Source of the DNA: Pezizomycotina sp. ARF18
Taxonomy: Eukaryota; Ascomycota
Direction: 5' to 3'
NCBI GenBank assembly: GCA_002224055.1
Contig: AZLU01000104.1
Span: 72,501 to 136,500 of the forward strand
DNA length: 64,000 nt
Positions 1 through 64,000 of the stretch are shown here, in pieces. The notes under the pieces are model-generated. The model saw only the letters and a list, made by a program, of their open reading frames with translations, was not told where the DNA came from and searched no databases. The number at the start of each line of letters is the position of its first letter. Position 1 is the first letter of the stretch. The translations under genes were made by a program, and so were the position numbers.

Positions 1-3000
1 ACGTCTACGACCAGCTCTCCGACATCTACGACGCCACCTCCCCCTCCAACCCCAACACCCCACCGCCATCCTCCCTCCCTCCAAAGAAGACGAAATAAAC
101 CGCATCCTCGCCGGCCTCAATGCCGCCCAAACGTACCGCCGTCACCACACCCGCAAAAGTAGTCAGATCCTCGCACCCCCCGGCTCAGGCAAGACGAAAA
201 CCCTAACGTCCCGCGTGGCGTACATGCTAGCCTACGGCATCGAACCCTCGAACATCATCGTCGCGACGTTTACGGTTAAAGCGAGCCGGGAGATGAAGGA
301 GAGGATCGCGGGATGCTGGAGGGGTTGGAGAAGAAGCTTGTGCTGGGGACTTTTCATAGCATTGCGAGAGGTATCTGGTGAGGTATAGTGATCTTGCGGG
401 GATCGGGAAGGGTTTGGATTGCGGATACGAATGATACAAATGCTATTATCGGCGTAAGTTGTTGCTTCCTTTCTGCTCCGAAGTAAAATTCGTCAACTCG
501 GAGAGATTAAGAATATGTTGTTAATGGGAATTTATTGTAGCGTCTGATAAAACGGCACAACTTCGACTCGCTGGATGCGTCCGGCGTCCGATCACAAATC
601 TCGAACTTAAAAGCGAAAATGATTTCCACCGCCGACTTCCGCGAAATGTCACCTAAAGAAGGTCCACAGTACGAAACTCGGTAATATACACAGACTACGA
701 AGCCGAGCTCAAAACGTCAAATTTACTAGACTACGACGATCTCCTGTTGCGCTGCGTGGATTTACTCCGCAAACACCCGCGCGTAGTTTCGAACGTCGAA
801 GCCGTGCTCATCGACGAATTCCAGGACTCGAATATCGGCAGTACGACCTCATGTGCCTCCTGGCCCAATCCCGCGGCAACATCACCATCGTGGGCGATCC
901 GATCAGTCGATCTACGGTTTCCGTGCGGCGGAGATTGGCATCTTAAGAAGATGCAGGAGAAGTACGAGGATACGGTGCAGATTTTCTTGGAAGAGAATTA
1001 CAGGTCCAGTGCGTGTATTTGAATGCCGCGATAGAGGTTATCGAGCAGGATACGCACAGGCCAAAGAAGCCGTTATTACCGACGAAGGGTTGGGTGTCAG
1101 CCCGTCCTGAAGAAATTGCCGACGGTGTATGCGGAGGCGCAGTGGATGGCGAAGGAGATCGTAAGAATTGTGCGGTGACGGGACGATTGATATCGCTGAA
1201 CGACGTCGCGATATTAGTCCGCTCGGCGTCGTTGACGAGAGTTATCGAAGCGTGTTGGTGGAGCAGAGGGTTTCGTACAGGATGGTTTGCGGGACGAGGT
1301 TCTTTGACCGGTTGGAGGTGCGAAACGTGTTGGATTATCTGAGGGTGTTGTATTTACCCACGAACAACGACGCTCTCGTGAGATCATCAACGTCCCGCCG
1401 AGGAGGATCGGCGAGGTTACGATAAATCTCTGCTGGAGGAAGCAGCGAACGGAAGAAATCACTTTGGGATCTTATTTGCGGCAAACGCGCAGGGCAAGCT
1501 TACGGCAAGGACGAAGCTTATGAAACCCGCTCAAGACGGACTAGCGAAGCTCGTCAATGTCATTCTTTCATCGAAATGGGTACTAGATAGAGATACCAAG
1601 AGTGTCGAAATGGCCGTGTTTGATCCAGATTCTGACGAAGCAAAGGCCGAACGACACTCATTACGCTCGTCAACAAGGTCCTCAAGAAGCTAGGTTACGA
1701 AGAATACCTAAAACGCATGCACACCAAAGACTTCGACTCCAGGTGGCTAACGTTCAAGAATTGTTGGTACAAGCGGACGAATTCTCAGAGGCGTGGATGA
1801 AGGGCATCTCCGCTTCACAAGAGAACGAACTCCCGACCATCCACGCATCGGTATTGACGAAACGGACGATTTAAGGACTGCACTAGGGAAATTCCTTGCG
1901 AATGTAGCGCTGACTTCGTCGCTGGATTGCACCAGAAGATGGAGAGCGCCGCAGAGCAAGTTACTATCTCTACAATTCACAATGCGAAGGGTCTGGAGTG
2001 GCCGGTCGTCTTCATACCCGGATGCTACGAGGGTTCGATACCGCATTCTCGCGCCGAGGACACGGACGAAGAAAGACGGTTGCTTTACGTTGCTATGACG
2101 CGCGCTAAGAGTCTATTGTACATGTCGTACGCTTGAAGAATAGTAAATCTGGTGTGTATTTTATTCGCATTTTCCCTCTCGTAACAACATTTCGTATTAT
2201 GTGCATGACTAATGTCTCGCAGAGCAAATATCCGTCTCCAACTTCTTAACCCACCAAGGCGTAAAGCGCGTCATCGCAAAACACGGCCCCAAAATAACCC
2301 CGACAATCGTACAATCCCTCGCCGAAATCCTCGCCGCGAATGTCCCACGCTGCAGCAAATCCAATCCGCCATCGAAGCCGCAAACCTCGAAAGCGAAGAA
2401 GACGAGCTATGCTCAAGGACGATTTCAACAAGGGAGACGGCGAGGTAGCTGGTCCGACGACGACATTGACGATAATAATTGGAAACGCCAACGTATGAAC
2501 AACGGCAGCACGTTCCGTAGCGTCGCGTTCAGACCACCTATCCTGGCATTACCACCGGTGGGGGCAAGCATGGGCTTCGTTAGCGCCGGAATCCGCATGC
2601 GCGAGCTCAGCAACGAAGAAAAGAATCGTCCGAAGGATAGCGGTAAAAGTAAAGTCCGGCAAGGGTGCAATGTTCCCCGAAGATCCGGAGAATAAAGCGA
2701 AACCCGGCAGGAAGCCGAAGGATACCGGTTGTCAGGATATTAGAATTTCTTCATTACTAAAACCGAAACGAAGACTATACTACCACCACAACTACCACTA
2801 AACTCGCCGCCAGCAAACCCGTCCAACGCTCCGCAGTCGCAGCAGCAGGAAAACAGCCAATTGACTCCGTCACCGCCGTCAGCAAACCAGATTACATCCT
2901 CCTCTCATCCTCTCCCGATCGCCCGTCGGCGTTTACTACTGCCCGAACGACTACGACGTTAAGCAGCTTGCAGAGTGTGCAGAAGAAAAAACCACCGCTA

Positions 3001-3201
3001 GGAGCAGTAGTAAACCTACATCCCGGTTCATGGCCCGACGACGATGATGTCTGTTAATACCACCACCACGATGGCGTCTCTGGGTCAGACGACGACCATG
3101 GGCAGTTGGATAATGCTGCTGCTTCTGGCTCGGTGCCACAAAAGAGGACGCTGGGGATCAGGAGACAGATGGACGGGTGGAATAATCGGGCTAATAAGTA
3201 A
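1..3201 (+). CDS. SRS2: Srs2-like UvrD/Rep-family DNA helicase (5' end outside window)
   Basis: This is an SF1A DNA helicase of the kind that strips Rad51 filaments and limits recombination in the nucleus. The Walker A motif is APPGSGKTKTL at about 178-210, followed by an ATFTVKASREM block. The Walker B motif IDEFQDSN is near 810-835, then VGDPDQSIYGFRAA (895-935) and LEENYRSS (985-1012). A late motif reads STIHNAKGLEWPVVFIPGC (1970-2025) and VAMTRAK (2092-2112). The tail after 2200 is low in similarity, as in fungal Srs2, and ends with MDGWNNRANK and TAA at 3199-3201. An intron probably lies at about 452-540 and another near 2130-2225. The reading changes frame several times (for example near 312, 365, 680 and 840) although the motifs stay in order, which suggests base-calling indels. 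The start of the gene lies before position 1. The family is certain; the Srs2 assignment within it is likely. Confidence 0.85.
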
Positions 3202-4353
3202 AAAGAGGGGGAAAAAGTTTTACTGGGATAAAATTGTTTTCTATTGCAACAGTAGTTTCTTTTTTTTTTTTTTTTTTTTTTCAAATGTCTATACCTTTCC
3301 TCATTTCAATTGCCTAAACAGCGGTCTCACTTCTTCCAATGTTTTCTTTTATTTTTTCTACGATGGTACATTGGAGCTCTTTTCCATCATTTGCTTGAGG
3401 TGGGTTTAATACATAACGGTTTTTTTTTTTTTTTTTTCGTTTTCTTTATTTATCCTCATATTCCTGCATCTCCCTGGTTTCTATATTACCTGTATTACTA
3501 GTATACCCCTTTTCGGATTTATGTTAAATAGAATTATATATCCATTATAATGGCGTTACGGAAAGATGTTTTTAAAACTATGAGTTTTTTTTTTTTCTCT
3601 ATATATTTTTCTTGAAATTCTTTTTCCTCTATTTCTAATACCGATTTGCTAGCTTTGGTTGGCGAAATGGTCTTGTGGGCTAACTGGGAGACATTTCGCT
3701 CGGAGTCTATTGACATAAAAAGATTTCCTATATTATATGTTTGATAGCTTACTATTTTTTTAAATATATATATTTCACTCAATTTATTTATTTCCGATTT
3801 GACCTCTTTATACTTGGTTTTGCAGTTTCCTGGGAAGAACAATTGAAAATTCTCAGAAAGAAAAGAAAAAAGGACAGATAAAACAGAACGGTGAACGCTA
3901 TCACGAGCTCCAGTGTTTCTACATGCTCAAGGAAACCCCCCGTGTTTTGGATCCCGGAACTTCTATAATACACCGGAAATGAAAATGAGGAGAGCCCTAT
4001 TGCACTTATATAATAAAGCATACTGTTGAGATAAAACGGCGATACGATTGGCGCTTGCTGGCATTATATAAGAATGCGTTGGAGTGGAAAATGAAGTGTT
4101 TCCTTACAGGAAAAAAAGTGTGTGTGCGTGTGTGTGTGTATGTGTGTGCTAACTTCTATTTTATTTATCATACTACTTCGTAGGAAATGCTCTTTTGATG
4201 ATAAAGTCTTTTTATGCAACCATCCCTCGTTGACCTCTACAGTTTTTAAGTACGCTCTCGAGCTGAGAAAAGATCGGGTACCGAATTAACAGTCGTGTCC
4301 TAGTATGAAATTTTATGGTATTGTATGACAGTGGATGAAGAGAAGCGGGCGTT
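3202..4353. other. Intergenic, no gene seen
   Basis: This is the 3' side of both flanking genes, which converge. It holds two long T tracts (22 nt at 3260-3281 and 18 nt at 3420-3437) and a TG microsatellite at 4118-4148. The open frames here are short and low in complexity, and I do not support any of them. Confidence 0.6.
4118..4148. repeat. (TG)n microsatellite
   Basis: Imperfect GT dinucleotide repeat of about 30 bases, broken by a GCG and a TAT unit. Confidence 0.9.
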
Positions 4354-6022
4354 CTAGCTAGTCAATTCGATATTCCCGTTGATTGTCGCAACCTGCCAGC
4401 CCGAGTCAATAAGTGGGTCCATCGCATCGGCAAGAGCAGAACACTGCCGTCTGGTCGTAACGGTCAACGACATTGCTCCAATGGTGATTCCATAATCAGC
4501 CCTTGTTCCGATACTTCTACTTCTTTCCCACGGATATCTCTGCAATACAGCATTACACTACCGCAGACCCTTCGTGAATGTTTGCTATACTTCTAAGGTA
4601 TGGATTTCCAGTGGTACCAATGATTTGCTTGACGGCTTTGTCCATTGTATTTTGGGATATTGTCCAATAAGCCCCAAGAGCAACTCTTTCAGTCCCTTCT
4701 AGCAGCTTGAAGGGTAATCCTTAGATAATCTTACCCGATTTGCTCTGGACGCACGATCCTACGCCCACGAACTCTGAGCTTCTGCCTGTCCGAAACAAAT
4801 GAGTCGATATAGAACTGGGTGTGCTCTTGGACTATTTCCTCGGCTTTTACCAATTCCGAGCTACTGCATTGGAAAAAAAAAAAAACGTTACTAATTTTAA
4901 TATCGGGAAGAGTTTGACCAACGCAAAATCGGCTTTCCGATTCTTTCGACCACGTTCCCAATGTGAGTATGTGAAATCTGGTAACCCTAGTAAAGGCTAT
5001 GTTACCGTCTAGATGCGGGTTCCTTCTCTCGCGAGAACCTTTCGGGCTTATCGTTTCATCGAAGCACAGTGCCATAGAACGACAAGTCGCTCCTTCTCAC
5101 CATTTTGTAGTAGGACAGAACATGTAAATTCCCCTTGCTAGCCTATTAAACAGACGCCCGGTATAATTGACCGCTATCATGATCCCTTGTGTAGTTATAG
5201 TAATCGGGACGTACGGGCGTGGCTTTTGACTGCCGTTTACCACCTTACTTTTTCAAACTCTAACGAGCCGTTGACGTAAAAAAATAGGAAAAGCTCCATC
5301 TCCCGTAATGTACTCTGGCATGAGTTCCAGAAGAGCCAGAAAAACGTCTTCTTCCTGTGATGGGAGCTCAATAACGATAGATCTCCCGATAACAGATATT
5401 GCATTCGCGATCGAAAAATGGCTGAGCCAGAGCTCAGTGATATCCTCGTCCGTTGGAATATATAAAGGACTCTCGGCATTTTCATGAATCTATCGGAGAC
5501 TGTGACACTGGCCCCTTGGCTGGCTCTCCAACTTCTATGAATCGTGGAGCGGCTTGTTCGCTCGTTAGCCATACGACAACTAGGTCCACAATCATGAATG
5601 GACATTTTTTTTTGGTGAGAGTAAGGTTTCGCCTGTCCAGACGAGCAGGAATGGTACGGCCGCTCATATGTCGTCGTGCCGTATTCGCTAAAGACAAAAT
5701 CACCGAGTATCTTGTCGTTCGCGGCGCTTATCCCTTTAAACCTCTGCTCGCTATGATCAAAGAAAGAAAAACTTAGGTCTAGATTGGTTATTTCCATCGG
5801 CTCCTCACTGGTACTTTTCCTATTGACTTCCACAGAGGACTGTGATCTCTCTTTCACATGCCCTTGCTGAAATCCGGCTTCGGCGGAGGCGCTACAGATC
5901 GGGATTTTTGGAACTCTCCCGCCCAACGTCTGCCAGGGTGAACGATATCTTTTGGGCACGGCCGCGGCAAGGGCGTACCTGGACTTGGTGGAACTAGCGA
6001 GGTTTGGGTGGACATCTTTCAA
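4354..6022 (-). CDS. Unrecognised protein-coding locus, reading split over frames
   Basis: I do not recognise this gene. The longest single-frame ORF of the window (261 codons, 6022-5237) lies here, but the best reading seems to alternate frames. The starting part has EEPMEITNLDLSFSFFDHS. The next part reads CPFMIVDLVVVWLTSEQAAP (frame of 5703-5482). After that comes YIPTDEDITELWLSHFSIAN followed by an IELPSQEEDVFLALLELMPE stretch (about 5460-5290). A possible continuation reads PRPYVPITITTQGIMIAVNY (5225-5150), then ELVKAEEIVQEHTQFYIDSF (4860-4790). The acidic and aliphatic composition and the absence of low complexity argue for real coding. No signal peptide or membrane helix is clear. It converges on Srs2. 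Exon structure and both ends are uncertain. Confidence 0.35.
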
Positions 6023-7038
6023 TATGGCTATTCCGGGCTGGGATTTAGGAGAATATATTTCTTGCTATCGAGAGAAAAATAAGAAACACGAAATAGAAAC
6101 TTTTCGGAAGCAGAAAGGGCAGAGAAAAATGTATGCGATTACGCAAAGAAATATCAAAGGTTCGCTAGTAATGTAGGATACGATATTATTGTTACGGAGA
6201 CCTTTTTCGGATTTAAAATGAGCGTTTGCTTTGAGACCACTTACAGTAAAGTAACTTGCTAATTTATTAATAATAATAATGTTTTAAAGTTAACAACTGT
6301 AGGTACAGGCTTTTTTTTTTTTTTTTTTTTTAGTAAGAAAACCCTTCTTTCTTTTTGCCCTTTCTTCCAACTCAGATCAGTCCCCTACTCGGTCCCTAGG
6401 TACAAACAAATTGAAAATGCATCCATCCAATAACTTTCCATCCACGAAAGTTAAAGCAAACTGTTATACCCGAATTGAATTAAATTAAATCATACTATAT
6501 ATAAAGAAAGAAAAGAAAAAAGAAGAATGTTATGAGAGTTCTCTGTTACATTGCTCTGGATATGGGAGTCTAAAAGTTTATTAACCTAACTTACATGTGG
6601 ATGCCAGATATTCCATCCATCTCTCTCCGAGAGCTTAAACTACTATACAATTCCGCTTGAAACGATGGAAGTTGAGTATTTTATTTATTTAGAGACAGCA
6701 AAATGAAGAAGGGTTTCAGGGAAGAGGGGGATATCCGGTGCTTAGGCACTCGTTATACTTATAGAGGGGGGTTAGTAGGTAGAATTACATATTAATTAAA
6801 TATTGGGTATTGCTTGTGCGCGGAAGGCTATTTTCATCCATGGTCAGCATTCAGCGTCTCGCCGTCTAGAGCAAGACCATCCGAACTCCCAGCGCCCTAA
6901 CTCCTCGTTTTAGAGATAAAGTCTGAGCAAGTGAAACGGCGAAGACGGTTCTCTCTTTCTTCCATTTCTTCCTTTCTTTCTTTCTTTTTTCTTTTTTTTT
7001 TCGAAATATTTTAAGGATTTCTTGCGCACCTCCTTAGA
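6023..7038. other. Intergenic between divergent genes
   Basis: This is a shared upstream region for the unrecognised minus-strand locus and the plus-strand caspase-like gene. It contains a 21-nt T tract (6311-6331) and a pyrimidine-rich CTTT stretch at about 6950-7005 just before the caspase-like start. Such stretches are common in fungal promoters and near splice acceptors. No other element is seen. Confidence 0.5.
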
Positions 7039-7693
7039 ATGTCAAACAGGGTCCTCCCCATCTTTTGCGGAGAGCCCGATGACGAGCCTATGTTCTCCGA
7101 TTTCCCGGGGCTTGCCAAATTGTACGCTGCCGAGAATGGTGTACCGTCACGGCGTTGGCCGCTTACGAAATCTTCCTAGCCGCGATAGACGATGTCGTCA
7201 AAATGCGGCTCGACCAACCCCGTGTTCGGGCCGTCAGACAGTCTACTAATACGCGGAACCATTTCCTGGCCGAGGTTCTTCGGCTTAGTCAAACCACAAA
7301 ACCCAAAGCAAGACACCTTGCATTAATATCCTCGGCGACTGCGAGCGGTGCCGCGGGAGACGTCATTACCGTTAACGTTTATGCCCATGGATTCAAGGAT
7401 AGCGGGGATCTGCAGATGCCAGACGGTGGCGTGCTCGTGCTCGACGAAATCCTTGACGCTGTTGTAAAAATGCCCATGGACGTCACCCTCGTCATTCATA
7501 TATGGCGTGTTACGCCGGGATGTGGTCCTTCTGGCGTCTACAGATCCTCGAGTACTCGAGAGACAAATCTGGGCACATTCAGCGTTTCTTCACGGACAGA
7601 GTGCTTATCTCATACGTAGCGCCACTGCAGAATTCCGGTGAGTCCGATATATCTAGCATTTATCGATATCTCCCAAAGCGCCGGGGGAAATAA
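7039..7693 (+). CDS. Caspase-like (C13/C14-type fold) protein
   Basis: The start MSNRVLPIFCGEPDDEPMFS is at 7039. A helical stretch follows (AAYEIFLAAIDDVVKMRL, about 7158-7210), then a strand-rich part with GDVITVNVYAHG (7350-7391) and a CYAG at 7508-7519 that follows VTLVIHI. A His in a hydrophobic strand, followed about 40 residues later by Cys-Tyr-x-Gly after a second hydrophobic strand, is the His/Cys dyad layout of caspase-fold peptidases (metacaspases, legumain-like and gingipain-like clans). I infer that fold; I cannot assign the family, substrate or localisation. His and Cys lie in different frames because of an indel near 7497-7502, and another indel lies near 7145. The 3' end is uncertain: the frame closes at 7693, but a GGTGAGT donor at about 7635-7641 could lead to more exons downstream. 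Confidence 0.5.
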
Positions 7694-8730
7694 ATATAGT
7701 TGTGCAAAAGAAAGTTGGAAGAAAATTGTGAAATTAAAAGCCCGCGTGTGCTTACGCGGTCTTGCTGACCAACCTTCGACCGTACCTTCGAGCTGCGCTC
7801 AATTCACTTCCGCTTTAGTTGACTCGTTGAGGCAGACATGAACCCAGACAGAGCATAGCGACCGCGTTTTCACTTTCATGACGCGCATGCGACCCCAGGA
7901 TGCGTTTTCTACTTTAAGCTACCTCGCGCCCTCTGCAGGCTAGAATGTTCCGTTTAGAGTTGTTATGGGGCTTGCATATGCCGGTTTGACAGTTCCTCAA
8001 GTAATCGTCTCCCACGCGGTGTCCACGCGTCCTCGTTTGCAAGCTGGTCACCGGACGACCACGCCGCACGCCGCACGCCGCCGGCCTACGGAGTAGTTCA
8101 GGAGGCCATAACTAAAGACCTGCCGTATAATTTCAGCGAAGCTTCAATACATAGCATAGGATATCGTCCAAATACCTGCAGGGGAGGTTCTCCGAGTCGA
8201 GGGTGAATATACTAGCAGGGCTTCTGAGGAGGCGCCGTCTGCTACGGTTTATGATCGTAGCTATCGCGCAGGAAAGCTATAGGAGAGGCGTGTTACCAGA
8301 TTAAAGCGTTCTTATTTGAAATCACGGTGGTGTGGATTGGGAAAGACTTCCCCAAAAGGTAAAAATAAATTTCGATCTGCTTGGTCACCATGGCCAGCTG
8401 CCGGATGTGGTCGAACTAGAAACATTCCATGGTACTAGGACATTTGTTTGCGAGTACCCCCGCCGGTGGTTAGCTTATCGGTCTCCTTCAACCATTCTCT
8501 GTCCCCGACCGTGTGCGAATTAGGATCTCTCTCGAACTTGCCCAAGATTGTGGCTTCCTCTTTAACCATGGCGAAGGTCCGCAGTACCGGTATCGACCGT
8601 GGCGGCAGTCGACGAAACCGGACCAGCATCCGTCTGCGCAGCTGCGACCTGACCCTCCATGTTCGATTGCCAACTGCCCGCAAACCTTCAGCAATTTACG
8701 CAGTAGAACGCCAAGGATGCAAATCTAGAA
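7694..8730 (+). other. Possible 3' continuation of the caspase-like gene
   Basis: The GC-rich composition stays coding-like to about 8700, in contrast to the AT-rich DNA after it. Short open stretches on the plus strand include PQVIVSHAVSTRPRLQAGH (about 7993-8050) and DWERLPQKVKINFDLLGHHG (8335-8394). They do not connect in one frame and I recognise no domain. They could be downstream exons of the caspase-like gene with base errors, a separate gene, or chance. Confidence 0.2.
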
Positions 8731-8764
8731 TGTCACTTGGTCCTTTAATATTTAACATTAGCCA

Positions 8765-8814
8765 TTATTTTTATTTTATTTTATTTTATTTTATTTTATT
8801 TTATTTTATTTTAT
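8765..8814. repeat. (TTTTA)n microsatellite
   Basis: Nine or so near-perfect TTTTA units. It lies at the border between GC-richer sequence and the AT-rich gene-poor stretch. Confidence 0.95.
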
Positions 8815-11800
8815 GAAGAAGCCTTAGCGCCATGCTTGAAAGTTCGACGACGGTAATCAGCACTTCGTTTCGTAACCACCGTTCTCTCTTTTCTCCTCTC
8901 CTCGCTTTACAAACTATCACCAGAAATAAATGCTCTTCCTATTCCTTTTGCTATTTCTTTGGAATTATTGCAATTCAATTTGATTGGATTGTTCTTTGAG
9001 TTATTTTCATAGGGTTCAGCGGATGGGAAATATTTAAACTATCCAAGACAGCGTTCCACAGTGGATACGCAAGGTGTAAGGAGAAAAACAACTCTTTTTT
9101 CAATTTCACCCATCACTGCCTAACATCACACATACGTTAGCGAACACGAAAAGCAAACTCAAGCGATTAGATATACATTTGCACAAGAGCGCTTCCGTCC
9201 CTGAGGTGAATTCACCGGCGCTGCAAGTCCCGGTTGCACACATAGATACATCATAGCAACCACTTCTAGTCTATATGTAAGTTTCTGATTATGAAGAGGA
9301 TAAAAAGGAGAGAAAATCTCACCTACGGTAACCTCAGCATACTGCACTGATATATATATATATATCCTCGCACGAGGAAAGAACTCGTCTTTTTAGTTTG
9401 AAGAACGAGATGCAGGGAAAAATGTTTCCCTATCGTTGGCTAAAGTGTCACTTTATAAACTTCAACCTGCGGGGCGTCAGAGGTAGATCATCCTCTAGAA
9501 ACCATTGTCGCGTGCACCCCAGCTAATGCGTAGTCGACGCTCTATTTTTAAGAGTTTTTCAGTCCAAATAGGCCCATAACGCGAGGATAAGGATGCGTAA
9601 GGGCAGAGATTAAACAGGATGTTAGTTGCACCGTCTTAGCGGTTTCTGCTCACGAATGATCACGCGATAAGGAATACAATTAATTATAAAATGGAACAGC
9701 AAGTAAATCATATCGTGAACTAAGTCAAATACATGAGTTCTTTAAAAATATCACTGTAGAGTACTATCCTTTAATGTTGAGCTTTCGTAGCTGTTCTAGT
9801 GACTACTTCTTTAGTGTCACACTAAATATATTTACTAGTCTCTGAGAGAATGACATAATCTTAAGAAATTTATCACTATTATCCTACTCTTCCAATTCAA
9901 CTTCTGCTTCTTGTCCAATAGCTCCCGGATCAGTCCCTCTAAATCCCTTTTTATGATCTACCAGCCGATGTTTGCAATGGAATAAACGCCGTTGATGCCG
10001 TCTACGGTATTGACTTCCTATCATACCTCTGGTTTTCCTACCGCGAAAAATAAGTGCTTATCAACCTTGGCGAACGCGCTCCGCTCGTATCTATGAATTC
10101 TGGGAATCCGTGTAGTGACTACGGCTGTCTCTTCCCTGAGATGCATTATGTTAGAGCACTGGGGAAAATGGGTGTAGAATGGTGTGTATTGAGTTGGTTC
10201 CCTTGTCTAGCTACCTGAAGGGGGAACGGTGTCCCTTATATACATGGTGGTCTAACACATTAAGGAATTATGCATCACGAACTGCAACGAAACAGACACA
10301 AAAAGTAATTGCACTTGTAAACGGGGAATTAGCGGAACTATTCTAAATTCTTGTGCGCTCCTGGTAATTCCGCTTACTACTCATCGATTACGAGGTAGCA
10401 AGTTGAAACCCCTTTTATGGTAGCTTTCCTCTCAACGGGGACGAATTTCGTCTACTATTAGCTTCACGCGTTTCTACGTTACTATTTTTCTCTAATTAAG
10501 GGTCTGGAGCTGAGACTAGATTTGTGGACAGTTTTTTGTCGGAGGTGGCGGTTATACTGGCCCTCGTGACTCTGTCCTTCGTGTTAAGATATGTACCCAG
10601 TTTCGACCCTGTCAATGCCTCGCGCTCTGGCCAAGGGTTTAGTAAAACTGCGTATGAGATGATACCGCCTCAAGCTACCGCGCAAGGGTCGTGCTAGAAT
10701 AAATATTTCGCGCACTCTCTGTAGTGCTGTGTAGAGGGCGCAGCGCTGAGTAACAAGTGGTTTTGTGAAAGCAAAATTTATATCATAAGTCTTCCCTCCA
10801 TGAGCTAAACGTTCATATATACCGTGTATCTTCCCAGTCATTGCCCGCTACAAATATCGGGTGCTTTGATTTCTTCCCTTCGGTGATTACAATATACTGT
10901 CCACACACTATCATCCCTTGTGGCAAATAAGAGTAATTTGGCTATGTACTTACCCGCATACTGCAGGATTCATAGGACGCTGTGATGCAACGTTGTATTC
11001 TCGATCCTCTCAAGGTATGGTGGTACCTTCTTTCCAAACGATCTGATGAATGACCGCGGCTAGGCTGGATTAACGATATTATTCGGAGTTGTTCTATGTT
11101 ATCGTTGAGCTTTAAAATTAATTCTTCGTTTTTTTTATTTGCATTGGTTTACGCTCAATTATGATGAGAAGCTTCGGGTTTTTGAGATTCGTAAATCGTG
11201 GGGAGAGAAATAGTCTCAAAGAAACTTTCTCTATTCTATGCCTTCTAGTGTGTTACCCCATATGGGACGTCGAGACCTTTTGAAAAGCCATACGACGTGC
11301 ATGAGCGCTCGGATTGCTACTCAAGCAGGAAGTCTACGGAGCATCTGGAAGGTCTTTCTCATTTATTCCGGGATGTAGTCTCGCGAGGATTTCTTATTAG
11401 AATATGTGGGGGAGAACTGATTGGATTGAAGAGTTAGTCATAGTCCAAGGCTGAATACATTCTCTGCACAGGATAGTGTACGTAGGTTATCGTGCTAAAT
11501 GTCTTTCTACAATTAGCTCCGGGGCTTCACAAGCTTTATGCATCCAAGTGACCTCGTAGAGACATCGTACGTGAACTACCTATGATACCAATAAATGTTC
11601 GTGTGTCCCTCGTCGGGTTTGGGAATTTCCATTTTTATAGGGCCTGCATTAGTAAGACCTCTTGCTGAGGGCTTAATGGTCATCACCGGGTCATACGCCG
11701 AAGGTATATCCAGGCTTGTAGCATTCCAATTTCTTTTACTATCGGTGATTCGCACTATTAGATCTTTGAGCTGTATGGCTAATCCTCTATTCCATCGGTA

Positions 11801-13665
11801 GTCTCCGATGGCCCTTCTTATCCTTCGAGACCAACTTTGTGTCATTGACATTAAACGGCAGAAGCAAAATAAGCTATTAGCGGTATGTAGGTGCTGTTCG
11901 TCTCGCGCACGTCGGCACAGAATCATTTAAGTAATCGTGATATAGCAAGCTGCTGGGTTTTGCTCGGGATCTCGGGATAAAGAAAACATCTATGACACGT
12001 AGTCACTTTTCGAAGAAAACGCATCGCCCGAAGCACCTTCTGGTACCTATCTTCGTCATTGTCTTCGTCATTTCAACGCATAAATCTCGTATCTCTGGCC
12101 ACGATAATTGCAGATTTATGGATCAAAATCCGGAAACCCGGAAACCCTAGAGGAAAGCTATCAGCCGACCGTACCGTTTAATCACCAGGGTAAGTTTCGT
12201 AAACTACTCTAACATAGCCTTGATATAATTCGGCGGGTCAACGGCTTTCTCTAATCCCGATAGTCGCCGTTTCAAAGACCTCGTGGGTCGTACATACCCC
12301 GGGACGTGTCATTCGGCAAGGTTGTAGAATCCGGGATAAACATTAATCTTGACAGTATGCCTTGTCGGTTATCCATGTCTGCGCGGTTATGTCTCCGACT
12401 CTAGACGCATCGAAATGCTGGTATCGACTGAATTCCTAGGATACCGGCCTACAGCTATCGTATTTCCGCTTCAAGTAAATGAATACTATCACTAGATTCT
12501 GTATATGGCTGTTATGAGCGTTTGGAAAAATGGAACACAACAGGCGATAGATGAGTTTTGTTATCGCCCGGGGTCGTGGATTACCCTGATAACTTAAAGT
12601 TCTTCTATCTTTTGACCTCTCTAGTTAAGTCGTCGCAATGAACTTCGATGCACATTATGAACCACCTATGACAGCCGTGCGCGGAACTACCAAATGTACC
12701 TCGTTGAGCTGCAGTACGAATCTACAATATCCAACCAATTCCATCCGTCTAAAAGAATCCTTTTTTATGCAACGCTCATCTGCTCAAGGCTTTGTATTTA
12801 CCCATCATTCAAGCCCCTCCATTTTACGTGAGTTTCTGTATCGCTGGACTCAGCACTTCAGAGTGTAGTAATTATACGAGTTGAATCCAGAATCAATGTT
12901 CCTCGTAAAAAATACTCCGTGATATCACGCAGCTCCTCACTATCGCATGTCGCATGGATGGTCTTCACCAGCGGGAATAATCTTATACTAGTAGAAAGGC
13001 TTCGTGGAGATAGTTCCGGGGATAATGTTGCTATGTTATTGGTTCAGGGTGATAGGGAGAAATTTAGAGCCGTGAAATCCTGCCGGCCTCCATTGCCCCG
13101 CTATAAGCCAAGAAATACTTTAGATGATTGTCGATCCTTACCTAGCCTTGGGCTTTTCGAATCAATTATCATGACAAGAAGTTTTCTAATATTATAAGTG
13201 TTAGTTTTTTCAACTAATACCGAATCAGTTAATAATCGCTGTTATTTTTTGTTGTTTGTCGCGTCTGAGATGAATTTGTTTTTCTATAAGTTAGCAATAA
13301 CAACTGATTTATACTGAAAGGAAAATTATAAAAAAAATTAAATAAAAAAAAAAAAAACTCTGAAGCTCACGCGCACGGACAACCTATAAGCAATAAAGAA
13401 CGAAATCATAGTAGATGGGGATGTCATGAGAATTTATATTAAAGAAATAGAACTATTTGCAGAAGTTTCATCCAAAATGTACAACTCCCTATTCCGACTG
13501 AGAAAATTTTTGCTGTGTAAAATCCGCACTATGCTAAAAGTTAGGCGTTGAAAAAAAAAAAATCATGAAGAGCCCTGAAAAGAACGAAGTACATGTACAA
13601 CAACTACAAAAACCGCAATTATTGAAAGAATGAAGAAGTGAAAAGAAACAATTCTATCAATCTAT
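8815..13665. other. Gene-poor stretch, nothing recognised
   Basis: About 4.9 kb with only short open frames, the longest 116 codons (11926-11576, minus). None resembles a family I know, and competing frames on the other strand are just as open. There is a TA repeat at 9351-9365 and an A-rich patch at 13329-13356. I see no transposase, reverse transcriptase or terminal repeats. Confidence 0.5.
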
Positions 13666-15417
13666 CTAAACGCGATCGCTAGCCTTCGGCTTCTCCGGCG
13701 GTTCTAACGTAGCCGCTTCGCCGTCCGTACTACTCGGCGGCGCTTCGTTCTGTAGCTTGCTTATCCTCCTCTCGTCGTTGATCTTCATATGACCCGCCTC
13801 GAGCACCTCTTGAATACCATACTCGATCAGCATCTCACCATATCCAACTCGTCGACACCCCTATGCTCAAGGTGCTCCGGAATCCTCAGTTTCATCCCGG
13901 GGATCTTATCGATAATAAGCAGCAGAACGGTCGTGACGGTGAACGAGTACGCGAGATAGCGACGCAGCCGGCGAGCTGGTAGCCGAGCTGGACCAGTGAT
14001 GGTTTATCCAGCCTCCGGGCAGCGAAGAGATTCCGTCGAGCGCGACGACGTAGTCGGCGGCGAAGAAACCGTGCAGACGTTCCCGATGAAACCGCCGACA
14101 CCGTGGAGCGCGAAGACGTCGAGGCCGTCGTCGACTTTAATAATGTGCTTAAGGTCAACGCAAAGTTCGCACCAGCAGCCGCAAGAACACCGATGGGTAC
14201 GGCGGTGTAAATAGGCACGTAACCGCACGCAGGCGTAATACCGACTAAACCAGCAACAGCACCAGAGCAAAGACCAACGAGCGACCACTTCTTATCCTTC
14301 CGGATGTAATCCATAATACACCACGTAATAGCGCCGCAGGAGGCCGCGAGGTTAGTGTTTACGGCGGCGTAGATGGAGCGGATGGTCATGTTGACCGCGG
14401 AACCGCCGTTGAAGCCGAACCAGCCGAACCACAGGAAGATCGTTCCGAGGGCGGTGAAGAGACGTTTCCGGGCTTGTAGACGGGCATCTTGCCGCCGAAT
14501 TCACCCTGGCGGCGGCCGAGGATGAGGGCGTAGGCGAGGGCTCCGGCGCCGGACGTCATGTGGACGGGACGCCGCCGGCGAAGTCGAGGGAGCGAGCTTG
14601 TACAGCCAGCCGGAGGAGTTCCAGGTCCAGCAGGCGATAGGGTTGTAGACGATCGTTTCCCAGCTGATAATTCATGAAACATTAGAAACAGAAAAAAAAA
14701 ACCTAAAAATATTGTAATTGGGTCATTGCTTATAAAGGAATGGAAACGTACATGAAGAGGAATACGGCGCTAGGCAGGAGCCTTCCGCGCTCCATGGCTC
14801 CTCCGAGCATGAGGACACCGGTAACGCAGCGAAGACGAGCTGGAGAGGTAGAACAGGATATCGGGTACTAGGGGCGAGCCGACGCTAGGCGCGCCGAGTA
14901 CATCTTTCGATCCGAAGTTGGCAAGGTCGCCGATGAACGGGCGGCGGTGTGGGAGAAGGTCAACGAGTAACCCCAAAGAACCTATTTTTGCGGCGCAGTT
15001 TAGCTACGATATTCTGATAATTGAGAAACTTGTGGTATTATAGGTATTTCGAAAGCTTACCATTGAAAACTAACGACGCCGACCGCCACCATACTCTGCC
15101 AGAGAAGCGCGGTCGAGCTATGTCTGCGCGCGAGGCCGGAATATAAAAGGCCGACTCCCGGAATCATGATCCACACCAGCACCGCAGCTACGAGCACCCA
15201 TGCCATGTCCCGCGATTGTACTGATTGTTCATCTCCAAGCCATGTGTAACTTTCCGAAAGCAGAAGAAAAATATAACGTCAGCTTTTTTTCCATTTTATT
15301 GATCGGTAAATAATAGAAACCTCTAGGTAACAAAACAGCAATAATAATGAGAAGATGAAAACGAAACACTTACGCGAATCACCCCAGTGGGCCCGTCAAG
15401 TTAGCGTTCGTCGACAT
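13666..15417 (-). CDS. Ammonium permease, Mep/Amt family
   Basis: A plasma-membrane ammonium transporter with about 11 helices. The start ATG at 15417 gives MSTNANLTGPLG, a typical short outer N-terminus. The first helix exon reads MAWVLVAAVLVWIMIPGVGL with LYSGLARR after it (about 15210-15130). Further marks are FLWFGWFGFNGGSAVN (14430-14390), a YIRKDKKWSLVGLCSGAVAG helix (14310-14250) and VDDGLDVFALHGVGGFIGN (14140-14085), the family signature around the second conserved His. The cytosolic tail has LRIPEHLEHRGVDELDM, like the Mep C-terminal regulatory domain, and ends KASDRV at 13666. Introns lie near 15373-15250, 15060-15000 and 14755-14660. Several one-base indels split the frame (for example near 14590, 14470, 14150 and 13845) without loss of similarity. 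GATA-type motifs upstream at 16277, 16669 and 16947 fit nitrogen control but lie far from the start and could be chance. Confidence 0.9.
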
Positions 15418-16000
15418 TGTTTACACCAGTAAATGTCGATGTACGTAAAAGAAAAGGAAAAAATAAAAAAAAAATAAAAAAAATAAAAATAATAATTGAG
15501 GTGTTTTTTTGTCGTGCTCGTTTCTGTAAGTAGTTCGCTTGCAATTTCGATCAACGATAAATTTGCGATACGAGGTGAGACTTCGTTTAAGAAAAGGAAA
15601 AAAGATGACAAAAAGAGAGATTATATGTCTATTTAATCTCCTTTTTTCTCAATCCTCCTTCTGGTTCGTTAGATTGACAATTCAATCGAGAGAGGGGATA
15701 ATGAAAATCCTAGATGATTTGCAAGGGACAAATGGAAGGGAGGTCGGCCGGGACAGGCTGGTTTATATAGACAGGCATTGTCGAAATATCAAGAAGAAGC
15801 AGAACATTTGTTCGGTATTTTTATTTTTGATTGATTATTATTATTTTTTTTTTATTTCTTTTTATTGAATCCTCGCCTCCCTTAGACCTCCTCCTCCTTC
15901 TCTTTTCTTCTCTCACGCCCTTGAAGAATTGTAACTGTCACAACGGATTTGTATTGCCCTGGGGTTGGGTTGTCATCTCTCGCACCAGAAACGAACAAGC

Positions 16001-16176
16001 AAAAAAATAAAAATAAAATAAAATAAAATAAAATAAAATAAAATAAAATAAATAAAAAAATAAAATAAAATAATAAAATAAAATAAAAATAAATAAAATA
16101 AAATAAATAAAAATAAAAATAAAATAAAAATAAAAATAAAAATAAAATAAAAATAAAATAAAAATAAAAAAATAAT
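16001..16176. repeat. (AAAAT)n minisatellite-like array
   Basis: About 175 bases of A4T and A5T units on the plus strand, the largest simple repeat of the window. It lies about 600 bases upstream of the ammonium permease start. Confidence 0.95.
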
Positions 16177-18404
16177 TAAAGGACACCCTATGGGCCGTGG
16201 TCCTGGTTCGACCAACACACACCGAATTTGAAAAACGAATTACCAAAGAGAAAAAAAAAAGCAACGGCCATCTCTCGATAAGTAACTGCTTGGATCTAGT
16301 TAGCTATAGCCCTGTGGATATTGAATTGAGCAAAGAGAGAAAGGAACAAGAGAAAGAAAATATAGAAAGAAAAAGCAAATACAGTTATAGAAGTAAAAAA
16401 AAGAGGAAAGAAAAAGAAAGCAGCAAAAATGGGTGCAAGGAACGAGATTTATTCCGTATACGTATGCACTATCTTGATGGGGGTTTCCATCGCTATGACC
16501 GCCCATCGTTTTCTTTCTTTCACCGGATGAGTTCAAAAATCAAAAATAGAGCAATTTCTCACTTGCAGAAACACCCCTGTGTCGAAAAAGAAAAAGGAAA
16601 AAAATTGGAAAAAAGAAAGAACTGGTCAAAACAACCTTATTTTTTGCCATCGAATAGTAACGGGTCTCAGATAGATGATTTCTATAATAATGAATATTAT
16701 ATATTCTATTATTTTTCTTCTCTTGGTCATAGCGGCGAAGAAGGAAGATCACCTCTTCGTCGCTTCCTCAGGTCCTTTCGCGAGATGGGGGTGTTCGTGT
16801 TTAGTCCTTTGCGAGCCAAGACGCGGGCCTATAGGGGAAGATCCCTCCGGCGATGAAAGAAAACGAAAACATAAGGTCTCGTTCGACGGACAAATATTTT
16901 CCTCGCCTAAAGAAAAGCTTGCTCCGTTACGGAGCATAGAATACGATTATCTTTTTCACGGGATAGACCAAAAATACCCCAAAAAATCGCTCTTTTTTTA
17001 ACAGGCTGCTGTTGCAAATATAGTGCATACCATAAGACTCCAGGCGTTAACTGTGAAAGGATATCCCAAGTTCTCGGAACCGGGGTTAGTAGCATTTGGG
17101 GCTCCAAGAATCACTTGGGAATAGTGAAAGCAAGATTAATGGTAACCATTAACTAAAAAACCTCCAAGCTGACCAGATTGTGGATAGGTTCTCCTCTCCA
17201 TACGTCGGCGACGTTAAAAGTAAAACACGGTGACCAGCTTCTCTGTCTTCCCGTCACGCGGTCCATGACCATGCGTGTTAAGAAACGGCAGGGTATCCGT
17301 TTTGTGGTGATTAGAATAAACTCAAATGGAGCGAATCGATTGGAAGAAACTCGGTTTGCGAATATCGCGGCGATTAATCTTTTTCAGATAAATATTAATA
17401 AAAAACAAAACTAAAGCGAATAGCAATCATCGAAACCACCTCGATGGCTCAAGTATTCGCTTAGTTCTGCCTTGTTCTCTTTGAAACTATATCATTATTA
17501 CCTTTTTCGCATTCTGCATAGAAGAGAAAGAAGCTTCTTCGGCAGGAAGTTGTAATCGTGGTGGTGGTGTCCTGTCGGCGGCCGATGGTGATGTAAGAGA
17601 AATTCGAAGATAAGGAACGGAATTTGTATGGCTAAAATTTTTGCCCGATGTCGTGCCAAGAGATAAGAACCGCAATAATGGCGAGCGTTTTCTTTTGGTG
17701 GTGGCGTTCGGTTCCGTTCCCCTTTGTCTCAGAGATAAGTACAGCAGATGTACATAGTGAGTGGATGAGAGGTGAAATTTGTACTCTGCAAGAACAGCCG
17801 AAAAAAAGCTTCTGCCCTTGCCGACGCATCTTCTTCTCGGATTGATGGCCCCAAAGGAGTTTCGTAAACGTCCTAATTTGTGATTGTTAAGCGGCGAAAG
17901 GAAGAGTCGATACAGCTGCTATTGCTGTTTTGCACATGTTAATAGGTAAGTATTCGTCTGATAAGGCGAAAATTATTGGGTCCATTTCCCCCAACACGTT
18001 TTCGGCGACTTACTCGCGGCTTGGCATAGATAACGACGACGACGGTTCCTAAGATTTTTTCCGATAAGTATGGCGCATGCCACATTTTTATATCTGACGC
18101 TTGTCTGGTAGTGGGTCCAACAGGAATCAATCCACAGCGCCAGTGTGCTTTCATTTCCACCGTCGCCTATAAGTGTACTCCTTTCATCCTCGCAAAGGAT
18201 GAGAATATCATAAATGGGTTCATAAAAACTTTTGCAAAGAAGTCGGATGTCCGTTGTATCGATTTTGGTGAACGTGTGCAAAAGTTTCTAGCGAAATGAG
18301 CGTCGGGTGACTTCGGAAACCTGGTAGAGAACATCTACCACTTGACTAAAACATTGAATAACAATATTGCCGCGCTTTCTTGGGCCATTGGGTAAAATCA
18401 TTTC

Positions 18405-18424
18405 CACCGGTAATAGATTACCGG
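18405..18424. repeat. Perfect 8-bp inverted repeat with 2-base centre
   Basis: CCGGTAAT-AG-ATTACCGG at 18407-18424. The arms extend to 11 bp with one mismatch. It could be a site for a dimeric regulator, but no gene start is close and the role is unknown. Confidence 0.5.
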
Positions 18425-20341
18425 CGGTTATTCATATCTCGCAAAACTTGCAATCCTCAAAGGGATTGATTACTATTCTGACGTCCTGAAAAGGCTCCCT
18501 TGCTAGGAGGGAATGCTCAAAGGACTTCCTTGTGTGCATTCGAGAAGAGAGAACACCCTTCTGGCAAAATATCAATAATTTCTCGCCGAATTTTCTTCCC
18601 TACGCCACACAGCTCACGCGAATGTGAATCAAATTAATAAAGACAAAAACAATAGAGCTTATCAGTTCCACTCCCTCGGGACCACAGGACACCCTTTTCC
18701 TCTTGCTGGCAAAGGCTTGCGAGACAAGAATAACGCGTCTTAGTCAACGTCGCCGTCCAATCTCACTATATCATTCAAGTGCGAGATAAGCATCACGCCT
18801 ATGAATGGCTAGGATATTCTCCACCGTCCAAACTTCCTTTTCCTTGCTTTTTCGGCTGGGATGAACCGAACTTGTATACACCAGCCAAGAAAACTAGCGA
18901 TGGTGATAGATAAGAACAAAGTCTGTTGTTTGGAGTGGAATGACTTTCCCATCGGATCAGCGACCGAAAGTCATTGTGATCATCCCATGCACCGAGCAAG
19001 CCAGAAAGAAAAGAAAACTCCAGGTGCAAGAGAAAGAGAGCCAAGCCATGGCATCGGGATGGTGATCACGTTGAGGCCCTAGCTTCTTTGCGTAACGGTA
19101 GAGGGAAGCTTTCGGTAAATTCCCACCTCTGGACGAACTATATCACGTCTAGATTCGCAAGCCAAAGTCGGTTACCTGGTTCCAGTGCAGTCGGGATAGT
19201 CGAGAAATGTTGTGGTCCCCTATCTCCCCTATGCATATTGCAAGGGTGTTATCCTAAGATAATCGCGTCTCGGCGTCTAGACAGTCGTTGAGAAAGGGCC
19301 TCGGCGCACGCAGAACGTGAGAGGCGAAACTTAACTTCCGTGCATGATGCATGCGCGTCAAGTAGAAAGCCGGAATTCGAAAATGCGAAAGCCCCGATGG
19401 GAAAAAGGGTCTCACCCTGCCCTATTAAGAGGGATTCCGATATTGTCGAATGAGGGAGAAAGAAGCGAGAGGATGTGGATGGCAGGTGGGGGGCTTTCGC
19501 CACGGGACGTATATTTAAGCTCTTGCGCACGCGTGGGGCAAAATATCCACCCACTCCTGTGACTTTTCGCTGCCTAGACATTGATCCCTCGATGAAGCCA
19601 GAAGCTTGGAATACGTCGAGCTTGACTTGACTTGACGGTTAGTCTGAGATATCGTTTCAACTTTACTCCTCGACAACTTCCGTCCGGCTATTAGACCACT
19701 ATGGCCTTGAACACCTACCAGAATGTTAGCCATCTGCCCAGCAAACCTCGAACCACAAGGGAAAGTATACCACTGGACGCGAGGACCGCCAAGCCGTTGA
19801 TAACGAAACAAATGGTGTTTTTGAATCCTATCGTGTTACGTGAGTTGTGGCCGACAACCTTGTGGTCTTATCTATGCACATCCAACGAACTCAACGAACC
19901 CCACCGCTGAATCGAAGCTATGTAACCTGATATGAAGATGCCCAGGGTGAAGTCCCGTGACCATCCATGAACTTGCACCCGCTTGGCACAACTGACTATT
20001 CGGGCGCGACGTGTCATAGGCAAGGGAGAATTTGGGAAGTCTCTTAACCTAAAGCCTCCATAGGAAAGTTCTTGGCGAGTTCGTCGTGGGACACGACGAG
20101 AACCACCACCGGGGTCCAGTCCGATTCGTGAGGGTTAAAGAGCATAAAAGGCTCAGAGCTTTGAGGCCGTCGTATTGATATGAAGCGTGGTAGTGACGTT
20201 GATGATGATGAGAACGGTTTATTGCTGGTGATGCTAGCTGTGGTTGCTATTAGATATTTTTTTAAGAGAGGAATTAGATCATAGGCGGCGACAATTTTGG
20301 CTTGTTGGTCGTTGCGGTTTGTTGCCGAATTAGGCACCGGC

Positions 20342-20364
20342 AAAAAAAAAAAAAAAAAAAAAAA
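20342..20364. repeat. A tract, 23 nt
   Basis: Uninterrupted A run, one of only three such long tracts between 7 and 50 kb. Confidence 0.9.
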
Positions 20365-21851
20365 GAGTTATTTACCTAAGTAAGTAACAAAAATATCGCT
20401 AATATAGATTGAGATCACCGGTGTAATCATTGGCTTCACGATATATACCACGAAACATCATCGATATCAAAGTGTTAAAGCTCTCAATTACGTATAAACA
20501 TTTGGAAGATCTAATTATATCACGATATACATCGAACTAACAGCTTCACTGCCATCCTTTGATCTCCACGCGAAGTTGCTTGAATCTTGGCGGGTAAATT
20601 TAACGGAATTTAGGATTTTCCTGTTCTGAAGCGAACGAGGGAGATATCGTTACATGAGCGCTTGTGATTGGCCAGAGCATCTCCCTATGTCGGCCGATAG
20701 TGCTCAACGTGGGGAGAAAAAGGCACCTTCCATGTACTTCAATTGCTCTATTGAGACTCAATCCCTTGCACGACGCTTGCGGTCCTGCCGTCGCATCCAC
20801 ACCGCTGTTCTCGATCACCTGCAGGCAAGTCTTCTCCGAATTGCTCCAACCGGAGAAATTATTACGTGAGAAAGTGGTTTACATTTACGATTGTATGGGC
20901 AATGTGACCCTTGCATGCCAGTAAAACCACTGATGAAGTACTAGTACCGGTACCTTATATACCGAACCATTAAAAAAGGTTTTCGGGTGTTGATTTTCCG
21001 GTCTCCGGTTTCACATAGGCTACGTGTATCACGTTCAGCCTCTTACTCCAAAGTTCGCTATACTTTCCTATTTGTACGTATACTTTTTGCGCTGTACGGG
21101 GATACAAGGTATACGAACGTTGCATGTCTTGGGGGGTTTTAGGAAACTTGACAAATTAGAAGCTGGGCATTGACAACGTTTAGAGAATTTAGAGCTAGGG
21201 TTCCGGTTTTACCGGCCTGTGCGCGCTTATTAATTAAATAAAGCACCACATATCTTCGAACAAAGAGCGAGCGAAAAAGAAAAGGAGAAGGGACAGAAAC
21301 GGAAACTGCCCTTTCGGATTTAACATCATCCGTAAAAGAGAATGCTTCATGGATGTGTTACCCTAATAGAAAACACGAGCCATGCTGGTGGAGCTTTGAA
21401 GATCATGAGTTCCTTTGAAATTCTTGGGTATGCGCTTGAATACGCGTTCCAATTGCTAGTATTAGGATATACTACCAATATAATATATTATTATTAATAT
21501 AACACCATATATAGCTATAATTGGCCTTATTCCAAATAGACGAAGATCGTAACAGTTGCCAGAATGTTGAGCGCCTAAGCGTTCGTTTATGAACTGCTAG
21601 ATGTCCATTTAAAAACGTGGCCGTAGCTATGCCATTAATATAGGTAGGATGAAATTCATATCAATTAGGGCCACTAATGCAATGGTTTGGCTTTATTTGA
21701 AGATCGTATTTATATTTTAATAGCCGGTGTTACGTTTCTTGTAAGATATAGGCCAAGTTAAGACATACGGTCTAATAGATTAAGGATTGTCGATATTCTC
21801 CAAAAATTTTCCAAATATAAAGATAATATTTAATATAGCTAATACATGCCT

Positions 21852-24800
21852 CTATATCACCTCATCGTACAGTTCCTCATACAAATAACTACTTGCTAGA
21901 AGCATGTCATTCTCCGGAGAGGTAGCCAAGATGCACTTATAATCAGGATGCAGTTCAGCTTCCTGTACATGTGCACCGCTTTTTAGGAGTAAAGACAAAA
22001 CTTCTTTATGTTTACTGTTTTTTTGACAGTTTCCCTCTTGCCAGTGCGCGGATTAGCCCCATACAAAGGAGCGAATTTGGACACTTTGGGGCGAACTCTA
22101 CGAGCGTTGACATCTGCCTCGACGTTTCCATTCTGCGCGGCCACGTGGATGGCCATGTCGCCGTCGTAGTTCCTCATATTAATATCGACTCCTCCAACGT
22201 CTACTAAGGCCTTCATTACCTCCGCGTGATTTATCCTCGTAGCGTTGTGCAATGTGAAATTCATCGCCCTAGGTCGAACACCTTTGCCAATTAAGTCTCG
22301 CACAGCCAGGGATAGCCCCAGACCGGACATATCACTTAGCGGACCGCCGTAGTCGTCGTCTGGTTCCTTTCTATGAGGTAGTTATATATCGATTACGAAT
22401 CTCCACAGCCAGAAACATCCAGGCACCAGCTCAACTTGTAGAAATTTTTTCGCCGTGGATAACAATGATTTCTCCTGCTCCTGGGAGATTATGCACTTAT
22501 GCCAACCGTTGGCAACGTAGAAGTACAGTGGATAATCCGGTTCGATGTCGATGCAGCTTTCATCGAGTCACTCCCTTACAGGACCAATAACGTCAAATTG
22601 GCTCCACTGTAAATACGTCAAGCAGCTGTTAAGCATAAGTTCGTTTCCTTCTTTCTCTCCTAGGCTGAAATACTTGAGCGAGCTACCAACTAGCCTTTCC
22701 GAGGTTAAATATTCCTGAACGCTGTAATGTGCCAGACTAAAACGTAATCTCTTTTCGTGCGGACTACGAGCCCAACTCTCGAACGTGACTAGACTACCAG
22801 TAATACTTTTGATTGCCAAAAGAAGCACTGAGTCGGTTTCATTCTAACTCGAACTGTTCGTCTAGGTCGATGTGTAGTCCCGAATCTGGTATCTTCGTCC
22901 AAGCTTTCGGAGCCTAGCGCTACTATCATGGCTTCGGCTAACTGATGAAGGGTAAGAGGCGCAGATGCCCACATAATCCAGGCGAGGGCTCGCCGGAGAT
23001 ACTCCTTGTCATCCGGAGGAGTATTTTCTAGTATTCGATCGTAGGTATCGTACAAAGTCTTCGGAAGTTTCTTTAATGTAGAACTCGTCTGAGTAGGCGT
23101 TCTACATTTTCTGATGGAGCTCACCTGGCATTCTACCAGCGGGACCTAAATAAACTCAGGTTTAGGCTCTGGGCAGTCCGATATTCGTAATAATACAACA
23201 GTCTACCTGAGAAGCCAATGGATAGAAAAAATTACGTTCATTGAGCCCCAGCCACCAAACCTTTCATTATTTCTTCCTTAAATGACGCTTTTAAATGTTT
23301 CAAATTCCTATCGCTGTCCATTATGGCTTTTACGAATACTTCTATATCGTAATTGGTTGAGCTTGTCTCGATCGAAATCGATTAGAGCAAAAGATCGTCT
23401 AATACCTTCTCGATTTTCGTCTCCTTCCGACCAGTCACGATCATACCGATGACCGGTATTTCCGGTGGTTGCTCGATAGAGTCAAACGGGTTCTCCTCTT
23501 CTTCATCCGATCTGTGACATTGATCCAGCGCGTCGAAAAACACGTATATTCTTTCAAACTGCGTGCAAATATTTGTGATTTCGCCTATAAGCTCCGTGCA
23601 GTCTGGCGAGCCGTTGCTCATATTATAATTTTCGTATAAGGCGAGGAGATCTTTCGGAAAGTCTTAGAAGGCACTTGCTGGCCTATTTGAGACAGAATGG
23701 AGCACGGCATATTGGTGGTGATCTGCTTCTTCTGTTCTTTGAATGAGAGTAGAAATATACACAGGCGGCGTTTTTGTGCACTCAGCCCTGGGTTTTTGCT
23801 GCTATTGTTGTCTCGATAGTGGAAGACCTGTTGCGAAGTTCTGCTTAGTGATTAATGTGCAACGGTTTTCTATTGAAAACTGACCAGGTATAACCCTGGA
23901 CGTTTAATGTTCGGGACGATATAATGTATATTCTTTAACGAAAGCTCACTCCTATGATGCCTTGCACCTGGTTGATTTCCCCCAAAGAATTGGGTTACAT
24001 GCACGGAGAATCCTTACACCAATATGATTTTCCCAGCGCCAGCTTTAAGGAGAATAAGTTAATCATCCTGTGCACAAGTCAATGTAATACTTGATGTAAT
24101 AAAACTTACGAATACCGGAGAGCTAAAGAAGGCGCTTATCTCCAGCAAACCACCTGGTAAAGACTTTTCCCTTCGTGAACCAATCTCCTGTTCCTTCGTG
24201 CAACTTTCTAGCTTCCTGGTAATTCTGTTTATAATAAACGCGATTATATAACCATTTAGAGCTTCCTTTTCGTCATCGAAAAAGAATTAGATAGAACTTA
24301 GCATCGACGTACACCAACAACTCATAGCATAGCCTTTGATGTTATTATATTAGATTTATATTGAAGAGAATCGATACCTGTTTGGCGAGAGTCGAAGGTA
24401 GCTTGAAAAGCGCTGTGTTTCTTGTAGGTGTATAACGGTGCGATATGTATCCAATGAAAGATTTTTCTATCACGACACATCTGCTGTATTTCCTCCATGA
24501 CAATACTTGAGAACATATTTAAACCCAGTACCATGTATACATATCTGTTATGTTGAAGGTTTAGGCACACTCTTAAGGGGGTCTATACTAACCTCTAATC
24601 CTTAACTAACGAAAGCTCAAGAATAGATTTCGCTCTTTCAAGCTTACTTAGGTAATCCTTAATCTCACTCTCCTTGAAAGGCCAAAGAATTCTTTTCAAT
24701 CCGCCTAATTTTTCTTCATGCGCGCCTCCTAATTTTAATTTCTCCATCATTGACTGTAAGACCTGCTGACAGATCCAAAGTGGTCTGCCTTCCGAGGCTA

Positions 24801-25032
24801 AGCTGGTTCCTACTTTTTTCGTCGGTATCACCGCCATCAAACGCGTCTTCATGAGCCCTGTCCTTTGAGACGCCCAGTATACCGATTAGAGAGAGCAATT
24901 CGGTTCGTAGCCTCTTGAGTCGTCCGGCGCATTCTTGTAGTCTCTGGCGTATCGGCAGATCGCGGTTGTGACGCTCCTAGCGAGATCCGCGACGTCGATG
25001 ACGCTCGCTACTAAACCGATAGCTTCTGCCAT
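21852..25032 (-). CDS. NACHT-ankyrin NOD-like receptor (NLR)
   Basis: A fungal STAND NTPase of the kind used in non-self recognition and regulated cell death. The start at 25032 gives MAEAIGLVASVIDVADLARS, the usual helical N-domain opening of fungal NLRs; that domain runs to about 24600. The P-loop region AGAGKIIL is at 24043-24020, with Ile where Thr/Ser is usual. Walker B is YVFFDALDQC (23546-23517), then IVTGRKE. The winged-helix part has LKKLPKTLYDTYDRILENTP (about 23080-23025) and LRRALAWIMWASAPLTLHQL (23000-22940). A FSLAHYSVQEYLTSERLVG block (22740-22690) precedes the C-terminal repeats. At least three ankyrin-like units follow (EVMKALVDVGGVDINMRNYD, DMAIHVAAQNGNVEADVNAR and EVLSLLLKSGAHVQEAEL), closing with YEELYDEVI at 21852. 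Frame changes occur about every few hundred bases, so functional status cannot be judged from this sequence. Confidence 0.8.
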
Positions 25033-25844
25033 CTTGATTCTCTATCCTTCCCAAACTCCAAACAGCCTCGGGCCTTTGACGATTCCAGTTCTGTTGGATT
25101 ACCGGTTCGTAAAGATAAAGAGAAGAAGAAAGAAGAAAGAACAACGGTTCCGTTATGCAGGATCCTTGATTTCAGAACGTGCCCTACTCCTAGAAGCACT
25201 AGCGAAACAGCTCATGAGGCTGAAACAAGAGAATTGCGAACTCACATGATTATAAGAGGGAAGATTGGCTTGAGGCTTATATTCCGTTAAGATTGCATGT
25301 CCTTGTAATCTCATCTCTACTATTGGTATGAAGCCTAAAACCTATCTTATTGAGGATTTATTGTCCAGTATTAGGGAAACTCCAGAGCAGAAGGCTTTGG
25401 ATACTTTGGAGTGGAGGTTTAGCAAGAGCCGCTATAACATGTACTGCTCCCATATTCGTCAAAATAGCGTGCTTAATGCAATAGGATACTCCTATGAAGC
25501 GGAGGTCAGAGTAATAATGACAATAAGTATGACAGTATACATTTTTTTTTCTATAATATTGCAAGGTTTTATCATAAAAGTGTTATCTAGAGTGTAGATA
25601 ATTTCCAATATATGTATATAAATAATTGAATTGACTGGAGTGAAACTTCGAATGGTATTTTAATCTGAAGTAATTGAGACTTTGCATGACTTCTCTCTCT
25701 CCTCTGCGTTATAGAGCAGGGAATCATTCTAGACAACTATATATACTTCTCTTACTCATAGTTCGTGTATCCCGCTCATCTCCTCTCCTCTTTTGATTCA
25801 CGAAGTACTCGGCATCTTACATCTCCGCCACTGTAATATGTTTA
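25033..25844. other. Short intergenic, no gene supported
   Basis: This is the upstream side of the NLR and the downstream side of the DUF4360 gene. The plus-strand open frame at 25328-25597 (89 codons) has no recognisable feature and is opposed by an open frame on the other strand. Confidence 0.4.
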
Positions 25845-26404
25845 TCAATTGAACAGCTTCGGGACAATCCCATGCGCCTGCCCGTGCTGCACGCCCTTTA
25901 TCTTAAGTTCCGTATTCACACCCAAATCCTGCGCAGCTCCGAAACCGTAAACCTGCTTTCCTCCACGGGTATATCGCCACCTAGATTGAACCCTCCATGC
26001 CACGGCGCTGGTACAGGGACCTCTGAAGTTCCCTGTTCGATGTGGTTCGAAGTGTAAGTTGTCGTCAATGTAGCTTGCACGCCGGCATCAATAATACCGC
26101 GGCCCTGAAACTGCGTGTGGGCGACTAAATACTGCCAGCCGGGAGGAACCGTAAGCTTGAGGATTACATAGCAGTATTTTGTATCTTCAGTGCGGGATAC
26201 GCCAGAGCCGACGGACGCAGTCATGTTGTTTAGACGTAGGCCGATTGAAGAGCCATCAGGGGCGTAAACAACATCGACAGAGCCGGAGGGGCAGCCTGAA
26301 CCGCTAGCGTAGTTTAGGGTGAAGTTGAAGCGAGGGTAAGGGGGCTGTGGTGTCGCCGCAACTACCAGAATGTAGGTAAAGAAGATAGCTAAGAAGAATT
26401 TCAT
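25845..26404 (-). CDS. Small secreted protein, DUF4360 family
   Basis: The start is the ATG at 26404, which gives a clear signal peptide (MKFFLAIFFTYILVVAA) followed by TPQPPYPRF. An upstream GTG in frame is not needed. The mature part has GSGCPSGSVDVVYAPDGSSI and LNNMTASVGSGVSRTEDTKY, then LKLTVPPGWQYLVAHTQFQG and IIDAGVQATLTTTY. This is the order of motifs in ascomycete DUF4360 proteins, including the paired Cys and the PPGW beta-strand region. The first frame closes at 25916; a neighbouring frame carries on with GAAQDLGVNTELKIKG, which resembles the family's late block, and closes at 25845. A one-base error near 25945 is the simplest explanation. The function of the family is not known. 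It is predicted to be extracellular. Confidence 0.75.
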
Positions 26405-27677
26405 GATAGCCGACACTGATGTCTAGGTTAGAATGAAGTTTTGTAGGAGAAGGACAAGAAAATTTGAGAAGATACATATAGATTGCTACGCGTTGCGACT
26501 TTATATGTAATAAGGCTGGCAAATATATATATATATATATATATACACCATAGAAGAAATCTAGTGACTTGATAAACTCACAGATATTGATCACGGATTC
26601 TCGAGCCCTGCCGTTAAATTTGAACTCCCTCCTTCCTTCTTGAATACCATAACCACCGGAGTCTCCTTGGTTAATGATTTTTCTACTTGTGTATCACGTA
26701 TCTTCTAATATAGATATTTCATTGTATCTGATAGAGCTGTTAGCGGCTTCCAGATTTTCAACCTTGTTATCCACGGGTAAAGTTAGACCGTGTCTCACGC
26801 GAAACTAGTTGCAAAGGAACTGCCGGGGCAGGCACGAATATCACAGTCTAGAGCATCGCTTTTGTACGATCTAAGGAGAGAATATATTACAGGTGAAAAA
26901 ATTTTCCTTCCGCTTTCATTTATACCATATATGGCTAGAATTATTAGTACGCAAGGGGATTCATCAGAGTATAAGTTGTGTTGAACACGGTCCAGATTCT
27001 GAACTACCAAGGCGATGCAGCCTTTCGGCAGTTAATACAATCCTTGTCAATCTCAGTCCTTCAATTCGTTAAGATTTCCGTCTAGGGACCAAATATGGGT
27101 TCGTAGAGGACCGGATCCTAGAACCCTTCAAAGCAGAGAAGATTATGAATCCATAGTGTGTGCCATTGGGGTAGCTTTTTATCTTTGTGGGGAAATATAC
27201 TAAGAAAGCGGATAAATACTGTTTATGTCCGTATAATTCTAAATATCCCAACTTGGTTCATAAAAGCATAGACAGGCAGAAAGCGAGCGACTTCAAATTT
27301 AGCACTAGCAGATTATAGGGGTAGTCATTGCATCCATGAAGGCAAATATTACAGAAAGATATATCTAGACTGTACAATCTAGCTTCGAGGATAAAATGGT
27401 TTATTACGTATATTTAGGGACATAGAATACCAACATGGATTAGATATTGATTAGTGGAGTAACTTTTAGCCTAGGCGCTGATAGTAGGAATATGGATAGC
27501 CAATTGTGTTGTAGCAAGTAGTCTCTATGACGGAATTGGATAAAGGTGATTTTCTCTTATTAGTTACAAATGTTTAACTTGAAAGATGTAAAAGGTTGCT
27601 AAAGAAGAATAATCTTTCAAAGCTTAGGCTAATCTAAGACAGCTGGTACTTAAGATAGGTATAAGACCGGTTGTCTC
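26405..27677. other. Intergenic, nothing recognised
   Basis: AT-rich, with an AT dinucleotide repeat at 26523-26545 about 120 bases upstream of the DUF4360 start. Only short open frames with rivals on the other strand. Confidence 0.45.
26523..26545. repeat. (AT)n microsatellite
   Basis: About eleven AT units upstream of the DUF4360 gene. Confidence 0.9.
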
Positions 27678-28032
27678 CTATAAGTTGCTCTCGATTACAC
27701 GCTCGCGCTTTGGGATTCGCCAGTAGCACTGTATCAGGTAATCCACAACTATGGGCTCTTGCGTTTGTATAGGACGAAATGGAAGCCGTTTATTTCCCTG
27801 GCGTCAGAATAGGCCAGAGGAGCGTCCCAACCAAGGTTGTAATTTTCGTGCAGGAAGTGAAGATGTTCAGCCTTAGGCGGAAGCGGGCTAGTACACGCTG
27901 GTTTTCCATAACACCAAGTCTATTCCGAGACCGATTGGCAATATCTTGCAAGCGGCCACATAACTCGCAGTCGCAGGGAGTATAGTATTCGTAGTCATCG
28001 TCTTCTCCGGGGACAGAGATTACCAATGGCAT
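27678..28032 (-). CDS. CxCxxC-VYLR family small protein, copy 1
   Basis: Member of an unrecognised small-protein family found six times in this window. The start ATG at 28032 gives MPLVISVPGEDDDYEYYTPC, then DCELCGRLQDIANRSRNRLG, which carries the Cys-x-Cys-x-x-Cys motif and the following Ile-Ala. The first frame runs to 27790. The family-like reading then moves to neighbouring frames, with HFLHENYNLGWDAPLAYSDA (about 27855-27795), EPIVVDYLIQCYWRIPKRER and the stop at 27678. The last part matches the family's (I/F)-P-(K/Q) ending. There is no signal peptide or membrane helix. It is the only clear copy on the minus strand and faces the others head to head. A bound metal is conceivable from the three Cys but is inference. 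Confidence 0.55.
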
Positions 28033-29238
28033 GTACCCGACGTTTTTGATTTGAGCGCAACGCCTCTCACGTCTACATTCAACGCAGGCGTGAGTAAAAT
28101 CGCACTATATTCTCTGGATTATCCCTTTCAGAATGGGGGCAAGCAAGGTAAAATGACAATTCGTAGCACATCTTTAGGGAAAAGAGGAGCTAAAGAACTA
28201 GGCAAGAATATGTTTGTTTTTAGGAAAGAGGATTCAATCTGTTTGATGCCAATTTTTAAACTTGTGCGAAATATTTTATGACCAGATGGGTCATGATCGG
28301 AACAGCCCATCTAGAAGGCTACTAAATAGTGATCGGATTGGGACTTCTCATGAAATACCTTATTCTCGAACTCAAGTAGAGAGAATGAGACTGGAGCTTT
28401 TGAGTACGGTATCTTCGAACTCATATCATTCTAGCGTATTTTATCAAGTGGCATGGGACACATCTGTTGCTATTATTCGCAGCAAGTGGGGATTCTCTTT
28501 TCTTTCAACTGATCAAGTTTGAGAATGTTTCCATTACAATATACTGATATATAAATTTACTTAGTCTCGTACCTCTCTACAGAATGTGTTATTTTATCTG
28601 GAGCGTCTTTTGGGGCCCTCTAACGGATAGGCGTTAACCAACCCCCAACCCAAAAAAAAAAAAAAAAAAAAAAAAAAGTCATCCACATCAGTGGTTGAAA
28701 ACTTTGGGTGAGCTACCGATAAGAGTATCGTTAAGTGCCTAAGTAATATAAGGTGATGCGTTATATCAAATGACAATAATAGGAAGCACTAAGCTTGAGC
28801 GTTTTTACGGGTCTCAGAAAGGCTTCTTTGACGGTTCGTGAACTCGTGATGATACAAAAGCTCGATGAGACGTGTCATGAACCGACAGACAATATTCTAC
28901 CGATAAAGCAATTAATATATCAATCAATACGTGGTTTAACTAATTCGATTGCAAACGGACACTTGCATTGTCAGAGCTCTTTACTCTTTGCAACAAATAA
29001 TCCTACACAGGAAAGCCATTTCCTAGAATTTTCGACAAATCAGATATTCAGGAAAGAAAAGCCCTTTTGCCTTCAAATTATAGCCATTGATAAATATGTG
29101 CGAGCATGTAGCGATTTATTTCGTTTGCCCAACCGGCGAGAAAGATCTGAAAAACCTCGTGCTCCGCCATGTCACCAAGGCAAAGACTGGCTGCGGTATA
29201 TCCAGCTGTCATGAGAAATATCCGTCAAGATTGACGTG
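28033..29238. other. Region between copies 1 and 2, two unassigned open frames
   Basis: Plus-strand open frames at 28051-28522 (two overlapping frames, together about 130 codons) and 28795-29214 (139 codons, opening with TTG; the first ATG is at 28849) precede copy 2. I recognise neither. A 26-nt A tract at 28652-28677, after a short C run, separates them. Confidence 0.3.
28652..28677. repeat. A tract, 26 nt
   Basis: Uninterrupted A run. It is preceded by AACCCAACC-type sequence and has no target-site repeat that I can see. Confidence 0.9.
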
Positions 29239-29632
29239 ATGGGAGTCGATATATTGGGCCGAGGACCGCGAATACCAATACTACACCACTTGCTATCAAT
29301 GCAACTTCTGCGCATACTTTAAGAGAATTGCACGGAGTGTGGATCGCTCACTACAAAGCAATATGGGAATTAGAGACATCATGATTAGGTTGACTAAGTA
29401 CGTAAACGAGTTTTACGCCTATCTGTACCGGGAGTGCCCTGAATACCAGAAAAATAGTGAGAGCGCCCTTCTCATTCGGAGCTCAAATCATGATATCCGC
29501 CAGATCCCTTTTCAGCCTATTGAACTTGACCCGCCTGAGTATTTGGATGGCTGCTTGAGTGCCGATGGAAAATTCCCAAGGGCTAGCGATTATTTGTATT
29601 TAGCAGACAATATATTCTTAAGTAGGTGTTAA
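29239..29632 (+). CDS. CxCxxC-VYLR family small protein, copy 2 (C-terminally short)
   Basis: ATG at 29239 reads MGVDI, then moves one frame to WAEDREYQYYTTCYQCNFCA and YFKRIARSVDRSLQSNMG. The family block is clear, but the Cys spacing is Cys-x-x-Cys-x-x-Cys, one residue more than in the other copies. The frame stays open through LTKYVNEFYAYLYRECPEYQ, which resembles the ELNEFF helix of copy 6, to SDYLYLADNIF, close to the VYLR position, and stops at 29632. The last 20 or so family residues, including the (I/F)-P-(K/Q) ending, are not seen. The plus-strand copies follow each other at 1.3 to 2.5 kb. Confidence 0.5.
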
Positions 29633-30458
29633 CCAATTCGTACTCACCTAATAAGTCAGATTTAACCTGTCTCCTCAAGACCAACGGAACCCCCTTCCTT
29701 AGGTAGTTTGTTTAATTTCTTAGCTCAAGGCAGGAATATGTTATACATATCAATAAAATATCCATCGCCCTTCAGTAAAGCTGGTGCCATCTAGTAAGAC
29801 TCCACCTTCCTTGCCCGATGGTGAGCAATGGCCAGAGATGAGAGAGCATTGTTGTTTATTCGCAAATTATGACATTTCTCGTCCCTATCGCCCTTTCTCC
29901 GGGACGAAGAAACAGTGCGCAACCCATTTAGAAGGCGTAAGCCTAAGATTGATCTAGAGAGATTTTTCGGTCTCTCTTTCCTCTCCTAAGAGTATTCCCA
30001 TTTCAATGCTCGTCAATCCTCATTTTGGTTTATTTTTCGCCGGTATAGAGATTTTGCCGTCACAGCATATACATTCCTCGTGGAACGTCAACTGCACGCT
30101 CGCAAACTTGTACTTTGCTACGGGAAATTAGGCCGTTGCCGCCAAAATGGCATGCGCAATTATTGGCTTAAAACGGCAGTAATTGACGTCAAATCAAGTG
30201 CACGTGGGGCAGAAAGACACGCCCTTTCCTTGAGAGGTTACTTAATAACAGGAAAGGGACAATAGTAGTGTCGCTTTGCAGCTCCACATGCCCAATTTTG
30301 GAAAGGAAAAGCTAGTGCTCATGATAATTCTGCTAGCTGCTACTGCTGCTGTGCGTTATATTCCCGGGGGGGAAAAGGGCCAAGCCACCCAACCCCTCCC
30401 ACCCGTTCGCGCCAGGTTAGTAGGGAAGGTAATTACTAGTGCTTGTGCTCACGCCTAA

Positions 30459-30488
<30 letters not shown>
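30459..30488. repeat. (ATTT)n microsatellite
   Basis: About seven ATTT units. Confidence 0.9.
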
Positions 30489-30489
<1 letters not shown>

Positions 30490-30702
30490 TTACTTAAGTA
30501 TTTATTTGTAGCTGTTGTTGCTATTATAGTATTATTGTGGCTTTTCTTCGTGGCTGGATGTATGTTGCGTGCATTACATTTAATAATTGCTTAAAACGGC
30601 TTAACAACACGTCGAAAAAATTTCAGAAAACGAGGTGGAAGTCCACTCTTTCCTCTTACGTAACTTGCTAAGTTAAAAAACGAAGACTGTACAAACTTGG
30701 CT

Positions 30703-30718
30703 CTTGTATGCATACAAG
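30703..30718. repeat. Perfect 16-bp palindrome
   Basis: CTTGTATGCATACAAG without a spacer. Role unknown; possibly chance. Confidence 0.4.
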
Positions 30719-31698
30719 TTGAGGAATGATCGATCTAGACTGATGCATGCCTTAGTCAAGCTCTCCTAAAAAAAAAAAAAAGGAGGCTATTAATGCGATC
30801 GATCTCCCTTTGTAAATAGGGTATTTCAGATCACAAGGATAATTTTATTCGGCCATGCCTTTGAACAGGCAATAGACTAATATGTATACCTAGAAACCGG
30901 TCAAGAATTCAGTGGGTGTATAGAGAGAGGGAGAGAGGGAGGGAAGGAGAGAAAGCCGGTGAATGCCAGGGCGTTTCAGGACTCTTGAATAGAAAGATGG
31001 AGTTAATTCTAAGAGTGTCACGATCTTGGGTTTATAATTTATACAGTACAAAATACAGGCACAGCTGATTTTAGAAAGGCTAGCTAAACCACAATATCTA
31101 AAAAATGATCAGATTTCAGAGATAGATGAACTTGAAATTCTTGTCAAGCACAAAGCTAAATAGTTTGTCCTTTATTTCGAGAGTTGATATATTGAGAATG
31201 CCAATGTGTAGCCTCGGACCCTACGAAGTATCTTTGGAACTTCCATCAAGATTTTCAAGCTATACTAGGAACGTACTCTGGGAGGCGAGTTTGTCAGGGA
31301 TTGTTCCAAGTTCCCAAATGAATAACCATCTCGTTGCTTCCCGAAGTATAAAGGACTTCGGAATCTCAAGGTTATGATATGTATATTCCATTTTTCAGGA
31401 TGTATCAAGATACCGTACAAAGGAGCTCAAATGTGACCGGAAGCGCACTCCGGTCCTCACTTCATATTCCTCTATGATGGGTAGTGGAACATAAGTTCAA
31501 GGATTTCAATGACCTATTGAATTATAAATAAGACACAACATTGCTAGCTGTCCTGAACTTTCGTTCTTATATCAGGACCTCAGCTCTCTTTAAAGCCAGT
31601 ACACTAGCACGAAAATTAATATTATTCCATAATCTTTATATATAATCAACCCAAATAGGACTATTTCTACCGGTGTCTTGTCATTTAACTTTCTCTCG

Positions 31699-31712
31699 CC
31701 CCCCCCCCCCCC
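31699..31712. repeat. C homopolymer, 14 nt
   Basis: The only long G/C homopolymer in the window; length may be misread. Confidence 0.8.
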
Positions 31713-31875
31713 ACGATAGGAACTAAAATTACGAGCCTGGCCACTATTTACAGAACTAAAGTCATGTGTAGAAACACCTTTCTCTACCTTTCTTGTCCTG
31801 GAGCGGAAGACTTGTTCAAAAATGTCGTCAGTTATTGTTTCTATCCGATCAATAGTTGTTCCTGTAGCGGGAGAA

Positions 31876-32299
31876 TGGACATCAACATGTGTCCTATTGG
31901 TAGGAGAGTTGAAGAGGACGATAATTTCATATACTTTACTCCTTGCGTGTGCTGGGCGTGCACTGAGTTCGGGAAGATTGCAAGCCGCCTTGAAACGCAG
32001 AAGGAAGAAGGCCGTTCCACAAGTAGCAAACTTCAAACTGATGTCCTGGCGGAGGTTAACGAGGTTTTGAGCAGCTCCGTCAAATAAATGAAGACCATCG
32101 TTTAGGAGGGAAGCTTCGTGAATCGGATGGATACCCCTACGATGCCAGCAGTCTTCCAGAAGCTCGTAAGCTCAAATATGGCGCTGTATACCTACGTAGA
32201 CCACTTGATATCGGTGGAGATATCTGCCACCGGGTAATTCCAAAGAACATATGGGCTGAGGCACGGGCGCTCGAGTTAAGTGAGCTGGTTTGGATATAG
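31876..32299 (+). CDS. CxCxxC-VYLR family small protein, copy 3
   Basis: I chose ATG 31876 because MDINMCPIGRRVEEDDNFIY aligns with the opening of copies 5 and 6; the frame is open further upstream to 31764. FTPCVCWACTEFGKIASRL carries the complete Cys motif. DVLAEVNE (about 32040-32063) then continues, one frame over, as FEQLRQINEDHRLGGKLRES and LKYGAVYLRRPLDIGG. It ends HRVIPKNIWAEARALELSEL-VWI at 32299. One indel near 32063 is enough to give a full-length family protein of about 140 residues. The C-terminal third aligns closely with copy 4 (RRNEDGHLRLG and TYGTVYLRQPVDI). It looks cytosolic. Confidence 0.6.
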
Positions 32300-33224
32300 C
32301 GCGCAAGCAATTTTGGATTCTCAGATGTACATCTCTATCATTTAATTCATAATGTACTTAGTTGCTAAAACCCTCGATTTTCTAGGTTGATAGGTATATA
32401 TATGCACAAATGCTTACGACCACCCACTGAAAACGAGACGCTACCTGTCAAATGTACGGAAATTTGGGATCCAAGTGATCAAAATTTGTAAAAGTATACT
32501 AGGACCGATATATGCTTTCATACATCCCTATTTTAAAATAGTGTTTGCCCCTACCGCTGCGTTTGTGTGTAACACTTGAAGATATTTGGCCCGAGATCTA
32601 CAACGTTAGAACTAATTGCTGAAGCATTCCGTTAGTAGATCTTTGATTTATTCTCTCCATTGCGTTTAATTGAGATTATCGACTTGGCGCTAACGGCTTG
32701 CACTAATTTTTAAGTGTTGCAAGTTCAAATTTCTGTGAACATCATTAAATGCTACAAATGATGAGTCTCAAATATGGAAGTTGTATCAAAATTATTGGTA
32801 TAAGGACGTCGATTATGGATTTCCTGCCTGAGGCACTTTACGTCGGTCTACTAAAACTGGAAGATAGGTTCAGAGTATAAACTATACCATTAGCAATGCC
32901 ATATCACATTATAAATCAAATAACGCTTTAACCTATTCTATTACCTAGCCCTTCCTTTTCGTCCCCATCCAAATCCACTACTCCACTTGACCTCACTAAT
33001 CTACGACAACCTCCACTCCACAACATTTGGCAGCGGTTAATTAAGACCATGGCTACTGATTATTGACGTCTCTCCCCCCCCCTCCAAAAAAAAAAAACTA
33101 TATCATACTGAATAAAGAGAAAAAGCAAACCTTCTATCTAAAAACGAACCGCTAAGCCCTTCAGTATGTGTATCGATATTAATGTCTACCTTTCCTGCCT
33201 ACAGGGGAAAAGAGGTTTAGCCAG
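32300..33224. other. Spacer between copies 3 and 4
   Basis: AT-rich with no supported open frame. An A run follows a C run at 33066-33098. A TACAG about 20 bases before the copy 4 start could be a splice acceptor. Confidence 0.4.
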
Positions 33225-33575
33225 ATGGTCATTGTCGTTTATCCTCCGATCGATAATGATTGCGGTTGTTCTCGAAAAAGCGAAATTTGGTGTACCCCGT
33301 TGGAAAAAAGTTTAGAGAGGATTACAGCCAGATATATCATACTTGGGCGAGATCAACCGGTTTATCGTGAACTTTATCGGAGAAATGAAGATGGTCATCT
33401 ACGCCTCGGTAGCCGTGCGGCGAATTCGAACAAGGCGCACTATTTCAAGCTTGATGACACTCGAGCGCTTACCTACGGGACAGTCTACCTACGTCAGCCG
33501 GTCGATATTGAAGAAAATGGCGTTACATATGAGTGTCAATGGCTATTCCCAAAGAGCCTAGAAGCCTTACGGTGA
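33225..33575 (+). CDS. CxCxxC-VYLR family small protein, copy 4 (open in one frame)
   Basis: This is the only copy with one open frame from ATG to stop: 116 residues, starting MVIVVYPPIDNDCGCSRKSE. The middle reads DQPVYRELYRRNEDGHLRLG, and the C-terminal block is ALTYGTVYLRQPVDIEENG followed by WLFPKSLEALR. The N-terminal block is shortened: Cys-x-Cys remains, but the third Cys is replaced by Lys and the acidic YxYFTP part is missing. It may be a diverged member or one with a lost segment. Spacing to the neighbouring copies is about 0.9-1 kb on each side, all on the plus strand. No signal peptide is seen (VIVV is too short) and no membrane helix. Confidence 0.6.
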   Translation: MVIVVYPPIDNDCGCSRKSEIWCTPLEKSLERITARYIILGRDQPVYRELYRRNEDGHLRLGSRAANSNKAHYFKLDDTRALTYGTVYLRQPVDIEENGVTYECQWLFPKSLEALR

Positions 33576-34539
33576 GCACACTAGTTAAATGAGCTACGAT
33601 AAAGAAGGCGACGAGGCAAGTTTTGATCACTCCGGATGTAATGGTACAGAATTATACTACTATACATTGATTTTTATCATATAATAGTTCTCCTTTAATT
33701 GCCAACTAATTATATGCTCTTGGAAGCCTTCTGTTGATCCTGCAATTGAATTATCCCTTCTTTATTCTAATAGAGAAATCTATCTATTTACGACCGCAAA
33801 TTTGAACGTTGAAATATGATTGTATCTGAGGCACGTCAGTTTGGCATAAGAATTCAAATATTAGATTGATATCCTAAATATAGATTGCATTATAGAGATA
33901 CGTATTTTGAGTAACATTTGTCTTTGAGGTCTCCGAAGACAGACCGAGGAGATCTATCTGAGCTATACAGAACTGAATTTGAGGGAATCGCCTTAGAAGC
34001 TCCAAGCATTGGTTTGAACCGTCTGTGATACGATCAAATCCAAAATATCCCTTTAACCTCTAATACATTACACTTTTTTTCAGATGCTGACACGCTCATG
34101 ATTTTGTTAACAGCTGTCACGCATTACACGTGAGACTAGCTTCGTGCTGATCTTAATAGAGTTTGATTTCAATCCAAAGAGCTTTTTCAAACCTGAGACG
34201 CCGTTTGAATTCTCGAAAGCATAATCGACATCTGGAAATATGCCAGGTTTGAGATATATTTAAGCTAGCATAAGCATTAAAATAAAATACGTGGTAAACA
34301 AAACCTCCATCCTCAAGTTTTTGTGGACTTTTATGTCTAAGCATCTGAGTTTGATTATTTACTTATATCCCCCTCCGATGATATATCAAATATTAGGTTA
34401 GAGAATTTCAAAGTTTCACCTCGACGGAATTTGCCTTATCGGAATCAGAATAAGTTATATTTAGCGGTATGGTATAGGTCAACATGACTAGAACATGCGA
34501 TCAAGACTTGCAAATGTATAGCAAGTTCTTATAAAAGAG
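33576..34539. other. Spacer between copies 4 and 5
   Basis: AT-rich sequence without a supported gene. The short minus-strand frame at 34344-34153 is not recognised. Confidence 0.4.
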
Positions 34540-35014
34540 TTATCAAAAATAGATCTAAGTGCATTCGCCGTCGGCAGAAGATTCAAGGAGGACGGATAAT
34601 ATATCTATTTCACGCCTCGCCGCTGCCTGGCATGTAGCGAGTTAAGAGAAATCGCCAAGCTTGTGTATGAAGACGCGGAAGAAATTGCACCACCAGGGCC
34701 TTCAATAGGATGATGGACAATTTACGTCAATTTTTCATAAATCTCCATGCAAGAGGGGAAGATGATAAAGACCTTTTTTACCGTCGATCAAGGGGACATT
34801 ACCTCTTTGCATATTTTGCAGGATAATGCTCGGCGCGTGCTATTCAGCGGAATATATTTATACAAGTTAGTCGACATCGACGGACACGACTGCGTCGGTT
34901 AATACCGAAAGACGCAGATTCAACGCAAAGGGCACACGCGCTGAATAGTCAGTTCTTAGATAAGACAGCCTGGCGGCAGGCTGAATCCAATTCAAGTGTA
35001 TTATCGAGCGCCTG
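34540..35014 (+). pseudogene. CxCxxC-VYLR family, copy 5, degenerate
   Basis: Family blocks occur in order but in three frames: LSAFAVGRRFKEDG, then after an in-frame TAA YIYFTPRRCLACSELREIAK (34600-34662). LRQFFINLHARGEDDKDLFY follows (about 34720-34785), then GIYLYKLVDIDGHD (34850-34892), and LRRLIPKDADSTQRAHALNS with a stop at 35012-35014. The first Cys of the motif is Arg here. With at least one stop and three frame changes in 475 bases it is more damaged than copies 3, 4 and 6. This may be real decay rather than base-calling error. Confidence 0.5.
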
Positions 35015-36189
35015 AGTAGGAGAGCGTATAGAAAGAAGGCGAGCGATTGAAAATGGAACAGGGCGTTTAATGCGGTTGATAATTTACTGACGTGGATTTC
35101 TGTAAGTTAGACGCCTGTTTTTCTAGGCAAGATTAAATACTATTCGATTCTACATTTTTCCTAACCTAAAATGTGTGAAATGGTTTCGATGATACGCCTT
35201 TACCATTCGTTCGATGTCTCTAATTAACTGGAGAGATGGTACAAAGTCCGACTCTTGAACCTTGTCTCCGACGTAGCCTTATTTCTAACCGTAACGCTCT
35301 CGATATAGCCTCGATGGCGTGCCAACTTTAATATTTGAAAATTTCCTTACTTCTACATAAACTCATAAAACGGCTATGTAAGAATCCATTCTTACGATAT
35401 GTAAGTATCTTTACTGGACGGTCGCCTCTAAAGGAGCAGAGAGCCATCCGGTTGTGTCATAATAAACGTTGGTAACCCAAACATAATTCATTTATTTTAT
35501 TCTGGGCAAATGCTAAATATTGAGCTACGAACTGGGTTTGTGAAGAAAATTCTAAACTATTGAAGCCTCTGCTGTTCTCAACAACGACAATTTCTTCTGA
35601 TTATTTTCTATCCTCTAACTACTAGGAAGAAAAGCGGTAAGCCCTCTTTCTCCTTTGAGCCTAGGACTCCAAGCTTACATCATGCATCCCTACGTTTACG
35701 GCACAGACAAATCTTGGATACTGGTCACATCTAAAGCTACTTAATACTATTTCTTTGCTTTTCTGCAATCGAAATTGAAAACAACGAAAATCGCTTCGAA
35801 AGTATGAGCTCAAGGGTGCACTATAATGTCTTTAATCGTCAAAAACTCGTTGTATGATATGGCATTATACACCCAGAAGCTTGGAGGTTATTTATCGGTA
35901 GAAGAAAAATCTTTAAAACCAAATAACAAATAGACCCTGCACCTTGCTAAGACCTCATTTTTCTTTCTCATTAGAAATTCCTTACTCCATATTTTCGAAA
36001 TATTCCCGTAAAAAGCTACTCCACATCGTTGTGAAGATCTTAAACTAAGAAACTTCTCTATATCCATCAGTAGCGCTATAGCAAGCAAGTACGCAACTGC
36101 AACCATGTGCAGACAGATCAGCTTTTACTTTTTCCTGTCCCAGCCGAGAGGACAGTCGCAATCGCATTATCCGGATCACTTCCGTCAGA
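35015..36189. other. Spacer between copies 5 and 6
   Basis: No supported gene. The minus-strand frame at 36106-35888 is not recognised. Confidence 0.4.
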
Positions 36190-36686
36190 ATGCGGTGTTC
36201 GACTACGGCTCTCAATATCAGCTGTCGACGAAAAGTAGCCCTTGTAGCATATCCAATTGGAAAATTTTGGAAAGCAGACGATAATTATCTTTATTTTACA
36301 GCTTGTGCTTGCGGGGCCTGTACTGAACTTGGAACAATAGCGCGTAATGTTCTTACTCGAAACAATCACTAGATTCAAATCCATATTGGCGAGTAACGTG
36401 GCAAGCATATTGGCAGCAAACCATAGCGGAGCTTAACGAGTTTTTTAGAAACATTTATGCAAATGGTGCTGATGCTCACTGCACCGCCGGCGGCACCGTC
36501 AGACCAAGCTCGCTTGCTAGACCTTATGTTATTCGAGACCTTGGGCAGCACACAACGACACCTGAGTTCGGTCCTGTATATCTACGCGAACCATGGCCTA
36601 CGCAAGACGACGAACCGGAATATCGTTGGGTAATACCGCAGAACCCAGAAGCTCAGCAGATAGCACTCGAAAGAGCGCTTCTATAG
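36190..36686 (+). CDS. CxCxxC-VYLR family small protein, copy 6 (longest)
   Basis: ATG 36190 gives MRCSTTALNISCRRKVALVA, then YPIGKFWKADDNYLYFTACA and CGACTELGTIARNVL, the clearest Cys-x-Cys-x-x-Cys block of the cluster. One frame change near 36350 leads to SLDSNPYWRVTWQAYWQQTI, AELNEFFRNIYANGADAH and PEFGPVYLREPWPTQDDEPE. It ends YRWVIPQNPEAQQIALERAL-L at 36686, about 165 residues. The long, undamaged second frame (over 100 codons) supports real coding. An indel is the simplest explanation for the break. The acidic and aromatic composition suggests a soluble globular protein. Confidence 0.6.
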
Positions 36687-37395
36687 AGTGCAAAATTTTT
36701 CGGCCCTGAAGAAGACCTTTTTACCCTTGTTTATTTTCAACCGGTAGGATGTACTACAATAAGTCTTGTAGGAGTCTCGTTAGATAGATTGGTTCGTTGT
36801 AAACGAAGTACGAAGAGTATTAAGAGCAAATTTTTATTTCAAGTTATTCTCATAATCAAAGGCTTCACACATACTTAAGTAGCTAAAGCCTATTGGAATT
36901 AATTGGAGCTTTTACGAGCTCTCAATTGCTGAATTACTAAGAAACCCAAAAAAGAGAAGAAAGGGGGGGGGAAAGAACATCGTTAGCATACTTACGCTGG
37001 CTTTCGTCGAAACGCAGCTAGGATTTGTTTCAATAACAATTCTATAACAGTAAATAATTATAATTATATAATAAACGTTTATATTTGTAAGGAATTTGCG
37101 CTTAAGCTATGAGCCCTACTCTAAATTCCTAGTTTCCAGTAGATTTCATTCACAACACGGGCTCCACACCATACTAAGTAATTTATTTTTTAAAAATTAG
37201 GAAATTGCAGGAGCTTTCTCTTCTTTGGACTGATGGATATTTCTTTACCAGCATACATATTCCTCAACTATCGATTATTAGGAGATAAAAATATATCACA
37301 ACTTCCAGACTAGACTTCAATATTACCTCGCTCCCTACCTTTGCTCCTACGTGTTATCTATTTCCTCTTCATTCAAGGATATCTCTCAATGCTCA
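36687..37395. other. Intergenic, no gene seen
   Basis: AT-rich spacer between copy 6 and the convergent Ser/Thr-repeat gene. It has an A/G-rich patch at 36946-36976. Confidence 0.45.
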
Positions 37396-38727
37396 TCAAC
37401 GCCAAGGGAATATCTTATACGGAGTTGTGCAAGCTGCGGTGACGGTCTCCGTATCAGTGCAGGTAGTGGTCACCGTGTTTGTGGCAACATCAGTCGTTGT
37501 GGTCGGTTGGAACACCGTGCACGTGCTCACACTCGTGACGACGCTAGTAGCAACGTTCGTCACGGTTTCCGTATCAGTTTCTGTGTCGTAACGGTGCACG
37601 TGACAGTCTGCGCTGGAGCCGGAGCATGCGTTACGGTTACGGTATCCGTTTCGGTGTAAGTCGTCGGAACAACAGACGTCTCGGTTGTCGTAATAGCAAT
37701 GGTGGTTGGGGAGACTGATGTGGTGGTTTCGGTAACCGTGACTGTGACTGCCACGGGTACACTGGTAATTGTAATCATGACGGGAGCTTGCGCAAAGCTC
37801 TCCGTTGTAGTCTCGGTATCGGTTACGGTAACAGTGGAGTACTGCATGATAGTATCCGTCTCGGTCTGGGTCTGGGTTTCCGTTTCGGTCTCCGTCTCAG
37901 TATTTGTAATCGTCGTCGGTTGGGCAATAGTGGTTGGTACTAGGACAGTAGTTGGCATGTAAACAGTTCCTGTCACTCTCTGCGTCTCTGTATCCACCTC
38001 CGTCACGTAGTCGGTTTCGGTACGTAGAGCGGTCTCCACGTCAGTCTCCGTCGCGGTGAGGAGGCTTGTGACTGTGTAATCCTGAACAACGTAGTCGGTG
38101 TACAATAGTGGAGTACAGAGTGATACTCTGAGTACAGGTCGTCGTTGCAACTGAGGTTTCTGTCTCAGTCTCAGTAACGGTTTCGGTTCAGTGTTAACGC
38201 TTGTTATAGTGGTGTATTGCGTTGCGGTAACCACCTCGCTCGAGGTCTCAGTGTCTGTGACCGTTACATAAACAGATTGAGGTACCGTGAGAGTGCATGT
38301 GGTTGTATATGTGACGCACTGAGTTGATGTTACCGGCGCGGCAGCACTGGTAATAGTGACGGTCTGGTATTCTTATTGGGGATTAGCAAATTGATCACAA
38401 ATTGTTCTAGCTTATTATCGGAGAGTTTATGCTAACTAACCGGTTTTTACGTCTGAAAAATTGAATCGTCAGTTAGTAAAAGAGTGCCCAAGTTCAAAAG
38501 TAAGCCAGAAATACTGCAGTCCCTATGGTAGTTTGAAAAGAGCTTACGGTTTCTAGTTACCGTCACTGTATAATATACAGGCGCGGCGGTTTGGGGCTTA
38601 GGATAGTTCCAATCGAAATCGTCGTCACCTCGGTACCTCTCCTCACTTCTTGACCACCACGAGGTGCTGCGATTGCAATTGGTAAGCCAGCAAAGACGCT
38701 GCAGATTGTAAAGAAAACGGCCCTCAT
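37396..38727 (-). CDS. Secreted Ser/Thr-rich repeat protein, adhesin-like
   Basis: The start at 38727 gives MRAVFFTICSVFAGLPIAIA, a signal peptide, followed by APRGGQEVRRG. After an intron (about 38550-38350) comes YQTVTITSAAAPVTSTQCVT, then a long stretch built of Thr, Val, Ser and Glu, with TETETETETQTQTETD (about 37905-37855), many TVTVT and TTTxT units and the end CTTPYKIFPWR at 37396. Cys residues are spaced in TCT, TTC and CTV contexts. Low-complexity Thr-rich walls of this type are typical of O-glycosylated cell-wall or secreted proteins in fungi. I see no GPI-anchor tail. Frame changes near 38610, 38180 and 37590 split the reading, and repeats make such errors likely. The role is inferred from composition alone. 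Confidence 0.65.
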
Positions 38728-39104
38728 GTTGTTTTCTTAGGATTTTTCGAGTAGCTTATGAACAAAATTGAACTTCGCCACGATTTTTTGGGAGACCCTT
38801 GAAGATCCAGACTCGATTATCCGCAAGTTAACGTACTGTCGAGGGATTTTCTGGTGATATATATACTCTGAGCTTCAGCAAAATGACGAAGTTCCAGCAA
38901 TCTCCCTTTTTTTTCTCTCATTTGATAGCTTTCCTGAGATGCTCATGTCGTGAAAATATGACAGCTAGGCAAACATGCGGTGTACATGCAACATCGTGAC
39001 AAGGGATTTTTGGGGAAAGAGCACAGAAAACTTTGAGCGCTCCAAGTCACTCAGAGATAACAACTACAATGACTTTCAATATCTTTCGGTGTATGCTATG
39101 CTAC
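38728..39104. other. Upstream region of the Ser/Thr-repeat gene
   Basis: Promoter side of the secreted protein; a TATATATA-type stretch lies at 38855-38862, about 130 bases before the start. No gene is supported. Confidence 0.3.
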
Positions 39105-39420
39105 AATTTCGCGTCTTTTTGCCTAAAGCTTGCGAGCGAAGGCAGGCAGCATCATCGCAGGTTTCTTTGTGGCACCAGGGAGATACATCATTTCGGGAGG
39201 TTTTGCCAATAAACTGCCCGGAGATGATTTGAGAGGCTTATTTCCGCCTAGGTCCGCAAATATGCTTGTTGCCGCAAGAAGTCATTAAACTGGCGATATA
39301 CACTACTCTCAGGTTAACCAAATTGGTTCTAGAAGAGACAAAGTTCACAGGCACGGTAGAATTCGAGTGTCTTAATATCCGAATATTGGACATGTGCCGT
39401 AAATTTGAACGTTTTTAGCC
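39105..39420 (-). pseudogene. Possible degenerate CxCxxC-VYLR family copy
   Basis: One minus-strand frame, with several stops, holds pieces in family order: EFYRACELC, VYRQFNDFLRQQAYLRT, HLRAVYWQNLP and ISLVPQRN. Each is weak, but the order and spacing fit the Cys block, ELNEFF helix, VYLR and (I/F)-P-(K/Q) parts. The opposite strand is also fairly open (38975-39417 with one TGA), so this could be chance. Confidence 0.25.
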
Positions 39421-39662
39421 ATTACCAAGGGATGAGCTTATGTGTACTTGCTAATGTTATCCTCATTACTTCGCTATTTGATCGTTTTCGTACGGAGGAT
39501 GGTTCATTATCGTATGATGAAATTTGGGTTGGTAATCCAAGATTTACGAGAGTGGTTGAACAAGATATCACTCTGCACGTTGCCCAGGGGCATATTGGAA
39601 CCCTGTTCCTAGAGAATCATTTTAAAGAAATATTTTTAGAAACCACTACGATACTTCATTAG
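39405..39662 (+). CDS. Small open frame, possibly a fragment of the same family
   Basis: 85 codons. FRTEDGSLSYDEIWVGN and HIGTLFLENHFKEI resemble the NEDGHLRLG and YGTVYLRQPVDI parts of copy 4 in order and distance. There is no Cys block ahead of it in any frame I can join with confidence. It could equally be an unrelated frame. Confidence 0.25.
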   Translation: MNVFSHYQGMSLCVLANVILITSLFDRFRTEDGSLSYDEIWVGNPRFTRVVEQDITLHVAQGHIGTLFLENHFKEIFLETTTILH

Positions 39663-41618
39663 AACTGCAATGCTCGAGTGATCGTATCCGAGACCGTCAA
39701 CCTCAGCAACGACAAAGTTTCTATTACTCTTCGAGGTTTCTATCTTCTTTTTTTCTTTAAACTTCTTGTCATCTGTTGGAGACTTGTGCATCTTAACTTC
39801 GTGTCAACGTGATCGGGAGAGTGCATAGAACACATCGCGTCTAAGAATTCTACAGCCCTGAGAGGCAAGTATCATGAAGCCAGTCTCTCTTATTTAGAGC
39901 GCGGCCGAGTTCCGGATCCGCCTCACGATAATGAAGCATTACTGCTACCATGCGCACAAAGGAAAATATCTTGGTTGGGCCTTGTTCCAGGAAGGTGTGC
40001 ATGCAAGTGCATCAAGCAAGGATAGCCTTCCTGAGCTTTCAATAAGGGCAAATGAATGCGTCTCCTATCCGAAGATAAGAACAATTGAAGAGATTCCTGG
40101 ATACCAAGCGTCGTTGCAAAAATTTTCCTTTCTGTCTTCTCATTTTCTTCCTGGATTTGTGCTACCAAGCAGCCGGGTGGCCCGTTTGTTGCACTTGCAA
40201 TAGGAAAGTCTCTGCCGTCGTAACATTGTACAATCAAAAAGCTATTGCAGACCGACAACCCGTCCTGAGAAGGATTTAGCGTCAAGTCTACATTTTCTAC
40301 CAACTCACATTTCTCGGAAAATCTTTAGTAAGTACTTGGTTACACGGGAAATTGTTAGACCGCTTGGAAAGGATCATCTATTGAATCAATCCTTTTCTAA
40401 AGCAAGCTCGTTTATCTTCCAAATGGCTCATTGGAGGAACCAAAACCATGGAAGCGAAGGGATGGAAATTTCTGAAAAATTAGGCTAGACTCTCGGCTCC
40501 ACAGTTTGTAACGGCGCCTTGCACATCGCATCGACCTGCAGGAACCAGATTTTACATGATCAGATTCGAATATCCCCCGGCTTATTAGTCGAGATTATGG
40601 GAGCATCACGATGAGAATTCTCAGGCCAGAGAAACAGGTATGAGGATAAGCTAAAGGTAGGTGTTGGAAAAGATTGGCGATACTCGTAACTGGCATCAGC
40701 AATAAGAGATGTTAAGATTGAACCCAAATGTATCACTGACAGTCACCTAGAAATAGTGATTAATCGCGAAGTACTTGTTCCTAGAGCAAATAGGAGCGCA
40801 AGTTCGAGAGCGCAGAACGATAGCAACGAAATCGCTGCTTCTTGCGGGCGAGTTAATTATTATATGGACTGTGAATCCGTCAATATCCACTGAGTGGCGG
40901 GGAGTTATATAAAACGCAATAATGGAAAATATGGAAATATTAATATCAGCAATTGTTTATAATTCTCTCAGCCATTAAATAGATTTTGGTGGCCATCAGT
41001 GCAACTTATTATGCATGATAATGCGCTTTTGCTGGTGTAATGATTCATGCCGCAAATGTGCTGCCACATTCCGTGGAAACGATTGTTCCTTCTTTTTAAG
41101 TTTGTCTAACGTTCATAATCTGGCTTAAAAAACTATAGATAGTAATTTTATTAGAAGTTAAGCTCAAGAAACAAACATATAAAATTTACGCAATTTCGAA
41201 CTATCTGTATTCATAAAAGCTCTGCAGGTAGGTCATAACACTGTCTTCTCGAAGAAAATCAAGATATTTTTGTATTTGTACGTATCTGATGCTCCTGATC
41301 ACTCATGTACGGTTATGCTACTTTTTAAGTGATGAAAATGTAGAAGTTGAGTTGGTGAACCGGTATCAACAACAATGTGAATATTCCCAATAAACCCACT
41401 CGGGAAAGAACTACTAATAGAATGATAGTAACTCTACTTTAAAGCAAGCTGTTTGTGACGTGAGAAAGGAATCTAAGGATGATCACGAGACTCAATCCTA
41501 TTGTACTAAGAATACTATTGTCTTCGGACACTATACTATTTGCTAATTCTACACGTTAGTTGCGCCATACGTCTTCCAAAGTCGTCTACTTCTTTCCGAA
41601 CACTCATCCACAAATTCC
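39663..41618. other. Gene-poor stretch, nothing recognised
   Basis: Overlapping frames on both strands at 39923-40303 cannot be told apart and resemble nothing I know. The rest is AT-rich with no element seen. Confidence 0.4.
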
Positions 41619-42492
41619 TCAATATTCTTTACCTTCTACTTTATCGCCGACAAGTTTATTCAGGTTCGGTTCGGCGCCAAAGTCCCCTCTTCCTTCCAGG
41701 AACATCTTGTCGCAGTCCACGCAAACCTGCCCCAGATATCCCCTTCGCCGGTCTCTTATCTTCCTCATACTCGCTGACCGGGACATAGGTCACTTCCATT
41801 TTCTTGCCTTCGACTTCCTCCAAAATTTTCACAATCTCATTCAAACTCTTTCTGTCTCCGTGGAACTGGTAATGAACCTCTTTCCAGCTGTCCAACTCCA
41901 CAGCAGCAGCTACAAACTTGCCACATCCTGTATACGCGTGTAAGATATCTTCGCGTTACCATCTCCGGGAATCTTAGCCTTCCAGTTCTCGCTGTCGATC
42001 CGACTTTGACCGGCTTGAGACCGGCTAAAGCCTCGTTGTTATAGCCACTGGCGATGTAGTTCATGAAAAGTCCGCAGCTGAAGGCCGCGAGTTCCAGCCC
42101 GGATTTCTCCGCCGCGCGCCAGACGTGCAGCTTAGGTCGTATAGCGCTACCTTATCATTAACGTCTGGTACCGACCATTCTGACGGGGCGAAGCGCTTGA
42201 CTCCCGCGGATTTAGCGGCGTCGAGAAGGTTAAGATGGTTTTGGAGAAGGCTTGCGGGATCGCCTAAAGTGGAGACAATAGTGTGAACTCCGGTTAAAGC
42301 CGATACCAGAGACTCTTGGGAGTTGTAGTCGACGGCTTTGATAGTGATCTTAGAAGATATGGGTTGGAGATGCTCAGGGACGTTGGTGGAACGGGAGAGG
42401 ACCGTGACTGTGTGGCCACGGTCAACGAGGGCAGAACGATAGAGAATGCAAGACCTTGAGAGGTGCCTCCGGGGACTGCTACGTGGACCATT
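41619..42492 (-). CDS. NmrA-like / isoflavone-reductase-like NAD(P)-binding oxidoreductase
   Basis: A Rossmann-fold protein of the atypical short-chain dehydrogenase type. ATG at 42492 gives MVHVAVPGGTSQGL with the GGTSxGLG nucleotide-binding turn. The next stretch, in a neighbouring frame, is LVDRGHTVTVLSRSTNVPEH and VSALTGVHTIVSTLGDPASL. Then comes LLDAAKSAGVKRFAPSEWSV, the usual position of the FAPSEF motif, followed by DKVALYDL. The C-terminal half has AAVELDSWKEVHYQFHGDRK, LNEIVKILEEVEGKKMEVTY and AEPNLNKLVGDKVEGKEY at the stop (41619). About 290 residues is normal for fungal members. Frame changes lie near 42450, 42110, 41990 and 41720. The substrate is unknown; members range from transcriptional co-regulators to aromatic-alcohol reductases. 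Confidence 0.8.
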
Positions 42493-43173
42493 TTTGTGAT
42501 ACTTTGTTTGAAGATTTTTGAGTTTGAAAGAATATTGGGGGTTTTTTTAAGTATTGAGACCGGATAGACGAGAGATATATAGAGCTAGATAAATGAGTAG
42601 GTAATGCAGTGGAACTTTGCGTATTACTTGGTTTAATGATGAAGGAGGTTCATTTCATGGAGGCAGAATGGACAGCTTTATATAACAAGTTCCCATTATG
42701 ACCATAGTCACGGACCTCCGGACGACGTTATAGCTAGCCATCCTGTCTATCGACCCAAATCAAATAAAGTCCAAAAATAACCATCAAATCTGTTCAAACA
42801 TCAGGGCAAAACCACGAATAAACGAAGATCAACTTTATCGCTAGTTACAGTATAGTCGACGCGCCAAGCTCGATTAACGTTGTATCGAGGCTTCTTGCCG
42901 CTTTCTATTCCGGGTAGAACTTCCACCATTCTTGGAAATTGCGGTAGAATCAAGTATTTCGCAGCGAACGTTAGAAAAGAAGTCCCAAACGGGTTAAATT
43001 CACCCCGCAAAACTATCGGTGCCGATCTCGTTCTCGGACGATACGGCGAGGGGTTCTCCGAGAAAGCCTATTGTTACACGCAACGACATCGCTTCTATCC
43101 AATTCATTGTAAATTGGTACCGAGAAATAAACTGACGGCTGGAAGTTTCCTTGATGTTCCGGCCCCGAATTGA
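42493..43173. other. Upstream region of the NmrA-like gene with a bidirectional open stretch
   Basis: At 42880-43173 the plus strand has a 97-codon frame ending FLDVPAPN. On the minus strand, two neighbouring frames read VTIGFLGEPLAVSSENEIGT and FNPFGTSFLTFAAKYLILPQ, down to 42801. Both are plausible and neither is recognised. The GC level is higher than around it, so one may be a real exon. Confidence 0.25.
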
Positions 43174-43979
43174 TATAGATCAAGTAAAAAAGGCTGTTAT
43201 TCTTCTGACTAATTGACGGGCTTTGAGGGAGATGATCGGCGATAAGACGGATGTAAGATTCCTTGATTTTTGAATTAAGCTGGCGGGATTTTCATGAAGG
43301 CTTTAAGCCGTGGATCCATACTATGCGTTCATTGTATCACGACATTTTATTCCGGTCTTGGGGCGACGAGTAACTTGAGAAAAAGAACATCTTTGGTTTG
43401 CAATACTCATCTACTGGTATATCATTAAATAGTATATTTATCTTTCTGCTCCTATTGAATCAGCACCAAATGATTGGCCCTGCTTCGGGCTTCTATTGTG
43501 CCCAAACCTACCTGCTCTAATATAATTTCAATATGCATATACTTGAAGAGCTCACATAAGGAACAAGCCCATTAGCTTTCACGCGCTAAGGTCGTTAAAG
43601 AATTTCTTTAATCTTCATTTCAAATCAGACATGCCAATGGAATGCAGGTTTGGCATCCTGGGATTTAGTCACTATTAATATTCTACCAGCTCTTCGGCCA
43701 TCTCCTCGCCTTTTAATGCAAGACGATGCTGCGCCTAAAATATATTAAGTGAAAGGGATTAAGAGAAGCACTTCGAGGTTCTCCCAGAATTATACCAAAG
43801 CACGATGGTGGAAATGGCTCCCTGGCCGTGAATCTTGATTTACGTGCTCACGATAATAAACTACTCGAGAATTTCCCATTCTGGCCTGCTTAGAATGAAT
43901 GTCTCATTCTAGTAGTCTAGAACCCTCCAAAGGATTGGACTATGATAGCCACTATTACCTCTATCTAATTATGAGTAAC

Positions 43980-44005
43980 TTTTTTTTTTTTTTTTTTTTT
44001 TTTTT
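43980..44005. repeat. T tract, 26 nt
   Basis: Uninterrupted T run, about 300 bases from the Copia-like trace; it is not clearly part of it. Confidence 0.9.
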
Positions 44006-44298
44006 GTAACAATGACTTAGTCTTTAAGGGGGAAAAAATAATAAATACAACCAGCAAAAGCTTCATGGATCAATCCAACTATTTAAGCAGATTCGAATAT
44101 TGCATCTCCAATTATACAAAGGCGATTGAATCTTACGCACAATTCTACTTACAATATCATCGTGTTGAGTTTCTTACCTCGCAGATTATAAACCAATGTA
44201 TCCTATAACAGGTTATCCTGCGAGAGAATCTATAATATCCCAATTGTTTTAAGCCTAGTTTCTTATATAAAAAGCTCGCTCATCTCCATAAACCGGCA

Positions 44299-44604
44299 TC
44301 ATAGTCGAAAAAAAAAAGAAAAGAAAAGAAAACCGATACAGGCTAGGAAAAGCGCTTCGTACTCTGCAACACTTGAGATATTTCCGTTACTAACTTTCTC
44401 AGGTAAAGAAATCATATATACTGGTATCTGTAATTTAAAGTCAATCAGTAAACTAACGTAGCGGCTCCGATGTTGGCTTTTAATATAGTGCAAGAGCTTA
44501 ACTTGGTTATAGTAAGGCAATGCATGATCGAATTCGAAGTACTGCGTACGAAGGACAGAATAAGAAGGACAATAAGCTGATACATTATTTAGCAGCACCA
44601 TCAT
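44299..44604 (-). mobile_element. Copia (Ty1)-like retroelement relic, RT/RNase H part
   Basis: A short, old, broken fragment. YNQVKLLHYIKSQHRS resembles the 'AVKRLLRYIKGT' block, and ISSVAEYEALFLAC resembles the 'STEAEYMAL' RNase H block of Copia polyproteins, in the right order but closer together than usual. No LTRs, integrase or gag part is seen. It is a fossil, if real. Confidence 0.3.
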
Positions 44605-47600
44605 CTGTAGTGCTCATATAAACTACAACAACTTTCAAGAGCAAAATGGATACACCAAAAGGCAGTATAAAAGACTCAGAGAGCAGCACTTAAAAAGCAG
44701 TTTTGCTGGTTGTGTAAATTGACTACGATTCCATTTAATATGTATCAGGTAACCCATACCGTTATTCTGACTATAATTTTTACGAAAGTCGCCACTGCGA
44801 CTCGCCTCGTTGCAAACCGTCCTTATCAAGCAATCTTTCTACTATTGAATTTCCTCTACAGATCAATAATTAAATTTACGTTTAGGGTGATCGAAAGTAA
44901 ACCTATAGGTCCTGTTGGATATTACTCTCCCAGGGTTTGGTACCGTCATGGCATAGCGCCAATCAATGGCATCTCGACAAACTCAGCCCGGTATTCAGAC
45001 ATTACTACACATCAGTCCAGGTTCGCTATCGTGAAGCCGTGTCTACAAGTAAAGTATCTTACCTTTTGCGTGCATAATGCCCCAGCTGAGGCTAATGGTC
45101 CATAATACAACGCCCGCATCTCTCGAGCACCAGACACGCGAGATGGGACTTCTGCTTACAGGTCTCTTGGCACCAATGGTATTGAAAAAGGTTTAAAATT
45201 CCAGTTCATCGTTCGCGTGTCGCTTGTAGCTGCTGTTTAGCTCATTATTAAACGCCGAAGTAGCGCCAAATGCATACTTCAACGAAGAGAGCCCTTCTGC
45301 AAGACTGGATTTTCCGTTTTAACAGGTTGCCAAAGCATCTAGCAAACGGCCGCGCATATTTCCCTCCACAACTTACCACTTTAACCATATTCTGATCTTC
45401 ATTAGAAACTTCAGCGGAAGAGCCCATACGTAGAGTCAACCGACATGAATCGTCTACCGAATTTCCTGTAGAGCATCACGCGCAGCACTCTAGTCGTAAA
45501 ATCTCACAAAAAGGATCAACTAGATCAAATATTATTATTAAACATGGATAAGATCAGGAACATTAATCTGCATTCGTTTAAAAGGGTCTCGCTATATAGA
45601 AGAGAGCCAAAGCAACGACGGAAAAAGAGAAGATGCCTCTTCTCTCCCAGACGGGGGTTGAGTATTGCTTCAAGTCGTTGATATTGAGCAAATCATGTGT
45701 AAACCGAGACCACATAACACCCGACGATGTGATGAGAAAATAAAGCACGACTCTGAGTTGAACCCAGTTTGAAAAAAAGCATACGTATCAAGTCAGTAGA
45801 GGCCGCCCGATCTTGACGTATCAAACTTTATCCAACTCCACTATTCTCCCACTCGCGATCAATAAAATTCTATGAGACTGAAAACCTAATACATATCTCA
45901 TATGAGTGGAACTAGAGGAAACCTGAGCTCAGAGAGATACTCTCTAGGTAGCAAGGCTACTAGTAGGTGTAAGTTCATCGACGGGATGAAGCGAAAGCTT
46001 ACCAGTTCGAATCATATGATCACCTACCAGAACCTCAATTATAAACTCGCTCCGTTTATTTCCCTTAAAAACATGTACGAAGGCGCATGCCGATTTGATA
46101 TTACATGTTGGAGCTAATTAGGCCTCATATCCTCGTTGTCCTCTGCTTCAAAGGTAAGCAGCGTAAAGAATAAGCAGTTTAAAGAGTCTCTGCGCCCAGA
46201 ATCCAATGAGCATCGTATATGCGATACCTCACAGAGGCTTTCGTACTTAACTGCAGCCATTTGCACCTATATGCCTCCTGGCCCCATATATCGTAGGTTT
46301 TCCGGGAAGAACCCTTGCTTTACTAATTTCATATGGAATTCAGATAAACAAACTTTACGATTCCGAAGAAGACATCGAACGACGAAGAACTTGCAGGAAT
46401 ATATTCTCGCCACAACTTTGACACTTTACGCGCCCAATAATAAACTAGAAACGACCTCGTTGCTAGAGTCATCAATTAAAACATCCAGGACAAGCCATAG
46501 TCCTAGACTAGCTCGTAGCTTGCACGAAAATATCTCATCCAAGCGATAATTAATCGCGTTTTCCAGAATGCGCGCCATCAGCATGAAAAGGTTTTCTAAA
46601 TATCGTTTGTATTCATTACGGCGCCGAGCATGCAATAATGCCTTCATCTGAGCCGGAAATGATGAAAATGATAGTTCAAGAATACAAGTCTTTACAGCAA
46701 CAACTACTGTGACCATTATATAACCAGAGGATGCTTCTAAATTCTCTCCAAGAACTGGGGATGTCATAAACAACTGTTCCGACCACACTTCCCTCATATG
46801 AAATCGTGAAAAGTAACGAAGGCGGAACAGCGGGCCTGGCATACCTTACTCACAAGATACGCTAGAAAGGATGATAATTTCAAAGACGGGTGCAGATCTA
46901 TCTATAGTCAACCAGGGAACCACGAAGGCAAGAGAAGTAGCCATAAGGGCCTACCTCGCGAAAATTTTCCCCGAAATCAACTCTTTTTTAAATACAGAAA
47001 ACATAAAAGATTGTTAAAATATGACGCGGCTTCTAGATAACACGGATATCTATACCCATCTTACTATCTCAGATGGAGAAGAAGTCGACCGATGCATAAT
47101 CGTAAGAATATCTACCTAAGTCGACATTAAAGCCAAAACGGTTCAAAGCAACACCTGGTATATTTATTCAGCGTTCAAGCTTAAAATTTACACATCACGC
47201 TAGACATATCAAACATCGCATGGCATGTAACAATACCCGGAGTTTGTATAACATCACCACATCCATAGAAACCGCTGGACGTAATCAAGATGAGAAGACG
47301 AAACAAGCTATACAGAATCCGAGAACAAACCTTTCTATTTTAACAAAGATGTGGCACTCATAGCCGCGAAAAATGCCACCACCGCCGACGAAGATTTTCT
47401 TGGATGTCGTTCCCTACATCGCTGTTCCGCTACCTGATAATATTCAAACCAGAGATTACGATCCCTACAAATAGTATACAAAAGATCATTTGTCGACCCG
47501 TCTCATACAAAGTTTACGGCAGAGACCATCACCATAGAGACATCTATCAAGTCAACGGACTCTCCTGTGATAACCGCCTTTCCGAGATCTCCCCGAACGG

Positions 47601-48848
47601 ACGTGAATCATTTATAACCTGTGCAACAAGCGCCCACACAACAACGAACGAAGGCAAAAGATAACCAAACAGCGCACTCAAGAGTCGATTCATATTGAAG
47701 CATCACCCGAAAAAAGAAAGAAAAGAAATGAGAATATCGCTGCCATCACGGAACGTGATAGAGTAAAGCGCGTCAGAAACTCGATTAGCACCATAACTAC
47801 CGGAGACCCCATATTTTCACATATTAATCGAACTACGAACAGCCAGACCCACGACTCATATCCCATCCATGCTAAGCCAGTTGTCCAGTATATGATAAAT
47901 TGCTTACCCACAACAAACCTTCTTTCGCTCATCTCATAAAGCTCCGGAAGCACCTCAACGAACAAGATACTTTTAAAAATTTACCCGCATCACCAGTAAA
48001 CGTTTTAAAAAAAGACAGAGAAACAGGAAAAAGCGTGAAAGAAATATAAAACCGAAAGATTCCCCTAGGTTCTTCTCATACGAATCATGCATGAGGGAGG
48101 TCTGTTGCATAAAGGAAATACTCCCCCTTCCCAACTTGGAGCGGGCTGAACTCGCCTCCCACACATCGAGACGACTATGCAACAGTCTTGCAGTCTGCGG
48201 AGGCGAAAATTCTCCAAGCCGGCTGAAGGAGACGTTTCACCCGAACGTAGGCAGCAATCGCTAAGGGATGCAGAAAATCTTGATAACATCCTGCTCGACG
48301 TCGTACATTTGATCACGCGATACAGAAAAGTCAGTTCCAAATTTTTTCGATTTTTCCTTCAATTCAAAAGAAGAAATCCAAATGAGGTATATATCTTTAC
48401 ACAAATCGAAACAGAGGATGATAAGCAATAATATGCGAGCTCCCTAAGAAATGATAGTGAAAAAAGCGAAAAGACATTTACAGCTAATAATACAAATTAT
48501 ATTGATTTTAAAACGAATGTAGTTTAGTTATTCAAAAATATTTATCCAAGAAAGTAGTATAGTAATAAATAATAAACAGCAGTATCAAACCGCAAAAAGT
48601 TGACATGAGTATAGTATATAACATAAATTAAGTATCTACCGCGAAAGTAACAAAAGGTAAAAGTGAAATCGAAACACCATTAATCAAAGAAGTTCAATCC
48701 CTTCTAATACTGTTAAATCTAGGAGTCGTGAAAAAATTCCAACAGAATCAGAACAAAAAGAGGAGGTTTCGGCCGTGTGAGCGTGAAAAAGGACGAAAGG
48801 GCTGGCTGTACTTGCAAGAAAACGAGAAAAACAGAGGAAGCGTGAAAG

Positions 48849-50225
48849 TCAAAGAAAGTAACATGGTATTATGATATTTACGACCTCGTCCCGATATAAG
48901 TTGCAAGTGCAAACGTCGCCCTGCGAGCCACCGTCGGATGCACACCCGTCGCCGGATATAACGTGCGTCTCTGTAATCTTGTAAACGACCTCCATCTTGT
49001 TATTTGGTCCGTTTTGCGTAGTGAGAAGACTAGATAAAAAAACATCATTAGCACACTGCACTCGAAGAAAAATACCAGTAGAAGAAGAAAGTGAGAAAAA
49101 CTTACATCTGTATTCCCCTTCCATATCACACTGCGGCGACTTCTTTCCGTACTAAGTTCGTAGTCGTAGTTCGTCGTCAGGCCGTAGGAGCTAGGTCTCA
49201 GGACCATCTTATTCCGCTGTCGTCTCCGAATATTCCCGCGCTAAATTGAGCCTCGAACATTCCTTCGCTCCCGGTAGTTCTGCCACGGTGAATTCAAGTT
49301 GGAATCGGTCGACTTGATGAAGCGTCCCTCCGCGCACGGCGTAAAGATGTTCGACTTCGACGCGCAGTCGTCCAGACCAACGCCATCGGCTCCGGGGTCC
49401 AACTTCGGAGCGTTTATCGTCCACGAGCCGTTGAAGATATTATCCTGCCCCTCCACGCGGCGGATTGGTCGTTCGCAGCGCGATGTCGTTTACGTCGGTT
49501 CCGTTCTCGCTGCCGCCGCGGTGGCGGTGGTGCCAGCTACCGTTCGGCGGTCCTTGGTTCTTGAAAACGACATATTGCACACCAGCGCAACAACCAGAAT
49601 GACGATCAACGAAGCCGTTAATCCAAAGAACGTTCGCTTTTTCGAGTACCATTTCCTATCGTCCACCTTTGAACCCTTTTCTTCGGTCGCTGCCGATCGT
49701 CGAAGACCGGGCTCGGCGGACGGGCGCTGCGCTGCGGCGGCTATGGCGACTGCAGCGGCCGTCGTGGCGGCCGTTTGAGCGGTATTAGAAGTCGAGTGCG
49801 GGCTTGCTGAGGTTGTTGAGTGGCAGGAGAAGAGACTTGAGCTGAAGGTTGACCAGCGGCGTTTGCAGAAGACGACGAGGCAGAACTAGATTCGTATCCC
49901 GGCGGCGGTTCCTTATACCGCAGCCCGTCTCTCAGCGGCCAGCCTATGGAAAACACTCATGTGTTTAACACAAAAAATCCCGTAAAACACCCAAGCCAAT
50001 ATATAGATAGAGGTAAGCGAAATTTACCTCTTGCTCTTTCCAAGCATCGCGAGTCACTGGTCCACCCCCGGGATCGGAGGTGTCGTGACCGTCAACGCCG
50101 GCACATGCGCAGCGGAGCGGGCGGTAAAATAGGCGCCGGCATCCGGACATGAGGCGCAGCACAGTAGCGGCCTGAGCCCCGTTTCCACCACCCAATTCCT
50201 TCTCCAAAGCACTGCTGTCTGACAT
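48849..50225 (-). CDS. Type II single-pass membrane protein, fungal, function unknown
   Basis: The start MSDSSALEKELGGGNGAQAA is at 50225. A Pro/Ser/Ala-rich cytosolic part contains YKEPPPGYESSSASSSSANA (about 49925-49865) and an Ala-rich run. A charged WYSKKRTFF leads into one helix, FGLTASLIVILVVALVCNMS (about 49635-49575). The outer part has IFNGSWTINAPKLDPGADGV, VEVEHLYAVRGGTLHQVDRF, QLEFTVAELPGAKECSRLNL and RPSSYGLTTNYDYELSTERS. The last exon reads MEVVYKITETHVISGDGCAS, SQGDVCTCNLYRDEVVNIII and PCYFL at 48849. I have the impression of a conserved uncharacterised ascomycete family but cannot name it. Introns lie at about 50020-49945 and 49110-49020. Frames change at least three times (near 50130, 49790 and 49390). 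The topology is inferred from the charge before the helix. Confidence 0.65.
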
Positions 50226-53200
50226 CGTAAAAAAATCGAGTTTCTTGATGTGTCTTATGATTAAATATTCCTCCAAAATTCACCGAATCCAAATATTTGT
50301 CGAAATTTTTATCCACCACCAACCCAAAAAAAAAACCGATTATCGAAATTTGCCCTTTCGCTCGATTGTCGTGATAATCGAAATTTCTCTCAGAGAAAGT
50401 AATAAAATTTAAATGATCGAGTCGAAGACTTTCTCTTCCGAATTTTTTTTTTTTTTTTTTTTTTTTTAGGATTCAATAGTTACAGATAGCTAACAAAGCT
50501 ATTGTATGTCTTATCCTTTCATACTTCAGTCGTTAGCAAATGATGAAGCGAATGTCAAGATATATATATAAAATATAAATAGTATAAAATAAAATAAAAT
50601 AAGAAGTCTTGGTATTTTTTTTTTTTTTTTTTTTGCATCATGACAGGAAATTAACCGACCTTATATTTGACTTGGATGTAAGTAAATGGACGAAAGGTCC
50701 GTAGACTGTCTGCTCTACTAGAAAAGAAAAGAAGCGAAAAAGGAATGGGGAAGTTCGATAAAATTCCTCTTCCGTTCTCCCGAGTGTAACAGATGATATA
50801 CAAGCAAGGTAAACTGCGAATAAGCTGGCAGGCTGATACGATTACGGACAGGAAAGCAACAAGCAATAGCTAACAAGCAACAAGCAACAGATTATTTCTT
50901 CAAAAGAAGTATAGTCTCGAGACTTAAAGAGTGTTAGATGTTTTTGAAGAAGAGAAAAAAAGAAAGAAAAGAAAAAGGAGAGAAAGAATGTAATGAAGAA
51001 GAAGAAAAGAAGCAGCTAAAGGAGTGTAAGCCTTTTTTTTGGTTCAACAGGGAAGAAAAAAAGGAAAGAACGCTGTAAAGAAAGAAAGACCTAGATAGAG
51101 GCGCAATAATAGTAGAAACCGTCAGCCCATCTGTAACCCTCCTCACTCCGATCGTAGCAATTCTGTTATACAAGGAACCAGGGGAAGAAAGGGAAAGGGA
51201 TTAACTTCTGTAGAAGATTATACGTACCTTTTTTCCCTACTGTCAACCACTTAAACCATACTAGTTAGAAGTATAGAAGGAGAAAATAAAGAAGAAGAAA
51301 AAAAATTGGAAGGAGAAAAAAGAGAAAAGGAGCGGATGGTGGCTGGTTTCTACTTTGTAGTCCTGTTTCTGTTTATACATCCAGGTCCCCGGCCGTCAAT
51401 CTCAACTTCCCTTTAATCCTGGATGAGGGGGGCATGAGGATCCTTATCCTGTGATATGTAAAATAGGCGGTGTTGCTCACCACTTTCCTCTTGCAGATAA
51501 AAACTGCTATTGTTCTGGAATTATACCTACAATACAAGCAATAAAAACAGGCAATTTATAGTAATATCATGTATAATTTCCTATTGTTCGTAATACCGCC
51601 ACCAATAACCGATTTCATCCATTAATATTCGGAACAAGTGAGATGCTAGATGCTGCAAAGTAAATAACAAAATCTAATAAAAAAAAAAAAAAAAAAAAGG
51701 ACTTTTCTTCGGCGGTCGGTCCGCCGTTTCTCTCGGTTTTGCACCTTTTTTCCTTCAAACTGTCTTGTGTCAGGCACCTATGCCCTGCCCTGAGTGGCCA
51801 AGTTTTTTTTTTTCCTTCGCAGCCGGCAAGCAAACGGGAAATTAGCAATGATACGGTAATGATCTGCCCCCTCCTCTAAAATGGATCATTAACAGGCAGG
51901 AATTTCGCAAAGGTCCATCCATGTCTCAGCGGCGGACCCACACTTGCCAAAGTTGCCATCCTTTTCGGTTTTCTGGGCAGGACTTTCCCAATGACAGCGC
52001 GGAAGAAAGGGATTGGTCGAAGGCACGGAACACTGGTTCCCGATCGAGGGTTTCGAAAAACAAGGGTTAGGGACAAATTAAACATGGTATCCCCGCCTTT
52101 TCATTCCTTTTTCATCTCATAAGCTTTTTGATACTTCTAAGGTTATTGCTAGACGCCTTTTTTTATTTTCATTTTTTATTTTTTTATTTCCGTTATTTCG
52201 CTCATGGCTTCCTTGAGGATACTTAGTGAGATTATAGCGTTTGACAAATATATTGTCTGTCAGTCCGGCCGGCTTCTCGTTCGTCCCGGCGGATCTTTTT
52301 GATTCGCTCGTATTCGCTATACTCATTTTGAAAAAAGCGAAATAAAACAATAAGCAAACGAAACAACAAGATCATCTCGCTTCCAGAATGAAGAATAGCC
52401 TTTGAAGGCGATCCAATAGATTCAGTACGATGAGTATTTCGCTGAAGAAAAAAGGCTTTTGAAGCTTTTGTTGAAGAATCTTTTCAAGGTTTAATTGAAC
52501 TCGGAGTCGATTGGCCCTGTAATAACCGGGATAGGCCGAGATTTGAAACACTGCTAATCTGATTTATTGGACCAAGAGATAACAAGAGATTTTCCCCTTC
52601 CAGAACAACTAAAACGAAAGAAACGAAAAAGTGATCATGCAGCGACTCCGATTGGCAGCCCTGAATAATTTAATTAAGAATGATTGCAAGATTGAACCGA
52701 AATAATCGACAAATGTTCCTAATGCCTCTTTTCTTTTTCCTACAGGCAAAGAGACGAAAAATGCTCGGTTACCGCCGAGGCATGTAAGATAAATATTTAA
52801 ATAAGTGAAATATCGAAATATATGGTGTTCTGAAGGGGAAATGTCGCCTTTTTCGTGAGAACTACTTCTAGACTAATTATGATAATGTACAACATACTTG
52901 ATTAATTACTTCGGTAATAATTGTTCGAATCATTAGCAATATGATATATCTCGTTAAAAACCCAGAGCTCATCAACATCTACGGTATTTAGACCAATAAC
53001 ATTTGCCGGCAGTAATAAAAGACCCGAGTCAATACGAGACATACTCGATTCCCTTTTTCGCAATCTTCCCAAACAAAAAAAATCCTAGCGAGAGAGAAAA
53101 ATATAATTACGGTCTTATTACTCAATGTAAATTGCGATATAAGATAAAAGGAATACGATAGGAATAGTAGGCGACGGATGTAACCCTCATGGCAAAATTA

Positions 53201-53741
53201 TCGAAATATATATATATATCTTCTGGTTTAAATCTGAGGTTCAGATGCTGCAACATCTCGCTAAAAGAATTCTTATATAGCGTTGAGGTTGCAAGAAACA
53301 CCCAGTTCGCGTATCGAGTGTTATGTGTTATTCGTCTTTTTTTTTTTTCTTTTCTTTTTTTTGGGTAAATAGTAAATGTCGAAGTAACCTATTGTGTTTT
53401 TGGAGGATTCTAGACCAGCGTGTAATGTACCATTTCGTACGATAACTGTGTACTTTTTCCGCAATAATACAAGTATTTATGTAAATACAATACGACATCG
53501 TAATTGTTCAGGGAAAGATTTGGCTTTAGGAAAATCCAAATCAGAAACTACCAACTTTGTGGTCTGGAGGCACTCTCCGACGACAAATTTGGTAGAACTA
53601 TTACGTTTCCACGATACTTGGATTTTACTTCGGCGTCCGCTTTTTCCATGTTTCGGTAACCCAGAATTAATTAATTTTTATGTGCATCTTCGATATAATA
53701 TTATAATAATATTTGCGCTCAGATCAAGCGAAACCAAGTTT

Positions 53742-53802
53742 GATTTTTGATTTTTGATTTTTGATTTTTGATTTTTGATTTTTGATTTTTTTTTTTTTTT
53801 TT
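53742..53802. repeat. (GATTTTT)n array running into a T tract
   Basis: Six GATTTTT heptamers followed by 17 T. Confidence 0.95.
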
Positions 53803-54043
53803 AATTGCTTTACCAGCTGTATCGGCCATGAGCAGGGCGCTCTGCTACTCACAGTACGACATGTTGATCGTACGGAAAATTCACTCCCGCGAATGGATAA
53901 TATATACCACATGATCAAATCAAACTTGATCAGTGTTGTATAAACTTGCGGGACCAAGTGCTTCTCCTCATCCGCTTTCGATTCGATATAAATCTAAATT
54001 ATTAATGTTTACTAGAACAATGACATCGATAAACAACCAAGGG

Positions 54044-54068
54044 AAAAAAAAAAAAAAAAAAAAAAAAA
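54044..54068. repeat. A tract, 25 nt
   Basis: Uninterrupted A run about 600 bases beyond the 3' end of Arp9. Confidence 0.9.
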
Positions 54069-54675
54069 GAAAAAAAAGAAAAAGAATTAACAGTTCTCGG
54101 CGTCGAGAAAACACAAAAGTACAGTACGAACGTGAAGAGAATATCAAAAATCAAAATCCCATAATGCGGATCATCGTGATCATATACTTTCAATTTCCGA
54201 TACCCGTGGGCCTTTTCGCTTCTTGTCCTGTGCCGGTCCGACCCCAAACAAAGAAGCATTAGACTGGGGAAATAAAGTTCAACACTAATTACAACAAGAT
54301 GTATCTGCGCGAGGACTTATCAAATCCAAGTAGAAAAGTGTTTATTATTGCCCCGTAGCGTTTATGAGATCATGTTTACCTATCTCTGCCCTACAATAGT
54401 CACTAATGATGTAGCCATGGAAGTCGTAAAGCCTTCTTCAATGTATTATTTGCATCCAAGTTCAAAGATATTAATGTCCCATTTTTGAAAATTTTCTCAT
54501 GTAAACCTACGTAAACTAAACTAATGAAATCCTGTGTATAAAGAACATCAAAAGATCCTTTTAGTTCTTTTTTCGATCATAAAAAGAAAACGCCACTATC
54601 ATACAAAAACATAAAAAGAGAAATCATCATATAAAAAGAATAAAAGTAAAAAAAAAAGTAAAAATGCAAGCACTA

Positions 54676-57600
54676 TCAATATTTCTCATAATGGTTCCTC
54701 CACGCCCTTTCCTTCGCAGGCGTAATAACAGGATTAGGCGAGAAATCCAAACGTCGAGCAGCCGACTTCGACGGTGAATTCTGAGCCTTATGAGGGCGCC
54801 CAACTTTCTTTTGACCGTCGACGTAACAGGACCGTAACCATATTTCCCACCTCTAATAACAGGAGTAGGAGGCGGCCTCGGGTAATGACTCAAAACAACA
54901 TCATCCCCTTTAACTTCCCCCCTACCAGCCCCAAAATAGCACCTCGAGCTCAGGATTATAATTCTGATAATAACATCCCAAACAACTTCTCCCTGCCGCG
55001 TAAAATAGTAGGCAGTATCGATTCGCCAATAGTAGTAAATCTGCTCCCGGTGTGATCCGTCCCCTAGATGGAATGCACCGCCTTCGGTCCCTTTTCGTTG
55101 TACTCCACGCGTGACAAGAACCCTTTGCTGGCACCTTGGTCGATGACGAAGAGGATCTTCGCGGCGACCTGAGCGCCCAGGAAGCTGCACTCTTCGAAGC
55201 CAGCGTCTTTCCACTCGGGAAGTATTCGGGCATCTTGGCGATCTTGATGCTCGTGGGGGTCTGGGAGTGGTGGGAGGAAGAGTGGTGCTGCTGCTGCTGG
55301 TCCCTGGCTGCGGCGGCGAGAGCGGCGCTGTTAGTGCCGCGGCTAGGAGGAGCGGGTTAGGCCCCGTAGATCCGGCACCGGGCGTGTTGGCGTATTGCGG
55401 TGCGGGGGTGTTGGCTCCGGTGCCGACGGGGGTGGTGATGTTGGAGGGAAGCTCCGAAGTGAAGATCGTAGACGAAACGGGTGCGACGAGGTACTTGGTT
55501 GTGAGGGTGTGAACGAGAGCATCCTTGAATCCTAGAAAACGCGGTGTAAACGTGAATTAGCAATAGGGAAAGAAGATTCGAAAAAAGTGAGGTGTATATA
55601 TTTGCATACCCTTTAGCCTAGCTCCGTTCCCGATAATAATGACATTTTCCCAGCAGTCTGGTCGCTTGCCCAGCTCGTCGACTTTGCAGAGAGACCTGTA
55701 AACGGCGTCCCGATGGTATACAGGATACCACCTTCAGCAGCTTTGAAACGCTCGACTCCCACTTCGAGCTCCTTACGCACCATACAGGAGCCAGCTCCGC
55801 ATCCCGCTGCCGTTTCTTTTCTTCCTTGCGAGCGGCGATCCTTTCGCCCCTGCGGCGGTCTTCGATTTCCATTTCGGCTGCGGTTTGAAAAACGGACATG
55901 TTCGCTTCTCCGGTGCCGGTTTTGCCTTCCTCGGTGGGAGCAGCGGCCGATCGTTAGCGGTCGTTTGGGCTTGAGCCTCAGCTGGCTTTGCGTCGTCCCT
56001 GACTTCAGGCTTGTCGGTTTGCATTGGTGAAGTGACTGTAGCCGATTTCTCTTCTTTGTTATCGGCCCCTGCCGCCTCTTCGGATTTCTTTTCTCCTGAT
56101 GTAGATAGGCATCGGTCGATGTTCCATAGCCGAAGGTGACTGCGCCGCCACCTCTGGCTTCCGTGCTTGCTCCGCGGATTATCGGCGTCGGTTGCTTCAT
56201 CTGCAGCAGCAGGTTTCGCAACCTCTGAAGTTGAGCGTGAGCATTGTCCTCACAGCAGCGTGACCTTCACCGTCCCGTCAACGTCCATCCTATCTTCCTG
56301 CTCCTCGTGCTCACGTAGATATCATCGCGTTCTTCTCGACGTATGTGAATGAGTTCTTCTCCCTCTTCCAGTTGGGCAGCTTCTCTCCGTAGCCGGCTGT
56401 TGTCCGGCTTTCTTATCGGCCTTCTCCTTCTCCTTCTTGGCTAAGAACTCCTGGGTCTTCCCGCTGGCGACGATTTCAGCGACGTTCATAAGGCCCTCAT
56501 TCATCCCATCCATCATTTCTTTCGGCACGTTCGTAACCGTTCCCATCCCAACGGTGGGGTTATCCGTGTTCATCGCGTCCCCCTTAGGAATATGTGGGGC
56601 TTCCCAGGGATGGAACACCGGGCGGCAAGATCTCGCAGATGCCACTATGCTTCAATTGCTCGATCTGGTCCTCCGTGAAATCGGGAAGGAGCTTCTGGAG
56701 GTGGATGTTCAAGTCATTTCCTCCACACGGGATCGTAGTCCTCGCGAGTTCCTGAACGACGTGCTCGACAACCGGGTGATGTCCGTCTTCTCGTAACCTA
56801 CGTCGACGACCATCGCGGTTGGGATGCCGTACGCCCAGCAGGCCGCCTGCGCACTGTCCATGAGGGCAAAGCCTGGCGATTTCAGTTTCTCGAAAACGAA
56901 CTGGCAGATGCGCTCCTTATCGGACATGGTCCAGCAAGGCTGGGAGATGATGAGGACGGGGGTGTGGAAAGTAGGGTTGATGACTTTCGTAGACGTGAGT
57001 GCTGTACACAAAACTGGTTAGCTCGCAATAATTGAAGGGGTTAGGAAATCAAGTGAGACGATCAGACAAACATACAGAAGCGCGAAGAAGCAATTCCAAT
57101 CGACGACCCTCCCTTCCTTCATGCACCAAACAGCGCCTTCCTCATCCTCCTCATCTTCGTAGTAGTACTTCCCTTCATCTACTTCCTCCTCCCATCGTTC
57201 AGCGTATCGTCGATTTCCTCATCTGCAGCCTCCTCTTCACCTTCCTCGTCGCCATCACCTTCGTCGTCTCCGGCAGTAGCATCAGCGTCCGTCATCGTAG
57301 TATCGCCTTTCGTCGCATCGTCCTTCTGTAACGCCTTATCAACAGCCGCAGGCGCTGGCGTCTCCTGCTTTGGAACAACAGCTGGTGACCCCTCCTTAAC
57401 AGCTGCCGTAGCGGTTTCCGTTCTCCTTCTCGACCTTATCACCACCATCACCACCTTCCTTCGCCGTACCGTTTGCAGTAGTAGTAGAGGCGCCCTCCCT
57501 TCCTTCGTAGCAGGGGCTTCGCTTTCCTTGTTCTCCGCGGCAGCAGCAGCAGCAGCAGCGGCACCCTTCTTCCTCTTCGGTGGTCTCCCTTCTTCTTCTT

Positions 57601-57999
57601 CGCTCCCGCGACGACGACTTCCTGCTGGTCACCCACGATCATGGTTTCCCCTGCTGGAGCTCCTGGATCTTCGTCGGCAGCCACGTGCCCTCGTCGACGC
57701 CGGGGAACATGCGGCTCGGGACGCGGACTTTGGCGGGGGTGAAGGATTCCGGAGGCCCAATTGGGCAAGGGTCACCGTGGAACCGGGCGAGATGACCTGT
57801 CAAGAGTCAGCATATTAAAAATCGGTGGCGATGACGAAGCAGGGCCGTGGAAGGTGGGGAGGGGGCGAAGCGAACGAAGCGAAAAGGGGTTAGAGCTAAC
57901 AAGCGCTGTAGTTTTTATTGTAGTTTCCATTGTAGTAAAGGTTGTTCAATTGAGTTGATTGTGCTTACCAGAATGTGATCATCTCTAAAGGGAGGCATC
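54676..57999 (-). CDS. ARP9: Actin-related protein Arp9 of SWI/SNF-RSC chromatin remodellers
   Basis: The nuclear actin-related subunit that, with Arp7 or its equivalent, supports the remodeller ATPase. ATG at 57999 gives MPPFRDDHIL, then an intron, then VISPGSTVTLAQLG and SRMFPGVDEGTWLP. An acidic low-complexity insert follows (AGDDEGDGDEEGEEEAADEE, about 57270-57210), as in other filamentous ascomycetes. The actin fold continues with EGAVWCMKEGRVVDWNCFFA, an intron, and INPTFHTPVLIISQPCWTMS, then ALMDSAQAACWAYGIPTAMV and VDVGYEKTDIT. A second disordered, charged insert occupies about 56650-55750. The last part has FLGAQVAAKILFVIDQGAKG, FLSRVEYNEKGPKAVHSI and the actin-type end KERAWRNHYEKY at 54676. 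Frames change many times while the blocks stay in order, as in the other conserved genes here. Confidence 0.88.
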
Positions 58000-58480
58000 T
58001 TTACTGCTGCCTGCTTTCGCGCAGCTTTGAAAAAAAAAAAAGGAAAAATAAAGAGAGGTTCGACTAAATTGATCGAAGGTCGTGGAAGAATTATTTAAAC
58101 ATTAAACGAGGTTGCCACGTTTTTTCCCACGTTCTATATGACGTAATTTAGTTAGCCTGGAAAAGAATTAGGAGTTGAGCTCTTCCAGCGTTGTTGTTGA
58201 CTTATTTCGCGTTGTTGCTGTGAAAAAAAGTGGTGATGCAAACTTGGGATGTATTTTTTTTCCTTTGTGGGCAAGCCAAAAAAAAAAAAAAAAAAAAAAA
58301 ATAAAAAGAATTTTATTTCTTATACCGTGTTTAGAAGAAACCGCGTCCTGATTTTCTTGGCATTATAATCTTGGCACAAAGCTATCACGTGGTTTTGAGC
58401 CTCAAACCTTATTGCCAAGAAGAACAGGGGTTCCGGATTTAGCCGAGAAGGCAAGACGAAAAGAAGCTTCTGCTGCCCCC

Positions 58481-58556
58481 AAAAAAAAAAAAAATAAATA
58501 AATAAATAAAATAAAATAAATAAAAAATAAAAAAATAAAAAAAAATTAAAAATTAA
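58481..58556. repeat. (AAATA)n / A-rich microsatellite
   Basis: A14 run leading into AAATA and AAAAATA units. Confidence 0.9.
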
Positions 58557-59590
58557 ATTCAGTTCAACAGAATAAAAATATTCCTTTCTATCAAACCTTC
58601 GCTCCTGCTGCTGCACTTTTTTCAACACAAGCATGCACGACTTTCAACGTCATCAGAGTCTTTGCTTCCTCAACTCCACAAGATTGCTCTCTCTGCATCT
58701 CATATTTTGATTCAATACCTCATCATCTTTCCTCAGAATTCCGTTGAACCTTCTACTAATCATTGCTTTTACCGATTACCGAAATGAATCCTTCTATTTT
58801 TTCCTTTGCATTGATATCAATCAGCTCATGACTCGAGAAAAACAAAAAAAGAAAGGGGAAGCTGAAGTAAAAACTCAGCAGACACCCCTCATGATCATCC
58901 GCCCACTACCGGAAATAAAAAAAAAAAATCAAAGACCCAACAAACTACGCCTCGCATTACGCAATTGTGGATCTCCTTATACGGTATGGACCATCTTTTT
59001 CTTTTTTGTCTAAAAATGCGGGGGAAAAACAGAGACAATTTGTCTTGAAAATCACGATAATTTGCAAGTTTTTTTTTTTTTTTTTTTGTTGATATTAGAC
59101 ATTTCTAGGGTGGTGAACACATCAATTTCTTTTTCCGATATATTTCAAGTATGCGCTTTTTGTTATACCACCCACCTTCGCTTGGACCTATCAACAGAAA
59201 AAAGGTGAAACATCAAGACACCATCAACACTCCGCGGGGCTGTATAAGGCGACGTTTATATAGTATATATATTATTTCCTGTGTTATATTATTATAAGCT
59301 AAAAAAGAATGAATCATTTGATTGATCATTGATTGACAGGTTGTTTTTTCTTTATCCCTCATCCTTTTGCGGGTAGAAATATATATAATAAATATATATA
59401 ATAAAAAGCATAGAGATAATGTAACATCGACCCCGCCAGATACGCGTCACCCTGTTCACTTTTCATCTGCCTTTTGCCTTACGCTGAAGTTCGGAAAAAA
59501 ATCCAAGTTGGAAAAAAAATCGAACGGCAGGTCCCAACTACCAGACTTATCCTATTATTCCTAATTTTTGGATCATGGAAACTCTCGCTG

Positions 59591-59616
59591 AAAAAAAAAA
59601 AAAAAAAAAAAAAAAA
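59591..59616. repeat. A tract, 26 nt
   Basis: One of two A tracts of 22 nt or more within 150 bases (the other at 59716-59737). Confidence 0.9.
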
Positions 59617-62105
59617 GCACTTATGAAGGATCCATGCATGTGTAAACCGGACTCTCGGTATCGGTAGTATTAATTATCCTTCAAGATCTTAAAGCAATAT
59701 ATTGAAATCTATCACAAAAAAAAAAAAAAAAAAAAAAGCATTCCACTTACTATTTATACTTCCTATCCTTGACGTTCCTAACGCCACAAAAAGCCGGGTA
59801 GGCGTACGATAGACCGCGCTAGGTTCTAACCATGCTCAGCTTCGTCCTTCAGTGTGCTGTTTTTGCCCCTTAGGTGCTGCAGTTAGCAAGGGAAAACCCT
59901 ACAGAAAGCCCAACATGTTGAAGCATAGGCATCTATTTCAATTTCTCGTTATTTTTATTATATTTCTTCGTTCATTATTCCAGACTTATTTCCTCTCCAA
60001 TCTTTACCGCCGAAAACCCATTTTCCTCCCGAGCAAAGCAAAACAAGCAATTCCTTCTTCCCTTCAAGTACAAAAATATAATTCCCAGGGCAATTACGAC
60101 ACCCTCTATTACCTGCAGCTCTTTCTTCTTCATCTTCTATATATCCATATAACGAAAAATATACTCCAATATTAATCTGTCTATCTACATGCATCCCACC
60201 ATTTCATCCAAACTAGCTGCATGGGTTTATTGCATACGGTACCACTCTGCCGTGCTTTCAAAATGCATAGGTACTGTACAACCCTTTACTAAACCTGTTA
60301 CCGTGCATTCGGTAGCATACAAGCAAGTACTTCTTTGGTAACACAAAAAAAAAACCACCCCTCATTATGTCCGGTTTTTTTTACAAAAACCTTGTTTTTT
60401 TATCTGCACGTTACTTCGAGGGGGAAGCTAATGAGAATGAGGAGGGGAAAAGGAAAACCGGTAATGGTTCCGAAGATGGAGCTCAACATGGAAATAGAAC
60501 GGGTTCTAGAAGCTACTTACTTCAACTGGTGAATGCATGCGCAAAGAAACGAAAGAGATGAAAAAAGAACCTGATTTTTGATTTGTCGAAAAAGCGAAAA
60601 AAAAAGCTAAAATTCTTCCCATAGGCATGTCCTACCTTTTTTACGGCGGTTAGTAGTAATAAGTAATCATTTTTTTTTTTAAAAAAAAAAAACAAAACAA
60701 AAGATATTGGCGATCAATTGTATTTTGGAGCCTTTTTATATGCAAGGAATTTGCTTAGTATAAATAAAATGCAGTCTGGTATAAAAAATGTCTTAAAGTG
60801 TATGTACAGAAATGAAATGAAAGGAAAAGAAGCAGACATTGTATGACGAAAACGTAGTAGCTACTGTTAAAAATCCTCCTCTCGTTCTTGCAATGGCAAC
60901 GCCGTCGAAAAGAATAATAAAAATAATAAAGAGGTCAATCGCCCGTAAGAATGCGAGACCTTGAAGCCACGATAGTCCGCGACATCAAGTAGAAAGGGAA
61001 GGGTCACACAAGCAAAAAGCTTTTCTCGCAAAGACCGCTGGACAGAATTGGGCGTATATGTTTGAGAATAGTATATCGATTTAAGGTTTAAAAAGGTCAT
61101 TGATATATACAGGTGTGACAAGTATCGTAAAAAAAAGAGAGGGAAAGAAGACTCGTTATATAAAGGCGGGAAAAGAAAAATCCGTTTAGCCATCAAAAGA
61201 AAACAAAATCTATATACGTAGATAAAAATTTTCTTTTTTTTTTTAAAAAAAAAAAACTTCAATAAAAATTTCCCGAAATATAAAAAAGAAGTCGAATGAC
61301 ATCGTTATTTTGCCTCTCTCTGTCCAACGGCGGAGTAAAATAGTTCAACAAAAACCCTAATATAATGAAGAGACTATAGCTCGACCGTTTAGCATCCTCC
61401 TCTTGTGTTTGATATAATGATTTCGAACTCTAGCAAGGGATATCAGTGAAAAAGAAGTCCTTGAGATCAACGGGTACAGGGTAAAACATGTTAGTTTTAC
61501 CGAGATGCTGGGGAAAAAATTTGTTGATGATGGGGATGAAGCTAGGGTATTGAGGTTGCGAAAGGGAGAGAAATTCGTAATGAAAGGATTTAAGGCAAAA
61601 AAGCTAAGATCGATATACTACTAGTAAGTTTTTTTTTTAAAAAAAAAAGTAACGCCAGAAAAAGGACTCCATGCTCCAGATGACATGTACATTTCTATAG
61701 AAGGAATGTAAATGTAGACAGGTTGGGTCTATGATTCCAGTGAAGGTTCGAAACAAAAACCGCAAAGGACAGACAGTTTAGTAGGGTATGATGGTGTTTG
61801 ATGAAATGACAAAAGTAAGAAAAAACATTAATCATAACGACGCATTAATGAATTAGAATTAAAGAATTATTTTTTTTTTTTTGAATGCTGGATAGAAGGA
61901 AAGTGAGGATGAAACCATAATCCCAAGATGAGAAAAAAAAGTAAGTGAAGGGTAAAAAGAAAAGAAAATAAAGAAAATTAGGATAGTTAAGAAATGAGAG
62001 AACCCAAACAAAAACAGACAAAACACCTGTAATCCCGATGATATTTAAGGAAAAAGTCCAGTAATTTGTTTTCGAAGGGTGATCCGTGAGTTTGAATAAC
62101 GTTCT

Positions 62106-63885
62106 TCATACATCGTACTCGAAACGGCCCTCAACGTTGTCCAGAGCTCTTTGACAATGGCTTTCTGAGAATTTCTCGGAGCTGCACGGACAGCGAAGTA
62201 ACGCCTGCCCTCGACGGTGGGGTTCCAGTTCCCTGGATTAGCGTCAACTACGATACCTCCTGCCTCGGTGACAATAACCCATCCCGCGGCAACATCCCAT
62301 GCCCAACATCCTCCTTCCTATAAAGAATAGTAGTCCGTTAGCTTATTTTAATTTCCTCCAAGCCGGTTCAATCAATTTTATTTTTCGTTTGGCGTTCTCA
62401 ATATCAAATCCCCGGATGCAGCACGTACCCAGAAAAGATCGATGTATCCGGCAGCCACTGCGCACATATCTAAAGCTGCCGACCCCATGCACCTAATGCT
62501 GTGGACCGTAGGGCCGGCGCTACTGGCGAGTTTGATCATCGTCTTAGACCTGACGTCCCAGTTATTGCCCTTACGTTCGGCACCCCATTCTATGGCACAG
62601 AGCGCCTTCGTAAGGCCCGGGAGCGGGTCGGGAGGGTCGCGAATCGGAAGCCTCTGCGTGCGATCTAAATATGCGCCTTTGCCTTTGATTGCAGTGAAGA
62701 GCCGATCCTGAAAAGGATTATAGACAACCCCGACAACGGGGATCTTATTGATAGTGAAACCAAGCGATATGCAAACATTCTGCAGATAAAGAAGTTCTAT
62801 TAGCATGCCGAAGAAAGATCAGACGAATTTTTTTTTTTTTTTTTTTTTAGAATTCGGAAATGGGATTCCTCACAGGGACACCGTGAACGAAATGATAGTC
62901 CTAAAGCGAAAGGAGATATTTTGTATTTAGTACACAGTCCGCAAGCTTGGTAAGAAAAGAGAAGCTTCAATATTCCAACCCCCCCAAAAAAAAAAAAAAA
63001 AAAAAAGTGGATATATATCACTTACCCGTCTATAGGATCACGATGAAAGTCGGCGCATTGGTTATACGCTTCCCCGGTGTATAGGATTCTTCACCGAGTA
63101 GCCTAAAGGAGAGAAGCAATTAGTTAGTGGAAGTTCGGTTATAATTCCCAGTGTAGTCAACAAGCCACCCAATGGCGTTTTTTAGTGGCTTCTTTTGGTG
63201 ATGAGAAATGTGTGTGTGCATTAATGTATGGAAAATTTTTTTTTTTTTGGGCTTCGGGAATGGGAATGCCAGTCATATTCCGTCAACCCATCAATTATAT
63301 TTTGATTGGAGAGAAAAGCAGAGAAGGTGTGTGTGCGTTGTTTGCGTGAGTGTGTCTAGGTGGTGTGTACTTTATTTGTGGAAATGGAACACTAGATGGA
63401 TTTTTTTTTTTTTTTTTTTTTTGTGGGGAAAGGAAATCATTTTGTGTGGCACTCGCTTCTTTAATTTATGTTTTTATTTTTATTTTTCATTTTAATAATT
63501 AAATAATTATGACAAGCGAGACAACTCAGAGACATGCTTGCAGCGCTCCCTTTTTTTTTTTCAAAGGGGAAAAGTACATTGTAACTGGTAGTATTAAGGA
63601 AGAATAGGAATATAGTAGGGCTTTCGTATTAATCAATTCACTTACTCGTAATTGGGATATCGCATTTTGAGAACTGTAAGAACCATCTTCTCGATCGCCT
63701 TATCCGTGTCCGTGACCAAGTCGACGGCTATCAAAGCTCGGAAGATCACGCCAAAATTGGTCAGCAAAACGTTCTGCAAGAAGATCGGAGGTTTGGATTG
63801 ACGTTGGTGCTTTTATTTTCCCGGGGGGAAGCCGGCAACTGTTCCCATAGCAAACGGAAATCAAGGAACTGAAAGGCGAATCCAC

Positions 63886-63917
<32 letters not shown>

Positions 63918-64000
63918 AAGTATTGGAGGGGGCTTATAAGAGCAATATTCGAAGGAACCAAACGGAACGATATGCCCTAAGAAAATGAAAAAAAAAAAAA
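62106..64000 (-). CDS. Inositol monophosphatase, QutG-like (5' end outside window)
   Basis: A Mg-dependent phosphatase of the IMPase superfamily. From the 5' side: VDLVTDTDKAIEKMVLTVLK and MRYPNYE (about 63725-63652), then LLGEESYTPGKRITNAPTFI and a DPIDG reading (about 63105-63030). FVHG lies in a tiny exon (62900-62874). NVCISLGFTINKIPVVGVVY and NPFQDRLFTAIKGKGAYLDR follow, then ALCAIEWGAERKGNNWDVRS and CMGSAALDMCAVAAGYIDLF, and after an intron EGGCWAWDVAAGWVIVTEAG. It ends VEGRFEYDV at 62106. The EESY, DPIDG and WDVAAG blocks are the metal and substrate sites; EWG...R is typical of the fungal QutG-like group. That group is often linked to quinate use, but the substrate cannot be told here. 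Introns are long for this kind of fungus (one of about 540 bases), and four contain 21-30-nt A/T tracts. Small indels affect the TN-FVHG junction and the C-terminus. Confidence 0.85.
62828..62848. repeat. T tract, 21 nt, in an intron of the phosphatase gene
   Basis: It lies in the intron between the FVHG microexon and the NVCISLG exon. Confidence 0.85.
62986..63006. repeat. A tract, 21 nt, in an intron of the phosphatase gene
   Basis: It lies in the intron after the DPIDG exon and is preceded by a C run. Confidence 0.85.
63401..63422. repeat. T tract, 22 nt, in the long intron of the phosphatase gene
   Basis: It lies in the roughly 540-base intron between the PNYE and LLGEESY exons. Confidence 0.85.
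63887..63916. repeat. A tract, 30 nt, longest homopolymer of the window
   Basis: It lies upstream (coding sense) of the VTDTDKAIEKM exon, in a probable intron. Confidence 0.9.

Follow-up and report, generated by a model that had tools for sequence, protein, structure and literature searches.

The genome of this fungus almost certainly carries a coding family of small proteins in about forty or more copies, six loci of which lie in the window (the whole stretch of 64,000 nt that was analyzed). The best overall explanation, to which we assign a probability of about 0.55, is that these six loci, two of them damaged, would represent small intracellular zinc-stabilized binding modules, present in many copies and subject to birth and death.

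Recognition of the family and its extent in the genome

For an independent test, a profile was made solely of sequences from elsewhere in the genome, ten copies in all. In a search of the window, this profile matched Copy 3 (E = 3.1e-12) and Copy 6 (9.8e-12), the N block and middle block of Copy 2 (2.7e-8 and 2.1e-3), the middle block and N block of Copy 1 (5.2e-7 and 4e-4), and the N block of Copy 4 (8.7e-3). Copy 5 was not significant with this profile (0.31). The reversed window, of equal size and base composition, gave a top E of 0.1. All six loci indeed carry parts of the blocks described in the initial annotation. The similarity among these paralogs, which extends across more than one frame, is real.

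A 65-residue N-terminal query from Copy 3, starting at position 31908 and lacking the MC block, was used in a six-frame search of the genome. It detected Copy 6 at 51% identity (E = 1.4e-7), Copy 5 at 43% identity (9.9e-6) and, weakly, Copy 1 (0.05). A query with Copy 4 matched Copies 3 and 6 in their tails, also weakly (0.02 and 0.15).

Profile search of the DNA fetched from the same genome gave 49 groups on 14 contigs. E was 1e-3 or lower for 40 of these, and 30 of the 40 were outside the profile set. No further copy was found in the 5.8 kb upstream of the cluster on contig C3 (best E = 0.36). The local cluster seen at first exists as six loci in the window, but the family is spread over the genome, in many diverged copies that form small arrays, rather than confined to one cluster. 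The idea of an undescribed 'system' was not upheld, as a single type of gene is repeated. The small size of the proteins was borne out by two uninterrupted copies of 138 aa (C3:186.5-186.9k) and 125 aa (C38:86.6-87.0k).

Architecture and conservation of the module

The blocks originally described are real, but the layout was incomplete, lacking two further cysteines and the N-terminal third (M-C-x5-Y-x2-C-P). The module common to the family spans about 70 residues and is followed by a variable middle; many copies then have a tail of the form W-x-(hydrophobic)-P-K. Seven cysteines, C2, C11, C32, C37, C63, C65 and C68, the last three spaced C63-x-C65-x2-C68, are nearly invariant. Conservation was counted in the rows that had at least 40 columns, 33 of the 43, using filled positions only. 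Each cysteine was kept in 92-100% of the filled rows (C2, 23/24; C11, 27/27; C32, 31/31; C37, 30/32; C63, 31/31; C65, 30/31; C68, 29/31). P12 (24/27), G48 (30/32) and Y60 (29/32) were also conserved.

In 35 of 37 N-block frames, an in-frame stop was present no more than 35 codons upstream of the Met. Of 40 downstream stretches, 13 had the tail motif, which was not found in the other 27; among 80 controls it occurred in 7 (P = 0.0016).

The family is under constraint at the protein level. In 3847 codon pairs, taken from 76 aligned pairs of copies, positions 1, 2 and 3 were 53, 58 and 36% identical, a contrast that is inflated at positions 1 and 2, because the pairs were selected on protein score. 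In one pair on contig C88, 67% of the residues were identical, and 41% of the third positions.

The six copies in the window

An MCxxxxxYxxCP start was located upstream of where the genes had first been placed in Copies 1, 2, 3, 4 and 6, with ATG at 28171 (minus strand), 29096, 31764, 33166 and 36105, respectively. None of the six copies could be read from MC to tail in one frame.

Copy 1 (27678-28171, minus strand) consists of three frame pieces: the N block (28082-28171), the middle block with CDCELC (27925-28083) and the tail QCYWRIPKR, ending in a stop (27678-27746). The remaining copies are on the plus strand. Copy 2 (29096-29586) has its N block at 29096-29236, one in-frame TGA, and a middle block from 29240 with CYQCNFC. 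It had been read as a single frame, but its second half is probably off-frame, since the family tail (ECRWKIPKG-stop) lies in another frame, ending at 29586. In Copy 3 (31764-32299), the N block, both cysteine groups and the next helix share one frame of 107 aa (31764-32084), and the VYLR..IPK tail is in another (32060-32296).

Copy 4 (33166-33575) starts with an N block at 33166, has the acidic block YPVGKKFREDYSQIYHT in one frame (33260-33367) and the VYLR..FPK tail in another (33183-33572), and lacks CxCxxC. Copy 5 (34540-35015) is degraded. Its middle block lacks the first cysteine, several stops are present, the tail reads RRLIPKD, and the N block was not recognized. Copies 4 and 5 look truly damaged. 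In Copy 6 (36105-36686), the MC start at 36105 and the CP are in different frames; the cysteine module occupies a second frame (36133-36369), and the ELNEFF..VYLR..IPQ tail a third piece (36348-36683). CxCxxC is thus not common to all six copies, as had been proposed, although the blocks are partly present at all six places.

In a weakly supported tree, Copies 3 and 6 together, Copy 1 and Copy 2 fell in different parts, and these copies shared no DNA-level repeats. Their different tree positions and lack of shared repeats argue against a single recent tandem burst as the origin of the window copies.

Assembly errors and pseudogenes as possible sources of the frame breaks

Most copies of the family are frame-broken. 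As a control, CCT chaperonin genes in the same assembly were inspected. Their 7.8-8.7 kb contained 13 frame breaks whose spacing leaves no room for an intron, a rate that is a lower bound. Since essential genes break likewise, frameshifts alone do not prove that the family copies are pseudogenes. Both ends of the module were found in 35 groups, of which 14 read through the module in one frame, 19 had a frame change and 2 were split by a stop. The CCT rate predicts splits in about one third, and the observed excess (P = 0.003-0.009) suggested that some copies may be real pseudogenes. The excess distance between the module ends was −4 to 43 nt in split copies and −9 to 42 nt in unsplit copies. 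This equality indicated that the breaks are small slips, and introns were rejected as the cause of the frame changes on the same ground.

These observations bear on the rather unlikely alternative that pseudogenes of a formerly functional gene make up the window cluster and a large part of the family. The absence of a window copy open from MC to tail, the loss of CxCxxC in Copy 4 and of the N block in Copy 5 with its several stops, and a frequency of frame splits above the CCT-based expectation would all fit such decay. Against it, the CCT genes are broken in a like manner, as are, on visual inspection, two other genes of the window, those for the ammonium transporter and the UvrD-type helicase; the slips leave module length unchanged; 14 of 35 groups can be read in one frame; and third codon positions are far more diverged than the first two. 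The frameshifts seen in most copies are probably in large part assembly errors.

Comparison with known families, and alternative identities

The initial annotation had recognized no known family and asked whether the blocks belonged to a mobile-element protein or another described family. Profile searches gave no credible match. In Pfam-A, neither 11 members of alignment A4 (best E = 0.024) nor six window pieces (best 0.0044) exceeded a gathering cut-off. The latter value was a match of one Copy 6 piece to GCM (17.4 bits, cut-off 25), and Zn_ribbon_CSL matched 1 of the 11 members weakly (0.066). NCBIfam, which is built for bacteria and archaea, returned no family for five proteins at E up to 10. 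The PDB search gave six chains at E up to 10, the best (0.037) being a CxxC oxidoreductase, and these were taken as chance. No bacterial or viral relative was confirmed in the genome_contigs or viral_contigs collections with a single C87 protein as query, which reaches close relatives only. Among the titles found by word searches, which would miss an unnamed family, none concerned this one.

Small fungal proteins that start with MC and contain Y-x-C-G-H and C-x2-C are widespread, unnamed and usually labeled 'hypothetical protein', so that a Pfam model for them would not be expected. That the family is an unannotated branch of these proteins is an appreciable possibility, which we put at slightly below even. 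Both would have an N-terminal Met-Cys, an aromatic residue and a Cys near residue 10, a later cysteine pair in a similar cysteine order, and no leader, and the lack of Pfam and NCBIfam matches here is in keeping with this. The family would differ in having C-P in place of C-G-H, CxCxxC in place of CxxC, and a W-x-x-P-K tail.

Small, cysteine-rich proteins in many diverged copies, arranged in arrays, also recall secreted effectors. This identity is very unlikely. By a simple hydropathy measure (not SignalP), the maximal 11-residue value was 1.65 or lower in 34 of 37 N blocks, whereas the DUF4360 protein encoded in the window, which has a leader, reached 2.76. The three higher values, 2.00, 2.03 and 2.54, belonged to C86, C150 and Copy 4, whose count ran beyond its frame break. 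Residue 2 is moreover Cys in 23 of 24. Secretion was not supported, for want of a signal-peptide-like leader, and the proteins are probably cytosolic, as first proposed. A mobile-element protein, such as a retroelement zinc knuckle, is also very unlikely, even though a cysteine motif and numerous dispersed copies, grouped in small arrays, would suit it. Beside the window copies, direct and inverted repeats were no longer than expected by chance. No shared unit was seen around the copies of the family, within 1.5 kb of flank for most of them, and no Pfam element domain was matched. DNA matches between the fetched stretches were few (13, two of them self-palindromes) and at most 402 nt long; they lay within clusters or between contigs C88 and C279, none involving the window cluster.

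The cluster had been described as adjacent to an NLR gene. The NLR is nearby but is not the direct neighbor, as the DUF4360 gene lies between them. Across the genome, one of the 84 listed NPHP3_N loci, at C3:182 kb, lay less than 10 kb from a family group, at a distance of 2.3 kb, where 0.72 such loci were expected. Addition of the NLR of the window, which is absent from this list, raised the number to two (P = 0.16). A NACHT/NLR link was not supported, since co-location of the listed loci was no higher than chance.

Putative zinc binding and a possible role

Metal binding, proposed earlier together with a three-Cys site, is plausible from the sequences, but the conserved set is seven cysteines. 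Such a conserved set of Cys ligands is what a structural zinc site calls for, and we consider it somewhat probable that the proteins bind zinc. Two Cys4 sites, however, would need an eighth ligand, one more than the seven cysteines supply. The AlphaFold model of Copy 3 was of low quality, with a mean pLDDT of 49.7 and values of about 30-39 over the cysteine part, and only two helices after the cysteines were modeled.

Treble-clef and zinc-ribbon structural zinc modules are similar in their closely spaced Cys pairs, here C32/C37 and CxCxxC; the isolated C2 and C11 could complete two sites, and no catalytic signature is present. The family differs from them in having no profile match to any. Targets of the Cys/Arg N-degron pathway, to which plant ERF-VII and animal RGS4/5 belong, have a Cys directly after the initiator Met (PMC11773813, PMC11199558), where the family has its nearly invariant C2. 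Here, in contrast, C2 is conserved along with the remaining six cysteines, a pattern that suits metal binding.

In the zinc-stabilized module reading, intracellular proteins of about 120-160 aa would be held together by one or two structural zinc ions on the cysteines, with no catalysis. The folded module would display a variable surface and the tail, through which it may engage protein or nucleic-acid partners in the cell, and copies would arise and decay by birth and death. A role as a non-catalytic binding adaptor is suggested tentatively. It is highly improbable, on the other hand, that this intracellular family uses its seven-cysteine zinc module, with the N-terminal Cys exposed once Met is cleaved off, as a switch responsive to redox state or oxygen, and that birth and death maintains the dozens of diverged copies as individual-specific proteins for recognition or as adaptors.

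The signature MCx5Yx2CP...C...C...Gx~14CxCxxC...WxxPK can be searched for by others. In this genome, frame-broken genes need an essential-gene control before they are labeled pseudogenes. Because an indel-rich assembly breaks small genes, annotation would miss or truncate them. If the family is real and expressed, about forty or more genes in one fungus would have been missed by the Pfam library used.

Six related loci in the window

The initial annotation had described six loci sharing a set of protein blocks, and parts of these were present at all six places (copies 1 to 6: 27678-28171 on the minus strand; 29096-29586, 31764-32299, 33166-33575, 34540-35015 and 36105-36686 on the plus strand). 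Comparisons within the family were run in the assembly itself, a single genome (G000; 46.4 Mb in 408 contigs), of which the window spans C104:72501-136500. Its NACHT-type and DUF4360 domains, together with short gaps of intron size, suggest a filamentous fungus. Used as a query against its six-frame translation, copy 3 matched copy 6, copy 5 and, weakly, copy 1. Copy 4 matched the tails of copies 3 and 6, and these weakly (E 0.02-0.15).

The strongest test was a profile of ten copies, all on other contigs. This outside profile detected copy 3 (E 3e-12) and copy 6 (E 1e-11). At E 5e-7 to 2e-3 it also picked up both blocks in each of copies 1 and 2, and at E 9e-3 the N block (the MC start block) of copy 4. 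Copy 5 gave an E of 0.31, and its membership rests on the match to copy 3. The best E in the reversed window was 0.1, against 3e-12 for copy 3. This bore out the earlier observation of similarity among the copies.

Conserved residues

Parts of the layout first proposed (CxCxxC followed by VYLR) are present at all six loci, but an N-terminal MCxxxxxYxxCP and two further Cys had been overlooked. The former opens copies 1, 2, 3, 4 and 6, 30-200 bases upstream of the starts first assigned. The two Cys (about C32 and C37) follow this MC block. In full, the order runs MC block, Cys pair, G, acidic-Tyr block and CxCxxC; a variable, helix-rich part comes next, and many copies then have a W-x-(hydrophobic)-P-K tail. 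The tail motif occurred in 13 of 40 downstream stretches, compared with 7 of 80 control stretches (P 0.0016).

Conservation was counted over filled cells only, in the 33 of 43 alignment rows with at least 40 filled columns. Seven Cys were near-invariant: C2 (23/24), C11 (27/27), C32 (31/31), C37 (30/32), C63 (31/31), C65 (30/31) and C68 (29/31). P12 (24/27), G48 (30/32) and Y60 (29/32) were also conserved. Two frames ran unbroken from the starting Met to a stop, one on contig C3 (138 aa) and one on contig C38 (125 aa), the latter starting with MW instead of MC. A copy at C88:56405-56692 carries an in-frame insert of ~40 residues between MCQIFHVYL and ACRFPLNSDG, either an intron or an insertion.

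Distribution and neighbours

Protein queries against the assembly found arrays on contigs C1, C3, C62, C87 and C88; further copies, single or paired, lay elsewhere. Such queries gathered 147 kb of DNA, window included, in which the profile marked 49 groups (family loci) on 14 contigs. The count is incomplete and does not come from random sampling, since the loci were chosen for family resemblance and the searches score the best candidates only. E was at most 1e-3 in 40 of the 49, 10 of them used for the profile and 30 independent of it. The densest site is C3:146-215 kb, a 70-kb stretch that contains 16 of the 49 and, in their midst at 182 kb, an NPHP3_N (NACHT-type) locus.

No repeats were found flanking the window copies, and DNA-level matches between the fetched stretches were few and short. 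In a tree with modest support, copies of contigs C3, C88 and C1 clustered mostly by contig, and window copies 3 and 6 together, 1 and 2 fell in separate places.

The copies had been placed next to an NLR. The NLR-like gene (21855-25041, minus strand) is in several frame pieces, with a weak NPHP3_N/NACHT match (0.005) and ankyrin repeats. It is separated from copy 1 by a gene for a DUF4360 protein with a clear hydrophobic leader (25919-26422, minus strand; PF14273, 5.2e-23), and the placement did not hold. Genome-wide, one of the 84 NPHP3_N loci listed (that at C3:182 kb) had a family group less than 10 kb away, against 0.72 expected; counting the NLR-like gene of the window makes two (P 0.16). 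Immediately right of copy 6 is a long, repetitive Thr/Val/Glu-rich frame of the TVTVTDTET type (37563-38372, minus strand), perhaps a surface protein.

Frame breaks and coding constraint

Among the 35 groups with both module ends, 14 were in a single frame across the module and 21 were split (19 by a frame change, 2 by a stop). The end-to-end distance was equal in split and unsplit groups, so no intron is involved. The CCT chaperonins, essential in eukaryotes, served as a control, a break being a between-frame gap of 40 nt or less. Their genes had 13 breaks in 8.7 kb in a first count and 13 in 7.8 kb in a second. On contigs C20, C24, C53, C54, C99 and C139 this was one break per about 600-670 nt. 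By eye, pieces also end off-frame in two genes of the window, an ammonium transporter (13895-14500, minus strand; PF00909, 2.6e-36; shifting to a different frame past about residue 122) and a UvrD/REP-type helicase (2-1019, plus strand; PF00580, 3.9e-19 and 5.2e-10). Breaks in all these genes indicated that the assembly carries many indels, and any gene model or pseudogene call based on it should be treated with caution.

Splits in the family were somewhat commoner than predicted from the CCT rate (P 0.003-0.009), itself a lower bound because missing pieces are uncounted. Some copies may be true pseudogenes. Copy 4 lacks CxCxxC, copy 5 lacks the N block and has several stops, and the damage in both looks to go beyond single slips.

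Identity at codon positions 1, 2 and 3 was 53, 58 and 36% in 76 aligned pairs, a sample biased by picking on protein score. In one pair, 67% of residues and 41% of third positions were identical. Pairs such as this show long-standing constraint on the protein.

Relationships and proposed function

Searches of Pfam, NCBIfam and PDB with the family proteins gave no credible match, in agreement with the initial annotation, which recognized no family for the blocks. Weak matches were to GCM (0.0044), PHM7_cyt (0.024), a CxxC oxidoreductase (0.037) and Zn_ribbon_CSL (0.066). When single proteins were scanned against contigs of bacteria, archaea and viruses, no match was confirmed. An AlphaFold model of copy 3, built from the window sequences, was poor. 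Small proteins that start with MC and carry YxCGH and CxxC are widespread in fungi. The family may be a branch of them.

The copies belong to a common family with one Cys pattern and constraint on the protein, and they have no leader. An adaptor role, taken alone, is a tentative proposal. In the broader reading, to which we give a probability of about 0.55, zinc would be structural in these proteins, they would act as an intracellular binding module, and the copies would arise and decay by birth and death.
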